Shown piece by piece: positions 1-64,000 of a DNA stretch of 64,000 nucleotides. The stretch covers positions 1 to 64,000 of the forward strand of contig JAJRSA010000031.1 in the NCBI GenBank assembly GCA_024279035.1. Reading direction: 5' to 3'. The translations under genes and the position numbers were made by a program. The DNA is from Alphaproteobacteria bacterium (GTDB taxonomy: Bacteria; Pseudomonadota; Alphaproteobacteria; Micavibrionales; Micavibrionaceae). The notes below the pieces were generated by a model, which searched no databases, was not told the DNA's origin, and saw nothing but the letters and a program-made list of their open reading frames with translations. How positions within the stretch are numbered: the first letter of the stretch is position 1; each line of letters begins with the position of its first letter.

Positions 1-1
1 C

Positions 2-142
2 TTGTGCCTGCCTAAATATTCCTCTGATTTTAACCCAATCGAAAACACATTCGGAGCCATGAAAACAAACTGGAAAAACGCCCTTCCAAACACAATAATA
101 GACATGATCGTAACGTCCAATTGTTCATTTAAATTACTATAA
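2..142 (+). mobile_element. IS630-family transposase, C-terminal fragment
   Basis: The window opens inside a reading frame (codons begin at base 2) that ends with TAA at 140-142. The visible 46 residues include LPKYSSDFNPIEN, the signature around the last catalytic acid (here E of PIEN) of the DDE domain in IS630/Tc1-type transposases, followed by a short tryptophan-containing helix. The protein ends about 30 residues after this motif, as is usual for the family, so the C-terminus is probably intact and the rest lies to the left. I saw no terminal inverted repeat just after the stop, so the right end of the element is undefined. Confidence 0.8.
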
Positions 143-405
143 TAATACGAAGTATTGTAAACTCAAAAACATATGTACTTCAAACCATTGAATGTACCTT
201 GATACGTTTATCCATAAAATTTATATATTTTTACAAAGTTTAAGTTATTTTATCTTGAAATTACTAAATTATTATAATATTCTTTCGTTATAAGGGGTTT
301 TTTAATACTTTTATATCTTTTTTCTTGACTAAGGAAAGAATATTAGATATACATAATTATATTAAAAACTTAAAACGTACAATTAATTATAGAGGAGAGT
401 ATAAA
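143..405. other. AT-rich intergenic stretch
   Basis: This gap of about 260 bases between the transposase tail and the next small gene is strongly AT-rich and contains no convincing reading frame. It must hold the outer end of the IS630 element and the promoter of the downstream small gene, but I could not place either precisely. A TTATAAT-like sequence near 271-277 is a possible -10 element on the plus strand. Confidence 0.4.
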
Positions 406-588
406 ATGGCGGTAACACATGCAGAAACAAAATTACCAGAGGGTAGCCAAAATCAACAAGTATCACTGGATGTATTTGCGGCTATGACGGATCAACGTAT
501 AAACACTCAAGTAACTCCAAATACTAATCCTACCTTTCCTGTATGGGGGGAATTGTCAGGAAGAGCTATTCGAGGGTATACTTTTTAA
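406..588 (+). CDS. Small orphan protein, 60 residues
   Basis: I do not recognise this protein. The frame is open from 325, but the ATG at 406 is preferred because AGGAGAG lies seven bases upstream, and the codons before it are AT-rich like the neighbouring gap. The product is polar, with no signal peptide or membrane segment. It has a Q/N-rich middle (SQNQQVS), a TPNTNPTFPVWGE stretch and an aromatic C-terminus (RGYTF). A strong terminator follows 18 bases after the stop. A good ribosome binding site plus a dedicated terminator suggest a real single-gene transcript. It sits beside an IS remnant, so it may be accessory DNA. Confidence 0.6.
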   Translation: MAVTHAETKLPEGSQNQQVSLDVFAAMTDQRINTQVTPNTNPTFPVWGELSGRAIRGYTF

Positions 589-606
589 TATTTAAAAAAT
601 GTTTCT

Positions 607-642
607 AAAAAAGGCGACTAGGAAATCTAAGTCGCCTTTTTT
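607..642 (+). terminator. Rho-independent terminator after the small orphan gene
   Basis: The arms at 607-619 and 630-642 (AAAAAAGGCGACT and its complement) pair perfectly for 13 bp around a 10-base loop and end in a T tract. The flanking A and T runs are symmetrical, so it could work in both directions. Confidence 0.85.
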
Positions 643-662
643 GTTTTTTAAGAGGGACAAAT

Positions 663-701
663 AAAAAAGGGGCGATGTTTATTTCAACATCGCCCCTTTT
701 T
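663..701 (-). terminator. Rho-independent terminator of the cold-shock gene
   Basis: The arms 663-679 and 686-701 form a 16 bp stem containing GGGGCGATGTT, with an A run on the plus-strand left side, so the T tract lies on the minus strand. It begins about 20 bases after the cold-shock gene stop codon. Confidence 0.85.
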
Positions 702-720
702 CTATTATTCTTTAAAAAGC

Positions 721-939
721 TTATTCGTCGTTGCTTCCAACAAGTTTAAGGTCATCCGCAGATTCCTTACCTTTGTTTTCTACAATTTGGTAGCTGACTT
801 TAGCGCCTTCGTCGAGTTGACGAATGCCTGCTTTGTCACGGGCTGTCACGTGAACGAACACATCTTTCCCTCCATCATCTGGAGCGATAAAACCGTATCC
901 TTTGTTTTCGTTAAACCATTTAACTGTACCTGTTGCCAT
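721..939 (-). CDS. Cold-shock protein, CspA family
   Basis: This 72-residue protein is a single cold-shock domain, a small OB-fold that binds single-stranded RNA and DNA and acts as an RNA chaperone in the cytoplasm. The RNP1-type motif [10 protein letters not shown] (residues about 13-22) and the RNP2-type motif VFVHV (about 27-31) are intact, and the N-terminus [16 protein letters not shown] is typical. The start is fixed by AAGGAG shortly before the ATG. It is a single-gene unit with its own terminator, preceded by about 190 bases without a gene, enough for the long leader often seen in cold-shock genes. Alphaproteobacteria usually carry several paralogues, so I give no specific gene symbol. 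Confidence 0.95.
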
Positions 940-1131
940 GCGTAAATCTCCTTATAGTAGTGCATTGCATAATTTCCTAACTTATGTCAGGAATCCTAAG
1001 AGTTTGTGAATTGTCCGTCATTTGAAGATATTACTATACTCAAAAGGATTAAAAACGTAACTCAAGAGCCTTTGTATAGTGTTTTTTTTAAAAAAGCAAT
1101 AAGAAATCACTGATTTAAATACCTCTAATAT

Positions 1132-2553
1132 TTACACAATTTTTTTGTTATCCCCAAGCCACGTTTCTAGAGCACCAAGTGCGCGCTCGGACAGGGCCTT
1201 TTTTCTGTCTTTCCCCTTCGCATGCTTACCCTTCGCATTAAGAGCTTTGATGTCGGGAAAGAGTCCAAAATTAATATTCATGGGTTGAAATGTTTTTGCA
1301 TCAGCCCCTCCTGTGATGTGGTTAAGGAGGGAACCAAAAGCCGTTGTCTTGGGTGGCATAATAAACTCTACACCCAAAATGTCACTGGCGGCCATACGTC
1401 CTGCCATCAATCCGATAGAGGCACTCTCCACATACCCTTCGCATCCAGTCATTTGCCCTGCAAAGCGTAGACGAGGCATGGATTTAAGCTGGAGTCTTTC
1501 ATTTAAAAGCTTGGGAGAGTTGATGAATGTATTGCGATGTAACCCTCCAAGACGAGCAAAATCTGCATTTTCTAACCCTGGAATCGCTTTAAAGACGCGT
1601 GTTTGATCCCCATATTTCATTTTGGTTTGAAAGCCCACCATATTATACAGCGTGCCAAGGGCATTATCTTGGCGCAATTGAACCACGGCATAAGGTTTTT
1701 CTTCTCGATGAGGATTCGTAAGCCCGACAGGCTTCATAGGGCCAAAGCGCAGAGTCTCTATCCCACGTTCTGCCATGATCTCGATCGGCAAGCACCCCTC
1801 AAAATAGGGCGTGTCTTTTTCCCAGTCTTTGAATTCTATTTTAGGGGCATTGATAAGCTCTGAGATAAAAGTCTCGTATTGATCCTTTGTCATGGGACAA
1901 TTGATGTAATCTGACCCTGTGCCCGCAGGGCCTTGTTTATCATAGCGAGATTGAAACCACGCCGTCTCAAAATTAATGGAGTCTTTGTGAATGATCGGCG
2001 CAATGGCATCAAAGAAAGAGAGGGCATCTTCTCCTGTGATTTCTTGGATAGCTGTAGCCAAAGGGGTAGAGGTGAGGGGGCCTGTGGCAATAATAACATT
2101 GCCCCATTCAGCAGGTGGCAACCCATTTATTTCCCCCCGTTCAATGGTAATATTGGGGTGGTTCTCAAGAGCCTGTGTCACATTATCCGAGAATATATCC
2201 CTGTCCACGGCCAAGGCGCCTCCGGCTGGGACAGCTGCTTTATCCCCTTCGCGCATAATGAGAGACTGACATCGGCGCATTTCTTCATGGAGCAATCCCA
2301 CAGCATTAAACTGCGCATCATCTGAGCGAAACGAGTTCGAGCAGACAAGCTCTGCCAGCCCTTCCGTTTGATGCGCTGCTGTTTGAACGTTAGGGCGCAT
2401 CTCATGGAGGATAACATCTGCGCCCATAGTGGCCGCTTGCCACGCCGCCTCTGAACCTGCCAGTCCCCCACCAATAATATGTATGATTTTTGTCTCTGTC
2501 ATGGAAGAGGATATAGCAGAAGTGATGAAAGACTTCAAATCCTTCGACGGCAT
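1132..2553 (-). CDS. trmFO: TrmFO, methylenetetrahydrofolate-tRNA-(uracil-5-)-methyltransferase
   Basis: This FAD- and folate-dependent enzyme makes ribothymidine at position 54 of tRNA (family knowledge). The FAD-binding motif [14 protein letters not shown] lies at residues 26-39, and the family segments [10 protein letters not shown] and [12 protein letters not shown], which carry conserved cysteines, are both present. The length of 473 is slightly above the usual because of 17 extra N-terminal residues. I keep the upstream ATG because GTGGAG stands at the right distance from it, while the inner ATG at 2502 has no such site. This start overlaps the end of the upstream symporter gene by 19 bases, suggesting translational coupling. 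Confidence 0.95.
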
Positions 2554-3890
2554 TTTTCTCCACTATATCCTAAAAGACAAATCATAGCTGTAACCCCTGC
2601 TGGAAGGGTATTATTAATCATGACAGAAAAATATCCATTGAAAAACATGTATATATAAAGGATTAAGCCAATGCACAGGGCGATGAGACACGTGTAATCT
2701 TTATATTGAGAACCTTTCTCTCCCCACAGCATAGAGGCAATCATGATAGGGGCGAGAATATAGGCAAAGGAAAAGGCCTTTAAGATAAATTCCGCTGTGC
2801 CATCCACTAACGAGGCAATGAGTGTCATTGTGATCAGAAGTCCAAATGAGGCTATACGTGAGGCTTTAATAAAAGAGTTTCGCTCATGTGTCGCATCAAT
2901 CTTCAAAATATTTTTAGACACAGCCGAGCTGAAAAGTTGTACTTGCGTATCAATAGTGGACATGACGGCCGTCAAGGTGAAAACCCCTAATGTTGCAAGA
3001 ATAAGGGGAGAAAGAGCTTGCTCTTCAAACAGGGAAAAGAACGTGAAATGATCCCCTGCGCTGATTGTCCATGATTTAACAATAAGAATGAGCGCAAAAA
3101 CAAAAAGAAAAAAGAATCCTCCAGAGAGACAAAGAGATTTTTGAGCCGTCTCAGAAGAATGTGCCGACATCATCCGTTGCCAGACATCCGCATTGCTTAT
3201 AATTAAAACAAACGTAAATAAAATGAATCCCCATTTTTGAAGAGGATCTATCATGATGAATTCAGAAGAGATGTCCGAGAGCGTAGGGAAGGGAAGAAAA
3301 AAGGTTGCGGACAAGGCAATTAGAAACAAAATAAGCCATTGTACAATGTCTGTTTTAATAATAGTTGCGTATCCTCCAAAAGAGACATAGAGCGCAATAA
3401 GAGTCGCAATCATCATAATGCCATACACATTTGGAATCCCTATGAGCGTAGCTGTCACTGTCCCTGCGATGAGAAGTTGTGCGGTTCCAAAGAGAAGCGC
3501 TTTTCCCACAATAATAAAGCTCCCAAAATACTGCGTGAGAGGCCCAAGGCGTCGAGAGAGAATGTCAGGCACATTCACATCATTATAAGAGAGGCCTTCT
3601 GCATGGACTTTTTTTGCAAAACAGGCGAGGAGGATATAACCTGCAAGAAATCCAACAGGAATCCACAATAATCCATATCCTGCGGCCAAGCCCATTGTGA
3701 TAATAATAAAAACACCCCCTCCATTAAATTGTCCTGCCAACATAGAACATGTCGTTGAAAAGAGATTTTGATTTCTATTCCCAATAATATACCCCGCATG
3801 ATCTTTTTGGAGATAGGCGTGGAGCGTTAAAAAGAGAAGAAGAGCAATATAAGCGCCGAGAAAAATGAGAGAATAGGTGAGTAAGGTCAT
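2535..3890 (-). CDS. Sodium:solute symporter (SSS family), substrate unknown
   Basis: A 451-residue inner-membrane protein with roughly 12-13 hydrophobic segments. The order and the glycine-rich segment [19 protein letters not shown] (about residues 55-73), followed by [19 protein letters not shown], are typical of the SSS family of sodium-coupled importers. [18 protein letters not shown] near residue 375 matches the late transmembrane region of the fold. Nothing in the sequence fixes the substrate. The gene overlaps trmFO downstream by 19 bases and lies about 50 bases after the metallophosphatase-like gene, so the three may share a transcript. Confidence 0.85.
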
Positions 3891-3939
3891 AGATGTCTCC
3901 TAAGTTGAATGTGTTCTTTGAAGAAGTTCATGAGAAGAA

Positions 3940-4755
3940 TTAGGCTTCAAATAAATCTACAATCTCACTTGCGGGATCAAAGCCTGCACACGCAAGGGTG
4001 CCTCCGAAGCCACAGCCACCATCAATGGTTGCGGTCATGCTATTGATCTGAACACCTTCATGGTCAGGATCAAAGCCTCGAATGATGCGCTTAAAGGGAT
4101 CGTAGGTTTTATTTTGGCTATGGAAGCTTTTTGATTTCCACCAAAAACTATCACCTTGTGCACTTAAAGATTTCTTGCGATCAAGACCAGTATTCACAAA
4201 TAGCATAGGGGCATCGGTGCTCTCATGGGTGTAGGCGGCTCGTTTCAGGTGAGCCATAAAAGTATCATAGCCTGCGATAGACCTCAGAGCTTCTCGGACT
4301 TTTCCTGTCCAGCGACACAGCCCCATCACACCTTCTCGGGTGGCCATCACGCCCTCGTGCCGATCCACCCCAAATCCTTCTAATGTTTGAGAGAGACCAT
4401 TATTGAGCATCCAATTATAAATTTTTTCTGGATCTTGCGCAAAGGGAAGCTCTAAGAGTTTGGAGAGAGTCTCTTCTTGTTGTCCTCGTAGATAGGTAAT
4501 ATCACTGGGAATGACGGCGGGAATAGACAGAAGAAGGCGTCGAAAAGTCAAAAGCTCTTCAAGTGTCTCTTTTGGGCAAGCCCCATACCCTGTATAATTC
4601 CCCGTATACACAAGACGATCCCCAGGAGAAAACCGCTCCAACAGATCATCGTGGAGGTGCGTGAGGCGATCAATATCCGCATGAATAGATCCAATCACCC
4701 ATGTGTGATGAGGCGTACCGAGGGGGGAAATAATATGGTCGTTGTGTGTGTGCAT
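3940..4755 (-). CDS. PPP-fold metallophosphatase homologue with degenerate active site
   Basis: The 271-residue protein lines up along its length with bacterial PPP (calcineurin-like) phosphatases, but the metal-binding motifs are altered. GDIHG has become GSIHA (residues 22-26), GDYVDRG has become GNYTGYG (about 52-58), GNHE has become GQQE, the histidine of FVHAGL has become FVNTGL, and GHTP has become GFDP. The closing IDGGCGFGGTLAC segment still fits the family. With most metal ligands gone it is probably not a phosphatase; a binding or regulatory role is an inference. The reading frame is intact, so it appears to be under selection. It lies downstream of carD beyond a terminator and upstream of an SSS symporter. 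Confidence 0.75.
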   Translation of the reverse strand: MHTHNDHIISPLGTPHHTWVIGSIHADIDRLTHLHDDLLERFSPGDRLVYTGNYTGYGACPKETLEELLTFRRLLLSIPAVIPSDITYLRGQQEETLSKLLELPFAQDPEKIYNWMLNNGLSQTLEGFGVDRHEGVMATREGVMGLCRWTGKVREALRSIAGYDTFMAHLKRAAYTHESTDAPMLFVNTGLDRKKSLSAQGDSFWWKSKSFHSQNKTYDPFKRIIRGFDPDHEGVQINSMTATIDGGCGFGGTLACAGFDPASEIVDLFEA

Positions 4756-4861
4756 GCATCCAAGATGGATAAAAGGAAAGGAATAGCTTTTGAATCAAGC
4801 TCATATATAAGTATACACGAAAATGTATGCCATAAAAGAGGGTGTGGATAAATAAGGACAT

Positions 4862-4901
4862 AAAAAAGCCTCCGTCCTATTATCAGGATGGAGGCTTTTT
4901 T
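4862..4901 (-). terminator. Rho-independent terminator of carD
   Basis: The arms 4862-4878 and 4885-4901 pair over 17 positions with one G-T pair (AAAAAAGCCTCCGTCCT against its near complement), with a six-base loop. A and T runs flank both sides, so it can act in both directions; on the minus strand it follows carD by 15 bases. Confidence 0.85.
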
Positions 4902-4915
4902 GAATTAGGTTGTTT

Positions 4916-5494
4916 TTAAGCGGCTATAGCGTCTGCTTGCTCGTTTGCTTCAGTTCCCTCGCTATCGCTTAAACCTTCGAGTGTTGGCTTGAAAACACCC
5001 ATGACATCTTCGAGATGTTCAATCGCATCTTCTTCCGTCATTTTCTGAAGAGCGGCTACTTCGCGCGCTAAACGTCCGAGAGCTGACTCATAGATTTGAC
5101 GTTCACTGTAAGATTGCTCTGTATCATCATTGCTTCGCTTAAGATCGCGGAGGACTTCTGCGATGGCAACAGGGTCTCCAGAGTTTATTTTTGTTTCATA
5201 TTCAGCTGCACGACGGCTCCACATGATCCGACGGACACGAGATTTTCCTTTGAGGGTCTCCATAGCATTATCCATACATCCAGTAGAACTAATTTTACGC
5301 AGTCCTGCTGATTTTGCTTTAAAGAGGGGTACCTTTAAGCGCATACGGTCTTTTTCAAAGGCAATGGAGTAAAGCTCAATGTCCATGCCTCCAATTTTTT
5401 GTGTTTCAATACCTTCTATCTGCCCGAGACCGTGTGCTGCATAGACAACGTAGTCGCCTTTTTTAAATTTTACACTATTATCGTTATGAGCCAT
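4916..5494 (-). CDS. carD: CarD-family transcription regulator
   Basis: CarD-type proteins bind the RNA polymerase beta subunit and promoter DNA to stabilise open complexes. In this 192-residue protein the N-terminal RNA-polymerase-interaction domain (about residues 10-70) shows FKKGDYVVYAAHGLGQIEGI, close to the family consensus. The rest is the helical DNA-contacting domain (VRRIMWSRRAAEYETKINSG; LGRLAREVAAL). The last 30 residues are acidic and alanine-rich. It lies near the fdxA gene, as in many alphaproteobacteria, but a 326-base gap separates the two, so it probably has its own promoter there. Confidence 0.95.
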   Translation of the reverse strand: MAHNDNSVKFKKGDYVVYAAHGLGQIEGIETQKIGGMDIELYSIAFEKDRMRLKVPLFKAKSAGLRKISSTGCMDNAMETLKGKSRVRRIMWSRRAAEYETKINSGDPVAIAEVLRDLKRSNDDTEQSYSERQIYESALGRLAREVAALQKMTEEDAIEHLEDVMGVFKPTLEGLSDSEGTEANEQADAIAA

Positions 5495-5820
5495 TCTAAT
5501 TTATCCTTTTTTTATTGGTTAAACAACCACAAACCTACTGTACTTCATGAAATACAGTGCAACGCATACGACATTATTTTAGAAAGCCTTATTCTATGGA
5601 TTGCCCATCCCACGTCTGTGATGATGTAAGGTATAGCAGGTTTTTAGGCAAAATTCAACTTTTATTAATGTTTCGTTTTGAAATACACCGTGATTATACA
5701 AGATAAAATGATTTTTAATCATTTTATCTTTGCGTTCAGACGCCACGCAAGCTTCGCCCTATACGGGGCGGGGATACGGTCGTATCCCTGATCTTGGGGT
5801 TGCTTTCAGGAGAGTTAGGA
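5495..5820. other. carD-fdxA intergenic region, no gene
   Basis: The 326 bases hold no convincing reading frame. The carD-proximal half must contain the carD promoter and leader. From 5701 onward it contains a perfect AT-rich hairpin followed by a GC-rich segment that resembles the repeat found at 43889 and 53969 (listed separately). Confidence 0.6.
5701..5785 (+). repeat. Distant relative of the 140-bp structured repeat
   Basis: The arms 5701-5713 and 5717-5729 (AGATAAAATGATT and its exact complement) make a 13 bp hairpin with a three-base loop. Directly after it comes TGCGTTCAGACGCCACGCA, then GCTTCGCCC and a second GC hairpin (CGCCC / GGGCG). The full-length repeats have the same order: long AT-rich hairpin, then TGCGTTCAAGCCACGCAGGC, then a GCGG hairpin. 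The stem sequence itself is different, so only the middle and the architecture are shared. Confidence 0.5.
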
Positions 5821-6159
5821 TTAGTCTCCATCCCCTGCTTTTGGAGAGAAATACGCCTGAAATTTATTTTTTTTGTCTTTAAAGTCTTCTGCTGTGGGGA
5901 GAGGGGGCTTTTGGCGTGTAATGACAGGCCATTGCTCGGCATAGTCTCTGTTCATCTCCAAAAACTCTTCTGCGCGTGAATCAGAGTCAGGCACGATGGC
6001 TTCAATGGGGCATTCTGGCTCACAGACTCCACAGTCGATACATTCATCAGGATGAATAACAAGTGTATTTTCTCCTTCATAGAAGCAATCCACAGGGCAC
6101 ACTTCCACACAATCGGTGTGTTTACACATAATACAAACATCAAGGACAACATAAGTCAT
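5821..6159 (-). CDS. fdxA: Seven-iron ferredoxin FdxA
   Basis: A 112-residue cytoplasmic electron carrier with one 3Fe-4S and one 4Fe-4S cluster. The cysteines fit the seven-iron type: C9, C17 and C50 for the 3Fe-4S cluster and C21, C40, C43 and C46 for the 4Fe-4S cluster, by analogy with Azotobacter FdI. C12 and C25 are extra. The C-terminal extension of about 50 residues, with [15 protein letters not shown], is also typical of the FdxA group. It sits 24 bases after the LD-carboxypeptidase gene on the same strand. The electron donor and acceptor cannot be told from the sequence. Confidence 0.95.
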
Positions 6160-6183
6160 GCCCCCTGTTCTAGTCGTTTTTAT

Positions 6184-7113
6184 TTATTTTTCAACAGCAG
6201 AGTCAAGAAGGACAACTCTGATATTATCTTTTTGAGCTGTAAGTTGAGCATTGATCCCAATAGGGAATGGCGTTAACTCATTTCCATGCCCAAAAGGGGC
6301 GTTTGTGATGACTGGAATATCCAGCCCATGTGTATATTCTAGTAAAAGCTCATCTAACGTATAGGGAAAAGCTATAGCCCCATTATTCCCAACCATATTA
6401 AATCCACCAATCATAAGCCCTGCAATCTCATTCAATCCTCCCAAACGTTTAAGCTGAAGAAACATGCGGTCAATATTTCTAATTTCTTCGCATTCATCTT
6501 CCAAAAACAAAATTTTTCCTTTCAGGGGGGCTACAAATTGTGTGCCCATGAGATAGGTAAAGATACACATATTTCCCCCTATAAGAGGCCCTGTGGCGCT
6601 ACCTTCTCTCAAAATATGTGCATGAGGAAAGGGGCGAGAAAAAGAGGGAGAGGAGAGGAGGTCAACTGTATCTGTATAGTAAGTTTCAGCATTACCCGTT
6701 GAAAATCCGCTCATGTGAGGCCCATGGACTCCAGTTATATTACAGATACTATACAATGCGTTTAGTATCGCTGTATTATCGCTACATCCCATGATTATTT
6801 TTGGATTTTTGTTAAGGCGATCAAAATCAAGGTAATCGAGAAGGTGAAGAGTTCTTGTCCCTCCTCGTGCGAGAAAGATAGCGTTTATCTCTGGATCTTC
6901 CCAGTAGTCCATGAGGGCGTTTGCCCGTTCTTGAAACTCGCCTCCCCATTCATGAAGGCGTGCGTAGTTATTGGGGTGGATCTTTACTTTATATCCTTTG
7001 CCTTCCCAAAGCTCTCGAGCTTGATCTAGACGTTCGGGGGGAATCCAGCGTCCTGTTGCAACAACACCTATCGTCTCTCCTTTGTTGAGCGCAGGAGGAC
7101 GCCTAACCGTCAT
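6184..7113 (-). CDS. LD-carboxypeptidase (peptidase family S66)
   Basis: Enzymes of this family remove the terminal D-alanine from murein tetrapeptides during peptidoglycan recycling in the cytoplasm. The S66 landmarks are present: GETIGVVATG at the start, the nucleophile region IIMGCSDNTAIL (usually GYSD), the glutamate region FLEDECEEI and the histidine in NAPFGHGNE. I choose the ATG at 7113 because the family fold begins right after it (MTVRRPPALNKGETIGVV). The open frame extends to 7206, but those residues overlap the upstream DHH gene and look like its shadow. With this start the two genes overlap by 11 bases, which fits translational coupling. Confidence 0.88.
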   Translation of the reverse strand: MTVRRPPALNKGETIGVVATGRWIPPERLDQARELWEGKGYKVKIHPNNYARLHEWGGEFQERANALMDYWEDPEINAIFLARGGTRTLHLLDYLDFDRLNKNPKIIMGCSDNTAILNALYSICNITGVHGPHMSGFSTGNAETYYTDTVDLLSSPSFSRPFPHAHILREGSATGPLIGGNMCIFTYLMGTQFVAPLKGKILFLEDECEEIRNIDRMFLQLKRLGGLNEIAGLMIGGFNMVGNNGAIAFPYTLDELLLEYTHGLDIPVITNAPFGHGNELTPFPIGINAQLTAQKDNIRVVLLDSAVEK

Positions 7114-8071
7114 TTGTAATTTTACGAATAAGTTCTTGCTCAATATCAGAGGCTTGATCATTACTGATTTGGCATGTGCCAGCCCCATGATGGCCTCCTC
7201 CTCCATATTTGAGCATCAGCTCTCCAATATCAGTTTTACTTGTACGGTTGAGGATGGATTTCCCGACGGCAAAGACAGTGTTTTTATTATCTTTACCAGG
7301 TATAATGTGGCATGAAATATTACATTCTGGGAAGAGGGCGTAAATCATAAAGCGGTTACCAGCCCAAATAGAAATTTCTTTTCTTAAATCCAAAACGGCA
7401 AGATTACCATGGAGCTTTGTATAGCTATCAATTTGACCTACATGTTTAATATGTTGATTTCTATACAAATCAACGCGTTCCTGAACATCGGGGAGCATAA
7501 GAATTTTGTCTATATCCTGATGTGTACGACAATGATCTATCAGATCCATCATAAGTTGATAGTTGGGGATTTTAAAGTCTTTGAATCTTCCTAGACCTGT
7601 ACGGGCATCCATAAGAAAACTCAGGAGTTCCCAACCTTGGGGATTGAGAATATCTTCTTTGCTAAATTGTGCCGCATCTGCTTTATCAACAGCAAACATC
7701 ATTTCCTGTGAGATGTCAGGAAAAGTTTCTTCTCCTCCAAAATAATCATAGACAACGCGCGCTGCTGAGGGAGCAAGGGGGTCAATAATATAATTATCTT
7801 TCCCTCCACCGACACGGGTCACTTCACTGGCATGGTGGTCAAAGGCTAGGTAGATACCTTCCACATAGGGAATATTAGTTGAAATATCTTTGTTGCTTAC
7901 CTCAATGAGTCCATCTTGCATATCTTTAGGATGAACAAATTTCACTTCATCAACAATGCCGAGTTCTCGTAACAAAATGCCACAGACAAGACCATCCATG
8001 TCACTGCGTGTGATAAGACGGTATTTCTGACCTGGTTGGGGCATAACTGTATTTTGTGTTTGATATATCAT
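7103..8071 (-). CDS. DHH-family phosphoesterase
   Basis: A 322-residue protein of the DHH/DHHA1 superfamily, which includes exopolyphosphatases, oligoribonucleases (NrnA) and cyclic-dinucleotide phosphodiesterases. The metal-binding motifs are clear: RSDMDGLV (residues 22-29), the eponymous AFDHHASE (about 75-82), and the C-terminal substrate motif GGGGHHGAGTC. I cannot tell the substrate from the sequence; some annotators would call it an exopolyphosphatase-like protein. It overlaps the following LD-carboxypeptidase gene and lies 59 bases after gtrA. Confidence 0.85.
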   Translation of the reverse strand: MIYQTQNTVMPQPGQKYRLITRSDMDGLVCGILLRELGIVDEVKFVHPKDMQDGLIEVSNKDISTNIPYVEGIYLAFDHHASEVTRVGGGKDNYIIDPLAPSAARVVYDYFGGEETFPDISQEMMFAVDKADAAQFSKEDILNPQGWELLSFLMDARTGLGRFKDFKIPNYQLMMDLIDHCRTHQDIDKILMLPDVQERVDLYRNQHIKHVGQIDSYTKLHGNLAVLDLRKEISIWAGNRFMIYALFPECNISCHIIPGKDNKNTVFAVGKSILNRTSKTDIGELMLKYGGGGHHGAGTCQISNDQASDIEQELIRKITNDG

Positions 8072-8130
8072 AAGGAATCCTTGTAGGGGCTATAAAATTA
8101 TTTTAATAGTAAATGAATTCAAGCGATGCG

Positions 8131-8559
8131 TTAAGATGTTTTTTTGTCTTGGGAGGTTTTAAAGGTAAAAAAGCGATTTCCTAAAAAATTGAGACAGGTA
8201 TAAATGCCAATGGCGAGGATTTGAGAGATGAAATTTAGAATGTGTAGAACATGCACAAAAAAGACAAGCGCTATAAGCTGTAAGATATAGGTGACTAAAA
8301 AGACAATTAGGAACTGCATAAATTGTGTTTTGGTGTGCTTCGACGTGTTTTGAAATGTCATGCTTTTGTGAAGCGCAAATCCTAAAATAATGCCGACAAG
8401 ATACCCAGAGACATTGGCCAGAACATAATGGATATCCATAAGTTCAGAGAGAACAAAAATAACGACCAAAGAGACGATTGTGTTAATTGTTCCCACACGG
8501 CAAAATTTGAAGAATTGTTTAAAAAGTGGAGGGAATATTATCCTCATTTTTTTCGGCAT
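8131..8559 (-). CDS. GtrA-family membrane protein (lipid-linked sugar flippase type)
   Basis: A 142-residue protein with four hydrophobic segments (about residues 20-40, 45-65, 80-100 and 112-132) and the GtrA-type opening FKFCRVGTINTIVSLVVIFV. GtrA proteins are thought to flip undecaprenyl-phosphate-linked glucose, or a similar lipid-linked sugar, across the inner membrane for later transfer. Its start overlaps the end of the upstream methyltransferase by 16 bases. It is the last gene of a four-gene block (GT-C enzyme, GT2, methyltransferase, GtrA) that looks like a glycan-modification operon. Confidence 0.88.
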   Translation of the reverse strand: MPKKMRIIFPPLFKQFFKFCRVGTINTIVSLVVIFVLSELMDIHYVLANVSGYLVGIILGFALHKSMTFQNTSKHTKTQFMQFLIVFLVTYILQLIALVFFVHVLHILNFISQILAIGIYTCLNFLGNRFFTFKTSQDKKTS

Positions 8560-9275
8560 ACGGCAATGATCGAGAGTCCAAGAGGGACAGAAATATTTTT
8601 TGTGAGAAAAAAACGTTCAGAGGAAAAGAGAGCTCTTAATATTGTATTGATAAACACGAATTTAGGCATTTTCACATTGCCAGAATCTTTTTTTGGCATA
8701 AGTTTTTTAAGAGAAAGAATAAGCGTTGCAATTGGAAAAAGATATGTATTGTAATAGGAAATAAACGTAACGTCATATCCCGCCTCTGTTAAGAGAAATA
8801 AGAATTCCTGTCGTGTATAGCGGCGCTTATGATGGTTGATGTCATCATGCTTTGACCAAAGACATTGAAAGGCAGGTATTGTAAAGACGGCATGTCCTTT
8901 ATCTGATAATTTGTCTCGGATAGTTTGGAGACTCTCAAAGTCTTCTTCCACATGTTCTATGACATCAAAAGCACCAATAAGGTCGAATGTTTTTTTAAAG
9001 GGAAGCGCGTCGGGGAGGTGGCCATCTTGGATATCACACCCAGACATATTTTGAGCATAGTCTCGCGCAAAGGAATGAGGTTCTATACCAGAGACTGTTC
9101 CAAACTTTTGGAGCATCTCTAAATTTGCGCCTGTTCCACAGCCAACCTCTAGAATTTGTGCTTTTTCAGGAAGAGAAAGTTTTTCTATCAAAGAAGAGAG
9201 AATTACTCGACGTCCCTCATACCACCAATGAGTCTTTTGGATGTCCGCCATATTCTGATAGTAGAAATCTTCCAT
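8544..9275 (-). CDS. Class I SAM-dependent methyltransferase in the glycosylation operon
   Basis: A 243-residue protein with the Rossmann-type SAM motif ILEVGCGTGANLEML (about residues 41-55), the acidic loop motif FDLIGAFDVIEHVEED, and WWYEGRRVILSSLI near the N-terminus, as in the UbiG/COQ5-like methyltransferases often found beside glycosyltransferases. A hydrophobic stretch near the C-terminus (FPIATLILSLKKL) may touch the membrane. The ATG follows directly after the stop of the GT2 gene (TAG-ATG), and its end overlaps gtrA, so it is tightly coupled to both. A role in methylating a sugar or lipid-linked intermediate is an inference from context. Confidence 0.85.
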   Translation of the reverse strand: MEDFYYQNMADIQKTHWWYEGRRVILSSLIEKLSLPEKAQILEVGCGTGANLEMLQKFGTVSGIEPHSFARDYAQNMSGCDIQDGHLPDALPFKKTFDLIGAFDVIEHVEEDFESLQTIRDKLSDKGHAVFTIPAFQCLWSKHDDINHHKRRYTRQEFLFLLTEAGYDVTFISYYNTYLFPIATLILSLKKLMPKKDSGNVKMPKFVFINTILRALFSSERFFLTKNISVPLGLSIIAVCRKK

Positions 9276-10253
9276 CTATTGCTTTTTCCCGTTTTTATAG
9301 AGCCTGCGGATCATATAAAGAGGTCTTTCTTTCGTCTGGATATAGGTGCGTCCAATATATTCACCAATCAATCCAATACAAATCAATTGAAGAGAGCTAA
9401 AAAAAGTAACAATCGTGGCCAAAGACGTCCATCCAGAGATGGTATCCTTAAAGAAATATCCATAGAAGGCATAAGACCCAAGAAGAAAGGCCAGTATAGC
9501 TCCCAAAAGGGCAAAGAGAAGGCTGATTCGTAAAGGACGAATAGAAAAACTGGTAATGGCATCAATTGAGAAGTGAATCAATTTCGCAAAAGAATATTTT
9601 GTAACGCCGGCATATCTGGCATCTCTCTCGTAGAGGAAAGCTTCTTGCTCAAAACCAATCCATGCGATCATGCCTCGAATAAAACGATGTTGCTCAGGCA
9701 TAGAGAGAAGTTTTTCGTGGACACGCTTGGACATGAGGCGAAAATCCCCCACATTTTCAGGAATGGGAATGTCAGAGAGATAGGAGAGTGTTTTATAAAA
9801 GGCTTTGGACGCAAAAATCTTAAACCATGTTTCTCCTTTTCTAATTTTTCGCTGACCATAGATAACGTCAATCCCTGTGCGCGCGCGTTCTAACATGGGA
9901 TGGAGAAGTTCGGGGGGGTCTTGTAAGTCAGCATCAAGAACAAAGATATACTCCCCTGTTGCGAGAGAGAGCCCTGCACTAAGGGCCAGCTGATGTCCAT
10001 GATTACGAGAAAGATCCGCGATAATTAGGTTTTTATCTTTTTTAGAGAGTTGCGTCATAATAGAAAGCGTTTTGTCACTTGATCCATCATTTACGAGAAT
10101 AATCTCATAGCTTTTTACATCTGCTTTCTTGCAGGTGGCATCAAGGCGTTTATGAAGCTCATCAAGGCTCTCTTCTTCATTGTAACAGGGGATAACAATT
10201 GATAAATCCATGGAAATGCTTTTACTCTGTTGGTCTTCTGACATAAAGATCAT
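9276..10253 (-). CDS. GT2 glycosyltransferase, GtrB/DPM1 type
   Basis: A GT-A fold enzyme expected to move a sugar from a nucleotide sugar to a polyprenyl phosphate on the cytoplasmic face. The opening LSIVIPCYNEEESLDEL, the EIILVNDGSSDKTL motif, the DXD-type motif VLDADLQDPPEL and the RGMIAWIGFEQEAF segment are all typical. Two C-terminal membrane segments (about residues 240-262 and 275-300) are the usual anchor of GtrB-like proteins. The length is 325. The first ATG (10253) overlaps the upstream GT-C gene by 32 bases; starts at 10244 or 10211 are also possible and no clear ribosome binding site decides. Confidence 0.92.
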   Translation of the reverse strand: MIFMSEDQQSKSISMDLSIVIPCYNEEESLDELHKRLDATCKKADVKSYEIILVNDGSSDKTLSIMTQLSKKDKNLIIADLSRNHGHQLALSAGLSLATGEYIFVLDADLQDPPELLHPMLERARTGIDVIYGQRKIRKGETWFKIFASKAFYKTLSYLSDIPIPENVGDFRLMSKRVHEKLLSMPEQHRFIRGMIAWIGFEQEAFLYERDARYAGVTKYSFAKLIHFSIDAITSFSIRPLRISLLFALLGAILAFLLGSYAFYGYFFKDTISGWTSLATIVTFFSSLQLICIGLIGEYIGRTYIQTKERPLYMIRRLYKNGKKQ

Positions 10254-11865
10254 AAGTCATAAGATGATCATAATCTAGTCCTGTCCCCTTGAAATAATAT
10301 TTTCGGTCTATGGTTTTTGTGCCAACATACTGATAGTTTTTCCATTCTTTTCTAAAGAGATCGAATTGAGAGTAATGCGCCACAAAATCCAAATCCAAAA
10401 GTTCTGTGTTTGGGTTATTGGTCTCTACTCCATATTTTGTACGGATAATGGCTACAAAATCTGGTTTAAATCTCTGAAAATCTTCTCCGACGAACCCTCC
10501 AAATTTTGAGTTAAGGCTTTGGGCTTGTTCTAGAGATAAGGGTCCTTTTAAGGGGAGCCCTCGTCTGGATTGTTCTAATGTAGAGAGAATACTTGGCAGA
10601 AACCAGTGGGAGGCAAAGCGTGAGGTATAAACTGTATCCGTATAATGAAAGCTCGCAAAAACGCCATCCACAGCCTCGTGAAAAATATAAGCGGCGCATT
10701 GTTTTTCAGCAGGACAATATGTTTTAAACCATTGTGCAAAGGGAAGCTCTCTAATTTTTTCGCGGTCAGGAAAATTAAAATTAAGGGGATAGAGTGTGCA
10801 GAGGGCAATGAGGAGAGGGAGAGCAACAGAGACAAAAAGTGCCCTTTTTTCTTTGAGAAAGGGAGTCAGTGTATAAAAAAGATAGAGAGAAAAACTAATC
10901 ATAAAAAAGATTGAGGCAGGAATAAGTTGGTACATCAACCCTTTTGTTTGTGCCATAAAAGAAAGGAGAGAGAAAAATGTGAGCCCTCCGAAGAAATACA
11001 GAGCATTGATTTTTACCTTAATTCTCTCATTAATTGAGGTAAGGGCTATCATGACAAGAAGGAGAACCAAAAAGATAGCAGGTAGAATAAACAAAAACCC
11101 ACGGTATAGGACTTTGGACGCATAGAGGGTAAGGATATCAGGAAGCAGAGCCAGATAGTCTTTAAAAAGGGTCAGGAGCAAAAGAACATAAAACAGTGTC
11201 CCCACGCTCATTACTATAAAATCCAGATCTTTGAGAGGGGCGAATAAATGCCGCCGTTTCCATGCTCTATGAAGAAAAAGAGCCGCAGGCACCAATCCAA
11301 AGTGAGGTTTTATCAGAATAAGGAGAATACCAAGTCCGGCTGTGACAATGGTGAGGCATTTACCGATCTCTTTGTCTTGTGTTTTGAAGCAGATCAGGAG
11401 AGACAAAGGCATCAAGCCAAGTAGAACAAAGTGCTCTCGTTCCCCATAGTCATTTACTGTTATAAAAAGATTGGCAAGGATATACATACTTACAATAAGA
11501 AGATTCTCGTAGGATCTATCTCTTTGCCTGCTTAATAACCGTACGACAAGAAAAGCAGATACAAAAATACAAAAAGAAATATAAAGAAAGCTTGAATCAT
11601 GGATGTCCAACCCTGTGAGGTCTCTGATCCAAATCACGGGCGTATAGATCAGAATGCTCAATGGAGGGTTGGTTTCGTAAATATCAAGCCCAATTTGTCC
11701 TCCCTGAAGAAGGCGCTCGGCAAATATGAGCAAGACTCCCATATTTTCATTCATGGCTTGAGGATAAGCGTACGAAAACCAGAAGGCGATAATCGTGCCT
11801 ACAAACGTTAAAAAAGTGATAAAAAATATTTTGTCATCAAGCTCTTTAAGGAGAAGGCTTGTCAT
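10222..11865 (-). CDS. Integral-membrane GT-C type glycosyltransferase
   Basis: A 547-residue membrane protein with about ten to twelve hydrophobic segments and a soluble C-terminal domain of about 170 residues. The loop after the first segment carries DIYETNPPLS, similar to the acidic motif (often E/D..NPP) that binds polyprenyl-phosphate sugars in GT-C enzymes. This suggests it transfers a sugar from the lipid carrier outside the cytoplasm, as the serotype-specific member of a gtr-like set. The acceptor is unknown. A frameshifted paralogue lies at 18076-19598 and shares NPPxSxxIYxPVIWIxDL. The gene starts seven bases after clpX and overlaps the next gene. Confidence 0.75.
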   Translation of the reverse strand: MTSLLLKELDDKIFFITFLTFVGTIIAFWFSYAYPQAMNENMGVLLIFAERLLQGGQIGLDIYETNPPLSILIYTPVIWIRDLTGLDIHDSSFLYISFCIFVSAFLVVRLLSRQRDRSYENLLIVSMYILANLFITVNDYGEREHFVLLGLMPLSLLICFKTQDKEIGKCLTIVTAGLGILLILIKPHFGLVPAALFLHRAWKRRHLFAPLKDLDFIVMSVGTLFYVLLLLTLFKDYLALLPDILTLYASKVLYRGFLFILPAIFLVLLLVMIALTSINERIKVKINALYFFGGLTFFSLLSFMAQTKGLMYQLIPASIFFMISFSLYLFYTLTPFLKEKRALFVSVALPLLIALCTLYPLNFNFPDREKIRELPFAQWFKTYCPAEKQCAAYIFHEAVDGVFASFHYTDTVYTSRFASHWFLPSILSTLEQSRRGLPLKGPLSLEQAQSLNSKFGGFVGEDFQRFKPDFVAIIRTKYGVETNNPNTELLDLDFVAHYSQFDLFRKEWKNYQYVGTKTIDRKYYFKGTGLDYDHLMTYDLYVRRPTE

Positions 11866-11871
11866 GAGACT

Positions 11872-13167
11872 CTATGCTTCTTTTTTTGCAGCCTTTTTAG
11901 ACTCTGATTTTTTAGCAGGTTTTTTCTTTTCTTTTTCGCGGACAAGAAGAGGCTGTTTTTTGTTCTTGACTGTATCCTCACTGACGATGACTTCTGTGAC
12001 ATCATCTTGATCAGGAAGATCATACATCGTGTCGAGAAGAAGGTTTTCCAAGATAGAACGGAGTCCGCGTGCCCCTGTTTCACGGGCAATGGCATCGGTT
12101 GCGATGGCTTTGAGCGCATCTTCCGTAAAGGTTAGTTTTTTGTCTTCCAGAGCAAAGAGTTTCTTATATTGTTTGCACAATGCATTCTTAGGCTCTGTTA
12201 AAATTTCGACCAAGGCCTCTTCATCAAGGTCTTCAAGGGTTGCCACAACAGGAAGACGTCCAATAAATTCAGGAATAAGTCCAAATTTCAAAAGATCTTC
12301 TGTTTCTAAATCTTGGAGGGCTTCTCCGACCTTTTTGTCTTCTCCACTGTCAACATTCGCACCAAATCCAATCCCTGTTTTAGAGTTTCGTGCAGAAATC
12401 ACTTTATCAATCCCTGCAAAAGCTCCCCCACAGACAAAGAGAATATTGGTTGTGTCTACTTGCAAAAATTCTTGTTGTGGATGCTTGCGCCCGCCTTGAG
12501 GGGGAACACTGGCAATTGTGCCTTCCATCATCTTAAGAAGTGCTTGTTGAACCCCTTCTCCAGAGACATCGCGTGTAATAGACGGGTTGTCAGATTTTTT
12601 ACTGATTTTGTCGATTTCATCGATATAGACAATCCCTTTCTGGGCACGATCGACATTGTAATCACAATTTTGGAGGAGTTTGAGAATAATATTCTCCACA
12701 TCTTCCCCTACATAGCCTGCTTCGGTCAATGTTGTGGCATCCGCCATTGTAAAGGGAACATCCAAAACACGGGCAAGTGTTTGCGCCAGAAGCGTTTTCC
12801 CGCACCCTGTTGGACCAAGAATAAGAATGTTAGATTTTTGCAACTCAATATCAGAGCCTTTTTGCCCATGCTCCAGACGTTTATAATGGTTGTGGACGGC
12901 CACCGCTAAAACACGTTTGGCTTGATTTTGTCCAATGACGTATTCATCGAGGAAGCCTTTAATCTCACTCGGTGTAGGGACTTTGTCATCACTGCTGACG
13001 AGATTGCTTTTGTCTTCTTCTTGAATAATGTCCATGCACAGCTCAACACATTCATTACAAATGAAGACATTAGGCCCAGCAATAAGCTTGCGGACCTCAT
13101 GCTGACTCTTGCCACAAAAGGAGCAGTAAAGGGTGTTTTTGCTATCTGAATTTTCTGATTTACTCAT
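11872..13167 (-). CDS. clpX: ClpX, ATP-binding subunit of the ClpXP protease
   Basis: ClpX unfolds tagged proteins and feeds them to ClpP. The N-terminal zinc-binding domain has C15, C18, C37 and C40. Walker A is [16 protein letters not shown], Walker B is [10 protein letters not shown], and the [28 protein letters not shown] and [11 protein letters not shown] segments are characteristic. The length of 431 is normal; the last 25 residues are a lysine- and alanine-rich tail. clpP is not next to it here. A glycosylation operon begins seven bases downstream and could be read through from clpX. Confidence 0.98.
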
Positions 13168-13257
13168 CGGACGATTTGCCTTTGGACGATTTGATTCTAA
13201 TACTTAGGACACTTTGCCAGTCACAGAGATGCCTTTCAAGGCTTTTTTGCGTTTTAC

Positions 13258-13461
13258 CTAGAGCATTCGATCTGGAATAGACTCTGCCATGTCCCATAGC
13301 GCCCAGAATTGTTTTTTATAGGTTTCGACAATGGAGTGGTTTTGAATAAGAATAATACGCACATAATCCCCCCAGACAATTGTGGCGCATTTATCTCCAT
13401 AGAGGGTCTGATCTGGCAAGACTCTACACGTGGAGAGCTTATCTTCTCTTGATGCCTCTTC
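13258..13461 (-). pseudogene. C-terminal remnant of a TrmB-like regulator or similar protein
   Basis: The minus strand is open for 67 codons up to a TAG at 13258-13260, with an in-frame stop at 13462-13464 and no good start codon. The translated segment reads like a protein tail: QTLYGDKCATIVWGDYVRII, then IQNHSIVETYKKQFWALW. The pattern (YGDK.A.I.W ... I.N..I..TY...F..LW) resembles the effector-domain end of TrmB-type regulators. Any upstream part has been replaced by sufE sequence on the other strand. It is most likely a decayed gene end. The family assignment rests on this pattern only. Confidence 0.4.
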
Positions 13462-13499
13462 CTAAATCGTCTATCACCATCCTCACGATGGAGACGCAT

Positions 13500-13886
13500 A
13501 TGACCTTAGACGAATTGGAAGAAAACTTTGCCTTTTTTGAAGACTGGGAAGGGAAATATAGCTATTTGATTGATCTGGGAAAAAAAATTGAGCCACTTGA
13601 GTACATCTATAAAGTAGATATCTATAAGGTGAAGGGCTGTACCTCCAATGTCTGGCTTGTCCCCGAGACAAGAGAGGAACACCTCTTTTTCAAATGTGAT
13701 AGTGATGCCTTGATTGTCAAAGGGCTTTTGAAGATTTTGCTGTGCGCCTATCATGGAAAAACAAAAGAAGAGATTACACAAGTTGATATCCATGCGACCT
13801 TCACCCGCCTCGGCCTCGATCAACATCTCAGCCCCAATCGCCGCAATGGCTTTTTTTCTATGGTTGAACGGATTCAGCGGGCGTAA
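13500..13886 (+). CDS. sufE: SufE, sulfur acceptor for cysteine desulfurase
   Basis: SufE takes persulfide sulfur from SufS and stimulates iron-sulfur cluster assembly. The N-terminus MTLDELEENFAFFEDWEGKY is typical, and the catalytic cysteine is C47 in YKVKGCTSNVWLV. The length is 128, slightly short of the usual 135-140. Although the frame opens at 13380, I choose the ATG at 13500 because ATGGAGA stands at ribosome-binding distance and the family begins there. The last 29 bases overlap, tail to tail, the secreted gene on the opposite strand. No other suf genes are in the window. Confidence 0.92.
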   Translation: MTLDELEENFAFFEDWEGKYSYLIDLGKKIEPLEYIYKVDIYKVKGCTSNVWLVPETREEHLFFKCDSDALIVKGLLKILLCAYHGKTKEEITQVDIHATFTRLGLDQHLSPNRRNGFFSMVERIQRA

Positions 13887-14478
13887 TAGTCCCTTCTTTC
13901 TTCTTAAAAGATTGTAAAACAGCGACAAGAATTTTATCGGCTTCTGGATATTCTGGACCTGTGACCTCAGCCTCAAGCGTAAAAACAGAGGTGTCAGAGA
14001 CCCATACTTGGTAGATATAAATACCTTGATCAGGTGTGTCTTCGCGCGATCCAGCAAGCGTGCCTATGCGGAGGCGTTCTTCTGGAAGGGCTTTCGAGGT
14101 TTTAGAGTGTCTTTTAATGCCTTCTTTTTGTTCTATCGTCGCAAGATCCTTATCAATAGAGTCTTCAGAAATGAGGTTACGGATGTCTTTGGTAATTTCT
14201 TTACAGTTGGCGGTAATACGAACAGATTTATCAATGCCAAAGACTTTTAGAAAAGACAATGATGTGGCTTTGAGGTCGCCTGTCTCTGGAGAAGATATAT
14301 CTTCTATTGTCGGTTCACTCGGAAACCCGATTTGAAAAGCACAAAAAGTCTCCTCATAGAGATAATTTAGATCAGGTAGAAGATAAGATTGCTCTCCATT
14401 CAAAGAGTCGGCATGAAGGAGGGAGGGAGCGCCCAAGAAAAGACAAAAAGAGAGAAGTCTAAGATAATGTCCAATCAT
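13858..14478 (-). CDS. Secreted protein of unknown function
   Basis: I do not recognise the family. Starting at the ATG at 14478, the 206-residue product begins with a good Sec signal peptide (MIGHYLRLLSFCLFLGAPSL, probable cleavage after LLHA), so it should be periplasmic. The mature part is mixed, with a single cysteine pair (C47 region and NCKEI) and no known motif. The frame is open to 14562, but the extra residues are a shadow of hisS; with the chosen start it overlaps the end of hisS by 20 bases, suggesting coupled translation. Its tail overlaps the sufE tail by 29 bases on the other strand. Confidence 0.65.
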   Translation of the reverse strand: MIGHYLRLLSFCLFLGAPSLLHADSLNGEQSYLLPDLNYLYEETFCAFQIGFPSEPTIEDISSPETGDLKATSLSFLKVFGIDKSVRITANCKEITKDIRNLISEDSIDKDLATIEQKEGIKRHSKTSKALPEERLRIGTLAGSREDTPDQGIYIYQVWVSDTSVFTLEAEVTGPEYPEADKILVAVLQSFKKKEGTITPAESVQP

Positions 14479-15769
14479 TTGGGTTGGCCTCGCTTTGTGT
14501 TTTTGTGTCCATATTTTTAACCTCGTGCGGTTGCCCCTCTTCACAAGGAGGAAACCAGACATAGGGTATCAATTTTTTCTCGGCATAGGAAAGCTGTTTT
14601 TTAATTTTTTGAGGCGCATGGTACATTTCGACTTTATATCCTTGGTCTCGGAGGATACGTGCTGTTTGTGAGGCCGTATCTCTGGACTCTTCGCTGGGGA
14701 GCACCATCAAAATATCCGCAGGTGATTTTTTACCTTCTTTGATATATCCATTATTTTTAAGGACATCAAACAGGCGTGTAAACCCAATGGATATTCCAAC
14801 TCCAGGGAGGTGTTTATTGATAAACCCGCCTGCGAGATCATCATAGCGTCCCCCAGAGCAAATCGAGCTTGTGAATTCAGGAATATCAAGCAAGCGAGTT
14901 TCATAGACGGTGCCCGTGTAATAATCCAAGCCTCGGACAATAGAAAGATCTGCTTTGACGGCATGAGCGGGGAGATGTTTTAAATTATTCATGACAAAGA
15001 TAAGCTCATCGACCCCCTCTTGCATCTCCATATTCAACACATTGATTTTGGAGAGCTCTTGCGCCTGAATCAAATCAAGAATAGTCATGATTTGTCCTTT
15101 ACTTAGATTTAGTTCTTCAATCAATATCTTAGAAACATTTTCTATACCAATTTTATCGAGTTTATCAATCGTACGTGTGATAGAAACTGTATCTGTAACC
15201 TCAAGCGCAGAGAGAAGTCCCAAGAGAATCTTACGATTGCTAATCCGAATCTGAAATTTTCCAATGTTTAAGCCGTCAAGCGCCTCGTAAATAACAGCAG
15301 GCATTTCTGCGTCAAAATGAAGAGGCAGGGAGTCCACATTGATCACATCAATATCACATTGATAAAATTCGCGCGCTCGCCCCAGTTGAGGCCGTTCTCC
15401 ACGCCAGACTTTTTGCATCTGATAGCGTTTAAACGGAAACACAAGATCATTGAAGTTGAGGGCTGTGTAACGGGCGAGGGGGACGGTTTGGTCAAAATGC
15501 AACCCTAAGCGCGCCCCTTTGTCCTCGTTAGGATCCGCTTGGAGACGTGTGAGTGTATAGATCTCTTTGTCCGTTTCCCCTTTGGCCGTTAAGACATCAA
15601 TCTCTTCCACCGCAGAGGTTTCAATGGAACAAAACCCATAGCTCTCAAAGACAGACCGAATATGATCCATCCATTGTTGCTCTATGGCACGATACTCAGG
15701 CAACCACTCTGGAAACCCACTAATCGATTTCGGCTTGTATATTTTCTTTTTTGATGTGCCTGTCTTCAT
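14459..15769 (-). CDS. hisS: Histidyl-tRNA synthetase
   Basis: A class II synthetase of 436 residues that charges tRNA-His. The motif 2 region RYQMQKVWRGERPQLGRAR continues as EFYQCDIDVI. The HisRS-specific motifs are RGLDYYTGTVYE and CSGGRYDDL. The C-terminal domain (about residues 340-430) is the anticodon-binding Rossmann-like fold (DILMVLPSEE; ILRDQGYKVEMYHAP). The form with FYQCDIDV is common in alphaproteobacteria. It overlaps the downstream secreted gene by 20 bases. I see no second copy in the window. Confidence 0.96.
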   Translation of the reverse strand: MKTGTSKKKIYKPKSISGFPEWLPEYRAIEQQWMDHIRSVFESYGFCSIETSAVEEIDVLTAKGETDKEIYTLTRLQADPNEDKGARLGLHFDQTVPLARYTALNFNDLVFPFKRYQMQKVWRGERPQLGRAREFYQCDIDVINVDSLPLHFDAEMPAVIYEALDGLNIGKFQIRISNRKILLGLLSALEVTDTVSITRTIDKLDKIGIENVSKILIEELNLSKGQIMTILDLIQAQELSKINVLNMEMQEGVDELIFVMNNLKHLPAHAVKADLSIVRGLDYYTGTVYETRLLDIPEFTSSICSGGRYDDLAGGFINKHLPGVGISIGFTRLFDVLKNNGYIKEGKKSPADILMVLPSEESRDTASQTARILRDQGYKVEMYHAPQKIKKQLSYAEKKLIPYVWFPPCEEGQPHEVKNMDTKTQSEANPNDWTLS

Positions 15770-15814
15770 TAGAAATGCAGACTATCGATACAGATACACA
15801 AGTGCAAGGGGTAT

Positions 15815-16165
15815 TTAGGTTGCAACAGGGACTGGTTCAGCGACACTTATAATATCTTCTATAAGAGAGGTAACGCATTCGGTTAGTGTTTGTTTGTGAG
15901 AGGTTTGATCTTCAATAGGAGCCTGTACAACATCCTCAAAAGGTTTGCTTAAGAAAGGTGTGACTCTTTGAGCTTCTGTCTCTGGATAGTGATTCTCGAA
16001 GAAAGAGATCACGCGTGGATTGTCATTTATTTGTACAAAGCGATTATTTGGTTGATCTATTGTTATACCTGCTTGCCGAACAGAGTAAGAAAAGTGTGTA
16101 AGCATTGACTCTATCTCTGTTTTACTTTTATTTCCAACATATAGCCTTATCTCTTTATTGCTCAT
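15815..16165 (-). CDS. Orphan protein, 116 residues
   Basis: I do not recognise this protein. It has no signal peptide or membrane segment. The first 70 residues look folded (EIRLYVGNKSKTEIESMLTH, then IDQPNNRFVQINDNPRVISF), while the last 40 are acidic, alternate P, V, T and E, and are probably flexible. It lies between hisS and cobT with gaps of 45 and about 110 bases, so it may be a separate transcript. Codon use looks like that of its neighbours. Confidence 0.55.
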   Translation of the reverse strand: MSNKEIRLYVGNKSKTEIESMLTHFSYSVRQAGITIDQPNNRFVQINDNPRVISFFENHYPETEAQRVTPFLSKPFEDVVQAPIEDQTSHKQTLTECVTSLIEDIISVAEPVPVAT

Positions 16166-16278
16166 TTATATATCTTATTGTAATTTTGTTTCATGATATT
16201 AGTAGAAGATAATTTTTTCTTACTAAAATTGCAAGAGAAAATGATGCATTTTAGGAATTTGTTTTTTTACATAGCTTT

Positions 16279-18072
16279 TTATACCGTAAAAACACGCTCT
16301 AACTGTTCAATAAGCGCTTGCCCAAGCTCATTGGCATCCGTGATGGCGATTGAGTTTTTATAGATTCGAGTGACGTCATGGCCTATCCCGATGGCGGTGA
16401 GTTCAATGTCGGAGTGTTTTTCTAGCCAATAGATCACGGATTTTAAATCATGCTCTAAAATATGGGAGGGGTTCACAGAAAGCGTCGAATCATCAACGGG
16501 CGCGCCGTCAGAAATAACCATCAATATTTTGCGCTCTTCTGGACGTTGAGACAGGCGTTGATACGCCCAGACAAGAGCTTCTCCATCAATATTTTCTTTC
16601 AAAAGCCCTTCTTTGAGCATCAAGCCTAAATTTTTGCGTGTGCGTCGCCACGGCAGATCCGCAGGCTTATAGATGATATGGCGCAGATCATTCAAGCGTC
16701 CGGGGTTTTTGGGGCGTCCTTTTTCAAGCCAAAGCTCTCGTGATTTTCCGCCCTTCCAGCCTCGTGTGGTAAAGCCCAAGATCTCAACTTTGATCTGACA
16801 GCGTTCCAAGGTGCGAGAGAGAATATCAGCACATAACGCTGCAATGGTAATCGGACGCCCGCGCATAGATCCTGAATTATCCAGTAAAATTGTCACCAAT
16901 GTATCTCGAAAAGGAATTTCTTGCTCTTGCTTAAAGCTCAAAGGAATGGATGGATTGGCCACAATGCGCGCCAAACGTCCAGAATCAAGCACCCCTTCCT
17001 CTAAATCAAATGTCCAACTCCGTTGTTGTTTGGACAAGAGCTTGCGTTGCAAGCGATTGGCTAATTTAGAGACAATCGTTTGAAATCCTGTGAGCTGTTG
17101 ATCAAGAAGCGCGCGCAAACGATCTAACTCATACGGATCAGCCAGCTCTTCGGCGGGGACAATCTCATCAAATTCATCCGTATAAACTGTATATGTTGTT
17201 TTTAATCCCTCTTTACGTGGAGCCTGAGGTGTCTGTTGAGAGTCTATTGCTGTCTCTCCTAACTCAAAGGGATCTTCTCTCGTGTCTAACTCCTCTGTGC
17301 CTGCTTGTGTTGTCTCGTCACCTTGCTCGTCAAGAGGCGTGGTGTCCTCTTCTGGAGTACAGGGCTCTTCTTGTGTTTTTTGAGATTCTTGGTCTGGCGC
17401 GGAAGGGGAATCTTGTGGTGTGCTCTCTCCTTCAGGAGGCTCCATGGGGTCACCAAGATCAATATCAAATTCAAGCTGTTTCAAAAGAGAAAGCGTTTCT
17501 TTTGAAAAGACAGATTGAGTGTCTATATGTTGAAATAAATCAGAAAGCCCCTTTTCCCCAATATGAGACTCAATCCATGGACGGTGTTCTTCAACAATAT
17601 CATGGAGATGGTCGGGGAGGGGAGAAGCGTTAAAAGTTTGTCGCGCCATGGCATAGAGCGCCGTACTGATATGGTTATTCATGCCCTCCTGCACAGCGAT
17701 TTCAAGAGACGCATCCAGATTTTGTTGTATCCCTTTATACTCTCTTATCCCCAAAGCCTCACACCGTGCCCGTTCCAATCCAGACAAGATTGCAATCGCA
17801 TCATATTCGGACGGAAGATGTTGTCTATAAATCTCTTGGTCATGATTGAGGAGAAGGAGAGCTTGGAGATCCGCAGCCCCTCGTAGACCAGCCACATCCT
17901 CCTCATCAAAATCATCCTCAAGGTGAGGAAGGTGAGTTGCCTCCTTGTCAAAATGAGTAAGATGAGAGAAGGGCAGAGACATACTTTCTTGGTCAAATGT
18001 AATCTGTGTATCCTTTGATTTGGCAATGGCTTTGAGCGTAGAAGAAAGCGCTTCTTTAAAAGGGTTGTTCAT
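16279..18072 (-). CDS. cobT: CobT-like cobaltochelatase subunit (VWA domain)
   Basis: CobT pairs with the AAA+ protein CobS; together with CobN they insert cobalt in aerobic cobalamin synthesis. The 597-residue protein shows the family layout: a helical N-terminal region, a long acidic low-complexity linker (about residues 210-290, rich in E, D, P and T), and a C-terminal von Willebrand A domain with the MIDAS motif [12 protein letters not shown] (about 395-406) plus [12 protein letters not shown]. cobS lies upstream on the same strand but is separated by a broken membrane-protein gene. No cobN is in the window, and CobS/CobT-like pairs also occur in bacteria that make no cobalamin, so the role is uncertain. 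Confidence 0.85.
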
Positions 18073-18075
18073 GGG

Positions 18076-19598
18076 CTATAGCCCTTTCTTTCTAAGGTAT
18101 ACATCGTAGATAACATGTCCCTCATCATTGAAACGCTCTTCGTTCAATGAGAAGGAGACACTCTCTTCTTGTCTATAGTGCGTCGTGATGTAGTCCTGTA
18201 AAGGATCGCCGTGATACAGGTTTAAAAGATTTATATCTTGATATGAATCATTGAAGAGGAGAATGGTTTGAGGGCGATAGGATTTGAAATCCTGATGTAA
18301 ATGATCTTCAAGAAGGTCTTTATAGCGCGTGGCTTTTTCAGGCTCTGTTTTACTTAAAAGAAGAAGGCTTGGCACGAACCATGTACTGGAAAAGCGACTG
18401 GCCATTTGAATGTTTTGATGAAGAAGGGTGGAGACAATCAAATTGGTGCTCCAAATTTCAATAAAAAGAGAAGAGCCTTGTGCGTTTTCATGAATAACGC
18501 TGCAAAGGGTGTGTGTGTGTAGGTCTCTACATTCAGGGTCTTGGTACGCTCTGATGTAAAAGTAAGACCGTATAAAGCCAGAATAAGTATAAAGGCAAAC
18601 CCCATAGAGAAGATCGTGTGATGTTTTTGAAGGGGGCGTGTGATGAAACTCCACAAACAAAGGAGAGTAGCGGGGAGAAGAAAACTAAAAATAGGGAGGA
18701 GATGAACAGAAAACCCTTTGGCTTGGATCACAACAGGAATAAGGGAGAGGAGCGCCATAAAGGCAAAGAGAAACCCTATCTCTTTCTCCTTTGTGTGAGA
18801 GTCTTGTGCCCACATAAAAACAAGGAGGCAGAGGGAAAAGAGCCCAAATCCTCCTCCAATCAAGACAATCCGTTCAGACACAATCGAGGCATAGAGATCA
18901 ACCGCAAGAGGAAGTATTTCTTTTATGTATTCAGGAAAGAATATAAGCGTGACAGACCCATAAAGGAGCGTTCCGATAGACAGATATATAAAATCAGGGT
19001 CTTTAAGAATGGAGAGCGATCGTTTTTTGTAAAGGCGATGGGCCAGCATGAGGACAGGAAGTAGTCCAAAGTGGGGCTTAATTAGAAGAAAAGGGGTAGA
19101 GAGAATCAACGCCGTATGAATTTTAAATTTAGAGGAAGAATGACTCATTGTAAGAGCGTATTGTGCTAAAATAAAAACAGGGAGCATCATCGCAATGAGA
19201 TGATCTTTTTGTCCAAATTCTGCCAAAGGAATGAAGGTAATAGAGATAAGGTACCCTATTAACAAAATATTTTTAGTATCTGATTTATAATAATTAAGAA
19301 AGGAGTTTAAAGACCAAAAAGAAAGAAAGAGAAGCCCTCCTGTATAGAGAGTATAAGACAAAACTTTATCAGCATTGAGAAGATCTGAAATCCATATCAC
19401 AGGGCTATAAATCATATAGCTCATAGGGGGGTTATTATCCCAATACCCTTCTCCCATAGGAATATGATTAAGAAATTTTTCAGCGGCGAGCATCAACCAT
19501 GCCCCATCCGCAGGAATTCTGATGTGAGTTTGAAAAAACACCCATGTGAGCAGAAAGAGACTGAACAATGCAAATGAAAAAGATGTCGTTCTCTTCAT
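18076..19598 (-). pseudogene. Frameshifted GT-C type membrane glycosyltransferase paralogue
   Basis: Two overlapping frames (18438-19598 and 18076-18660) together match the GT-C enzyme at 10222-11865. The first gives the membrane part, with YWDNNPPMSYMIYSPVIWI in the first loop and about ten hydrophobic segments. The second gives the soluble tail, where ASRFSSTWFVPSLL matches TSRFASHWFLPSIL of the paralogue. The switch must occur near 18460-18475, at CTTCTCTTTTTATTG, and needs a -1 shift. The total of 1523 bases is one short of a multiple of three, so a single lost base (or a sequencing error) explains it. It sits between cobS and cobT, 12 bases after cobS and 3 before cobT. Confidence 0.75.
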
Positions 19599-19610
19599 GG
19601 GTCTATGTCC

Positions 19611-20621
19611 CTATAGATCAACACCAAAACACCGTTGGTAATATTCAGAGATGATCATGTGTTCCATCTCATCACATTTATTGAGGAAGCTCATTTTAAA
19701 AGCCTCTTCTCTGTTTTTGAAGATGGCTGTGTTTTCGATCCAGCTTAGAACGGTACGAGGGGACATAACGGTTGAAATATCTCCATTTTTAAATCCTTCT
19801 CGTGTGAGGGAGGCTAATTGCACCATGGCAGAAATGTCTTCTTTGCCTTGTTTCGTCTTCATGTCTGGATTTTTAGCCAGCATAATGCCAACCTCATCCT
19901 TATGGGAGAGATAGTTGAGTACCGTGACAATATTCCATCGATCCATTTGCCCTTGGTTGAGTTGCTGTGTCCCATGATAAAGCCCTGAAGAATCTCCGAG
20001 CCCAACTGTATTGGTGGTGGAAAAGAGTCGAAAGGCAGGGTGAGGGCGGATCACGGTGTTTTGATCCAAAAGCGTCAGCCGTCCTTCAGCCTCAAGAACA
20101 CGTTGAATCACAAACATGACATCTGGGCGTCCCGCATCATATTCATCAAAGACAAGCGCCACAGGGTTTTGTAACGCCCACGGGAGAAGACCTTGCTTGT
20201 ACTCTGTGATTTGCTTACCCTCTTTGAGGGTGATCATATCTTTCCCTAAAAGATCGAGGCGACTAATATGGCTATCTAAATTAATACGGACACACGCCCA
20301 GTTTAAACGCGCTGCCACTTGTTCTATATGTGTTGATTTTCCTGTGCCGTGATATCCTTGAATCATGACCCGTCGATTGTGAGAAAATCCAGCCAGAATG
20401 GCCTTGGTTGTCGTCGGATCAAACTGATAAGTTTTGTCAATTTTAGGAATATTGGGGTTTTGGTCATTCAAAAACCCTGGAACCTCCCAGTCTTCATCAA
20501 CCCCAAAAAGATCTCGGACAGAAAACTTGGTGTCTGGGATCGTCGTATATTTTCCACTATTCGACTCAAGTTGCGTGACATCAAACGAGGCAGAAATGGG
20601 TTCATTATCTTGTTGGGGCAC
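19611..20621 (-). CDS. cobS: CobS-like AAA+ ATPase, cobaltochelatase subunit
   Basis: The 336-residue MoxR-type AAA+ protein is the motor partner of CobT. Walker A is IQGYHGTGKSTHIEQVA (about residues 91-107), Walker B is VALVFDEYDAGRPDV, and STTNTVGLGDSSGLYHGT with the QLNQGQMDRW segment is the typical CobS sensor region. The N-terminus FSVRDLFGVDEDWEVPGF is also family-like. The gene lies 14 bases after the J-domain gene. The DnaJ-cobS-cobT order with bolA facing away is common in alphaproteobacteria; here it is interrupted by a broken glycosyltransferase gene. Confidence 0.9.
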   Translation of the reverse strand: MPQQDNEPISASFDVTQLESNSGKYTTIPDTKFSVRDLFGVDEDWEVPGFLNDQNPNIPKIDKTYQFDPTTTKAILAGFSHNRRVMIQGYHGTGKSTHIEQVAARLNWACVRINLDSHISRLDLLGKDMITLKEGKQITEYKQGLLPWALQNPVALVFDEYDAGRPDVMFVIQRVLEAEGRLTLLDQNTVIRPHPAFRLFSTTNTVGLGDSSGLYHGTQQLNQGQMDRWNIVTVLNYLSHKDEVGIMLAKNPDMKTKQGKEDISAMVQLASLTREGFKNGDISTVMSPRTVLSWIENTAIFKNREEAFKMSFLNKCDEMEHMIISEYYQRCFGVDL

Positions 20622-20635
20622 GGAAAGAAATCCTT

Positions 20636-21241
20636 TTATTTTGCCATGAGGGATTCATATTTCCCATAGGCTGCTTTTAATATTGTATACGCCATATTGA
20701 TCCCTTTGAGAAGGTCTTCCGACTCTGGATCGTTATGATTGTGATCGGGATGGTATCTTTTTGCTAAAATTTTGTATTCTTTCTTAATTTCTTCAAGCGT
20801 TATAGGGGGGGATAATCCTATAATAGAGAGAGCATTCATTTCAGGAGAGTGTTGTTCAAAAGGAGTATATGTTGTTGTGTCTTCTTTTTCCTCGTGAGAT
20901 GTTGTGCCCTCATAATTTTGATGAACTCTACGATAGAGCTCTTCTTCCATTGTTGTGAATTCTCTATATTTCCATGTCGGACGATCTCCGTAGAAAGCGC
21001 TTGTTACATGTTCTTCAACTTCTGCAGGGTTCATCCCTTCAAAGAAATTCCATGCACGATTATAGTCTGTGATATGGGCAGAACAAAAATGGTGATGGTC
21101 GCTGAGTGAACGGTCACGAGGCGCTTTATGGTCTCCGTCTTTCAGGCATGAGGGCATATCACAAGAAGGTGTATTCTTGTTTTTGTGTTCTGTCTCCTCA
21201 AATTCAGGAGAGTTTGGTTTTAAAAATATCGTTGGCATCAC
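20636..21241 (-). CDS. J-domain protein next to cobS
   Basis: A 201-residue protein with a C-terminal J domain (about residues 135-195): LSIIGLSPPITLEEIKKEYK, then the HPD motif in AKRYHPDHNHND. The N-terminal half carries CDMPSC ... HHHFCSAHITDYNRAWNFF, a cysteine/histidine pattern that may bind zinc, and EGMNPAEVEEHV. Proteins of this type precede cobS in many alphaproteobacteria and probably recruit DnaK; the client is unknown. The upstream ATG-ATG pair leaves a one-residue uncertainty in the start. It diverges from bolA across 52 bases that must hold both promoters. Confidence 0.88.
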   Translation of the reverse strand: MMPTIFLKPNSPEFEETEHKNKNTPSCDMPSCLKDGDHKAPRDRSLSDHHHFCSAHITDYNRAWNFFEGMNPAEVEEHVTSAFYGDRPTWKYREFTTMEEELYRRVHQNYEGTTSHEEKEDTTTYTPFEQHSPEMNALSIIGLSPPITLEEIKKEYKILAKRYHPDHNHNDPESEDLLKGINMAYTILKAAYGKYESLMAK

Positions 21242-21293
21242 TTATTATTATACTCTATTTTGAAGAACGAAGGAAAAATATGAGCGGAGTGGC

Positions 21294-21551
21294 ATGACAA
21301 TTCAAGAGAAAATAGAAGAGATTTTACAAAAAAAATATTCCCCTACATATTTACGCGTAGAAAATAAGAGCGATCTCCATAAAAACCATGCAGGAGACGA
21401 TGGATCAGGAGAAACACACTTTCGTATTGAAATAACTACATCCGTATTCAAAAAATACAATCGTCTGGAATGCCATAGGATGATTTACAAATCATTGAAT
21501 AAACTCATGAATAATCCTATTCATGCGCTTGAGATAGACATTAAAAACTAA
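21294..21551 (+). CDS. BolA-family protein
   Basis: A single BolA domain of 85 residues. The N-terminal helix IQEKIEEILQKKYSPTYLRV, the strand and loop GDDGSGETHFRIEITTSVF and the helix HRMIYKSLNKLMNN match the family, as does the closing IHALEIDIKN. BolA proteins work with monothiol glutaredoxins in iron-sulfur trafficking, or act as regulators. The conserved histidine of THFRIEI and the one in the N-terminal loop (SDLHKNHAG) are possible cluster ligands. The gene diverges from the J-protein. Two near-identical palindromes begin at its stop codon (listed separately). Confidence 0.92.
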   Translation: MTIQEKIEEILQKKYSPTYLRVENKSDLHKNHAGDDGSGETHFRIEITTSVFKKYNRLECHRMIYKSLNKLMNNPIHALEIDIKN

Positions 21552-21582
21552 CCATAGGTTGTAGGCTAGTTAACCATTGGTT
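21550..21582 (+). promoter_or_regulatory. Tandem AACCATNGGTT palindromes, possible operator
   Basis: AACCATAGGTT (21550-21560) and AACCATTGGTT (21572-21582) are both 11-base palindromes (the first with a central mismatch). Their starts are 22 bases apart, about two turns of the helix, so they would face the same side of DNA. They lie about 75 bases before the ribbon-helix-helix gene. RHH proteins often bind such tandem sites, so autoregulation is a reasonable inference, but nothing here proves it. Confidence 0.4.
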
Positions 21583-21656
21583 GTGGATTCGTTACGTCCG
21601 TATTATAAATAAACTCATAAATAAAAACTTAAATTTAAATGCGGGGAAATATTAAA

Positions 21657-22067
21657 ATGCTTAGAGAGCAACAAAATAATATCAATGATAACAGCTTGGA
21701 AGCAAGCCCTTACATCAGTAATGTCTATCAAAAAATGAAGAAAGAATCAAAAGACTCTAAAAGTACATTGGTGAGTAAGAACATCACAATTATGGGACGA
21801 CGCACCTCCGTCCGCTTAGAGCCAGAAATGTGGCGCGCGCTTAAAGAAATTTCCAGACGTGAAAAATGTACGGTGCATGATGTGTGTTCTATGGTGTATC
21901 TGTGTAAGAAGCCACTCTCGTCTTTAACCGCCTCTATTCGTGTGTTTTTGATGCTCTACTACAAAGCAGCCACAACAGAAGAGGGACACGAAAAAGCAAA
22001 ACATGGAAATTTGCGTGATATGAAGCGTCGCGTTATTTCTAAAGAGCCCTCCGCTATAAGTGTTTAG
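21657..22067 (+). CDS. Ribbon-helix-helix domain protein
   Basis: The 136-residue protein has a disordered N-terminus (about 40 residues rich in N, S and K) and then a ribbon-helix-helix-like domain: ITIMGRRTSVRLEPEMWRAL, KEISRREKCTVHDVCSMV, and SLTASIRVFLMLYYKAAT. This matches the group found widely in Rhodospirillales and relatives, presumed DNA-binding. The frame opens at 21639, but GGGGAA before the ATG at 21657 favours the shorter form. The stop overlaps the accA stop on the other strand by four bases. Target genes are unknown; the two palindromes upstream are candidates for its own operator. Confidence 0.8.
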   Translation: MLREQQNNINDNSLEASPYISNVYQKMKKESKDSKSTLVSKNITIMGRRTSVRLEPEMWRALKEISRREKCTVHDVCSMVYLCKKPLSSLTASIRVFLMLYYKAATTEEGHEKAKHGNLRDMKRRVISKEPSAISV

Positions 22068-23008
22068 GCTGCTTTCCGTCCCATTTGAAGGAATTTAGCG
22101 TGACGGGCCTCAACCAACTGGTCGGGAGATAAAGAGGAGAGCTCTTGGAGAGAGTCGCTTATTTTGGCTTGGACGCGGCGGATGGCTTTTTCTTTTTGGC
22201 GATGAGCTCCTCCGAGTGGCTCTTTGACAATGGAATCTATGAGACCGTTTTTGAGCATATCTTCTGCGGTGAGTTTGAGCGCTCCTGCGGCGTCTTTCGC
22301 GTAATCAGCACTCCTCCATAAGATAGAGGCGCAGCCTTCGGGAGAAATCACAGAATAAATAGAATGAGCGAGCATGATAATGCGGTCGGCGGTTGCAATC
22401 GCAATCGCGCCTCCAGAGCCTCCTTCGCCAATAATCGCCGAGACAATAGGGGTCTTGAGATTTAAAGACACTTCGATAGATTTGGCGATGGCTTCGGATT
22501 GTCCTCTCTCTTCTGCGCCAAGACCAGGGTATGCCCCTGCGGTATCAACGAGGGTAATGACAGGAATTTTAAATTGCTCGGCCATCTTCATAAGGCGTTG
22601 GGCTTTTCTATAGCCTTCGGGGCGTGCCATGCCGAAATTATGTTTGAGGCGTGACTCTGTGTCGGCGCCTTTTTCTTGTCCCATAACGACAACGCTTTGG
22701 CCATTAAAGCGTCCTAATCCTCCGATGAGAGCGAGATCTTCTCCAAATAGACGATCTCCTGCCAGAGGGGTGAAATCTTCAATCATGTTTTTGATATAAT
22801 CATGAAAATGAGGACGATCTTTGTGGCGTGCTACTTTTACTTTTTGTGCGGGGGTGAGTTTAGAATAAGTATGTTGAATCAGGCGTTGTGCCTTAATTTC
22901 CATACGACTTATTTCTTCTGCAATATTTAAGGTGTCATCGCTACTGGCATTCCGAAGCTCTCTAATTTTACTCTCAAGCTCAAGGATAGGCTTCTCAAAG
23001 TCTAGCAT
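22064..23008 (-). CDS. accA: Acetyl-CoA carboxylase carboxyltransferase subunit alpha
   Basis: AccA with AccD transfers the carboxyl group from biotin to acetyl-CoA in the first step of fatty acid synthesis. The length of 314 is standard. Typical segments are the N-terminal KIRELRNASSDDTLNIAEEI helix, HFHDYIKNMIEDFTPLAGDR, GRFNGQSVVVMGQEKG, and the oxyanion-hole region IIGEGGSGGAIAIATADRI. A 147-base gap precedes it, with room for a promoter. accD is not in the window. Confidence 0.97.
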   Translation of the reverse strand: MLDFEKPILELESKIRELRNASSDDTLNIAEEISRMEIKAQRLIQHTYSKLTPAQKVKVARHKDRPHFHDYIKNMIEDFTPLAGDRLFGEDLALIGGLGRFNGQSVVVMGQEKGADTESRLKHNFGMARPEGYRKAQRLMKMAEQFKIPVITLVDTAGAYPGLGAEERGQSEAIAKSIEVSLNLKTPIVSAIIGEGGSGGAIAIATADRIIMLAHSIYSVISPEGCASILWRSADYAKDAAGALKLTAEDMLKNGLIDSIVKEPLGGAHRQKEKAIRRVQAKISDSLQELSSLSPDQLVEARHAKFLQMGRKAA

Positions 23009-23155
23009 GGGGATTCTCTGTCAGATAGTTAAAATGTAAGGATGTTTTTAACATGGAATGTTTCTAAATACAAATAAGCGAAGTCTTAATTTTTTTGACC
23101 ATACAGTATATATAGTCCTTTTGATTAAGAATAAGACGCACCCTCCCGCCCACTG

Positions 23156-25734
23156 TCACTCCTTTCCTTTCTTTAGATTGGCCTCAAGATTGTCTCGTAT
23201 AGCTTTAGTCTGCGGATGATCTCCCCCGAGTGTACGCTCTGAGATGTCCAGCGCTTTGCGGTAGAGTGGTTCTGCGTCTTCATGAAGTCCTTGATCGTCC
23301 AGATTATAGGCGAGGTTATTATAGATCTGGGCTGTATCAGAGTGATATATCCCTAAAATCTCTAGCGCCTTGTGGTAGAGTGGCTCTGCCTCTTTATGAT
23401 GTCCCTGATTATCCAGATTACAGGCGAGGTTATTGTAGCTCATGGCTGTAGAGGGATGATTCCCCCCTAAGCTATGTTTCTTGATATCTAGGGATTTGCG
23501 GTGGAGCTCCTCTTCCTCTTTATAACGCTTTTGTGTGCTCAGGTTATAGGCGAGGTTATTGTAGCTCTGGGCTGTATCAGGATGACTCACTCCGAGTTCA
23601 TGTTCTCTGATTCCTAGGGCTTTACGGAAGAGTGGTTCGGCCTCCTCATTACGTCTCTGTGAGTTCAGGTTATAGGCGAGGTTATTATAACTCTGGGCTG
23701 TATTAGGGTGAGTTACCCCGAGCTCATGCTCTCTGATCCCCAGCGCTTTGCGGTGGAGCGTCTCAGCTTCCTGATGACGCCCTTGCGCATCCAGGTTGGC
23801 CGCTAGATTATTATAGCTCTGGGCTGTATTAGGGCAAGCCTCCCCTAACCTGCGCTTATAGATGTTCATCGCTTTGCGGTGGAGCGTTTCAGCTTCCTGA
23901 TGACGCCCTCGCGCGTCCAGATTGGTTGCTAGATTATTATAGCTCTGGGCTGTATCAGGATGATCTACTCCCAGTGTGTATTTCCTGATATCCATCGCTT
24001 TGTGGTAGAGCGTTTCCGCCTCCTGATAACGCCCCTGTAGGTTTAGATTATAGGCCAGATTGTTATAGCTAATCGCCGTATCCAGATGACCTTCATCAAA
24101 ATATTCTTCCGTAAGAGCAAGAGCTTCACGCCATATTTGCTCCCCGATAATATAACGCGCAGCATCTGATATTGTCTTGGATATAGGGGCAAGCCAATCG
24201 ACATACCCTTCAAGGCCAATTTGGCGTCTTAAATAGCTAGCTTCCAGTAGCGCATTGATGGTTTGCTCAGTGATATCCTTTGGGGAAGACACGGTTGCGC
24301 GTTGCTCAAAATGCTCAAACAGGCATGCGCGTGCTTTTTCTTTCTGTGTCTCGTCGAGAGATGTACTAATTATTTCTGACACAGCCTTATGTATAGAAAA
24401 ATAACCATCCTCCCCCTGTGTAATAAAGGAGAGTTTGGTCATATTTTCAAATTGATCATGAGGGAGCGCTGTCCCCATTATCTTCACAACATGAAAGAAG
24501 GATTTTTTATCAAAACGCTGTGCAATGGAGAGGTTCTTGAGGGTGCTTTGAACGGGAAGATCATAGTCACGTAGTAAACTCTCTACCATTTCCCGAGCCC
24601 GTCCTTCAAATGTTTTCTCTCTTAATTGAAACTGAGTACTTGTAATGGTCGAGCCTTTGGCAACGAGCTCGCGCCAATGTTCAACCAATAGGTCAAGAAG
24701 AAGGGGGTGTCCTGCTGTGCCATCTACACTGGCACTGGCAATGATCGCCTTACAAATCTTTTTATCCTCAAGCGGAATCTGATCAAGCCAGCTTTGCGCA
24801 TCCTTTTCAGACAGCCCGCCCAATAAATGTTGAACGCCCTTAAGGTCTTCGACCCAATCATTGTCTTGTGCCCAATGTAGCTTTTCCCGAGAGAAGAAAA
24901 TCGCGAGCAGTCCATTAACTTCTGATATGAATGTCCGCAAACGCCTATCAAACAAATTTTCTTGCATGCGCCCTGTACCTGCTCCGTCCAATACACTTTC
25001 ATATGCATCAATAAGCAACACAAAACGTTCTTCAGGGTTTTTATCTAAGTAATAATTTAGCTCTTTCGCTAGAATCACAGGTAGAAGCTGAGCCAATTCA
25101 TAGGGCTTTTTTAGTTCAGAGCCAATGCTGTAAAGAGCTTTAAAATGATCCCGCGTTCCTTCCAGATATTTTGTTTTACTTTTATCAAAGACCCACCCCC
25201 CTAACTTTTGCAGGGAAGGGCCAAGCCCGGGGATGCTCTCAAGTGTTTCAGAGGCAAGCTCAATCCCTGATTTAATGAGGTCAGGGGAAATAATTTCAAG
25301 CGTTTTCTTTGATTTTGAAAGAAAACCATTCGTAAGTTTTGGGAATTCTTGCTCGGCACGGCTACTTTCCCACAAAAGCGCGAGTGCAATGTCGAAGACA
25401 GGAAATACAATACCGGCTTTGGCAAACTCATTCCTGATCCAGACCATAAATATATCCGGATCACTTTTGCTTTTACCATGTAGATCAAGACGTGCAAATC
25501 TATGGTTTTTATAAATATGCTCCTCTTTATCTATATTCACGCCTAGCCCCAAATTCATCATTTTACGGCTTAAGGCTGTTTTCCCTTGCCCGCCAATGCC
25601 ATGAAAAACGCTCAGGATGGCGCAGTCTGTTGGAATATTTAGGCAGCCTCTTTGAAAAATTGAAGTGGTTCTTCACGGTTCACAAAAATATCACTGGCTT
25701 TTGGCGGGAGAGTAGATCGTCTTGGTTGCGCCAT
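23156..25734 (-). pseudogene. STAND-like P-loop NTPase with TPR repeats, frameshifted
   Basis: The gene seems to start at the ATG at 25734 (MAQPRRSTLPPKASDIFVNR), but this frame stops at 25639-25641 after LQFFKEAA. The downstream frame continues the same protein: it reads NIPTDCAILSVFHGIGGQGKTAL, whose GIGGQGKT is a P-loop, and then stays open to 23156. From its first ATG (25561) the downstream frame alone would give 801 residues without the P-loop. The middle has a Walker B-like RFVLLIDAYE and FSREKLHWAQ; the C-terminal 320 residues are about seven 42-residue kinesin-light-chain-type TPRs. The total of 2579 bases is one short of a multiple of three, which fits one lost base. NTPase-plus-TPR proteins often sense signals or phage; the function here is unknown. 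Confidence 0.75.
23190..24110 (-). repeat. Tandem 126-bp coding repeats (TPR units)
   Basis: About seven copies of a 42-codon unit follow one another, each containing SYNNLAxNL, a short QGRxxEAE stretch and a KAL.I....LG..HP.TAQ tail. One unit near 23330 is about three codons shorter (LEILGIYHSDTAQ). Similarity is high also at DNA level (GGTTATTATAGCT-type blocks recur), so copy number could change by recombination. Confidence 0.85.
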
Positions 25735-25825
25735 GCGTGTGAACCCCTTTTGTTGATCAAGGTGAAGTGTCTTTATATCTCTCTGGTCGGTTTTTGTAAA
25801 GGTGAGCGTAAATACAAATAAGCAT

Positions 25826-25863
25826 AAAAAAACGAGCCTCAAAATAGAGAGGCTCGCTTTTTA
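25826..25863 (-). terminator. Terminator of xerD
   Basis: CGAGCCTC (25833-25840) pairs with GAGGCTCG (25850-25857) around a nine-base loop, with an A run to the left and T run to the right, so it can work in both directions. It lies 17 bases after the xerD stop. Confidence 0.8.
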
Positions 25864-25879
25864 TTTTATATTGTTGTGT

Positions 25880-26869
25880 CTAAGACGCTTTTTTCTTGCT
25901 GAGAGGATGTTTTTCTTCAACAACGTCTTTTTTCTCAGATGTGAGAACATGTGTGTAGATCTGAGTGGTTGTGACATCCGCATGGCCAAGCATTTTCTGG
26001 ACAGAACGGATATCCGCTCCATTTTGAAGAAGATGCGTTGCAAAAGCGTGACGTAAAATGTGAGGGCTCACAACACCAGACTCAAATCCAGCACGATCTG
26101 ACAGATCCTTGAGGAGCTGTGCAAAACGTTGACGTGTTAAATGTCCACTATCCGAAGTCCGAGAGGGGAAAAGCCATTTTGCAAGAGGAGATGTTTTATC
26201 TTCTCCAATAAACTCTTCTCGTGTCTCAAGGTAGGAGAGTAATGCTTTTTGCGCTGTGCTTGTCATGGGTACCATACGCTCATGCCCTGCTTTTCCTGCA
26301 ATCGTGATATATTTCTGATCTTCCCCGATGGCAGACATTGGGAGTCCTACAAGCTCGGACACACGCAATCCTGTCCCATAGAGCATTTCCATCAAGCAGG
26401 TCATACGACGTGCATTTGATTTTTTGCCTTCGCCTGCAATCTTAATAAGGTGAGAAACTTCTTTTTCAGAAATTGTTTTTGGAAGAACACGTTTCTGTTT
26501 TGGGCTGTCAATCGTTGAGGTTGGGTCATCTGTTCTTATATTCTCAGAGATTGTGTAGTTATAAAACTGACGGAGGGCAGACAAGCGACGTGCGATCGTA
26601 CGGCTTGCAATATTTCCGCTTTTTTCTCCTTTGACATGGATACGCTGTGTGAGTTCTTTCACATAGGCCTTGATATCTTCTGTCGTGGCAACTTCAATTT
26701 CTACTTTTGAGTTTCCTTTAAGAAACAAGCTAAAATCTGCAAGGTCGCGCCAATAGGCTTGACGGGTATTCAATGCAGCGTTGCGTTCTGTAAGTAACAT
26801 TTCAATGAATGAATCAACCCACTTCGAGAGGTCTGGTTTTTTCATTGGTGGGCGGCCTGGTCTTGCCAT
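25880..26869 (-). CDS. xerD: XerD-like tyrosine recombinase
   Basis: Xer recombinases resolve chromosome dimers at dif near the terminus with FtsK. The 329-residue protein has the SAM-like N-terminal domain (LLTERNAALNTRQAYWRDL) and all catalytic residues: R in YGTGLRVSELVGLP, K in TIAGKAGHERMVPM, HxxR in SPHILRHAFATHLL, H in MLGHADVTTTQ and the nucleophile Y in IYTHVL. I start it at the ATG at 26869, preceded by AAGGAG; the frame extends to 26935 without support. It faces aroK-aroB across a 325-base gap, an arrangement common in alphaproteobacteria, which favours XerD over XerC. Confidence 0.92.
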   Translation of the reverse strand: MARPGRPPMKKPDLSKWVDSFIEMLLTERNAALNTRQAYWRDLADFSLFLKGNSKVEIEVATTEDIKAYVKELTQRIHVKGEKSGNIASRTIARRLSALRQFYNYTISENIRTDDPTSTIDSPKQKRVLPKTISEKEVSHLIKIAGEGKKSNARRMTCLMEMLYGTGLRVSELVGLPMSAIGEDQKYITIAGKAGHERMVPMTSTAQKALLSYLETREEFIGEDKTSPLAKWLFPSRTSDSGHLTRQRFAQLLKDLSDRAGFESGVVSPHILRHAFATHLLQNGADIRSVQKMLGHADVTTTQIYTHVLTSEKKDVVEEKHPLSKKKAS

Positions 26870-27194
26870 TTCTAGTCTCCTTAAATTATATTTTCTATTT
26901 CTTATGAGCTTAATGCTTATGCTTAAACCCCACATTTTCGATCGAGTATAGACTACTGAAATTATTTCACTTTAGCAATAGCCATATAACCAATCGTTTG
27001 TAGGTATTACATAATGACGACGCTGTGTCAAGCCCTTTTGTTTCCATAGTCAATACTTATTTTTGTAAAATAATTTTTATTTAATATTCTTTGTTTTAGG
27101 CAAGTCTAATCTTATGCATAAGCAAGGTTAGCTTCTTTTTTTAACTCTAGTTTTTTTAGGTGTGCGTTTTTCTTATCAGTGTATATAAAAAGAT
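26870..27194. other. xerD-aroK divergent intergenic region
   Basis: These 325 bases hold no gene. They must contain the promoters of xerD (leftward) and of the aroK operon (rightward). A terminator-like hairpin at 27106-27142 (listed separately) lies just before aroK. The rest is AT-rich without a clear motif. Confidence 0.5.
27106..27142 (+). terminator. Terminator-like hairpin in the aroK leader
   Basis: CTAATCTT (27106-27113) can pair with AAGGTTAG (27124-27131), with one G-T pair and a ten-base loop that includes ATGCAT; TTCTTTTTTT follows. No plus-strand gene lies upstream before xerD, which runs the other way, so if real it would act inside the aroK leader as an attenuator, or end a short transcript. 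The stem is short, so confidence is low. Confidence 0.4.
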
Positions 27195-27719
27195 ATGAGC
27201 ATAAATAAACCAATTGTACTGATAGGCATGATGGGTGTTGGAAAAACATCTTTAGGACGCGTATTGGCAGAATCTCTCACATTTGATTTTATAGATATAG
27301 ATCAACAGATCGTCGAACAGGAAAACAGCCCCATTCCTGATATTTTCAAAAAACAGGGAGAGCCTTACTTTAGAGTTTTAGAATCAAAAACGATTGAAGA
27401 GGCGTTGCAGGCCACAGATGTAGTGATCTCAACAGGGGGAGGGGCTGTAATGACTCCTCAAACCGCGGATTTAATTTGGGAGAAGGCGGTTTCTATTTGG
27501 ATCCATAGCGATATTGATATTCTTCTCAAACGGGTGTCTGGAGATCTCACGCGTCCTCTTCTCCACCATAAAGATCCCTGTGCTGTCCTAAAAAAGCTGG
27601 AGCAAGAGCGGAGTCCTGTGTATAAAAAAGCAGACATTCATATCCAAAGTGGAGATGAATCTTTGGCAGAGACCTTAAAGAACATAAAAGAAAAATTAAA
27701 TGAATACACTCACTCTTGA
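27195..27719 (+). CDS. aroK: Shikimate kinase
   Basis: It phosphorylates shikimate in the pathway to chorismate. The 174-residue protein has Walker A in LIGMMGVGKTSLGRVLA, the DxD motif in FDFIDIDQQIVE, the ISTGGGAVM substrate-binding motif, and an RP-containing lid (LTRPLLHHKDP). It overlaps aroB by 20 bases, so the two are translationally linked. The operon continues into a CorC-like gene. Confidence 0.96.
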   Translation: MSINKPIVLIGMMGVGKTSLGRVLAESLTFDFIDIDQQIVEQENSPIPDIFKKQGEPYFRVLESKTIEEALQATDVVISTGGGAVMTPQTADLIWEKAVSIWIHSDIDILLKRVSGDLTRPLLHHKDPCAVLKKLEQERSPVYKKADIHIQSGDESLAETLKNIKEKLNEYTHS

Positions 27720-28809
27720 TCTTGGCGCTCATTCTTATGCCCTCCATATCGGCACAGACTTACTCGACAATATAGAGGCGTATATTCCACTCTCTCTTGA
27801 GAAAAGAAAAGTTTTCATTTTGACGGATGAGACTGTAAAACCGCTTTATGCGGACACGATTATGTCTGTTTTTAAAGCACAAGGGGCGTTGCCTTTTCTT
27901 CTCTGTGTCAAAGGGGGAGAAGAGAGTAAATCTTTTTCTGAGTTTGAACGCTTGTCTCATGAAATACTTTCTCATCAGGTGACACGAGATAGCCTTCTTG
28001 TCGCGCTTGGGGGCGGTGTTGTTGGAGATCTCGGAGGATTCTTGGCCTCTACATTGCTGCGTGGTATTCCTTATATTCAAGTCCCCACAACGCTTTTGGC
28101 ACAAGTGGATAGCTCTGTAGGCGGGAAGACGGCGATCAATACACCCTACGGGAAGAACCTTGTGGGCACGTTTTATCAGCCAAAATCGGTTATTATTGAT
28201 CTAAACACCTTAAAGACTCTGCCTGTGCGTGAGTATAGAGCAGGCCTTGCAGAGAGTGTTAAATATGGATTAATTGAAGATGTATCGTTTTTTGAATATC
28301 TAGAAACCAACAGTGCGCGCCTCAATGCAATGGATATGGAGGTGTGTCAGGAGATTGTCCTTAAAAGCTGTGAAACAAAGGCACGCATTGTTTCTCAAGA
28401 TGAAAAAGAAACAAAAGGGAAGCGCGCGCTTCTGAACTTGGGGCATACATTTGGGCATGCTTTAGAGACTCTCGCAGGCTATACTGGCGATGTCCTTCAT
28501 GGAGAGGGTGTGTCAGTCGGGATGGTCATGGCGGCACAGGCGTCTCATGAGTTAGGGATGTTCTCTCAAGAAGACGTTATACGACTGACAAGACTTCTTC
28601 GTGCGCTCGCTCTTCCTGTCTCCATAAAAGACCTTGGTGTAAGCGTTACGCCGACAAAAATGTATACTCTTATGTGTGGCGATAAAAAAGCAACCAAGGA
28701 TGGTATTGGTTTTATTCTTTTAGATAAAATCGGGCAGGCGAGACTCCGTTCAGATCTCTCTGAGGAGTTTATATTAAAACTCATCGAAAAATGTATGGAA
28801 TTAGACTAG
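27700..28809 (+). CDS. aroB: 3-dehydroquinate synthase
   Basis: It converts DAHP to 3-dehydroquinate with NAD and a divalent metal. The 369-residue protein shows the expected ALGGGVVGDLGGFLAST, QVPTTLLAQVDSSVGGKTAI, the metal ligands E in GLAESVKYGLI and H in NLGHTFGHALE, and later VLHGEGVSVGM. The ATG lies inside the aroK end. The aroK-aroB pairing is widespread in proteobacteria. Confidence 0.97.
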   Translation: MNTLTLDLGAHSYALHIGTDLLDNIEAYIPLSLEKRKVFILTDETVKPLYADTIMSVFKAQGALPFLLCVKGGEESKSFSEFERLSHEILSHQVTRDSLLVALGGGVVGDLGGFLASTLLRGIPYIQVPTTLLAQVDSSVGGKTAINTPYGKNLVGTFYQPKSVIIDLNTLKTLPVREYRAGLAESVKYGLIEDVSFFEYLETNSARLNAMDMEVCQEIVLKSCETKARIVSQDEKETKGKRALLNLGHTFGHALETLAGYTGDVLHGEGVSVGMVMAAQASHELGMFSQEDVIRLTRLLRALALPVSIKDLGVSVTPTKMYTLMCGDKKATKDGIGFILLDKIGQARLRSDLSEEFILKLIEKCMELD

Positions 28810-28818
28810 GGTTTTCTC

Positions 28819-30093
28819 ATGATATTATGGTTGATTCTTGGAGCGGTTCTTTTTCTTTTGATGTTATCGGCGTTCTTTTCTGGCTCTGAAACAGCGTTTA
28901 CGGCTGTCTCAAGTGCGCGTTTGCGTTCTGCAGAGAAAGAAGGCGATAAGAAGGCGCGTCTTGTCCTTAAAATTTTAGAACGGAAAGAGCGCATGATTGG
29001 CGCGCTTTTGCTCGGCAATAATCTGGTCAATATTCTGGCGAGCGCTTTAGCCACCAGTGCGTTTATCGGTGTGTTTGGGGACTCTGGCGTTGTCTATGCG
29101 ACAGCTATTATGACGTTGCTTGTTTTGATTTTTGCAGAAGTTCTCCCAAAAACCTATGCGTTGCACCATTCTCAAACGATGACTCGGGCTGTTGCGCCTA
29201 TTATTCGTGTCTTGATTGTTATTCTTGCGCCGATTACCGAAACTGTGACGGCGATTGTAAGACAGACACTTAAGCTGGTTGGGGCTGATATTTCAAAAGT
29301 AAAAATGGGGAGCCATTTAGATTTAATGCGAGGAATTATCGATCAACATGAGGGAGAAGATGCGGAAACCCAGAGCCAACGTGCGATGCTCCGTTCTGTC
29401 TTAGATTTGGCAGATGTCGATGTAGAAGAAATTATGATTCATCGCAAGAACGTAGAGATTATAGATATTGAGTCTCCTGCTGAACAGATTGTCTCCGTCG
29501 TTTTGAAAAGCCCTTATACGCGCATTCCTCTCTATCGAGAGGATCAAGATAACATTGTGGGCGTGTTGCATGCCAAAGAACTTTTACGCGCCTTACAAAA
29601 GGTCAATGGAGACCCTAAGAAAGTTAACATTGAAAAAGTTTCTTCCGAACCGTGGTTTATTCCAGAAACAACAATTTTATTTGATCAACTCCAAGCCTTC
29701 AGGAAACGTCGAGAACATTTTGCAGGCGTGGTGGATGAATATGGCGCCTTTATGGGGATTGTCACGCTTGAAGATATCTTGGAAGAGATTGTGGGTGAAA
29801 TTGACGATGAGCATGACCCTTCCGTGGTGGGGGTGAAGATCCAAACGCATGGCGTTATTATGGCACAAGGCGATGTCACCATCCGAGATCTTAATCGAGA
29901 ATTTGAGTGGACTCTGCCCGATGATGAGGAATACTCAACTATTGCAGGACTCATCCTCTACGAAGCCCAAACGATTCCAAAGGTAGGACAATCTTTTATG
30001 TTCTATGATTTCAAGTTCGATATTTTAAAACGAGAACGTAACCAGATTACTCTTGTCCGTATGACAGCTCCCGCGGAAGAGAAGAGCGACTAA
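28819..30093 (+). CDS. HlyC/CorC-family membrane protein (CNNM, CBS pair, CorC domain)
   Basis: A 424-residue inner-membrane protein. Residues about 1-180 form the DUF21/CNNM transmembrane domain (FFSGSETAFTAVSSARLRSA, then ALLLGNNLVNILASALAT). Residues about 200-330 are a CBS pair (VEEIMIHRKNVEIIDIES; GVVDEYGAFMGIVTLEDIL). The C-terminal 90 residues are a CorC_HlyC domain. The family is linked to magnesium or cobalt efflux; the ion is not shown by sequence. It follows aroB by nine bases, as in many alphaproteobacteria. Confidence 0.92.
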   Translation: MILWLILGAVLFLLMLSAFFSGSETAFTAVSSARLRSAEKEGDKKARLVLKILERKERMIGALLLGNNLVNILASALATSAFIGVFGDSGVVYATAIMTLLVLIFAEVLPKTYALHHSQTMTRAVAPIIRVLIVILAPITETVTAIVRQTLKLVGADISKVKMGSHLDLMRGIIDQHEGEDAETQSQRAMLRSVLDLADVDVEEIMIHRKNVEIIDIESPAEQIVSVVLKSPYTRIPLYREDQDNIVGVLHAKELLRALQKVNGDPKKVNIEKVSSEPWFIPETTILFDQLQAFRKRREHFAGVVDEYGAFMGIVTLEDILEEIVGEIDDEHDPSVVGVKIQTHGVIMAQGDVTIRDLNREFEWTLPDDEEYSTIAGLILYEAQTIPKVGQSFMFYDFKFDILKRERNQITLVRMTAPAEEKSD

Positions 30094-30131
30094 GTGCCCT
30101 GCTTGCACGGTACTTCCCAATCAGCTGATTC

Positions 30132-30168
30132 TTCAAAGAATGTACTATTCTTAATGAAAATGACTATA
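30132..30168 (-). repeat. Truncated copy of the 140-bp repeat
   Basis: CTTCAAAGAATGTACTATTC and the following TTAATGAAAATGACTATA match the end of the full copies at 43889 and 53969 with one or two differences, including the terminal GACTATA. The rest of the element is missing or decayed between 30094 and 30131. As with the full copies, it lies between convergent genes. The proC stop codon (TAG) lies inside the terminal TATAGTC. Confidence 0.7.
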
Positions 30169-30973
30169 ACTCTTCTCCCCGTATTCGTGCCTGTTGGATG
30201 GCTTTTGTCATGAGGGTGATGAGGGCGTTGTCTTTCATGAGTATTTTAAGAGCGGCTTCGGTTGTTCCACCTTTGCTTGTTACATTTTTTCTGCACTGTG
30301 TTGCAGAGAGACCGTTGTTCTCTTGGAGGAGATGGGCGCTTCCAATGACTGTTTGACGCGCAAGCTTGAGTGCCAAATCTTCCGACAGACCACATTCAAC
30401 GCCTGCGTGACTCATCGCTTCGACGAGGAGGAAGAGATAGGCTGGGCCACTCCCAGAGAGAGCTGTGACGGCATTCATGTGGGATTCGTCTTTGATCCAT
30501 TCAACCTCTCCGACAGAGTTCATAAGTTCTTCCGCAGTATGAATATGTTGATCTGTGCAATGTGTATTAGAGATACACACGCTTATACCTTCTCCGATTG
30601 AGGCAGGAAGATTGGGCATTGTACGTATGATGGGCTGGTTTTTTTCAAAATGCTTTTCAAGGGAAGAGAGGGAGGTCCCTGCTGCAATAGACAGGATTAA
30701 GCTCTTTGATTGAATAACAGAAGAAAGTCTCTCACATACTTGATCTAAAATCTGAGGTTTTATTGCTAATACAATAATATCAAAAGAAATATTTATATCA
30801 CTATAGGATGTAAAGTGTGTTTGACAGTGTGTCTGGATGTCATTTGGGATCTCCTGTGGATCCAGAATAGAAAGAGAGATATTGCCTTCTTTAACCCAAG
30901 CACGCGCGAGCGCCGAGCCCATATGCCCGCATCCCACAAGAAGAAGTGAAAGAGTGTTGTCTTGTCTCACCAT
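30164..30973 (-). CDS. proC: Pyrroline-5-carboxylate reductase
   Basis: It performs the last step of proline synthesis with NAD(P)H. The 269-residue protein opens with LLLVGCGHMGSALARAW, has the substrate region RTMPNLPASIGEG and the C-terminal ALSGSGPAYLFLLVEAM signature; TSKGGTTEAAL closes the family pattern. Its start lies 10 bases after the YbjN-like gene. The last codons and stop fall in the end of a repeat remnant, so the native C-terminus may have been slightly altered. Confidence 0.95.
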   Translation of the reverse strand: MVRQDNTLSLLLVGCGHMGSALARAWVKEGNISLSILDPQEIPNDIQTHCQTHFTSYSDINISFDIIVLAIKPQILDQVCERLSSVIQSKSLILSIAAGTSLSSLEKHFEKNQPIIRTMPNLPASIGEGISVCISNTHCTDQHIHTAEELMNSVGEVEWIKDESHMNAVTALSGSGPAYLFLLVEAMSHAGVECGLSEDLALKLARQTVIGSAHLLQENNGLSATQCRKNVTSKGGTTEAALKILMKDNALITLMTKAIQQARIRGEEL

Positions 30974-30983
30974 AACGGTGAGC

Positions 30984-31529
30984 TTAGCAATGACCGACTG
31001 CTTCTGCGAGAGCCAATTTCATAGACTCCACAGAATTAATAGTCGATTCCATGACACTAATGTCATTCTTTTTATCCAAGACATAGAACGCATCATGAAG
31101 ACGTTCACATTCTTGTAATGTGATTTGGATCAAGTCTTGAATAAATCTGAGACAATCACTGTGTTGCATACCGCGTACGAGGCTTGTATACCGAAAACAG
31201 GGGGCAAAACAACCACTTTTTTCATCAGGAGAGAGGTCAAAGTGCCCTAGCCACAATGTGGAATTTACATCTGCGAGCATCTTATAGGCCTCTGGAAGTC
31301 GTTCTTTTATCATGCACAGATCAATTTCACAGCAAAACTGGAGCGCATTTTGGAGTTCATCCCACATGAAAAACATTTTATAGGTGCCTCGTTCTCCTTC
31401 AATACTAAGATAGAGCTGTTCGTCGGAAAGTCTATCAAACGTCCAGTTTTGAGAGTCGAGGAATTCCTCAGCGGAATCTAGAGGGTTACATTGATCGTTT
31501 AATAACACAGTGTTTGTTGTCATTGTCAA
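30984..31529 (-). CDS. YbjN-domain protein
   Basis: The 181-residue protein resembles the YbjN family, which has a type III secretion chaperone-like fold: FLDSQNWTFDRLSDEQLYLS, then LQFCCEIDLCMIKERLPEAY, LADVNSTLWLGHFDL and the FIQDLIQITLQECERLHDAF helix. No signal peptide or membrane segment is seen. The role of the family is unsettled. It lies between ubiK (5 bases upstream) and proC (10 bases downstream) in one operon, an order I recall from other alphaproteobacteria. Confidence 0.75.
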   Translation of the reverse strand: MTMTTNTVLLNDQCNPLDSAEEFLDSQNWTFDRLSDEQLYLSIEGERGTYKMFFMWDELQNALQFCCEIDLCMIKERLPEAYKMLADVNSTLWLGHFDLSPDEKSGCFAPCFRYTSLVRGMQHSDCLRFIQDLIQITLQECERLHDAFYVLDKKNDISVMESTINSVESMKLALAEAVGHC

Positions 31530-31534
31530 ATATC

Positions 31535-31798
31535 CTAACTCTTTTCTTTCTCTTGGGTTTTCTTCTTGGTTTTAGACATACGCGCTTTGAGGGTATCAAT
31601 ATCTTTTTGTTGGGTTTGAACCAGTAATTCGAGACGCTCAAAATCAGCACGTGGCACAAGATCCAAATTCGAGGCTGTTTGCTCAACACGTTCTTTAATA
31701 TCACTGTGGATAGATTGCCGCATTTCACTGACGAGTCCCATAGCCCCTCCTGCGAGATGCATGATGTCATCAATAACGTTGGACTCGGGTTTTGTCAT
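31535..31798 (-). CDS. ubiK: UbiK-like accessory factor (BMFP domain)
   Basis: An 87-residue coiled-coil protein of the BMFP/UbiK family, which supports aerobic ubiquinone synthesis. The N-terminal amphipathic part DDIMHLAGGAMGLVSEMRQS and the LVPRADFERLELLVQTQQKD heptads fit well; the C-terminus is a lysine-rich tail. The ATG at 31798 is preferred over the TTG at 31813, since GGAAGGTAGAG precedes it. It lies about 100 bases after the polyprenyl diphosphate synthase, whose product is the ubiquinone side chain, so the context supports the assignment. Confidence 0.8.
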   Translation of the reverse strand: MTKPESNVIDDIMHLAGGAMGLVSEMRQSIHSDIKERVEQTASNLDLVPRADFERLELLVQTQQKDIDTLKARMSKTKKKTQEKEKS

Positions 31799-31900
31799 CT
31801 CTCTACCTTCCAAACTTGAGGAGGTGATAGCACTCTTCCAGACTCAATTGCAAGGGAATATGAGTCTTTTTTGAGAGGAGATGTGGATGAATTAGTCGTT

Positions 31901-32944
31901 TTAAAAAAGTCTTGAAACAAGTGAGAAAGGAAGATCCTGAAGACGGCGAAGAATATCTTTATTAAGACAGTTTTTTTCAATCTTCTCCAAAGATTTTTTT
32001 GCTTTTTGAGCATAGTGTTCAGCGAGGTCTTTTGAGCGTTTTAGCGCGTCATATTTATGCATAAGAGCTGTGGCTTGTTCTAAATCACCTTCTTGAATAA
32101 TGTGTTGAACAAGCGTGCGTTCCCAGAATATTTTTTCTTCTTCTGTGGAGTCTTCTAGGGCGAAGAGGATGGGTGCTGTGATTTTTCCTTCACGGAAATC
32201 ATCACCGAGAGATTTTCCCAATTCAGCCTGTTTGGCGTCATAATCAAGAGTGTCATCTGTAATTTGGAAGGCCATTCCAAGATTGTACCCGTAAGCTTTC
32301 AAGGCTTTTTGTGATTCTTCGTCTTGTGCAAGAGCGCCACTGACTTCACAAGCGGCAGAGAAGAGGGAAGCCGTTTTAGCCCCAATGATCTTTTTATATA
32401 TAGACCAGTCGATAGACAGACTTCTTTGATACTGAAGTTGAAGAACTTCTCCTTCTGCAATGATGGAAGACGTCTCAGAGAGAATACGGAGGACATCAAA
32501 ATTATTCGTCCGTACCATGAGTTGAAAGGCGCGTGAGAAAAGAAAATCTCCGACAAGCACCGTTTCTTGATTGCCAAAAACAAGGTTAGCGGCTGTTTGT
32601 CCTCTGCGTTCCGTGCTTTCATCCACAACATCGTCATGGAGGAGTGTAGCTGTATGGATGAACTCAACGGCCGCGGCCAGTGTATAGGCATGCTCCATGT
32701 CTGTATTTAAAAGACGGGATGTAGCAAGAGTGAGCAGGGGACGAATACGCTTTCCCCCTGAGGCAATCAGGTACCCTGCGAGTTGAGGAATAAGAGGGAC
32801 ATCTGAGTGCATGTCTTGGAGGATAGTGGCATTTACATGCTCCATATCCTCGTGCAATAAGGTGGTCAGAGACTCAAGAGGGGAGTGTGTGGATTGTACC
32901 TTGAGGTCGGTGTCTGTCTGTGCCATAGATTGAGCCATATCCAT
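31901..32944 (-). CDS. ispB: Polyprenyl diphosphate synthase (octa/decaprenyl)
   Basis: A trans-isoprenyl transferase that makes the quinone side chain. The 347-residue protein has both aspartate-rich motifs: LLHDDVVDESTERRG (first) and ITDDTLDYDA (second), plus GGKRIRPLLTL near the start. Chain length cannot be read from the sequence. It diverges from the TrmN6-type gene, with only 35 bases between starts, so both promoters must overlap. ubiK follows downstream. Confidence 0.93.
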   Translation of the reverse strand: MDMAQSMAQTDTDLKVQSTHSPLESLTTLLHEDMEHVNATILQDMHSDVPLIPQLAGYLIASGGKRIRPLLTLATSRLLNTDMEHAYTLAAAVEFIHTATLLHDDVVDESTERRGQTAANLVFGNQETVLVGDFLFSRAFQLMVRTNNFDVLRILSETSSIIAEGEVLQLQYQRSLSIDWSIYKKIIGAKTASLFSAACEVSGALAQDEESQKALKAYGYNLGMAFQITDDTLDYDAKQAELGKSLGDDFREGKITAPILFALEDSTEEEKIFWERTLVQHIIQEGDLEQATALMHKYDALKRSKDLAEHYAQKAKKSLEKIEKNCLNKDILRRLQDLPFSLVSRLF

Positions 32945-32979
32945 TTTTAGCTTAGCCTACGGAAAACAACAAGAACATT

Positions 32980-33702
32980 ATGTCTCAAACACAGGAAATA
33001 ACCCTCTTGAATAAATCTGTACGGCTTTTACAACCCGAGGGCGGATTTCGCCCCGGGCTTGATAGCGTGATGCTGGCCGCGGCATGTCCTGCCATAGCCA
33101 AAGAAACAGTTTTGGATGCAGGCTGTGGTGTAGGAAGTGCAGGGTTGTGTCTCAAACACCGTGTGCCAGATATTCAATTGAGGGGCGTTGATAGTGATCA
33201 AATTTATATTGATCTCGCACGTCAAAATGGAAAGACATCATCTTTTGACTGTGTGTCTATACAAAATTATAGGCCAGAGCACTGTTTTGATCATATTATT
33301 TGTAATCCTCCTTTTTATGAAGACGGGGAACATCTAATGTCTCCAGATTTTTTGAAAGCAAAAGCGCATGGTCATGGAGTGGATCATGAGGACATTGATC
33401 TTGAAGTCTGGATCAAACATATCCACCGCCTCCTTAAATCCAAAGGGGGGCTGACAATGATTCATCGTACCGAACGTTTGGATGATATATTGTTTTATAT
33501 GCGCAAAAAGTTTGGAGCTGTAGAAATTATACCTCTCTGGCGTAAAGTAGATGGAGAAGCCAAGCGTGTGATTATACGTGCGATAAAAGATCGTAAGACA
33601 GCGTTAAAAATTCATGCAGGTCTTGCCTTGCATGAAGAGGATGGCTCCTATACGAAAGAGGCAGATAAAATTTTAAAAGACGGAGAAGGATTATTTCTAT
33701 GA
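32980..33702 (+). CDS. TrmN6-type tRNA adenine-N6 methyltransferase
   Basis: The 240-residue protein has the SAM motif VLDAGCGVGSAGLCL (about residues 47-61) and the N6-adenine motif IICNPPFYEDG (about 106-116). It matches the tRNA1(Val) A37 methyltransferase family (COG4123 type). RPGLDSVMLAAACP at about 24-37 is also typical. It overlaps the following S49 peptidase by four bases (ATGA-type junction), indicating coupling. Confidence 0.85.
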   Translation: MSQTQEITLLNKSVRLLQPEGGFRPGLDSVMLAAACPAIAKETVLDAGCGVGSAGLCLKHRVPDIQLRGVDSDQIYIDLARQNGKTSSFDCVSIQNYRPEHCFDHIICNPPFYEDGEHLMSPDFLKAKAHGHGVDHEDIDLEVWIKHIHRLLKSKGGLTMIHRTERLDDILFYMRKKFGAVEIIPLWRKVDGEAKRVIIRAIKDRKTALKIHAGLALHEEDGSYTKEADKILKDGEGLFL

Positions 33703-34538
33703 AATGTAAAATAAAGAAGCTTTTTAAAAAGAAAGCCCCCGTGGCTATTATTCGTTTTGCAGGTGTGATTGCTGATCAAGGTAATAAGCGTAGCGGAGTG
33801 AGTTATCAAAAATTTTCGAAAGCCATAGATAAAGCCTTTGAGGTTAAAAATCTAAAAGCCGTCGCTCTTATAATTAATTCCCCTGGAGGTGCTCCAGCAC
33901 AATGTTCTCTTATTAGTGCGCATATGCGTCGTCTTGCAGAGGAGAAAGATGTGCCAGTCTATGCCTTTATCGAAGATGTGGCAGCAAGTGGAGGCTATTG
34001 GCTCTCATGCATTGCCGATGAAATCTATGTGCAAGACTCGTCTATTGTGGGCTCAATCGGCGTTGTAAGCGCTAGCTTTGGCTTTGAAGATTTCATCAAA
34101 AAGCATGGGGTAAAACGCCGGATCTGCACCGCAGGAAAAAGCAAAAGCTTTATGGATCCTTTTTTGCCTGTCCAAGAAGAGGATATCAAACGTCTTAAAT
34201 CTCTCCAGAGTGAAATCCATAAGAGTTTTAAAACATGGGTAAAATCTCGACGGGGAGATCGTCTCAAAGGGACAGATGCAACCCTCTTCGAAGGGCAATT
34301 CTGGGCAGGACACACGGCGTTTGAGAAAGGCCTTGTGGATGGAGTAGAGGAGATGCACGATGTTTTGGTCAAAAAGTTTGGAGAGAATGTAAAACAAGTC
34401 AATTGTACGCCAAGCGAAAGGAGATTTTTGTCTCTTTTGCCGTTTGGCTCAAAATTAGAAATGGGAAAAGCTAATATAGTGCTCCAGATTCTTGAGGCCA
34501 TCGATACACGTGGAGAATGGGAAAAATACGGGCTTTAA
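33699..34538 (+). CDS. S49-family serine peptidase (SppA-like)
   Basis: A short SppA/SohB-type protease of 279 residues. Motifs are LIINSPGGAPAQCSLI, the nucleophile in VAASGGYWLSCIADEI, VGSIGVVSASFGFED and the lysine region TAGKSKSFMDPF. Unlike classic SppA there is no clear N-terminal membrane anchor; the N-terminus is lysine-rich (KCKIKKLFKKK). The role may be peptide or membrane-protein turnover. Its stop overlaps that of the convergent orphan gene by four bases. Confidence 0.88.
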   Translation: MKCKIKKLFKKKAPVAIIRFAGVIADQGNKRSGVSYQKFSKAIDKAFEVKNLKAVALIINSPGGAPAQCSLISAHMRRLAEEKDVPVYAFIEDVAASGGYWLSCIADEIYVQDSSIVGSIGVVSASFGFEDFIKKHGVKRRICTAGKSKSFMDPFLPVQEEDIKRLKSLQSEIHKSFKTWVKSRRGDRLKGTDATLFEGQFWAGHTAFEKGLVDGVEEMHDVLVKKFGENVKQVNCTPSERRFLSLLPFGSKLEMGKANIVLQILEAIDTRGEWEKYGL

Positions 34539-35038
34539 ATAGTGCGTGAAGGAGAGGAAGACTCTGTGGTCTTGCTTTTATTGTATAACTCTATTCCCCC
34601 CGCCACCCCTCCAATTAGAAGTGCATCTCCTAGGTAAGAGACGCCCAGTACTGTATCGCCAACTCCTAGGGATGCCAGACCAAGACTGCTTGTTCCTACT
34701 AAGATACATTTTGTGGAGTCACAGAGAAAGTCGAGAGTCCTTTGAGAGACGCCTTCTACAGAATTTTTATTTAAATATGATATGGTCGCACCAGAAAAAA
34801 TACCTGAGAAGGCAATACTTGTAAGTATGGCCTCTTCAACAGTGGCTATATTTTGAAGAGGAGGTGGCAGTGTTTGCCCTAAGAGTGCGCTTGCTCCACT
34901 TGTGTGAAAGAAAATAGTAGAAAGCCCTACTGCTGTATATTTTTTAATATCATATGTAAGGTCTCTCAGATTTTTTTGTGTCTTCTCTGAAAGTTTATTA
35001 AACAATTTACTTAGGGTCTCCTTTAGAGGATTACTCAT
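34535..35038 (-). CDS. Orphan protein with glycine-rich hydrophobic segments
   Basis: I do not recognise this 167-residue protein. After a charged helix (KETLSKLFNKLSEKTQKNLR) there are three or four moderately hydrophobic segments (VGLSTIFFHTSGASALLG; ILTSIAFSGIFSGATIS; ILVGTSSLGLASLGVGDTVL; ALLIGGVAGGIELY) that could be membrane-inserted or pore-like. The C-terminus is serine-rich. No signal peptide is evident. It opens an accessory stretch of orphans before the glycyl-tRNA synthetase. Confidence 0.55.
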   Translation of the reverse strand: MSNPLKETLSKLFNKLSEKTQKNLRDLTYDIKKYTAVGLSTIFFHTSGASALLGQTLPPPLQNIATVEEAILTSIAFSGIFSGATISYLNKNSVEGVSQRTLDFLCDSTKCILVGTSSLGLASLGVGDTVLGVSYLGDALLIGGVAGGIELYNKSKTTESSSPSRTI

Positions 35039-35109
35039 ACCTTGCCTTCTTTATCGTCTGTGAACATTTTTCCGAGTAGACTTACTCTTGTTTTTACGGA
35101 AAGTAAAGA

Positions 35110-35142
35110 AAAAACCCCCTCTCTGAAGGCTCTGCAGAGGGA
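35110..35142 (-). terminator. Possible terminator before the orphan gene
   Basis: CCCTCT (35118-35123) can pair with AGAGGG (35137-35142), with an alternative inner pairing of CTCTGCAGAG, and an A run at 35108-35114 gives a T run on the minus strand. On that strand it would lie in the leader of the orphan gene at 34535-35038, so it would be an attenuator or the end of an unseen transcript. The support is weak. Confidence 0.3.
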
Positions 35143-35267
35143 GATGTCTATATTTCTACTTTAAAGCAGAAGAAAACACCTCGCTTTACTTTTAAATAAG
35201 TATTTCTTTACAATTAATAATATTAGTGATATGTGAATTGTATAACTTAACCAGAGGGCGTGTAATT

Positions 35268-35705
35268 ATGAAAAATACAAAACTGACTCAAGCAGAAAGT
35301 AAAAGATCCTTGCACCAGATATTTTTATCTGTTCTTGCTCCTTATCTTCTTACGGACGGCGATATTTCTATACAGAGCGGGGGATTGCATGCTCCACAAG
35401 AATTTAAGAATAGTGTGGGTATTGCGCGTAAACAAGGCATAAAGATGTCTTCAGATTATCAAACCATCGTGGGCTGGGGAAAAGACATTGGTTGGCCCAT
35501 TGCAGGCTCTTTGAGGCAAGCCGTTCAAGACACGACAAATGTATGGACAACCTATAGTCCCCTTTCTATAACTTTTCATGGTGATTTAGAAACATTCCTG
35601 CATAAGGTAAACACCTCTTCTTCTCTGAAGGTGGCTTTTGCAGAAAACTTGCCAGAAGAAGAAGTTGAGCCTTATAAGATGGCTCTGCGTAAGTTAGGTC
35701 TTTAG
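35268..35705 (+). CDS. Orphan protein, 145 residues
   Basis: I do not recognise the family. The frame opens at 35226, but GAGGG lies about ten bases before the ATG at 35268, which gives MKNTKLTQAESKRSLHQIFL. The protein is soluble, mixed alpha/beta, with DGDISIQSGGLHAPQEFKNS and WGKDIGWPIAGSLRQAVQD, and an acidic stretch near the end (LPEEEVEPY). No signal peptide or membrane segment is evident. It converges on the glycyl-tRNA synthetase, 17 bases from its stop. Confidence 0.55.
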   Translation: MKNTKLTQAESKRSLHQIFLSVLAPYLLTDGDISIQSGGLHAPQEFKNSVGIARKQGIKMSSDYQTIVGWGKDIGWPIAGSLRQAVQDTTNVWTTYSPLSITFHGDLETFLHKVNTSSSLKVAFAENLPEEEVEPYKMALRKLGL

Positions 35706-35722
35706 GTATATGGGGGTGGTGT

Positions 35723-37237
35723 CTATGAGTATTTTAGATTCCCCTGCACATACCCCAACACCTGATCCAAATGGACGCGCTTTTGCGCCATAGTATTACG
35801 TTCACGGATGGTAACGGTTTGATCTTCTCGGGTTTGAGGGTCGATGGTAATACAAAAAGGTGTCCCGATTTCATCCTGACGGGCGTAGCGCTTCCCTATG
35901 TTTTGTTTGATATCCAAATCAACAGGCATGTGCTCTCGCATCTCCATATAGAGCTTTTGTGCAATTTCTGGTTGTCCGTCTTTGGCGACGAGGGGGAGGA
36001 TAGCCGCTTTCTTTGGCGCAATTGAGGGGTGACAATTCATATACATCCCGCTAGGACGGTTTTCATCTATTGTGTAGGCTTCACACAAAACAGCGAGAAC
36101 GCCTCGGGTCAATCCTGCAGATGTTTCAAGGACATAAGGGGTGTACCATTCATTAGTTTGGAGGTTTTGATATTGCATTTTCTTGCTTGAAAATTTTTCA
36201 TGCTGACTCAAATCGAATTGGGAACGATCATGGATACCTTCTAACTCATCGAATCCAGGGGCAATAAATGGGTATTTATACTCAATGTCATAGGCGCCGA
36301 CACCTTCTTTTGCGTAATGGGCGAGATCATCTTGTGTATGTTCATGGAAATTGAGGTTTTCATCGGATAACCCAATGCTCAGCCACCACTCTTTCCGATA
36401 GTTTTTCCACAAATCGAACCAGCCTTTAATATCATCCTTTGGATCACAGAAAAATTGCATTTCCATTTGCTCGAATTCACGGCTACGGAAGATAAAGTTA
36501 CGGGGGGTGACTTCATTACGAAAGCTTTTGCCTATTTGGGCTATTCCGAACGGAATGCGGACACGGGAGGTGTCTACAATGTTTTTAAAGTTTGTGAAGA
36601 TAGAGCCACAGGTCTCTGGACGGAGATACGCTTTGTTGTCTTCCCCTGCGGCGGCGCCTAGATAAGTGTGGAGCATGAGATTGAACTCTTTGGGCTCTGT
36701 TAATGTCCCTGCTTTTTTTGTGTCGGGACCAATTAAGTTAGAATATTCGGACAAATCAATTTCAGGGAGGGAAACAGTCTCAAAATCAGCACTTGATTTC
36801 CCTCTGGCTAGTTTTTTAAGGCGCGCATCAATAGTGTCTTGCTCTGCATCTTCATGAAAAACAAGAGCGTGCCCTTGTCCATCTTTTGACTTTAAGACGA
36901 TGAGTTTGTCTTCTCGGTATCTCAGCTTGGTCTCTCGACAATCAAGCATGGGATCAGAAAATCCGTCCACATGCCCTGAGGCTTTCCACAATGTTGGGTT
37001 TTGAATGATGGCGGTGTCTACCCCCACAATTTGAAGCGGTGCACCATCAAGGCCAAGGGGAGGGGTGATGACCATAGATTTCCACCATAAATCCCGAATG
37101 TTGTTTTTAAGCTCTGTCCCTAAAGGGCCATAATCCCAAAATCCATTCACGCCTCCATAAATGTCAGAGGCAGGAAAAATAAAGCCACGGCGCTTGCACA
37201 AGGAAACAATGTCTTTCATTGGGATAATGGCACTCAT
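35723..37237 (-). CDS. glyQS: Glycyl-tRNA synthetase, single-chain (alpha2) type
   Basis: A class II synthetase of 504 residues of the homodimeric type found in archaea, eukaryotes and some bacteria. The N-terminal FWDYGPLGTELKNNIRDLWW, motif 2 in FGIAQIGKSFRNEVTPRNFI followed by FRSREFEQME, motif 3 in ETSAGLTRGVLAVL, and the anticodon-binding domain (GKRYARQDEIGTPF) are all clear. Most alphaproteobacteria instead have the alpha2-beta2 enzyme (glyQ and glyS), so this form is unusual here and suggests replacement by transfer. The flanks are orphan genes, which fits an accessory setting. Confidence 0.93.
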   Translation of the reverse strand: MSAIIPMKDIVSLCKRRGFIFPASDIYGGVNGFWDYGPLGTELKNNIRDLWWKSMVITPPLGLDGAPLQIVGVDTAIIQNPTLWKASGHVDGFSDPMLDCRETKLRYREDKLIVLKSKDGQGHALVFHEDAEQDTIDARLKKLARGKSSADFETVSLPEIDLSEYSNLIGPDTKKAGTLTEPKEFNLMLHTYLGAAAGEDNKAYLRPETCGSIFTNFKNIVDTSRVRIPFGIAQIGKSFRNEVTPRNFIFRSREFEQMEMQFFCDPKDDIKGWFDLWKNYRKEWWLSIGLSDENLNFHEHTQDDLAHYAKEGVGAYDIEYKYPFIAPGFDELEGIHDRSQFDLSQHEKFSSKKMQYQNLQTNEWYTPYVLETSAGLTRGVLAVLCEAYTIDENRPSGMYMNCHPSIAPKKAAILPLVAKDGQPEIAQKLYMEMREHMPVDLDIKQNIGKRYARQDEIGTPFCITIDPQTREDQTVTIRERNTMAQKRVHLDQVLGYVQGNLKYS

Positions 37238-37302
37238 AAATAAATCTTTCTTTCTTTCTAATAATTGAATAGTTTTTATACCGTGAGGATTAAGGTAAGT
37301 AA

Positions 37303-37800
37303 ATGTCTATTCAAATTGAGTGTGTCACACAAGAGAATGCAGAGGATCTTCAGTGTTTGATTGAAGATATGCGCCTTCCTAAGGATGCGCACTATGTGGA
37401 GCGGTGTTTGAAAAAGGAACGGATAACGCTATTGGCCTCTGTGAGCGGTCAAAGGGCAGGCTATTGCTTTCTCAATTTTAAGCCTGCGTATGCTCTGTTC
37501 GTACACAATAATATTCCCGAGATGCAAGATCTCAATACACACCCTGATTTTAGGCAACAGGGCGTAGCAACAGCCCTCATTCAAAAATGTGAAGAATTGG
37601 CACAAGAAAGAGGCGCTCAAGAATTGGGGCTTGGGGTTGGATTGTATGCTGGATATGGGAACGCGCAACGCCTCTATGTGAAGATGGGGTTTATTCCCGA
37701 TGGTCAAGGCGTGATGTATGATGCCAAGCCTATAACGCCGTGTGATATTCGTCCTATAGATGATGATTTATGCTTGATGATGGTTAAGGTGTTATCTTAA
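37303..37800 (+). CDS. GNAT-family N-acetyltransferase
   Basis: The 165-residue protein has the GNAT acetyl-CoA site in HPDFRQQGVATALIQKCEEL (about residues 82-101), with the Q/RxxGxA motif, and YGNAQRLYVKMGFIPDG as the usual C-terminal part. LNFKPAYALFVHNNIPEMQD is the beta4 region. The substrate is unknown. It diverges from glyQS across 65 bases and lies just before the entericidin-type gene. Confidence 0.88.
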   Translation: MSIQIECVTQENAEDLQCLIEDMRLPKDAHYVERCLKKERITLLASVSGQRAGYCFLNFKPAYALFVHNNIPEMQDLNTHPDFRQQGVATALIQKCEELAQERGAQELGLGVGLYAGYGNAQRLYVKMGFIPDGQGVMYDAKPITPCDIRPIDDDLCLMMVKVLS

Positions 37801-37865
37801 AGAACGGGTTGAAGAAAAGAGTGATGAGCGTTATATTTACCCAGAACAAAAGAAAGGTTTTAAGT

Positions 37866-37994
37866 ATGAAAAAGATTCTCTCCCTCGTAACACTTGCTCT
37901 CGTAGCTGTCTCTCTGTGTGCATGCGCGAATACGCTCTCTGGCGCAGGACGTGATATTTCTAAAGCAGGAGAAAAAATTCAGGAAACGTTTTAG
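37866..37994 (+). CDS. Entericidin A/B-family lipoprotein
   Basis: A 42-residue lipoprotein. The signal peptide MKKILSLVTLALVAVSLCAC ends in a lipobox, and the mature part follows the entericidin pattern NTLSGAGRDISKAGEKIQET. Entericidins are small envelope lipoproteins, originally described as an antidote/toxin pair in Enterobacteria; in alphaproteobacteria they often occur alone. The frame opens at 37809, but the ATG at 37866, with AAAGGT before it, gives the canonical N-terminus. Its stop codon overlaps the stop of the convergent gene 37991-39190. A second, broken copy of its tail is at 39304-39360. Confidence 0.88.
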   Translation: MKKILSLVTLALVAVSLCACANTLSGAGRDISKAGEKIQETF

Positions 37995-39190
37995 AGATGA
38001 GGGCTAGAAAGGGACATTTTCTGTGCCACAGGGTCTATGACGTTGTGCGCTATCTTGTAAAACGCTATGTCATTTTTTATGGCCTCTATCCATAGGACAT
38101 CATCCTTTGCGCCGTCTGTGTTAAAAAGGTCTTCCATTTTGTCTTGGAAGACCTGAATACTTATATCCCCCGTACTGAGTTCTGCCCAAGAAATAGTTGA
38201 TTGGTAGTTCCATAGGGTTGCGCAATTATATCCTTCTTCTATCTTTCCTTCTATTTCCTCTATAGAAGGTAGGTCTAGGCTTTCATTTTTTAGGGTTTCT
38301 CTTGCCTCATGTCTCATGGAGAGAAATCCTCCCTCTCCTTTTTCATTAGGTTCAAGAATCTCGGTGAGTTGATCACGGGCTTTTTTGACTTTTTCTACAA
38401 GGTCAATTTTAATATTTCGATCTTTTTTTAAGATGTTTAAACGTGTACTAAAGGAATATAAATAGTTATTGTAACATCCTATGGCGACCAATGTGTCGTA
38501 TGCGACCCAGTATTTTTCTTTTGGGGTTTTTGCCTCTTTTTTTTGAGCTTTTTCTAACAACTTTTCTGCGAATCTATAGCCATGTGACGTTGTGTTGCAA
38601 CAAATTTTCAGGTAGGTTAATAGGCTATTAGGGGGGGCTTGCGTGGTCAGTATGTGTTGATAAACTTCTATGTTAGCGCGCCCAAAATTTCTAGAGACTT
38701 GGGCTGATGATCTATAGCGGACACGCCTCATTTTTCTATCCATATTATCTTCACTACACTCAAGGGCGGCTTGATGGTCCTTTTTACTATTCTCAAGAGC
38801 CTTTTGATGGTCTTTTTTAGCTTCTTCATTTCTTTCCTTCCAGAAATGATTAAGTCCGACTCCAATAACAAAAGCTCCTATAAATGGCCCCATGATAGTT
38901 GCTGTCAATTGGAACAAAGCAGTTCTATTCCAACTTCCAAAAGTAGCTGATGCAGATTCTACTTCCTCAAGCCTGTTTTCTAATACTTTAAGTTGAGGCT
39001 CCATAGAGTGTAGAGTGTTATCTTGGCAGCTTCTTTGTTTGAATAGATATTGTATTGTACTGGGTAAGTTATCATCAGTATTATGTTGTTCAGTGGCAAG
39101 CACATGATTACTTCCTGCCAATAAAAAACTTATGAGCAAGGGGTATTTTATAATATTGTTTTTTGGTTTATTTGTTGTTCTATATGGCAC
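37991..39190 (-). CDS. Orphan exported or membrane-anchored protein with coiled coil
   Basis: I do not recognise the family. The 399-residue product begins with a signal-like segment (KYPLLISFLLAGSNHVLA, residues about 16-33), then a polar stretch and a membrane segment (ATIMGPFIGAFVIGVGLN, about 92-109). A charged coiled coil rich in K, E and D follows (WKERNEEAKKDHQKALENSK), with the hexapeptide KKDHQ repeated, and the C-terminal 250 residues are helical. The stop overlaps the entericidin stop. The gene is flanked by two copies of the entericidin tail, which suggests it arrived by an insertion or duplication event. Confidence 0.6.
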   Translation of the reverse strand: MPYRTTNKPKNNIIKYPLLISFLLAGSNHVLATEQHNTDDNLPSTIQYLFKQRSCQDNTLHSMEPQLKVLENRLEEVESASATFGSWNRTALFQLTATIMGPFIGAFVIGVGLNHFWKERNEEAKKDHQKALENSKKDHQAALECSEDNMDRKMRRVRYRSSAQVSRNFGRANIEVYQHILTTQAPPNSLLTYLKICCNTTSHGYRFAEKLLEKAQKKEAKTPKEKYWVAYDTLVAIGCYNNYLYSFSTRLNILKKDRNIKIDLVEKVKKARDQLTEILEPNEKGEGGFLSMRHEARETLKNESLDLPSIEEIEGKIEEGYNCATLWNYQSTISWAELSTGDISIQVFQDKMEDLFNTDGAKDDVLWIEAIKNDIAFYKIAHNVIDPVAQKMSLSSPHL

Positions 39191-39303
39191 TCTAGACCTT
39201 TATATGTTGTTGACTGATATCAAGGAAACTCTATACTATTTTCATAGTTATTGTCAATATGGAATTTTCAAAATCGTTTGGGTCATGCCTAGTGAAGTGG
39301 ATT

Positions 39304-39360
39304 ATCTCGGGCAGAACGTGGTATTTCTAAAGCAGGAGAAAAATTCAGGAAACGTTTTAG
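39304..39360 (+). pseudogene. Displaced duplicate of the entericidin gene tail
   Basis: From about 39312 to 39360 the sequence repeats the last 50 bases of the entericidin gene (37945-37994) nearly exactly: ACGTGGTATTTCTAAAGCAG, then GAGAAAAATTCAGGAAACG and TTTTAG. One A is missing from the A run, which breaks the frame, and there is no signal-peptide part. As at the intact gene, the terminal TTAG overlaps the stop of a convergent orphan gene. Confidence 0.8.
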
Positions 39361-41057
39361 AATTTTGGGGTTAGTCCTGCTAACCCCAGTACTTTTAGTT
39401 TAACCTGTGAGAGGAGAGCACGAGCATAGATTTCTGCAAGTGACAGCTGTTTGTAGGGCGTTTCTTTAGGTTCAGATTCAAAAGTTTCCTCCATTTGTGG
39501 TAATAGGTCTTCGACCCTTTTTGTGATGGCAGATGCGTTTGGATCATCCTTGTAGCATGTTAATATGTCTTCACATTTTTTGATAGGGTGAGTTTGGTAA
39601 CGCGTTGTACAGTGAGACTCTAATTGAGTGTTTATTGCCCTCCTCAAAATATCTTCAAAAGTAGAGATGAAGTGTCTTTCTGTTTCGCTCTCATTAGGAA
39701 CCGCGACACAGGCCTCTACACAGCTTCTGAAGTTATCAAGACGTTTCCAGTTAAGGTCTTCTATAGGTTTTTTTAATATTTCATTGAGACTTCCTGCTGT
39801 TTTTGTGTATAGCTCACACATCTTTTCTGGATCAGCAATTTTTAAAACATTGACAAGTGTGTCATTGCTCAATTCCGATATATCTGTAACCAACTCAAAA
39901 GCATGCTGAATGAGAGGAGAAAAGTGAAAGCTTGATTTTATGGCGCTATCAAGGAGATCAGTGGCTCTATGTTGATGGATTTGTTTCTTCACATTATCTG
40001 TTTCGCTCTCTTGATCTACAAGTGCCTCTTCGGCACGTGTGATTAATTCAGAAGCAATGAGTGCATTATGGTCGTAAAGATCTTGAAGAGCACTTTTAAA
40101 AGCAAGGTCTTTTGTTTCGAGAGAGGCTTTTTCTAGATCGGTAAAAAAACGATTATGATGTAGGCCTCTCTGGTCTTCTTGAGTGTACAGCAAGGCATTG
40201 TCATGCTTTCCTTCAATCCATTGTTTCTGTAGAAAAGCTTTTTGATCTTCGTTTAAAAAATCGACAACATATTGATCTGTGTTGTCTTCATTGACCCCTG
40301 GATAGAAAAGCCCTGCTATTTCATCCAAATAGTCTTCAATATCCTCTTCCCATTGATGAGAGCTGATTATCTCTTCTACAGAAGAGCCTTTTATCTCCTC
40401 TCCTAATAAATCAGCACGATGTTTTTCCCATTGGCGAATTCTTAGCCAACTCTCCATAAGGGGGATTGTATGCTCATTGATGGTCTTTGATTCGTCCTCA
40501 TTCCGCTCAAATGCAGCATGTGTGATCATGCTGTGCATCTTTTCAAAAATAGATGGAATATATTCTTCTTCAATAGCGTTTGTTTTGTCTAAAAATTCAA
40601 AGCCAAACTCAATGAGTTCCTCTGCGATTTCAGAAGACCCATGTCCAACGATTATAGATGTGGACTCAGAGACTTGGTCTTTTTTAGTATCTCTCAGTGC
40701 TAATTCCCTGAGTTCACGTGCGAAGTTTAGGGCTTCTACACAGGATTCTCCCTCTATCCCTTGCATATAATACGCAAAGGTTTTGTAGGCGAGCCCTGTG
40801 TCTTGTTGTCTCAAGGAGATGATAAGGTCTTGAACATGAGCAAAGAGCTTGGCATGTTCTTGGCTTCCGTTGGCTTTATGCTCTCCTTCCATACGTCGAA
40901 TGCGGTAAGACATGAGCTTAAATTTATGGATATGATTTTCAATTTCCTTGATATTTCCACGGACAAGCACACCATTTTTTTCGGCAACAGCCTTTTGATA
41001 GAGAGGATCTTCCTCAAATGTTTTGTAGGCATATATTTTATGTATCCGTGTGGTCAT
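39357..41057 (-). CDS. Large orphan protein, helical, 566 residues
   Basis: I do not recognise this protein. It is soluble by appearance, acidic, helix-rich throughout, with no signal peptide or membrane segment. Recognisable pieces are IKEIENHIHKFKLMSYRIRR, SSEIAEELIEFGFEFLDKTN and ADPEKMCELYTKTAGSLNEI; none points to a known domain. Tandem helical repeats (TPR-like or similar) are possible but not convincing. The end abuts a displaced entericidin tail, just as the neighbouring orphan gene abuts the intact one. It faces ppdK divergently across 130 bases. Confidence 0.6.
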   Translation of the reverse strand: MTTRIHKIYAYKTFEEDPLYQKAVAEKNGVLVRGNIKEIENHIHKFKLMSYRIRRMEGEHKANGSQEHAKLFAHVQDLIISLRQQDTGLAYKTFAYYMQGIEGESCVEALNFARELRELALRDTKKDQVSESTSIIVGHGSSEIAEELIEFGFEFLDKTNAIEEEYIPSIFEKMHSMITHAAFERNEDESKTINEHTIPLMESWLRIRQWEKHRADLLGEEIKGSSVEEIISSHQWEEDIEDYLDEIAGLFYPGVNEDNTDQYVVDFLNEDQKAFLQKQWIEGKHDNALLYTQEDQRGLHHNRFFTDLEKASLETKDLAFKSALQDLYDHNALIASELITRAEEALVDQESETDNVKKQIHQHRATDLLDSAIKSSFHFSPLIQHAFELVTDISELSNDTLVNVLKIADPEKMCELYTKTAGSLNEILKKPIEDLNWKRLDNFRSCVEACVAVPNESETERHFISTFEDILRRAINTQLESHCTTRYQTHPIKKCEDILTCYKDDPNASAITKRVEDLLPQMEETFESEPKETPYKQLSLAEIYARALLSQVKLKVLGLAGLTPKF

Positions 41058-41187
41058 AAGTATTCTTTTAAAGAGGTTTACTCATATGTCAAGAAATAAA
41101 CATTTCAAAATTATTTCCCTTTCTTTCTTCCTTATTGATATTGTACAGTTCCTATAGCTTTAACACTGACGATAGAGGATAATTTTT

Positions 41188-43869
41188 ATGACACAAAAAT
41201 GGGTATACCACTTTGGGGATGGGCAAGCGGATGGCGAGGCCTCGATGAAAAATCTTCTGGGTGGGAAGGGAGCTAATCTGGCGGAGATGTCTTCTCTTGG
41301 GTTGCCTGTGCCCTCTGGCTTTACGGTGACGACTGAGGTGTGTACCTATTATACTCAAAATGATAAAGCCTATCCTGAGACTTTAAAAGAGGAGGTAGCG
41401 CAGGCTGTTAAGGCGATTGAAACGCATATGGGCGCACAGTTCGGCGATCCTGATAATCCCTTACTCGTGTCAGTCCGCTCTGGCGCACGTGTGTCTATGC
41501 CTGGGATGATGGATACCGTTCTTAACTTGGGTTTAAACGATAAAACAGTGGAAGGCCTTGCCTCACAATCGAAGGATGAGCGCTTTGCGTGGGATTCTTA
41601 TCGTCGCTTTATTCAAATGTATGCGGATGTGGTCATGGGGATGTCTCACCATGATTTTGAAACAATTCTGGATGATCACAAAGATCGCCTTGGGCATGAG
41701 AATGATACGGATGTCACGGCCACGCAATGGAAAGAGATTGTGGCGGAGTATAAGGATCTGGTGGAGCAAGATTTACGTCGCCCTTTTCCTGATGATGTGC
41801 AAGAGCAACTCTGGGGCGCAATAGGCGCTGTGTTTGGATCATGGCAGATTCCGCGTGCCGTGACCTATCGTCGATTAAACGCTATTCCCGAGGAATGGGG
41901 CACAGCCGTGAATATTCAAGCGATGGTGTTTGGAAATATGGGAGAAGATTGCTCAACAGGCGTGGCGTTCACCCGTGATCCGTCCACAGGAGAAAATTAT
42001 TTCTATGGGGAGTACCTTGTGAATGCGCAGGGAGAAGACGTTGTGGCAGGCATTCGGACTCCTCAATCTCTGACCCTGAAAGGACGAGAGAGAGAGGGTG
42101 GAGATCTCCCGTCTATGGAAGAGAATATGCCCGCCGTTTTTGCGCAGCTTGCTGAGGTGCGTTTAAAACTTGAAAATCACTACAAAGAGATGCAAGACAT
42201 AGAATTCACGGTCCAACAAAATAAACTCTATATGTTGCAAACCAGAACAGGAAAGCGGACAGCTGCTGCGGCTCTTAAAATTGCCGTTGATATGGTGAAT
42301 GAGGGTATGATTTCTCAAGATGAGGCTCTTTTGCGGATTGATGCCAATGCATTAGATCAACTTCTTCATCCGACACTTGATCCAAAATCAGCACGTGAAG
42401 TGCTCGGAAAAGGCTTGCCAGCCTCTCCAGGGGCAGCCAGTGGTCAGCTTGTTTTTACGGCTGATGAGGCAGAAACACGCGCCAAAAATGAAGAAGATGT
42501 GATCTTGGCGCGCACAGAGACCTCTCCTGAAGATATTCATGGCATGCATGCCGCCCGTGGTATTCTGACAAGCCGAGGCGGCATGACGTCTCATGCAGCG
42601 GTTGTCGCCCGAGGCATGGGGCGCGCCTGTGTCGCAGGGGCAGGAGGCCTTCAAATTGATGCCCAGAGTAAAACCCTTACAGCGCAAGGGCAAATCCTCA
42701 AAGAAGGGGACATTGTGACGATTGATGGCAGTACAGGCGAGATTATGAAGGGCGCCGTCCCAACGCTTCCTCCGCAAATGTCAGGAGAGTTTGAAATTAT
42801 TATGAGCTGGGCAGATGAGGCACGTCGCATGAAGGTACGCACTAATGCGGAGACTCCCGATGATGCCCAAAAAGCGATTGAATTTGGCGCAGAAGGGGTT
42901 GGGCTGTGTCGGACAGAACATATGTTCTTTGACCCAGAGCGTATTCAAAAAGTGCGTGAAATGATTTTTGCGGAAGACAAAGCAGGGCGAGATGAGGCGT
43001 TGGCTCATCTTCTTCCTGCACAGCGCAGTGACTTTGAACAGCTCTTTACCATTATGCAGGGCTTACCCGTGACGGTGCGGTTGCTTGATCCTCCGCTTCA
43101 TGAATTTTTACCTCATGACGACAAGGATGTTCAAAATTTTGCACAAAATGCGGGGCTTGATGAAGCTCTCGTTAAAAGACGCCTCAGTGAACTCTCGGAA
43201 TCTAATCCCATGTTGGGTCATCGAGGGTGTCGCTTGGGGCTCACCTATCCAGAGATATATGCCATGCAAGCCCGCGCGATTTTAGAAGCAGCTCTGGTCA
43301 CACAGGCGCATACTGAAATCATGATCCCTCTCATTGTGAGTCGAAAAGAGTTTAAAATCTTGAAAGATGTGATTGATCAAGAAGCCCAAAAAGTTTTTGA
43401 AGAACAAGGAAAATCTGTTGAATATCTCGTGGGGACAATGATTGAAATTCCGCGGGCCGCCCTTATGGCGGATGATATTGCAAAAGAGGCTCAATTTTTT
43501 AGCTTTGGCACGAATGACCTGACGCAAACAACGTTAGGGATGAGCCGTGATGATTCAGGAAGTTTTTTACCTGATTATGTGAGTAAAGGCGTGTTTGGAA
43601 TAGATCCTTTTGTCAGCCTTGATCAAGAGGGTGTTGGACAATTGGTAGAGATCGCTGTAGAGCGTGGGTCAAAAACCCGTCCTGACCTCAAGCTCGGAAT
43701 CTGCGGAGAACATGGCGGAGACCCTGCCTCCATAGATTTTTGCGAGCGCGTCGGCTTGGACTACGTCTCCTGCTCTCCCTTCCGTGTTCCGATTGCCAGA
43801 TTGGCCGCGGCACAGGCGAGTATTAGGCATCAAAAATGCGTGGAGAAAAAAACATCGAAAGCGGCGTAG
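41188..43869 (+). CDS. ppdK: Pyruvate, phosphate dikinase
   Basis: It interconverts pyruvate, ATP and phosphate with PEP, AMP and pyrophosphate. The 893-residue protein has the nucleotide-binding N-terminal domain (GGKGANLAEMSSLGLPVPSG), the phosphohistidine domain with the catalytic histidine in GILTSRGGMTSHAAVVARGM (about residue 468) and the PEP/pyruvate domain ending in SFGTNDLTQTTLGMSRDD and GICGEHGGDP with the catalytic cysteine (about 838). The length is standard. It is transcribed alone, with a structured repeat 19 bases after the stop that separates it from the convergent galU. Confidence 0.97.
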   Translation: MTQKWVYHFGDGQADGEASMKNLLGGKGANLAEMSSLGLPVPSGFTVTTEVCTYYTQNDKAYPETLKEEVAQAVKAIETHMGAQFGDPDNPLLVSVRSGARVSMPGMMDTVLNLGLNDKTVEGLASQSKDERFAWDSYRRFIQMYADVVMGMSHHDFETILDDHKDRLGHENDTDVTATQWKEIVAEYKDLVEQDLRRPFPDDVQEQLWGAIGAVFGSWQIPRAVTYRRLNAIPEEWGTAVNIQAMVFGNMGEDCSTGVAFTRDPSTGENYFYGEYLVNAQGEDVVAGIRTPQSLTLKGREREGGDLPSMEENMPAVFAQLAEVRLKLENHYKEMQDIEFTVQQNKLYMLQTRTGKRTAAAALKIAVDMVNEGMISQDEALLRIDANALDQLLHPTLDPKSAREVLGKGLPASPGAASGQLVFTADEAETRAKNEEDVILARTETSPEDIHGMHAARGILTSRGGMTSHAAVVARGMGRACVAGAGGLQIDAQSKTLTAQGQILKEGDIVTIDGSTGEIMKGAVPTLPPQMSGEFEIIMSWADEARRMKVRTNAETPDDAQKAIEFGAEGVGLCRTEHMFFDPERIQKVREMIFAEDKAGRDEALAHLLPAQRSDFEQLFTIMQGLPVTVRLLDPPLHEFLPHDDKDVQNFAQNAGLDEALVKRRLSELSESNPMLGHRGCRLGLTYPEIYAMQARAILEAALVTQAHTEIMIPLIVSRKEFKILKDVIDQEAQKVFEEQGKSVEYLVGTMIEIPRAALMADDIAKEAQFFSFGTNDLTQTTLGMSRDDSGSFLPDYVSKGVFGIDPFVSLDQEGVGQLVEIAVERGSKTRPDLKLGICGEHGGDPASIDFCERVGLDYVSCSPFRVPIARLAAAQASIRHQKCVEKKTSKAA

Positions 43870-43888
43870 TTTTATATCGTCTCTTTCT

Positions 43889-44028
43889 TATAGTCATTTT
43901 CATTAAGAATAGTGCATTCTTTGAAGATGACCCGAGCGACTGCGAGGCGGCGGGAGTCCGCCGAAAGCCTGCGTGGCTTGAACGCAGTTTAGAATAAGAA
44001 TGCCTTGTTCTTATTCTAAACGACTATA
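43889..44028 (-). repeat. 140-bp structured repeat, copy A
   Basis: The element runs from TATAGTC (43889) to GACTATA (44028), a perfect 7-base inverted end. Read on the minus strand it contains a 14 bp hairpin (GTTTAGAATAAGAA, loop CAAGGCA, exact complement), then TGCGTTCAAGCCACGCAGGC with short nested pairings, a CGGCGG/CCGCCG hairpin, and a last hairpin (AAGAAT/ATTCTT). Copy B at 53969-54108 has the same length and about eight differences, two of which keep the long stem paired. It lies between the convergent ppdK and galU, and its end encodes the last codons of galU. Confidence 0.85.
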
Positions 44029-44937
44029 TGCGGCTTCAGCGTTAATCGCCAAAGCATGTTTTTGAATCATCTTTTGAATAGAAGCGCCGATTTCTGGGTC
44101 ACGGAGACTAAAGGCGATGTTGGCTTCAATAAATCCTGCTCGACTTCCGCAATCATAGCGTTCTCCTTCGTATCTTAAGCCATGGAATGGCTGTGTGCCG
44201 ATGAGTTTAGCCATGGCGTCGGTGATTTGAATTTCTCCCCCTGCGCCTGTTTCAAATTTGGAGAGATGTCCAAAAATTTCAGGTTGGAGGATATAGCGTC
44301 CAATGACAGACAACGTAGAAGGTGCGTCTTCTGGGTGTGGTTTCTCGACCAGTCCTTTAATAGACGCAAGCGTCCCATCATCACTCTCGACGTCCAAAAC
44401 GCCGTATTTGGAGGTGTCTTCTTTGGGAACATCCATGACGGCGACCATATTTCCCCCTGTCTCGTTATAGTGTTCAATCATTTGCTTGAGGCAGGGTGTG
44501 TCAGAGAGGATCACGTCATCGGGCAACATAATAGCAAAAGGCTCATCACCAACTAGTTTTCTGGCGCACCAGATGGCATGTCCTAATCCCAAAGGACGTG
44601 CTTGGCGGGTAAGGAAGAGTTGGCTCTCTCCAATTTCGCAGGTACGGACTTTGTCGATCATATCCTGTTTTCCACGGGCTTTAAGTGTGCGTTCAAGCTC
44701 TGGCTGATAGTCGAAATGTTCTTCCAGCATTTCTTTTTGGCGCCCTGTGACAAAGATAAATTCTTCAATGCCTGCCGCTTGGGCTTCTTCAACAGCATGT
44801 TGAATCAAGGGACGATCCACGAGGGGAAGCATTTCCTTGGGCATAACTTTTGTTGCGGGTAAAAAGCGCGTGCCGAGTCCTGCAACAGGGAAGACAGCTT
44901 TACGGACAGGTTTCCATTTAGTGTGTGGGTGTGACAT
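44011..44937 (-). CDS. galU: UTP-glucose-1-phosphate uridylyltransferase
   Basis: It makes UDP-glucose for envelope polysaccharides. The 308-residue protein has the nucleotide-binding motif AVFPVAGLGTRFLPATKVMP and the family segments EMLPLVDRPLIQHAVEEA, FAIMLPDDVILSD and YDCGSRAGFIEANIAFSL. The ATG at 44937 is preceded by AGAGGAAAC; the ATG at 44955 is unlikely. The last five residues (YSRLE) and the stop are read from the end of the 140-bp repeat, so the original C-terminus was probably changed by that element. Confidence 0.95.
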   Translation of the reverse strand: MSHPHTKWKPVRKAVFPVAGLGTRFLPATKVMPKEMLPLVDRPLIQHAVEEAQAAGIEEFIFVTGRQKEMLEEHFDYQPELERTLKARGKQDMIDKVRTCEIGESQLFLTRQARPLGLGHAIWCARKLVGDEPFAIMLPDDVILSDTPCLKQMIEHYNETGGNMVAVMDVPKEDTSKYGVLDVESDDGTLASIKGLVEKPHPEDAPSTLSVIGRYILQPEIFGHLSKFETGAGGEIQITDAMAKLIGTQPFHGLRYEGERYDCGSRAGFIEANIAFSLRDPEIGASIQKMIQKHALAINAEAAYSRLE

Positions 44938-45013
44938 GTTTCCTCTTGTGTTCAATGTGTTACGTCGCCATACTTGCCATGTTTTAACAGACTTGTCGAG
45001 AAAGAATTATAGC

Positions 45014-46708
45014 ATGTATGCCCAGCGATTAAAATTACTAAGAGCGGAAATGAAAGCGCAAAATCTGCACGGATTTCTTGTCCCTCAAACGGATGAATTT
45101 ATGGGGGAATATATCCCTGAGTCTGCGCAACGTTTAGCATGGATTTCTGGGTTTACGGGGTCAGCAGGGGAGGCCATTATTCTTGAGAACAAAGCCTGTG
45201 CCATTACAAACCCTATTTATACACTTCAAATTAAAAAAGAGGTGGAGGAGACTCTGTTTGAGATTAAAAATATTTTTGATATGAGGACGTATGAATGGAT
45301 TAAGGAACATACTCAAGAAAGCGATGTGATTGGATTTGATCCTTGGCTACATACACAAACAGAAATTCAAGAGTTTGAAAAAAAGGGCGTGCGTTTACAG
45401 GCGGTTGAGAGAAATTTAATAGATATGGTGTGGGCAGAGCGTCCGACGCCCCCCGCAGAACCTGTCTTTTTATTCTCGGATGAAACGGCGGGGCGCACAG
45501 CACAAGAGAAAAGAGAGCTTGTCGCTAAAGTTATAAAAGAGGAAGGACTGGAGGCTTTTATAGTGGCCAACCCACAATCGATTGCATGGCTGTTGAATGT
45601 GCGCAGTACCGATGTGCCGTGTACGCCGTTGCCTTTGTCTTATGCGGTGATTTATGCGGACTCTCGGGTTGAGTGGTTTATTGCGCCGTCTCGTGTGCCT
45701 CAAGAGGTGCAAGATCATTTGGGAGCGGATGTTCAACTTATAGCACCTGAGAATTTGAAGCACTCCATCGCACAGATGGAAAAGGTGGGTGTGGATGAAA
45801 AACGCTCTCCCGTTGCGTTTCAACATATGCTAGAGGGAGATGCTGTCAATCTACTCGATCCATGCATTGCTCTGAGAGCCTGCAAAACGGGCTCTGAAGT
45901 ACAGGCGATGAAAGAGGCCCATATTCGAGATGGAAGAGCCTTGACGGCCTGCTTGAAATGGATTGAAGAGGAAGCCCCAAAGGGCGCTCTTACAGAATTA
46001 ATTGTTGATCAAAAACTCAGAGAATACCGAGACGCCACAGGCGCGCTCCAAGATTTAAGTTTTGAGAGTATTGTGGGATGGAAAGATAATGGGGCTATTG
46101 TTCATTATAGAGTGACAGAAGACACAAGCCAACCCATTACAGGGCAAGGACTTCTCTTGATTGATAGCGGAGGGCAATATCTGGATGGGACAACAGATGT
46201 GACACGTACCATTGCGATTGGCACGCCCACAGAGGAAGAAAAGCGAAGCTTTACCCTTGTGCTCAAAGGGCATATTGCCGTTGCGACCGCCACTTTTCCG
46301 GAAGGCACATCAGGCGCACAGATTGATGCCTTTGCCCGTCGTGCCCTGTGGGACGAAAACATGGATTATGGGCATGGCACAGGGCATGGCGTGGGCTGTT
46401 ATCTGAGTGTTCATGAGGAAGCCGTTTATATAGCCCCTCGCTCCACAGGTATTTTTAAAGCCGGCATGACGATTTCCAATGAACCTGGCTATTACAAGGA
46501 AGGCGCATATGGAATCCGTATAGAGTCTGTTGTTGTTGTGATTGAAACAGGACAAACCCTAGAGGATGGACGCAAACTCCTCGGCTTTGAAACCATTACT
46601 ATGGTGCCATTAGATGAAAAACTCATTGTGTGGGAGAGACTCAGTGAGGAAGAAAGCCAATGGGTACAAGGCTACCAAGAGAGAGTAAAAACGGTCCTTA
46701 ACGCATAA
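45014..46708 (+). CDS. Xaa-Pro aminopeptidase (M24B)
   Basis: A cytoplasmic metallopeptidase of 564 residues that removes an N-terminal residue before proline. It has the three-domain layout of the long eukaryote-like form: two creatinase-like N-terminal domains (about residues 1-290) and the C-terminal catalytic pita-bread fold with metal ligands in LIDSGGQYLDGTTDVTRT (two Asp), GHGTGHGVGCYLSVHE (His), SNEPGYYKEGAYGIRIES (Glu) and FETITMVP (Glu). The frame extends left to 44837 across galU, but the homologous start is the ATG at 45014. It diverges from galU across about 75 bases. Confidence 0.93.
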   Translation: MYAQRLKLLRAEMKAQNLHGFLVPQTDEFMGEYIPESAQRLAWISGFTGSAGEAIILENKACAITNPIYTLQIKKEVEETLFEIKNIFDMRTYEWIKEHTQESDVIGFDPWLHTQTEIQEFEKKGVRLQAVERNLIDMVWAERPTPPAEPVFLFSDETAGRTAQEKRELVAKVIKEEGLEAFIVANPQSIAWLLNVRSTDVPCTPLPLSYAVIYADSRVEWFIAPSRVPQEVQDHLGADVQLIAPENLKHSIAQMEKVGVDEKRSPVAFQHMLEGDAVNLLDPCIALRACKTGSEVQAMKEAHIRDGRALTACLKWIEEEAPKGALTELIVDQKLREYRDATGALQDLSFESIVGWKDNGAIVHYRVTEDTSQPITGQGLLLIDSGGQYLDGTTDVTRTIAIGTPTEEEKRSFTLVLKGHIAVATATFPEGTSGAQIDAFARRALWDENMDYGHGTGHGVGCYLSVHEEAVYIAPRSTGIFKAGMTISNEPGYYKEGAYGIRIESVVVVIETGQTLEDGRKLLGFETITMVPLDEKLIVWERLSEEESQWVQGYQERVKTVLNA

Positions 46709-46832
46709 AACACAAGGCTTCCTATTGTTATTCAAGTTAATTTCATTTACCTTGATGCGCGGGCGCTTCTGTTCTCCTGCGCTAACTCAGGTAACATCAT
46801 TGGGGGACGAATAAACAAGAGGAATAAATCTT

Positions 46833-47189
46833 ATGAAATCTAGAAAAACATTATCATCAATCATTATCGCACTCATAGTAGGGGGAAGTTCCCTTTCTTT
46901 TATGGGGGTGTCACTTGCAACAGAGCCAGCCAAAATGAAGAAGCTTGAGAGACAAGCTCTGGACGCTAGTCAAGTAAAATATCAGAAAGACGTGATGGTC
47001 CTTTCCCTGAACGATAAGGATGACTCTGATGAGAATCAGGCGCAATCTAGCAATAGCTCAGAGAGAAAACTTGTTATTGTTGACGGCATTCCTATGGAAT
47101 TGCCTTCTGGGATTATAGAATCAGGTATAAGAAGCGGGCTTTTTAAGGTCGTAGGAAAAGGTTTGCTTGATATTAACTTAGGTCTGTAG
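46833..47189 (+). CDS. Small secreted orphan protein
   Basis: I do not recognise this 118-residue protein. It has a signal peptide (KTLSSIIIALIVGGSSLSFM, probable cleavage after SLA), then a charged mature part: EPAKMKKLERQALDASQVKY, an acidic and serine-rich stretch (DDSDENQAQSSNSSE) and a glycine-containing tail (GIPMELPSGIIESGIRSGLF). AGAGGAA before the ATG supports the start. A strong terminator follows, so it is a single-gene unit. Confidence 0.65.
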   Translation: MKSRKTLSSIIIALIVGGSSLSFMGVSLATEPAKMKKLERQALDASQVKYQKDVMVLSLNDKDDSDENQAQSSNSSERKLVIVDGIPMELPSGIIESGIRSGLFKVVGKGLLDINLGL

Positions 47190-47214
47190 CTTTTCTTTTT
47201 AGAAACACTTTTAT

Positions 47215-47255
47215 AATCGGTCATAAGCATAGTCTGTTTGTGACCGATTTTTTTG
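47215..47255 (+). terminator. Terminator of the small secreted gene
   Basis: AATCGGTCA (47215-47223) pairs exactly with TGACCGATT (47241-47249), followed by a run of T to 47254. It lies 26 bases after the stop. Confidence 0.8.
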
Positions 47256-47276
47256 AGATGTCAGGCAATTATAAAA

Positions 47277-47301
47277 AAAGCCACATGTTTTATGTGGCTT
47301 T
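47277..47301 (-). terminator. Terminator of rpsU
   Basis: AAAGCCACAT (47277-47286) pairs with ATGTGGCTTT (47292-47301) around a five-base loop. The A run at 47273-47279 is the T tract for the minus strand. It follows the rpsU stop by about 29 bases. Confidence 0.85.
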
Positions 47302-47329
47302 CTTGAAAGGATATATGAGGTATTGACCT

Positions 47330-47530
47330 CTAAAGCTTATCTCTAAGCTTGCGCTGGACTTTATGCCAACGACGGACAGCTTCAGCTTTTTGACGCTTAC
47401 GTTTTTCCGTAGGCTTTTCAAAGTTTTTGCGCTGTTTCATTTCACGAAAGATTCCTTCTCGCTGCATTTTCTTCTTTAAAACACGAAGAGCTTGCTCAAT
47501 GTTATTCTCACGCACATTTACGCTAACCAC
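47330..47530 (-). CDS. rpsU: Ribosomal protein S21
   Basis: A 66-residue, very basic small-subunit protein. [20 protein letters not shown], the [20 protein letters not shown] segment and the arginine/lysine-rich tail match the alphaproteobacterial S21. S21 sits near the anti-Shine-Dalgarno end of 16S rRNA. It is transcribed alone with a clear terminator. Confidence 0.97.
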
Positions 47531-47788
47531 ACTATCACCCCTTTCAAGAGTATCTAAATTTCTAACAGAGTCTTTATATTATGTATTGAAGGAGAAGGCA
47601 AGAATAAAAGTTGATTTTATATGGTAAGTTATGTGTTTTTCGTGACATATATGAAGAGTGAGTTGCTTATATAATGGTAAAGAATAATGGTTTTTTGGAT
47701 AAAAAGAAAGAGCCGTTGCCAAGACAGGTGTAGGGATTCCATCGGAAAACAAAGAATCATGGTCAATGTCGTTTAAACCTTGAGGGCA
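47531..47788. other. Intergenic region between rpsU and the usher gene
   Basis: These 258 bases carry no convincing gene. The left part must hold the rpsU promoter on the minus strand. I see no clear repeat or terminator for the usher gene, apart from an A- and T-rich stretch near 47690-47710. Confidence 0.4.
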
Positions 47789-50700
47789 TTACTCCTCCAC
47801 CATCGCCTGTTCTATTGCACAAGGCATTTTATCCTGAATAAGCTTTTGGCATAGATCAAAGCTTTCTTTGAGTGTCCCTGAGGGGGTGAGGTAGCGCTCG
47901 ACATTGAGATCATGTTTGTCTTTGATTGTGGTGCGTGTGAGGCGAGAAAGAAGAGGAGAGGGGGCACGCCTCGCCATGATCTTGTTTAAGAGCGTGGAGA
48001 GTGTTGATTTCCCTTGATGTCCAACATTAAGAAGGTAAGAAGAACTTCCATCTTGTTTCATTTTAATCTGCGTGGGAGGGACAAGTTCGGAGAGGATAAT
48101 GTTTTTCCCGTAAATAACAGTTCCGTCATAGCCTATAGAAATAGGTTCAGGCGCGGGTTGCCCTGCTTTTAGGTTTTTGAGGTCTTCATAGACAGGGGTG
48201 AGGAAATAGTCTCCCGGAGGAATTTGAGAGAAGACAAAAAAGCCATCCCCTGCGGTTTTTACAGTTTGTACTTTGTCTAAATCTCCAGATGTGGGGATAA
48301 GCTGAACACGCAGGAGGCGTGCCAAAGCCTGTTTCCCATTTTTCTTTTGGATAGAGACCGTGCCGTCAAGTTCTCCTGCTATATGGATGGGGAATTCCAT
48401 GCTGACAATGTCTCCGCCCCGTGGAAAAATAGAATGCCCTTCTATTGCGGAGATCATGAAGGGGTCGGGGAGGGTGCTTTGATCAACATGGATATCTGTG
48501 ACGTGTGCATTGGGCAATCCACGGACAAGGCTGTAACCATCTTTGTTGGTTTTTTCTCTTTTTCTGACATTGATACTTTCAACAACGACATCGGGGAGAG
48601 GAATATCCTCTTCATTGAATATTCTGTCCCCATTTTTATCATGATACACAAACGCAGAGACGAATCCGCGTCCGATTAATCTTTCACTGGTTATGAGAGG
48701 AGATTTCAAAGAATCTTCATGGATGAGCGTTGTATTCAGATTTAAGCCTGCAAAAATCTCATCATTCGAATCAATTTCTAGGAAGGGGGAGAATCTGACT
48801 TTGTCATGAATATAGGTCAAATTAAGACGGCCTTCTGAGAAATGACGATCTGGTTCATGATCCAGACGTAAATCCGCAGTAACTTTAGGGGTCGGGCGAT
48901 AGCTGAAATGAGAGAAGTATCTATCTATTTTTCTCTCTGGTTTAATATCATATTCCACGCCCCCCCTCATAAAGATCTTCCCCTGTTGATAGCGCATGGA
49001 GAGCGTGTCTTCAAGGCGTTCGGCCTCGTCGGTTTGTGTGATGTGGGAGAGGGTGTTGCTGAGATTAAGACGACCAAAGCCATTACTGAGTGTAAAGCGT
49101 TGCGTGTCGATTTCTGTGCCCTGCGCAGATTCTCTATGAGTGATGTTTCCCGCTATATTTCCGCGTGTGCCTATCCATGGAGCATAAGTTTTAGTTATAG
49201 AGAGATCTGTTTGTAGAATATTAGGGTCTTCTGCGCCATCGGGAGCATAGGCATCGCTACGTACTTCTCCAGATAAAGCGATGTTCCAGTCTTTTATTTT
49301 TGTACGTGCAGTGAGTTCTCCTGCTGTTTCTCCTTCTTCATCGGCGGCAAAATTAGCGTCAAGAATAGCATTTTTTATAATTTTAGTGACACCAGCCCCT
49401 ACAAAGAGTTTTTGTTCTCCTTCGACCTGACGAGAGCGAAACCCTGCATAAGAGAGGGCGTCTCCGAGGAAAAAATTATATTTTCCAGAAAGATGCACTG
49501 TTCCTGCATCAATATCTCCACTGGGGCGTTTTTGATAGGTGCGCTCATCGGACAGAGAGGCAGAAAATTCATAGGTGTTATTTTGGGTTGAGAGAAGAGC
49601 TTCATTCACAGGGATATGAATATTATCTGCGCGAATTTCTCCTTGAGGCCCATAGAAAAACAACTCAAAGGTGTTCTCTCCGCCAAAGAGTTGTATATTT
49701 TCGAATCGGTAGCGCCCTGTTTCATTGATGGTTTGAGAAGAGACAAGGCCTCCATTGCGGTAAAGCTCAACATCCCATCCGGGGAGGGCATCTCCTTCAA
49801 TTTCTGTGGTTTCAAAGTTAGAATTAGAGAGGGGGTTGTTACTAATGTTAAGGCCTAATTCTTGCCCTGTACTTCCTGTGAGAGGAAGGCGCGTGGTTGA
49901 CGAATCACCCACTGTATAAGATCTGGCTTTGAGAGGCCCTAAGAGGGAAGGATCTTCACTTTCCTTCTTGAGGCGCGCTGTGATTGTGTGGAGACCTTGT
50001 TGGTTATCAAGTGTGGTGAGTCCGTAGGCGCTATGTTTAAGAAGCTCTCCCTCAAGGGCAATATTGGCGCTATTTCTATTTGGCTGAGGGCGAGAGGGAC
50101 TCGTTTTGCGATAGGAAGAGCGCAAGGTAATATCAGCCAGATTGAGGTCAAAATTATCATAGGCTACATTTTGACGAGGGAGGCGCGCGACACGAGAGGC
50201 ACGTGAACGTTGGTCTTCTCGCAAACGACGATGGTGTCGCGCCACTTTAGGAAGAGGATAGTCACTTTGGACTTTAATGTATTGTTGTGAAATATCCATC
50301 TCATATTTCATGTCAAACCATTGCTCTAAAGCACTTTTATGGATGTATAATTCTCCCTCTTCAAGGAAGATATCTTTCTCATGAAGCGTAAAGTCTCGCC
50401 CTTTTGAGGTGAGGGTTTTTTGGGGAATATTAAGATTAAAATTCCAATCTTCGCGTAAAAACCAGCCAAAGGCTGTTTGTGTCTCTTCATCATAGGAGAT
50501 AGGAAATTCAAAAACAGAGATAAGATCATAGAAAGAAATATAGATCCCATCCTTTTGTTTGACGGCCAGCATATCAAGGTCATAGACAATGTTTCCAATC
50601 TTTGGACGAAAGAGCAATGGCTCGCCATCGGGAATAAGGCTCAGTTGATAGTGTGAGGAAGAGTGTGAGCCGTTTTTTTTTATTTTAGGGGCAAGTCTAT

Positions 50701-50830
50701 GGACAAATTGAGTGGCTAATCCTTTGAGGTCGGCGCGAGATATTTTATTTGCATATGCAGAATTGAGCGCTAAAACACTTGTACAAGTGGCAATTGTAAA
50801 AAAACCAACAAAGGGACGTAATTGTCTCAA
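47789..50830 (-). CDS. Outer-membrane usher-like protein of a chaperone-usher pilus
   Basis: The 1013-residue protein starts with a signal peptide (MRQLRPFVGFFTIATCTSVL, then ALNSAYA). The central region has the usher-like plug and barrel segment PGWDVELYRNGGLVSSQTIN, GRYRFENIQLFGGENTFELF and later strands such as RLNLTYIHDKVRFSPFLEI. The C-terminal part holds VYHDKNGDRIFNEEDIPLPD and SQIPPGDYFLTP, which resemble carboxypeptidase-regulatory or SdrD-type beta domains. Such ushers secrete and polymerise pilins received from a periplasmic chaperone. It faces the pilin and chaperone genes across a shared 335-base region. The N-terminal 200 residues are unusual, so the class is uncertain. Confidence 0.7.
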   Translation of the reverse strand: MRQLRPFVGFFTIATCTSVLALNSAYANKISRADLKGLATQFVHRLAPKIKKNGSHSSSHYQLSLIPDGEPLLFRPKIGNIVYDLDMLAVKQKDGIYISFYDLISVFEFPISYDEETQTAFGWFLREDWNFNLNIPQKTLTSKGRDFTLHEKDIFLEEGELYIHKSALEQWFDMKYEMDISQQYIKVQSDYPLPKVARHHRRLREDQRSRASRVARLPRQNVAYDNFDLNLADITLRSSYRKTSPSRPQPNRNSANIALEGELLKHSAYGLTTLDNQQGLHTITARLKKESEDPSLLGPLKARSYTVGDSSTTRLPLTGSTGQELGLNISNNPLSNSNFETTEIEGDALPGWDVELYRNGGLVSSQTINETGRYRFENIQLFGGENTFELFFYGPQGEIRADNIHIPVNEALLSTQNNTYEFSASLSDERTYQKRPSGDIDAGTVHLSGKYNFFLGDALSYAGFRSRQVEGEQKLFVGAGVTKIIKNAILDANFAADEEGETAGELTARTKIKDWNIALSGEVRSDAYAPDGAEDPNILQTDLSITKTYAPWIGTRGNIAGNITHRESAQGTEIDTQRFTLSNGFGRLNLSNTLSHITQTDEAERLEDTLSMRYQQGKIFMRGGVEYDIKPERKIDRYFSHFSYRPTPKVTADLRLDHEPDRHFSEGRLNLTYIHDKVRFSPFLEIDSNDEIFAGLNLNTTLIHEDSLKSPLITSERLIGRGFVSAFVYHDKNGDRIFNEEDIPLPDVVVESINVRKREKTNKDGYSLVRGLPNAHVTDIHVDQSTLPDPFMISAIEGHSIFPRGGDIVSMEFPIHIAGELDGTVSIQKKNGKQALARLLRVQLIPTSGDLDKVQTVKTAGDGFFVFSQIPPGDYFLTPVYEDLKNLKAGQPAPEPISIGYDGTVIYGKNIILSELVPPTQIKMKQDGSSSYLLNVGHQGKSTLSTLLNKIMARRAPSPLLSRLTRTTIKDKHDLNVERYLTPSGTLKESFDLCQKLIQDKMPCAIEQAMVEE

Positions 50831-51165
50831 AACTGTTTTAAACCAAGGGTTGTATAAGTGTTCAATAGAAGTAAAAAGGCGCAGAACACGCCTGACATTC
50901 TTTTATAATACGATTTTATTAAAATCTTAGCAATATGTTAGGGAATTGGGATATATTATAGAGGCTGGACGCGCAGAATGGAATATCACTTTAGGTGCAA
51001 AATAATAGGCACAAATTTAAAGCGTTTATAAAAAAATAGTAAAAGGGATTTATTACCTCTTAAAGCTATGCTATAAACCTTTAATATATTTCATATATAT
51101 TTCTAGAAATACACTGCGTAAAATGACTTAAAAAAACTTAAACCAGCTCTTTGGAGGAGACCATA
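50831..51165. promoter_or_regulatory. Divergent promoter region of the pilus locus
   Basis: This 335-base gap separates the usher and pilin starts and contains no gene. It is AT-rich, with TATAAT-like sequences on the plus strand at about 50908 (TTTTATAATACG) and near 51070 (CTATAAACCTTTAATATATT), which are candidate -10 sites for the pilin gene. The pilin is preceded by a strong GGAGGAG. The size leaves room for a long leader or regulator sites, but none is identified. Confidence 0.45.
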
Positions 51166-51747
51166 ATGCTATTTAAACAAACAACAAAACTTCTTGCGGT
51201 GGCACTTGCTACCCTCACGATCTCAACGGGAACAGCACACGCGCAAACAGCAGCTGTTACAGCAGATGTCACAGTGTTGAATACATTGACACTTGTTACA
51301 GCCCTTAACCTGAACTTCGGAACAATTGCTGCTGTCGGAGATGGTGGTAACGTGGCGACAATGGCTATCGGAACAGATGGTGTTCTCGCTGTGCCTGTTT
51401 TAGCGGGGGCGGCTGTGATTGCCGTCGTTGATAATACAGCGGCTTCACAAGCTCAGATTACAATTGCCGATGGCGCGAATGGCGCGATAATCAATGTGGA
51501 TATCCAGAGCGTGGTTAATCCAATTAACGGTGCTGAATCATTCATTTTGGATACATTCTTCACCAGTTATAATGGTGGTGGTGATGTTGCTCGTGTGGCT
51601 GGTGTGCCATGGACAGAAACATTTGATTCTGTCTTTGGTCCAAATCTCAATACATTAGATATCGGTGCAACAATCACAACAACGGGTGCTATTGCTTATA
51701 CAGATAATGTTTATAATGGTGGATTTGACGTCGTCTTTTCTTACTAG
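51166..51747 (+). CDS. DUF4402-like major pilin subunit
   Basis: The 193-residue protein has a signal peptide (MLFKQTTKLLAVALATLTIS, cleavage after AHA) and a beta-rich, alanine/valine/threonine-rich mature part of about 165 residues. LNTLTLVTALNLNFGTIAAV near the mature N-terminus matches DUF4402-type pilins (the L.FG.I motif), and there are no cysteines. The ATG at 51166 is preceded by GGAGGAG, a stronger site than for the frame start at 51151. A strong terminator follows it, which probably keeps pilin transcript more abundant than that of the downstream chaperone. Confidence 0.8.
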   Translation: MLFKQTTKLLAVALATLTISTGTAHAQTAAVTADVTVLNTLTLVTALNLNFGTIAAVGDGGNVATMAIGTDGVLAVPVLAGAAVIAVVDNTAASQAQITIADGANGAIINVDIQSVVNPINGAESFILDTFFTSYNGGGDVARVAGVPWTETFDSVFGPNLNTLDIGATITTTGAIAYTDNVYNGGFDVVFSY

Positions 51748-51766
51748 TATTTTATAAAATTCATGT

Positions 51767-51799
51767 AAAAACCCCATGCGTTTGACGTGTGGGGTTTTT
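51767..51799 (+). terminator. Terminator between pilin and chaperone
   Basis: AAAAACCCCATGCGT (51767-51781) pairs with ACGTGTGGGGTTTTT (51785-51799) over 15 positions with two G-T pairs and a three-base loop, followed by CTTTG. It would end most pilin transcripts and let part read through into the chaperone gene. Confidence 0.8.
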
Positions 51800-51858
51800 C
51801 TTTGTTTAAAATTATTTTATAGTTAGACCATTAAATAATAAATAAGGACGCTCTTCTC

Positions 51859-52683
51859 ATGACACTTCCGACTCGATTCTTCTCTCTTTTTCTTATATGT
51901 TTTTGTCTCCTCCCCCTCCATGCGTATGCGCGTATTGACATTATTCCGCGTAAAATAGTGATGGATTCGCGGGACAGGAGTTCTGAAATCACTATTTTAA
52001 ATATGTTTAATAAAGAAGGGACATTCAGAGTTGATGTTATGCATCATCGTCAAAACGAAGATGGAACCTATACAATTCTCGACACACCGCTTGATGTGAA
52101 TTTTGACACAGATAAGACCGTCCGTTTTTCTCCGCGTCAATTTACATTGCCTTCTCAAGGACGCCAAAAGATTCGAATCTCTTTAAGAAAGCCAGCAGAA
52201 TTAGCTGAGGGAGAATATCGTTTTCATGTAAAAGTTTTACGATTAGCTGATTTAGACAATGCTTCTACTGTCCCTGTGAATCAAACAGGGATCTCTATGA
52301 AAATGAATGTAGGGGTCTCTATTCCTGTTGTTGTCCGTCATGGAAATCTAGAAAGTCAGGCTAAAATGACAAAGACACGCCTTGTTTCAGGAGCAAACAC
52401 GGAAAGAGGACGTCCCGAACTCCATATGACGATTGAGAGAACGGGGACTCAGAGCACAATTGGATCTTTGGAAGCGCTTTGGGAACCAGACGGGCACTCA
52501 GAGTCGGATCGGATCGGATATATAGATAATATGAATATTTTTACAGATGTTGAGCGCCGTCATGTGCAATTGCCTCTGAAATATGTTCCAAAAGGCGCGG
52601 GTGTTATTCGTTTGCGCTATGTTGAAAATGGTTTGGAAAAAACCAAGGGTACGGTGTATGACGAGCTTTTGCTTGAGCAGTAA
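51859..52683 (+). CDS. Periplasmic pilus chaperone (PapD-like)
   Basis: The 274-residue protein starts with a signal peptide (FFSLFLICFCLLPLHAYA) and then has the chaperone-like first domain: IDIIPRKIVMDSRDRSSEIT, LNMFNKEGTFRVDVMHHRQN and the RFSPRQFTLPSQGRQKIRI G1-type strand. The rest (about residues 150-270) fits a second Ig-like domain, with MNVGVSIPVVVRHGN. It has the layout of alternative chaperone-usher systems rather than the classic FimC type. It lies 111 bases after the pilin, beyond the terminator. Confidence 0.8.
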   Translation: MTLPTRFFSLFLICFCLLPLHAYARIDIIPRKIVMDSRDRSSEITILNMFNKEGTFRVDVMHHRQNEDGTYTILDTPLDVNFDTDKTVRFSPRQFTLPSQGRQKIRISLRKPAELAEGEYRFHVKVLRLADLDNASTVPVNQTGISMKMNVGVSIPVVVRHGNLESQAKMTKTRLVSGANTERGRPELHMTIERTGTQSTIGSLEALWEPDGHSESDRIGYIDNMNIFTDVERRHVQLPLKYVPKGAGVIRLRYVENGLEKTKGTVYDELLLEQ

Positions 52684-52833
52684 GTTATCCCCCAATTATC
52701 TACAAGATATCCCCAGATTATTCCATAGGATAGTGTATTATTTCAAAAGCGAAATTGACCTTTCTTCAATAAAATTCTATCCTATAAATTGATGTCAAAT
52801 TTTCTTATACCGATTCGGTAAAGGCACTCATTT

Positions 52834-53796
52834 ATGGGATTAAAGCTAGGCTACAAGGATAGGACGCCCAGACGCTCAAAAGGCAGGACAGCGAGACATG
52901 CTGTTTCGCTTTTTCTCTGCTCTATGGGTCTGATAACTCTTTTGTCTGCGTGTAATTTAGCCTCAATCTCAAAACCGTCCTTCCGTAAACATTCCTCTGT
53001 GGATGTACGACGGGAAAAGCTTGTGACAGATGTGAGTGTCCATGATGCGCGCGAGGTGGCCAAGCCTATTTCCTCTGCAGAAGGCTTTTCAACAGACACG
53101 CCTCACACAACGATTGGATCTGCAACGCCTCCTCCTTCTGTGATGAAAAGCCAGAGTGGAGTATTCGTCTCCAAGGGCTTAAAAATGGAGCGTTTATTTG
53201 ACGAGAGAATTAAAAATGATAACAAGCGTTTTGATCGTTTAGAAGACTCTGTTCAAGACGTCCATGATTATTTGGCAAATATTTCTCCTTCTCTTGATCG
53301 TCTTGTTGCCATTGAAGGGGATATTCAGCATTTGGTTGTACAGCTGGAAACATTGTTGAAGGAAGATCCCACTCTTGCCTCTCCTCCTGTTGATTTAATG
53401 CCCATGAAGAAGAAATCTTCTCCTAAAAAACGACAGGCTTCCGCCTCTATTAAAAACAATTATGCCGCCAAAATAATTGCAAGAGTCCGCTCTTCAACAA
53501 GCCCAGCTAAAACGCGTCTGGTCTTTGAACTCTCAGAAAAAATGCCCTTTTCTTATGATCTGGATAATGCTGAGAATCTCTTAACGCTTTCTTTCCCTAA
53601 GGCTCAAGACTCTGCTCTTTCTCTCTCTGCCCTTAAGCGTTCAAAATTATTTAAATCCATGAGCGTCACGCCTCAAGAGGGTGGAGGCTATATTGTAGCC
53701 CTTGATCTTTCTCGTGAAGTCTCTGTTATAAACGAAGGCAAGATTTCTCCAAACCGAGACAATCCACTGTATAGATTGTATCTGGATTTAAAGTAA
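52834..53796 (+). CDS. AMIN-like lipoprotein
   Basis: A 320-residue probable lipoprotein: after a basic N-region the hydrophobic SLFLCSMGLITLLSAC ends in a lipobox (LSAC). A coiled-coil-like middle (MERLFDERIKNDNKRFDRL; LVVQLETLLKEDPT) leads to a C-terminal AMIN-type domain (about residues 210-320), ARVRSSTSPAKTRLVFELSE, SYDLDNAENLLTLSFP. AMIN domains anchor envelope proteins to peptidoglycan. The gene lies 150 bases after the chaperone, so membership of the pilus locus is possible but unproven. Confidence 0.65.
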   Translation: MGLKLGYKDRTPRRSKGRTARHAVSLFLCSMGLITLLSACNLASISKPSFRKHSSVDVRREKLVTDVSVHDAREVAKPISSAEGFSTDTPHTTIGSATPPPSVMKSQSGVFVSKGLKMERLFDERIKNDNKRFDRLEDSVQDVHDYLANISPSLDRLVAIEGDIQHLVVQLETLLKEDPTLASPPVDLMPMKKKSSPKKRQASASIKNNYAAKIIARVRSSTSPAKTRLVFELSEKMPFSYDLDNAENLLTLSFPKAQDSALSLSALKRSKLFKSMSVTPQEGGGYIVALDLSREVSVINEGKISPNRDNPLYRLYLDLK

Positions 53797-53819
53797 TAAA
53801 CGCTCCTCAAAAGAAAAAA

Positions 53820-53836
53820 CCGAGCATAACGCTCGG
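53820..53836 (-). terminator. Hairpin terminator on the minus strand
   Basis: CCGAGC (53820-53825) pairs with GCTCGG (53831-53836) around ATAAC. The A run just left of it (53814-53819) is a T tract on the minus strand, so it would stop transcripts coming from LysR, about 280 bases after that gene. Confidence 0.7.
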
Positions 53837-53968
53837 CTAAGTTAAACAGGGATGTCTTACGCTTGTAGAGGGCGTAAGAGCTAAATTGCCGAAGCAATAG
53901 AACCCTATTATTCATAAATTTTGAAGGATGGGTAGGGGCTTTTGTCAATACAAGCTATGCACGATACG

Positions 53969-54108
53969 TATAGACGTTTAGGATAAGAACAAGACATTCT
54001 TATCCTAAACTGCGTTCAAGCCACGCAGGCTTTCGGCGGACTCCCACCGCCTCGCAGTCGCTCGGGTTATCTTCAAAGAATGTACTATTCTTAATGAAAA
54101 TGACTGTA
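53969..54108 (+). repeat. 140-bp structured repeat, copy B
   Basis: Same length and order as copy A, but reversed on the chromosome. It starts TATAGAC and ends GACTGTA, so its inverted ends are slightly degraded. The long stem is GTTTAGGATAAGAA against its exact complement; relative to copy A one A-T pair has become a G-C pair with both arms changed. The GC hairpin has one change (C to A) that leaves a G-T pair on the other strand. It lies between the convergent AMIN-like gene and LysR, ending four bases before the LysR stop. Confidence 0.85.
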
Positions 54109-54112
54109 TTAC

Positions 54113-54997
54113 TTACAATAAAGGCCTGTTTTCAATAAGAAAATCGCGGAGCAACGCAATCTTGTTAGAGTTTTTATGCTCCATCGCATAGACGAAATAA
54201 ACGCCTGCTTTATGCGTGAAATCATGGGGTAAAATAACTTCTAGAGTAGGGTCTTCTTTAATTTCAGAGTGAGTCAGCGCTCCAATCCCACATCCTTTTT
54301 TAATAAAGGAGGAGAGGCTAGAATAAGAGCTGGTGAGGAGCTGTTTGTTTTGTGTCTGTAAATCTATATTGGCGGTTTTTAAATACCAGTTTGGATTAGG
54401 GAAGGGGGCTGTCATTCCTCTGGGATAGGCAATAAGGGTGTGATCTTGTAAATCTTTAGTAGCTTGCGGACGTCCATAGAGATCTAAATATTCTTTGCTT
54501 GCTGTAAGTTGAAACGTAACATCATATAGCTTTTTTTGAATTAAATCTTGCTGTGTGGGTTTAAACAAACGAATGGCAATGTCTGCCTCACGCATATCCA
54601 GATTGAGAATTAAGTCTGTGACGATGGTGGAGAGCTGTATCTTGGGATAGCGCTTGGAAAAATCAGGGAGAAGAGAGAAAAGCCATGAGGAACCAATGAA
54701 TTCAGAGATTGTTATTGTCAGAAATCCTGCATCATTTTGCTTGGTGTGCTTTAAATTTTTTTCGACATCAGAGAGCTCTTTGATAATTCCAGAGACCGTC
54801 TCATAGAGTATTTCTCCTTGCTCCGTGAGAACAAGGCCTCTGGCATGCCTATGGAAGAGGGAGGTTTTTAGTTCTTCTTCTAATGTTTGTATCTTACGAG
54901 AGAGAGAAGGTTGCGTGAGGTTTAATGTCTTAGAGGCGCGCGTAAAGCTTTCCGCTTGGGCAACAGCATAGAAAGTTTTAAGCTTGTCCCAGTCCAT
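54113..54997 (-). CDS. LysR-family transcription regulator
   Basis: The 294-residue protein has the N-terminal winged helix: KLKTFYAVAQAESFTRASK, TLNLTQPSLSRKIQTLEEEL and FHRHARGLVLTEQG. The C-terminal periplasmic-binding-like effector domain spans about residues 90-290. The inducer is unknown. It starts three bases after trxB on the same strand, an arrangement seen in other alphaproteobacteria, so a link to redox control is plausible. Confidence 0.93.
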   Translation of the reverse strand: MDWDKLKTFYAVAQAESFTRASKTLNLTQPSLSRKIQTLEEELKTSLFHRHARGLVLTEQGEILYETVSGIIKELSDVEKNLKHTKQNDAGFLTITISEFIGSSWLFSLLPDFSKRYPKIQLSTIVTDLILNLDMREADIAIRLFKPTQQDLIQKKLYDVTFQLTASKEYLDLYGRPQATKDLQDHTLIAYPRGMTAPFPNPNWYLKTANIDLQTQNKQLLTSSYSSLSSFIKKGCGIGALTHSEIKEDPTLEVILPHDFTHKAGVYFVYAMEHKNSNKIALLRDFLIENRPLL

Positions 54998-55000
54998 ATG

Positions 55001-55999
55001 TTATGCCGCATCTTGTTGAGAGATTTTGTCTTCTTGCTCAGAGAGAAAGCGATCGGCCTCAAGGGCGGCCATACACCCCATCCCTGCGGCGGTTACGGCT
55101 TGGCGATAAATTTTATCTTTGACGTCTCCTGCCGCATAGATTCCTTTGACAGAGCTGAGTGTCGAGTCTGGGGCGGTCAAAATGTAACCACTCTCATCCA
55201 TTTTAAGCTGTCCTTTGAAAAGGTCAGTGGCGGGGTCATGCCCAATCGCAACAAAGACTCCGTCAACGTCTAGCATACTGGACAATCCCGTTTTAACGTG
55301 TTCGAGGGCCACGCCTGTTACGCCGGGCGTCCCTTCTTCTCCATGGGCAACGCCAAGGATATCTGTAACTTTTGTATCCCAGAGGCACTCTATTTTTTCA
55401 TTTTTAAAGAGACGATCTTGCATAATTTTTTCAGCACGAAGGGTGTCTCTGCGGTGAATGAGTGTGACTTTATTGACAAAATTTGTTAAAAAGAGGGCTT
55501 CTTCAACAGCAGAATTTCCTCCCCCGATAATGGCAACGTCTTTGCCACGGAAGAAAAATCCATCGCATGTCGCACAGGCAGAAATTCCTAGTCCTCTAAA
55601 TTTCTCCTCAGCAGGAAGTCCAAGCCAACGTGCTTTCGCCCCTGTCGAAATAATTACACTGTCCGCAATATAGGTTGTTCCTGTGTCTCCCGTGCATATA
55701 AAGGGGCGTTTGGAGAAATCAACATGCGTAATGAGGTCATGGATCATCTCTGTGCCAACATTCTCTGCTTGGCCTTTCATCTGTTCCATGAGCCATGGGC
55801 CTTGGATGAGATCTGCAAACCCTGGGTAGTTTTCTACTTCTGTCGTAATCATTAACTGTCCCCCAGGCTCTAACCCTAAGACCAAAACAGGCTTAAGATT
55901 CGCGCGTGCCGCATAAATTGCCGCTGTATAGCCCGCAGGCCCTGACCCAATAATCAAAACTTTTGTTTTGATCTCTTTGTTTTCATTTTTTGTGCTCAT
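55001..55999 (-). CDS. trxB: Thioredoxin reductase
   Basis: The flavoenzyme reduces thioredoxin with NADPH. The 332-residue protein has the FAD motif LIIGSGPAGYTAAIYAARA (about residues 15-33), the redox-active cysteines C142 and C145 in CATCDGFFF, the NADPH motif VAIIGGGNSAVEEALFL and the closing GIYAAGDVKDKIYRQAVTAA. The length is slightly above the usual 320. It overlaps nothing and is followed by LysR three bases later; ELM1 lies 18 bases upstream. Confidence 0.97.
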   Translation of the reverse strand: MSTKNENKEIKTKVLIIGSGPAGYTAAIYAARANLKPVLVLGLEPGGQLMITTEVENYPGFADLIQGPWLMEQMKGQAENVGTEMIHDLITHVDFSKRPFICTGDTGTTYIADSVIISTGAKARWLGLPAEEKFRGLGISACATCDGFFFRGKDVAIIGGGNSAVEEALFLTNFVNKVTLIHRRDTLRAEKIMQDRLFKNEKIECLWDTKVTDILGVAHGEEGTPGVTGVALEHVKTGLSSMLDVDGVFVAIGHDPATDLFKGQLKMDESGYILTAPDSTLSSVKGIYAAGDVKDKIYRQAVTAAGMGCMAALEADRFLSEQEDKISQQDAA

Positions 56000-56017
56000 A
56001 GGAGGTGATTTTAAGGA

Positions 56018-56971
56018 TTAAAATGAGTCTGGCAATCGTTTTTTAACTTCATTGGCAACCAATTGTGAGTCATTGAGGGGTGTATACCGCCATGTGTCCA
56101 AAATCCCATCGAAAGGGCGGAGGGCGCCGTTGCGGATGAGGGCATTTTGGAATTTTTTAAGACGGTGGTTCTTTCCTGTGGAGGTTAATGGGATCATGTA
56201 GGTTGGTTTTCCTGTGGTGCACGCTTCTGAGATCATAGAGGTACTGTCCGCGGTAACACAAAGAGTATCCGCCCATGCAAGAAGTCCAAAATAAGGGTTA
56301 TCTCCTGTTCCCTCCCATATGTAAGTATTCTCTCCGTGGAGAGAGGCACGAAGTTTTGTGGCAATCTCTGGTGGCGTACGACGAGACATGCTGATTATAA
56401 GGCTGTGTGTATGTTCTAATTTTTTGAGTTCAGAGACAAGTTTTTCTGCGGTCTCTTGTTCGAATCTATAGGCCTTGCTGTTGCCACCAATCAAAATGCC
56501 AAGGCGAGGAGAAGGGAGATCCCCGAACTCTAGAAAGTTCTTTTTCCCCTCTTGAAGAGTACGGACAGTGATACGGTTGGGGGTGGCTTGAGTCACGATG
56601 ACATTCTCCCCTCGTGTGGGGTCATGGGCAGGCACCGCCACAAGATCAAAATGTTTGGGAGAAATACGAGGATCAAGGACGTGGAGCGTAAAGGTTTCCC
56701 CTAGAGTTTTTCGTTTGATGTAACGACTGACGGCAATAGTCTTACGACCGCCTGTGATGAGAATATCGGGATAGGGAGGGGCAAGAGGATCTCCTGTAAA
56801 GCTCCCCTTCTGTTCAAATCCAAGAAAAGGAGAGAGGAGTCTCCATGGTTGTCTCAAGGACACTGTTTTGAGGGTTGGCTCTAGTCCCAACATTTCTGCA
56901 ATACCAAGACATTGATTTTCTGTGCCTTTCAGCCCTTCTGTGACAATCCAACTGGATGGTTTTTTTTTCAT
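56018..56971 (-). CDS. ELM1-family protein (DUF1022)
   Basis: The 317-residue protein belongs to the ELM1/DUF1022 family, named after a plant mitochondrial fission protein and found in alphaproteobacteria. Typical are VTEGLKGTENQCLGIAEMLG, FEQKGSFTGDPLAPPYPDIL, LDPRISPKHFDLVAVPAHD, and WADTLCVTADSTSMISEACT. The fold looks like a GT-B glycosyltransferase, and a sugar-transfer role in the bacterium is an inference. It comes before trxB in the same direction, spaced 18 bases. Confidence 0.88.
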   Translation of the reverse strand: MKKKPSSWIVTEGLKGTENQCLGIAEMLGLEPTLKTVSLRQPWRLLSPFLGFEQKGSFTGDPLAPPYPDILITGGRKTIAVSRYIKRKTLGETFTLHVLDPRISPKHFDLVAVPAHDPTRGENVIVTQATPNRITVRTLQEGKKNFLEFGDLPSPRLGILIGGNSKAYRFEQETAEKLVSELKKLEHTHSLIISMSRRTPPEIATKLRASLHGENTYIWEGTGDNPYFGLLAWADTLCVTADSTSMISEACTTGKPTYMIPLTSTGKNHRLKKFQNALIRNGALRPFDGILDTWRYTPLNDSQLVANEVKKRLPDSF

Positions 56972-57049
56972 TTTTGTAATAATATTTCTTGTGCTTTTTG
57001 ACCTGCCTCTTTATACCATGGGGAACGTATAAAGAAAGCTCATAAAGAT

Positions 57050-57523
57050 ATGCCCCGTATCAAACTCGATAAAATTGACCGTAAAATTCTTGATAATTTA
57101 CAAAAATCAGGACGGATGACGAACGTTAAGCTTGCGAAAGAAGCAGGGATTTCTGCACCACCTTGTTTGCGTCGTGTGAAAGCGTTGGAGAAGGCTGGCT
57201 TTATTAAAAGCTATCATGCACGCCTTGATCATAAGGCTTTGGGGTATGGGGTTACAATTTTTTCCAAAGTGAAATTAGACTCTCATACAGATGTGGATTT
57301 AAAAGAATTTGAAGAGGCATGTGCAGGGTGGGAGTGCGTACGAGAATGTTGGATGTTAACAGGAGACACGGATTTTTTGCTCAAAATTGTAGCACGAGAT
57401 TGGGATGATTATCAGTATTTTCTAACCAATCAACTGGTCGCGTGTACAAGTGTATCGAGTGTAAAATCCTCTCTCTCTATTCGTGCCAGCAAAGAAGTCT
57501 TTGGTGTTCCTATCGATCTCTAA
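57050..57523 (+). CDS. Lrp/AsnC-family regulator
   Basis: The 157-residue protein has the N-terminal HTH ([38 protein letters not shown]) and a RAM-type ligand domain with [20 protein letters not shown]. Such proteins sense amino acids and act as octamers. It diverges from ELM1 across 78 bases and its stop overlaps the greA stop region by four bases. The neighbourhood Lrp-ELM1-trxB-LysR is typical of alphaproteobacteria. Confidence 0.93.
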
Positions 57524-57999
57524 GCGCTTTTATATTTCACGCCTAAAATTTCGTAATCTGCTTTGCCTTTTGGCGTGAGGACGCTGACGCTATCCTCAAC
57601 AGATTTTCCAATGAGGGCACGTGCGACAGGCGAAGTGAGGGAGATTTTTCCACTATCAGCATCGGACTCATATTGTCCTACAATTTGTACTGTTTTTTCT
57701 TGGTCTGTGTCTTCGTCAACAATGGTGACAGTGGCTCCAAATTTGATGATGTCTCCTGTGAATTGTGTGTAGTCAATGACTTCCGCCGTAGAAAGCACAG
57801 CCTCTAGCTCTTTCACGCGTCCTTCAATGAAACTCTGGCGTTCGCGCGCGGCGTGATACTCCGCATTTTCTGATAAATCTCCGTGCTCTCGGGCTTCCGC
57901 GATGGCTGCGATTACAGCAGGACGCTCCGCAGATTTTAAAGTGTGAAGTTCTTCTTTAAGTGTTTTATGCCCTTGGGGCGTCATTGGGGTTTTATCCAT
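57520..57999 (-). CDS. greA: Transcription elongation factor GreA
   Basis: GreA rescues backtracked RNA polymerase by stimulating transcript cleavage. The 159-residue protein has the N-terminal coiled coil with the tip DE residues in [20 protein letters not shown] and the C-terminal FKBP-like domain ([20 protein letters not shown]). The frame is open to 58152, but the ATG at 57999 gives the normal length and the upstream residues look non-coding. A terminator-like hairpin lies in the leader at 58028-58049. Confidence 0.96.
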
Positions 58000-58027
58000 G
58001 ATGGTCTGTCCATTTGTTAGTCTCAAT

Positions 58028-58049
58028 AAAAAACCGCCACAAAAGGCGG
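58028..58049 (-). terminator. Terminator-like hairpin in the greA leader
   Basis: CCGCC (58034-58038) pairs with GGCGG (58045-58049), and A at 58028-58033 gives TTTTTT on the minus strand, so this is a small intrinsic terminator about 30-50 bases before the greA start. No gene lies upstream on this strand before the divergent lptD, so it would cut greA transcripts short. A similar leader terminator exists in E. coli greA (GraL). The stem is only five base pairs. Confidence 0.55.
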
Positions 58050-58113
58050 AATGTAGGGAAATTATAAAAGTATTTTTATGAAGGGTCAAGGGCAAGTATA
58101 TGTTAAATATTAA

Positions 58114-58143
58114 GAATGTGATATTCTTGAATGTGATATTCTT
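58114..58143. repeat. Tandem 15-base repeat in the greA-lptD gap
   Basis: GAATGTGATATTCTT occurs twice head to tail (58114-58128 and 58129-58143); each copy is an imperfect palindrome (GAAT..GATATTC). It lies in the greA-lptD divergent region, so it could be a regulator site or simply a local duplication. Confidence 0.6.
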
Positions 58144-58246
58144 ATTGCACACGACTAGATATGATCCTTTCTTTCCAAAAGCGTTTCTTGACTTTTTGGG
58201 AAGAATTCTAGAGAATAAATGCCTGTTTATGAATGGATTTTTTTAA

Positions 58247-60403
58247 ATGCACCTCTCTCGTTCTCTTAAAGTATTATTATGTGGATCATTGCTGTTTAAT
58301 GTGGGGAGTATCTCCTATGCGGCAGATATAGAGTCTTCGGATCAACCTGTGGCGTTTTCATCTGATAATTTGACCTATGATGAAATTAATCAGATTGTAA
58401 CCGCACAAGGGGCTGTTGAGTTTGTTCAAGGTAATCGGATCGTGCGTGCAACAGAAATCTCTTATAATTTACAAAAGGATATTGTAAAAGCCAGTGGTGA
58501 GGTTGTGCTCGTTGAGGAAAATGGAGATGTTCATTTTTCACATGCCTTAGAATTTGAAAAAGATATGTCGGATGGGTTTGTCCATGGATTAAAATCTCTG
58601 TTAGTGGATGGATCTCGCTTCACGGCAGAAGAGGGCGAGCGTGAAAATGGAACAAAGCTGACAATGCGCAAAGCAACCTATACGCCCTGTGAAATGTGTG
58701 AGGGGGGAGAAGGGATCCCTGCATGGCAAATTAAGGCGCGAGAAGTCGTTCATGATAAAGAAACAAAAACTATTTCTTATGAGGATGCAACTTTTGAGCT
58801 CTTTGGAACGCCTGTGGCCTATACCCCGTATTTCTCTCATCCTGATGGGACGGTGAAAAAGAAAAGTGGGTTTCTTCCCCCGAGCTTTTCAGCAGGATCA
58901 AATTTGGGGTTTGGGGTGACAAGCCAGTATTATTGGGATATTGCGCCAAGCCTTGATGCAACAATTGGGGCGCGGGTTTACAGCTCGGAAGCGCCTCTAT
59001 TATTGGGAGAAATGCGCAAGCTCTATGAGAATTCCTCTGTAGAGTTGAGCGCAGGAATTACCCGTTCAGGGCGTAATGGAATTGATAAAGATGAAGAATA
59101 TCGAGGACATTTATTTGGAGAAGGGCTGTGGGACATTAATGAAAAATGGCGCGCAGGGATTGATATAGAATATGCCTCTGACGATCAATACATGCGTCAA
59201 TATGACATCACAACAGAGGATGTTTTAGAAAGCGCACTCTTTCTTGAGCGTTTTTCAGGGAGAGATTATGCGGCAGTTCGTGCCCTGTCTTTTCAAGATA
59301 TTCGTGTGGGAGATCGAAAGGCAGATCAGCCGACTATCTTTCCTGAGATCGAGGCCAATTTTATGGGCGCACCGAATGCGCTTTTAGGCGGGCGATGGGA
59401 AACATCTTTCTCGTCTTTGGGCGTGGTCCGAGATGGAAGCGGGCAGGACTCCTATCGTGTAACGGCAGATGTGGGATGGCAAAAACGTCATATCACAGAT
59501 TTTGGGCTTGTGAATACGCTTGATTTGTCTCTGCGTGGAGATGGATATGCGTCCAATGATATTCAATTGGGACAAGAAGATGATGACCGCGATGCGCGTG
59601 CTTTTCCCACGGCACATTTTGTCACCCAATACCCTGTCTCAAAACCGTTGAGAGACACAACAACCGCCGTCATTGAACCTATTGTGTCTTTAACGGCGCG
59701 CACCAATATAAGCGAAAACAGCGCTATTCCCAATGAAGACAGCCAAGATGTTCAAATTGATGCCAGTAATCTCTTTGAGGCAGATCGTTTTCCTGGATAT
59801 GACCGTGTTGAAGATAAAGCGCGTATAACCTATGGCGTAAGAACAGGACTCTATGAAGAAGATGGAAGTAAACTAGAAACATTTATTGGACAAAGCTATC
59901 GTTTAAGCGAAGATGAAGGCGTTTTTCCCAATGGATCTGGATTAGAAAATCAATCCTCAGATGTTGTGGGAGAAATCTCCTTAGACTATCAACAAGATTA
60001 TACTCTTGATTATCGTTTTCAGTTTGGGAGTGATGATTTTAACTCAAAACGCCATGAATTAGATGCTAGAGCGTCCTTTTGGCGCTTTGATGTGAACACA
60101 ACCTATCTCTATGCCGAGGCCTTGGAAGGCACAGAAATCACAGATAACAGAGAGCAAATCAACATGAATATCCGCACACGTTTAACAGAGGACTGGTTTT
60201 TTAGAAGTGGCGCTCTCTATGATTTTGGAGAAGATGAAGGTCTGCGGAAAGCTCTCTTCGGTCTAGAATATCAAGGTCAATGTATGTCTCTATCTGCCCT
60301 TATGCAACGCAACCTCACCCGAGAAGAAGCAGGAGAAAACTCGACAGAGTTCTTCGTGACAATAGGCTTGAAAAACCTAGGACAGTTTGAGGGTGGGAAG
60401 TGA
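58247..60403 (+). CDS. lptD: LptD, LPS-assembly outer-membrane protein
   Basis: LptD with LptE inserts lipopolysaccharide into the outer leaflet. The 718-residue protein has a signal peptide (SLKVLLCGSLLFNVGSISYA), an OstA/LptA-like periplasmic domain (about residues 30-170; VAFSSDNLTYDEINQIVTAQ and VEFVQGNRIVRATEISYNL) and a C-terminal barrel with repeated beta strands ending LFGLEYQGQCMSLSALMQRN. Cysteines C-E-M-C near residue 148 and one in the last strands recall the disulfide pattern of LptD. The length is short but normal for alphaproteobacteria. It diverges from greA. Confidence 0.93.
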   Translation: MHLSRSLKVLLCGSLLFNVGSISYAADIESSDQPVAFSSDNLTYDEINQIVTAQGAVEFVQGNRIVRATEISYNLQKDIVKASGEVVLVEENGDVHFSHALEFEKDMSDGFVHGLKSLLVDGSRFTAEEGERENGTKLTMRKATYTPCEMCEGGEGIPAWQIKAREVVHDKETKTISYEDATFELFGTPVAYTPYFSHPDGTVKKKSGFLPPSFSAGSNLGFGVTSQYYWDIAPSLDATIGARVYSSEAPLLLGEMRKLYENSSVELSAGITRSGRNGIDKDEEYRGHLFGEGLWDINEKWRAGIDIEYASDDQYMRQYDITTEDVLESALFLERFSGRDYAAVRALSFQDIRVGDRKADQPTIFPEIEANFMGAPNALLGGRWETSFSSLGVVRDGSGQDSYRVTADVGWQKRHITDFGLVNTLDLSLRGDGYASNDIQLGQEDDDRDARAFPTAHFVTQYPVSKPLRDTTTAVIEPIVSLTARTNISENSAIPNEDSQDVQIDASNLFEADRFPGYDRVEDKARITYGVRTGLYEEDGSKLETFIGQSYRLSEDEGVFPNGSGLENQSSDVVGEISLDYQQDYTLDYRFQFGSDDFNSKRHELDARASFWRFDVNTTYLYAEALEGTEITDNREQINMNIRTRLTEDWFFRSGALYDFGEDEGLRKALFGLEYQGQCMSLSALMQRNLTREEAGENSTEFFVTIGLKNLGQFEGGK

Positions 60404-60430
60404 TAATTTCATGTCGTTGCTTTCGCTTCC

Positions 60431-60498
60431 GTCATCCTGCACTTGTTTCAGGATCTGGTGGATATAGGCTTGAGATCCTGAAACAAGTTCAGGATGAC
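60431..60498. repeat. Palindromic intergenic repeat (GTCATCCTG...CAGGATGAC)
   Basis: The 26-base arms at 60431-60456 and 60473-60498 pair with one mismatch (GTCATCCTGCACTTGTTTCA against TGAAACAAGTTCAGGATGAC at the outer ends) around a 16-base loop. This sequence type is a well-known dispersed palindrome in many alphaproteobacterial genomes. It lies between lptD and the convergent orphan gene and could serve as a bidirectional terminator or mRNA 3' stabiliser. Confidence 0.9.
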
Positions 60499-60510
60499 GA
60501 TAAGTAACTT

Positions 60511-61479
60511 TTAAAGCTCTAATCCATAAAAATACTTTTGAGGAGTGTAGATTGTATCACGTTTTTTGGCCTCCTCTAATGTAAGAAGAGCGTGATTGCG
60601 ATCAAACCATTCTGGGTCAACAGCTATTATCCCTGATAAATCAAGATCTGAGACATTGTCTAGGTCTCCAAGATCAATAGAAAGTGGAACACAAAAATTT
60701 GCAGAATGGATGGACTCATCGACGGTGAGATATCCTTCTATTTCCTGCCCTTGTTCTAAGAAAGAAAGGTTGGGTCTCTCTCCTATGAGGTGTGAATTAT
60801 GCATTTGAGTTTGCATCACTGTCCATTCAATCTCTTTTCTTGCGTGTTCTGAGTGTCTGTCTTCTAACTGTTTACGAATATAGACCATTTGGTCTTCACG
60901 GTTCTCCACAAAAATAGACTGTTCTAAGGCAGACTCAATAACTCCAACCTCTTTGGGAATCTTCAAGTTTATCCCCACTAATTTTTCTCCATCTTTGGAC
61001 GGGATTAAAAGGGCTGTTTCTTCATTTAATTCAATAAATGTTTGGTTTGAAAAAGTAGAAGATAAAAATCCAGAAGGAATATTCCACCTATTCTTATTCA
61101 CAGGTTTAGTAGGGCTATTTTGTAGGAGATAAAAATGAGAGGTAGACATTTCAGGAGACGTGACTGCGAGAGCAATGAATGTACTGACTGTATACATGTT
61201 TTTCCAGCTTATCTTGCTTTCTGCCAGTTCTTTAGGAATGTTTGTACCAAATTGAGAAACTTCCTTGCGGGTTGGTAACAGTATTCCAGTTTCTTGATAG
61301 CGTGTGTCACGGACATTTCCATCATTCACAGCAAGAGGAAAAAACTCTCCAATATGAACGCTGGTAGGTCTATTCTTTTCATCGGTGATAGGCGTTCCTA
61401 ATAGAAAAGAATTATCAGTCCCTTCATGAGGCCCTCCTATAAGTTCCCTTGCACTTGTGGGGTATTCATTATGTGTCAT
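60511..61479 (-). CDS. Orphan protein, 322 residues
   Basis: I do not recognise the family. Starting at the ATG at 61479, which has AGGA before it, the product is soluble with mixed structure: ARELIGGPHEGTDNSFLLGT, HIGEFFPLAVNDGNVRDTRY, ILLPTRKEVSQFGTNIPKEL and DLSGIIAVDPEWFDRNHALL. The order (an opening GGPHEGT motif, an ELNEETALLIPSKDGEKLVG stretch, a long helix) slightly recalls Nudix-like proteins but the GX5EX7REUXEEXGU box is absent. No signal peptide. It converges on lptD and diverges from the SLC13 permease. Confidence 0.5.
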   Translation of the reverse strand: MTHNEYPTSARELIGGPHEGTDNSFLLGTPITDEKNRPTSVHIGEFFPLAVNDGNVRDTRYQETGILLPTRKEVSQFGTNIPKELAESKISWKNMYTVSTFIALAVTSPEMSTSHFYLLQNSPTKPVNKNRWNIPSGFLSSTFSNQTFIELNEETALLIPSKDGEKLVGINLKIPKEVGVIESALEQSIFVENREDQMVYIRKQLEDRHSEHARKEIEWTVMQTQMHNSHLIGERPNLSFLEQGQEIEGYLTVDESIHSANFCVPLSIDLGDLDNVSDLDLSGIIAVDPEWFDRNHALLTLEEAKKRDTIYTPQKYFYGLEL

Positions 61480-61635
61480 TATTGTCCTGCTCATTTTGTG
61501 TTTTTGGAAATATACACACTCTATAACCATATGTCAACAAAAAGATAAAAGAAATATCCCTTTTGTGTGCATCTTCTTTTATCTATGCTATAAACGAGAG
61601 TTGCTTTAATAATGAGTGAGTTCTAAGCGTTTATC

Positions 61636-63528
61636 ATGACATTTATACTCGATCCATCCTTTCATATGATCTTTGTGTTCGCGGTGACCTGTGTGGCGAT
61701 TACTTTGTTTGTGCGGGAAAATCTACCCATTGAGGCAACCTGCGTTATTTTGTTGACGGCCTTATTATTGCTCGGTCAGTTTTTTCCTTTGATGGATGCG
61801 AATGGGTATAATCAGCTGAGTGTGGCCAAATTGCTCACAGGGTTTGCCAATCCTGCGTTGGTGGCGGTGTTGGCACTGCTGGTGATGGGGAAGGGGATCT
61901 TGCAAACCGATGCTCTGCGTGGCGTGTCGGGTCTTTTAATTCGCCGCGATGGAAAATATGTTTGGATTTCTATTGTGGCGATCTTACTCTTTGTGATTGT
62001 ATTTAGTGCCTTCATGAACAACACACCTCTGGTGATCCTTGCTATTCCTATTATGCAATCTTTGGCGCATTCCGCTAAAATTTCAGAGAGCCGTATTTTG
62101 ATGCCTTTGAGCTTTGTGGCGATCTTAGGCGGGATGACGACATTGGTGGGCTCTTCTACAAACTTGCTTGTGTCGAGTTCATTGCAAGAAATAGGCTATG
62201 ATCCTCTCACATTTTTTCAGTTTTTTGTGCCGGGAGCTATTCTTGCAGGGGTGGGGCTTATCTATGTGCTTTTGGTTGTACCGTGGATCTTGCCTGATCG
62301 TAAAACGATGGTTGAGGAGCTGGTCGATGATAAAGAATTCATTGCCGAGATTGATGTCAAAGAGGGCACAAAGCTTGTCGGAGAAGAATGTGAGGAAGGG
62401 CTTTTTCCTTCTCTTCCCGATGTGACTATTAAGCTCATTCAGCGCGGTGGGCATCTGGTGCTCCCTCCCTTTGAAGGCTATCGGATAGAAATTGGGGATA
62501 TCCTTATCATTTCTGCCACGCGTGAGACCTTAACCAGCCTCTTGGCACATTTTCCTGCCGTTTTATTGTCCGATGATCAAGAAAATCATTTCTCACGTTT
62601 AGCTGAAGAAGACAAAGAAAAAGAGAGAGAGAGAGAAGGGAGCGCAGATATAGAGCGCGCCGTTGATAAAACGCATATCCTCGCTGAAATTATGATTCCT
62701 CCGGGGTCTCGCTATATTGATATGTCTGTGGAACAAGCAGGGCTTCGCCACACTTTTGGAACAATTATACTCGGGATTCAAAGACGCGCGCGCGTTGTGC
62801 GTCGTCGCTTTGGGCGTGTGAGGCTAGAGCAGGGCGATGTGCTTTTGATTGCAGGGAGCCGTAAAGATGTCTTTGCGATGAAAGAAAATCCAGATGTTGT
62901 GGTGCTCTCTGGCTCAAAAGAAGACATCCCTTTGGCCAAGAAAGCCCCGATGGCGATGGGGATATTCCTCTGTGTGATTGGATTAGCGGCTTTTAGCGTG
63001 CTCTCCATTCCCGTAGCGGCCATTGTGGGCGCTGTTTTAATGTTGGCGACAAAATGCCTCAATATTCGTCAAGCCACCCGTGCATTAGACCGTAAAATCT
63101 TCTTTCTCGTTGGAAGCATGTTGGCACTCGGCACCGCATTGGAGGCCACAGGAGGCGCTCTTGCCATTGCCGACAGCATTCTCTCTCTCCCCTTTGCCAA
63201 TAATCAATTGATGATGGTGGGGTTGTTATTTGGTCTGGTGGCGATATCCACCAATGTTTTGTCTAACAATGCCTGTGCCATCCTCTTTACGCCTATCGCG
63301 GTGAATTTGGCGATTAATTTAGGAGTGGACCCTGTAATTTTTGCCATTACAGTTGTCTTTGCAGCGAATTGTTCTTTTGCGTCTCCGATTGGGTATCAGA
63401 CCAATCTTCTTGTGATGGGACCTGCTCATTATCAGTTTAAAGATTTTATGAAAGCGGGGATTCCTCTTATGATCGTGATCTGGATCACATATGTGTTGAT
63501 CGCTAAGTTTTATTATGGGATAGGATAA
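61636..63528 (+). CDS. SLC13-family permease with TrkA-C domains
   Basis: A 630-residue divalent-anion:sodium type transporter. The first half has about six membrane segments with GGMTTLVGSSTNLLVSSSLQ (the SNT motif); a cytoplasmic insert of about 200 residues holds two TrkA-C domains (FIAEIDVKEGTKLVGEECEE; LAEIMIPPGSRYIDMSVEQA) and an acidic linker. The second half ends in NNACAILFTPIAVNLA and SPIGYQTNLLVMGPAHYQF, the second SNT-like motif. Substrates in the family include sulfate and dicarboxylates; this one is not defined. It diverges from the orphan gene. Confidence 0.9.
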   Translation: MTFILDPSFHMIFVFAVTCVAITLFVRENLPIEATCVILLTALLLLGQFFPLMDANGYNQLSVAKLLTGFANPALVAVLALLVMGKGILQTDALRGVSGLLIRRDGKYVWISIVAILLFVIVFSAFMNNTPLVILAIPIMQSLAHSAKISESRILMPLSFVAILGGMTTLVGSSTNLLVSSSLQEIGYDPLTFFQFFVPGAILAGVGLIYVLLVVPWILPDRKTMVEELVDDKEFIAEIDVKEGTKLVGEECEEGLFPSLPDVTIKLIQRGGHLVLPPFEGYRIEIGDILIISATRETLTSLLAHFPAVLLSDDQENHFSRLAEEDKEKEREREGSADIERAVDKTHILAEIMIPPGSRYIDMSVEQAGLRHTFGTIILGIQRRARVVRRRFGRVRLEQGDVLLIAGSRKDVFAMKENPDVVVLSGSKEDIPLAKKAPMAMGIFLCVIGLAAFSVLSIPVAAIVGAVLMLATKCLNIRQATRALDRKIFFLVGSMLALGTALEATGGALAIADSILSLPFANNQLMMVGLLFGLVAISTNVLSNNACAILFTPIAVNLAINLGVDPVIFAITVVFAANCSFASPIGYQTNLLVMGPAHYQFKDFMKAGIPLMIVIWITYVLIAKFYYGIG

Positions 63529-63534
63529 TCAGAC

Positions 63535-64000
63535 ATGTCACACAATATGTACAACACACATAATCGATATAAAAACAGAAACAGAATACAATTCAGGCGC
63601 TCTCTTCTGATTTTTTTGAGCTTTGTCGCGTTATTCTGTGTCGGTATTTGGTTTGGAAAAAGCCGTTCTGAAAGCGAGCAGAGTTTTTTATCGGCACAGT
63701 TGGCAGAAAAAACAAATGAAATAGGTCTGTTGCAAGACGATTTAATGCGTGCGCGCGCCACCGCTCAAACGGCAGAAACCCGCTATACGCAATTGCAAAA
63801 TGATGTTCTTAAAGAACTCCCTTTTGATGGGCCATTACGGACATTAATCGAAGAATTGCGCCAAAGGCTCGACGAGGGCGTTGATCCCGAGCGTTTATCC
63901 TTTTCCATCAAAGCCACCCGTCCTCCTCAAAATTGTACAGACCCCGCGGTTAAACGCTTTGTGATTGCGACCCCTGCTTATAAAGGCCCAGAAAGCCGTG
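63535..64000 (+). CDS. Membrane-anchored coiled-coil protein, truncated at the window edge
   Basis: A frame starts at the ATG at 63535, with AGGATAATCAGAC before it, and is still open at base 64000. The 155 visible residues have a basic N-terminus (NTHNRYKNRNRIQFRR), one membrane segment (SLLIFLSFVALFCVGIWFG), a coiled coil (AQLAEKTNEIGLLQDDLMRA) and then a folded part (LIEELRQRLDEGVDPERLSF, KRFVIATPAYKGPE). It starts seven bases after the SLC13 stop, so both are probably co-transcribed. I do not recognise the family; a periplasmic domain anchored in the inner membrane is likely. Confidence 0.75.
   Translation, partial: MSHNMYNTHNRYKNRNRIQFRRSLLIFLSFVALFCVGIWFGKSRSESEQSFLSAQLAEKTNEIGLLQDDLMRARATAQTAETRYTQLQNDVLKELPFDGPLRTLIEELRQRLDEGVDPERLSFSIKATRPPQNCTDPAVKRFVIATPAYKGPESR

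Follow-up and report, generated by a model that had tools for sequence, protein, structure and literature searches.

What kind of element is the 140-bp structured repeat that occurs twice in the window (the whole stretch of 64,000 nucleotides analyzed here), and which part of it is conserved? We conclude, with a probability of roughly 0.78, that the two copies, called A and B, are non-autonomous MITE-like elements in which a structured core found across the class is held within transposon ends, elements on which an IS630-type transposase would act in trans and in which the role of the core is one that we infer.

Two elements in the window

A (43889-44028, plus strand) and B (53969-54108, minus strand) are each 140 nt long and align without gaps at 94% identity on opposite strands, in agreement with the equal length, approximate identity and orientation given in an earlier note on this DNA. 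Their folds are stable (z = -6.6 for A and z = -5.8 for B), and 0 of 200 dinucleotide shuffles were as stable. Read 5' to 3', each has a left arm, a stem H1 with a GACT loop, a variable stem H2, the block AAGCC-TGCGT-GGCG(N)TTGAACG, and a right arm. H1, H2 and the block make up a core of about 65 nt. The block includes a short hairpin, H3 (GCC..GGC, swapped to GGC..GCC in five copies of genome G020), followed by a tail. The inverted ends that the note had described, TATAGTC/GACTATA, are exact in A, while in B each end carries a single change (TACAGTC and GTCTATA). The flanking ORFs of both elements are convergent, as the note had also stated, but A extends beyond intergenic DNA, since the reading frame of galU (44011-44955, minus strand) stops within the right arm of A. 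One pair in the stem of the right arm differs on both sides, being A-T in A and G-C in B, just as the note had seen.

Two models of the core were used: R1, a covariance model built from 33 cores, and R2, which includes H3. Both were built partly from cores of genomes that were later searched, and E-values in those genomes are partly by construction because the models include their cores. The features of the window are as follows.

43889-44028, plus strand: element A, whole, 140 bp (13 full-length genome copies, alignment)
43889-43909, plus strand: left end of A, TATAGTCATTTTCATTAAGAA, an IS630-like terminal repeat (pattern search; comparison with same-genome IS630 ends)
43893-43931, plus strand: left arm hairpin of A (fold)
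43928-43990, plus strand: conserved core of A (R2, 66.1 bits, E 1.7e-18, with A among the sequences behind the model; covariation)
43932-43947, plus strand: H1 of A, the GACT-loop stem (alignment to R2)
43948-43963, plus strand: H2 of A, CGGCGG/CCGCCG (alignment to R2; covariation)
43964-43984, plus strand: conserved block of A, AAA-GCC-TGCGT-GGC-TTGAACG, with short hairpin H3 (alignments, covariation)
43987-44021, plus strand: right arm hairpin of A, 14-bp stem (fold, alignment)
44008-44028, minus strand: right end of A, TATAGTCGTTTAGAATAAGAA, which gives the galU codons YSRLE and a TAA stop (ORFs, pattern search, congener comparison)
53969-54108, minus strand: element B, whole, 140 bp (DNA match, alignment to A)
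54007-54069, minus strand: core of B (R2, 63.2 bits, E 1.3e-17)
5727-5791, minus strand: third core of the window, without TATAGTC ends, H1 stem GGGATAC/GTATCCC (R2, 63.1 bits, E 1.4e-17)
5700-5730, minus strand: right arm hairpin of the third copy, 14-bp stem
30130-30168, minus strand: fragment with left arm and left end only, 97% identical to A (DNA match)
8-94, plus strand: IS630-type transposase tail (DDE_3), with an end repeat TATAGTAATTTAAATGAACAA at 121-141 (minus strand)

The third copy (5727-5791) has a right arm only. The transposase tail lies at the window start, where the earlier note had placed it. An additional TATAGTC end, TATAGTCCTTTTGATTAAGAA, is found at 23111-23131, just past the end of an 801-amino-acid minus-strand ORF that contains repeats at 23214-24097.

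Copies and conservation of the core

The genome searched comprises 1.82 Mb in 40 contigs and has 24 DNA matches to A, 13 of them full length (at least 139 of 140 positions, 92 to 100% identity) and 11 partial or diverged; two of the 24, L016 and L024, overlap on opposite strands. The flanks of the genome copies appear mutually unrelated. The 13 full-length copies keep the TATAGTC..GACTATA ends with few changes. Changes in their right arms are compensated in L008 (which is B) and L013 and uncompensated in L009, L010 and L012, and L011 has a 6-bp deletion. The earlier note had taken the changed pair of A and B as the mark of selection for pairing. By itself this single pair is weak evidence, and the arms alone would not prove such selection, because three copies have uncompensated changes and one has a deletion.

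Cores alone are more numerous, with 51 copies in the same genome by R1. Many of these cores are without recognizable arms, and there are tandem copies 66 bp apart. One locus, L204 (G000:C19:179400-182400), has six core copies in 1.8 kb, of which four have the right arm CCCTGT..ACAGGG.

It is in the core that the case for selected pairing is strong. We searched 100 loci with R1 and aligned 128 matches. Across the 114 distinct rows, pairing holds in 85.4% of cells and double changes occur in 317, whereas shuffling gives 115.3 on average (none of 500 shuffles reached the observed count) and slid controls give at most 86; the alignment was fitted to H1 and H2 and thus favors both. Double changes are present at every pair of H1 and H2 and at one of the three pairs of H3, which was absent from the fitting model. 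At individual positions of the stems, as many as 44 of 113 cells lack pairing. The first alignment, of 33 rows, had 62 double-change cells versus 29.6 in shuffles, with no excess in how many pairs show a double change (8 versus 7.5; 307 of 500 shuffles as high). The earlier note expected a structured element to have many copies with compensatory changes; the 51 cores of this genome and the covariation of the aligned cores bear this out.

Departures from pairing number 13 G-T versus 0 A-C in H1, 4 versus 3 in H2, and 4 versus 6 in H3, as counted among related rows of an RNA-model alignment from which 39 (H1), 42 (H2), and 2 (H3) of the 114 rows were skipped as poorly formed. The bias in H1 is as expected of an RNA read in one direction, H2 and H3 are without bias, and both RNA and folded DNA are possible. 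In our reading of the R2 alignment, the H1 stem of A, B and their subfamily is interrupted midway by two opposed G-A mismatches.

The core is conserved and the arms are not. The middle of the element rather than its ends is the deeply conserved part, a point that the earlier note overlooked. Exact matches to a long degenerate pattern of the core number 60 and are spread over 57 stretches from named genomes. By title, 28 of these stretches are from Alphaproteobacteria (Azospirillum, Caenispirillum, Rhodovibrionaceae, Kiloniellales, Micavibrio, Asticcacaulis, and MAGs), 8 are from MAGs called Proteobacteria (two isolates), and 21 are from bacterium MnTg02, which is unclassified at NCBI. In this last organism, four core copies stand in tandem with a 133-bp spacing at L087:408-871.

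With R1, the core was found in 27 of 104 family genomes and in 31 of 385 class genomes, the own genome included in both and some of the class matches being partial or doubtful. Copy numbers for the class are lower bounds because 13 candidates were scored per genome. Many of the weaker class matches are partial (model positions 5-41), and several represent a variant with a longer third hairpin. This variant core, seen at L165, L169, L177, and other loci, has a TTGAGG-like tail (AAGCCAAGCG..CGCCCGGCGNTTGAGG) and at least 13 matches in genome G344. Three class matches, L167, L182, and L184, look like chance or coding DNA. Copies found by R1 number at least 150 in MnTg02, 62 in Caenispirillum salinarum, 11 in a Rhodovibrionaceae MAG, and 1 each in Asticcacaulis sp. 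AC466 and Azospirillum brasilense. In a phylum sample of 398 genomes (the share of which outside the class is not stated), six had a match at E 1e-5, the own genome included, and all six are of the own class. Neither of two genomes of the own genus (88% and 86% complete) has a core. The distribution of the core is patchy.

Among phages and plasmids there were 0 matches of A at E 1e-5, and viral contigs had 0 matches of the core pattern; an origin from a phage or plasmid was rejected on these grounds. The variant core with the longer H3 (query L169) was not found in plasmids.

Arms, ends, and insertion sites

The positions of the arms are nearly constant, the left arm usually ending a few nucleotides from H1 and the right arm usually beginning 1 to 2 nt past TTGAACG. 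Counts of hairpin arms unreached by 40 shuffles, among 116 distinct copies, are 47 for the left, 63 for the right, 29 for both, and 22 for neither. The sequences of the arms are lineage specific: TATAGTC in the own family I, TACCAATTGG in G014, TACCGTTTCG in G020, TACCAATGG in MnTg02, TACCGG in Azospirillum, and TACCAAG in Rhodovibrionaceae, so that the same core lies between unrelated arms in different genomes. Genome G047, from another family of the order, has TATAGT-ended copies of a similar core, and therefore the combination of core and ends need not have arisen in the genome of the window. Genomes G016 and G022 have matches of bare ends, 21 to 28 bp long.

The own genome has nine DDE_3 matches, seven of them near contig ends. 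Eight of the nine have an inward-pointing TATAGT end at most 40 bp away, and the ninth (C3) has such a string only within the match itself. One complete IS630-type insertion sequence of 894 bp is found at L032:1469-2362 (G000:C8), with ends TATAGTGCTTCTTAATAAGAATAAG and TATAGTAGTTCTTAATATTAATATT and two ORFs that match PF13358 (E 1.1e-31) and PF01710 (E 6.5e-19); its transposase is split over the two ORFs, which are possibly joined by a frameshift. When each of the six distinct 25-nt IS630 ends is set against whichever end of the element fits it better, 11 to 13 of the 19 positions after TATAGT are identical; a string on C3, the seventh that was compared, is omitted since it lies inside the transposase match. 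Among a further 96 TATAGT stretches taken as background, 10 to 13 score equally high, and most of these, judged by eye, resemble further such ends. The end pattern (at most 3 mismatches) has 76 matches in the genome, compared to 9 for a reversed control. The ends of A and B partly match those of the IS630 elements of the same genome, which supports the assignment in the earlier note to the IS630/Tc1 type. Correia ends also start with TATAG.

Locus L018 is a 49-bp solo palindrome made of two such ends. At G000:C19:209245-209451, two ends TATAGTAATTTGCATTAGGAA face each other over a span of 207 bp, and single such ends occur on C27 and C31; these probably represent another MITE family of the own genome.

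Insertion sites were compared with those of relatives, with galU and pyruvate phosphate dikinase identified by NCBIfam. In two congeners galU ends in GCATAG or GCCTAG. Here TAGTC comes directly after GCATA, with the codons YSRLE and a new TAA stop coming from the end repeat; A is thereby placed on the TA of the galU stop codon, with one side comparable. B is absent from congener G001, where the stop codons of the two genes are 9 bp apart, compared to 316 bp between the genes here. The earlier note had proposed examining empty sites in relatives for a TA duplication. The site lacking B in G001 has no clean junction, and the congeners have no two-sided empty site for A or B: ppdK is beside galU in neither, a different gene stands beside the neighbor of B in G002, and the intergenic DNA is too diverged. 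For the TATAG form a TA duplication is therefore conjectural. In Azospirillum genome G107, a TACC-ended copy lies between tandem genes; all 12 congeners fetched (31 genomes searched) lack it at the corresponding position, an empty orthologous site for this copy; one of the 12 (L312) has about 20 nt of other sequence there.

Among the elements with TACC..GGTA ends, 36 could be scored; 22 of these are flanked by an exact TNA repeat of 3 bp (TAA in 12, TTA in 6, and TGA in 4), and none by a 4-bp repeat. In 2,000 trials with randomly paired flanks, a mean of 8.3 and a maximum of 17 had such a repeat. These 36 are what is left of 138 elements after 102 were dropped for an unscorable end, the TATAG forms included, and at least L082 and L110 look like one insertion in two related genomes. 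Fourteen of the 36, the G107 copy included, are without the 3-bp repeat. A stricter count, with exact TACC/GGTA only, gave 12 of 21 with the repeat, versus a shuffled mean of 3.8 and a maximum of 9. In A. ramasamyi, all four annotated copies, none of which is among the 36, are flanked by TCA on both sides; one starts with TACT rather than TACC, and two of the four have a right-hand TCA that serves an annotated gene as stop codon.

A and B are short, lack a transposase, have terminal inverted repeats, and occur in many copies at unrelated sites, as MITEs do. The mobile unit suggested in the earlier note is supported by these scattered copies, by absence from orthologous sites, and by the TNA repeats around the TACC-ended forms.

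Mechanism, alternatives, and related elements

We picture the element as having two layers. The outer layer would be the hairpin arms, the ends of which would act as transposon terminal inverted repeats seen by a transposase. For A and B the most likely mover is an IS630-type transposase, because their ends partly match same-genome IS630 ends, and it would move them in trans into TA dinucleotides; the TACC-ended forms may use another, TNA-targeting transposase. The inner layer, the ~65-nt core (H1 with its GACT loop, H2, and H3) and its TTGAACG tail, would be a passenger selected for its fold and presumably required if the element is to spread or be tolerated. The reading that we prefer is that a folded transcript or a folded strand renders the insertion tolerable or mobile, and that the core came to stand between different transposon ends during evolution.

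Bacterial MITEs are normally recognized by their ends, whereas here a covarying core stays across a class while arms and ends change, and the ends with which the core occurs are of two types, as apparently are the targets. A broader claim, to which we would give slightly less than even odds, is that this is a class-wide mobile family with its identity in the structured core and not in the ends, the core having taken the ends of whichever transposon was active in a given lineage. If true, a core with IS630-type TATAG ends here and with TACC ends and TNA repeats elsewhere reverses the usual rule that MITEs are defined by their ends. A core truly re-equipped with new ends would be a natural passenger that outlives its transposons. 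How folded cores outlive the transposons that carry them is the question raised, and the covariance model is a handle for asking what such passengers do.

Genomic context was scored at 45 loci of the own genome with mechanically called ORFs of at least 80 amino acids: the flanking ORFs are convergent at 15, tandem at 12, and divergent at 10, another 6 loci overlap an ORF, and 2 are at contig ends. A role as terminator, suggested in the earlier note, is not supported. No terminator-like site (a stem followed by a T-run) occurs inside A or B, the one near B (53818-53838) is separate from it, and the divergent and tandem loci also speak against an intrinsic terminator. A known RNA family was rejected as well: none of the 4,227 Rfam models reached its gathering score in the window, where six weak matches around A were far under the cut-offs, and cores at four other loci had no Rfam match at E 1.

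Three other explanations bear on the same data. The core might be an RNA element of benefit to the host in the 3' ends of transcripts, a stabilizer or processing site (compare RNase III on Correia arms), that is kept for the neighboring genes and has arms that are mere stem extensions. Covarying stems and conserved loops would suit such an element, as would the G-T excess in H1, which favors one strand (75 related rows used and 39 skipped, RNA-model alignment), the 15 convergent loci of 45, and the two of four annotated A. ramasamyi copies that sit on a stop codon. We nevertheless consider it unlikely, since H2 and H3 have no strand preference, 10 of the 45 loci are between divergent ORFs, the distribution is patchy with absence from both congeners, and the TNA repeats indicate transposition. 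REP sequences are substrates of RAYTs, which recognize a folded single strand, and by analogy the core might be the substrate of a single-strand-specific transposase or recombinase that recognizes a folded DNA strand, with the arms as by-products. The inverted ends and short target repeat, which indicate a double-strand DDE mechanism, make this improbable in our estimation, even though it would accommodate the conserved hairpins, loops, and tail, the own-genome copies without recognizable arms, and the tandem copies at 66 bp (own genome) and 133 bp (MnTg02).

Lastly, A and B could be ordinary IS630-derived MITEs with a middle that is accidental in one lineage, the likeness of cores across the class being due to chance or coding sequence. 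The IS630-like ends of the own genome fit this account, and some weak class matches (L167, L182, and L184) do resemble chance or coding DNA, but the 60 exact matches to a long pattern in 57 stretches, the covariation of the core, and the identical core type between unrelated arms leave it almost no probability.

The nearest known kinds of element are CIR, Correia, and RUP, with CIR compared by its description. The Correia or NEMIS elements of Neisseria are small MITEs with inverted ends, TA outside, and transcripts that form hairpins, and the elements reported here resemble them in being MITE-like with such ends; passages on Correia in PMC2229807 and PMC10969869 describe no class-wide covarying core between different ends, which the present elements have. 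RUP of Streptococcus pneumoniae is thought, in a passage of PMC2229807, to be mobilized by IS630-Spn1 owing to shared ends and TA targets. A and B are like RUP in being MITE-like with an IS630 link, although RUP in that passage is of one species, with no conserved core described in other ends. The IS1031 group of the IS5 family, as outlined in part of PMC12016507, has a TNA target with an exact 3-bp duplication and in this resembles the TACC-ended forms, but the ends given there (GAACCTG...) are unlike TACC, and no such transposase is tied to the TACC-ended elements.

The CIR elements, the Caulobacter CcrM-associated intergenic repeats, are ~110 bp long and intergenic, with two long hairpin arms, a linker, and TA termini, in several alpha-proteobacteria, and are tied to a GANTC site at the arm loop (passages in PMC2229807 and PMC10969869); their mobility is left open in the passage of PMC2229807. 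Two hairpin arms joined by a linker and TA termini are likewise present in our elements. Among the 128 aligned copies, GANTC is present in 21 of the left arms, 6 of the cores, and 19 of the right arms, an apparent difference from CIR as described. Counted as presence in the arm, not in the loop, GANTC is in 17 left and 19 right arms of the 88 copies from other genomes (about 8 expected) and in 4 left and 0 right arms of the 40 copies from the own genome (about 5 expected). CcrM sites are about twofold over flanks in other genomes, where rows are related, with no excess in the own genome.

A literature search, which most subscription papers fall outside, found no title on such a core. CIR is reportedly the work of Chen and Shapiro in 2003, and the core family gives a testable account of these old repeats of alpha-proteobacteria. 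The family to which Asticcacaulis belongs also has the core: R2 found it in 7 of 60 genomes there, with 49, 23, 6, and 2 matches in four of them and a single weak match in each of the other three.
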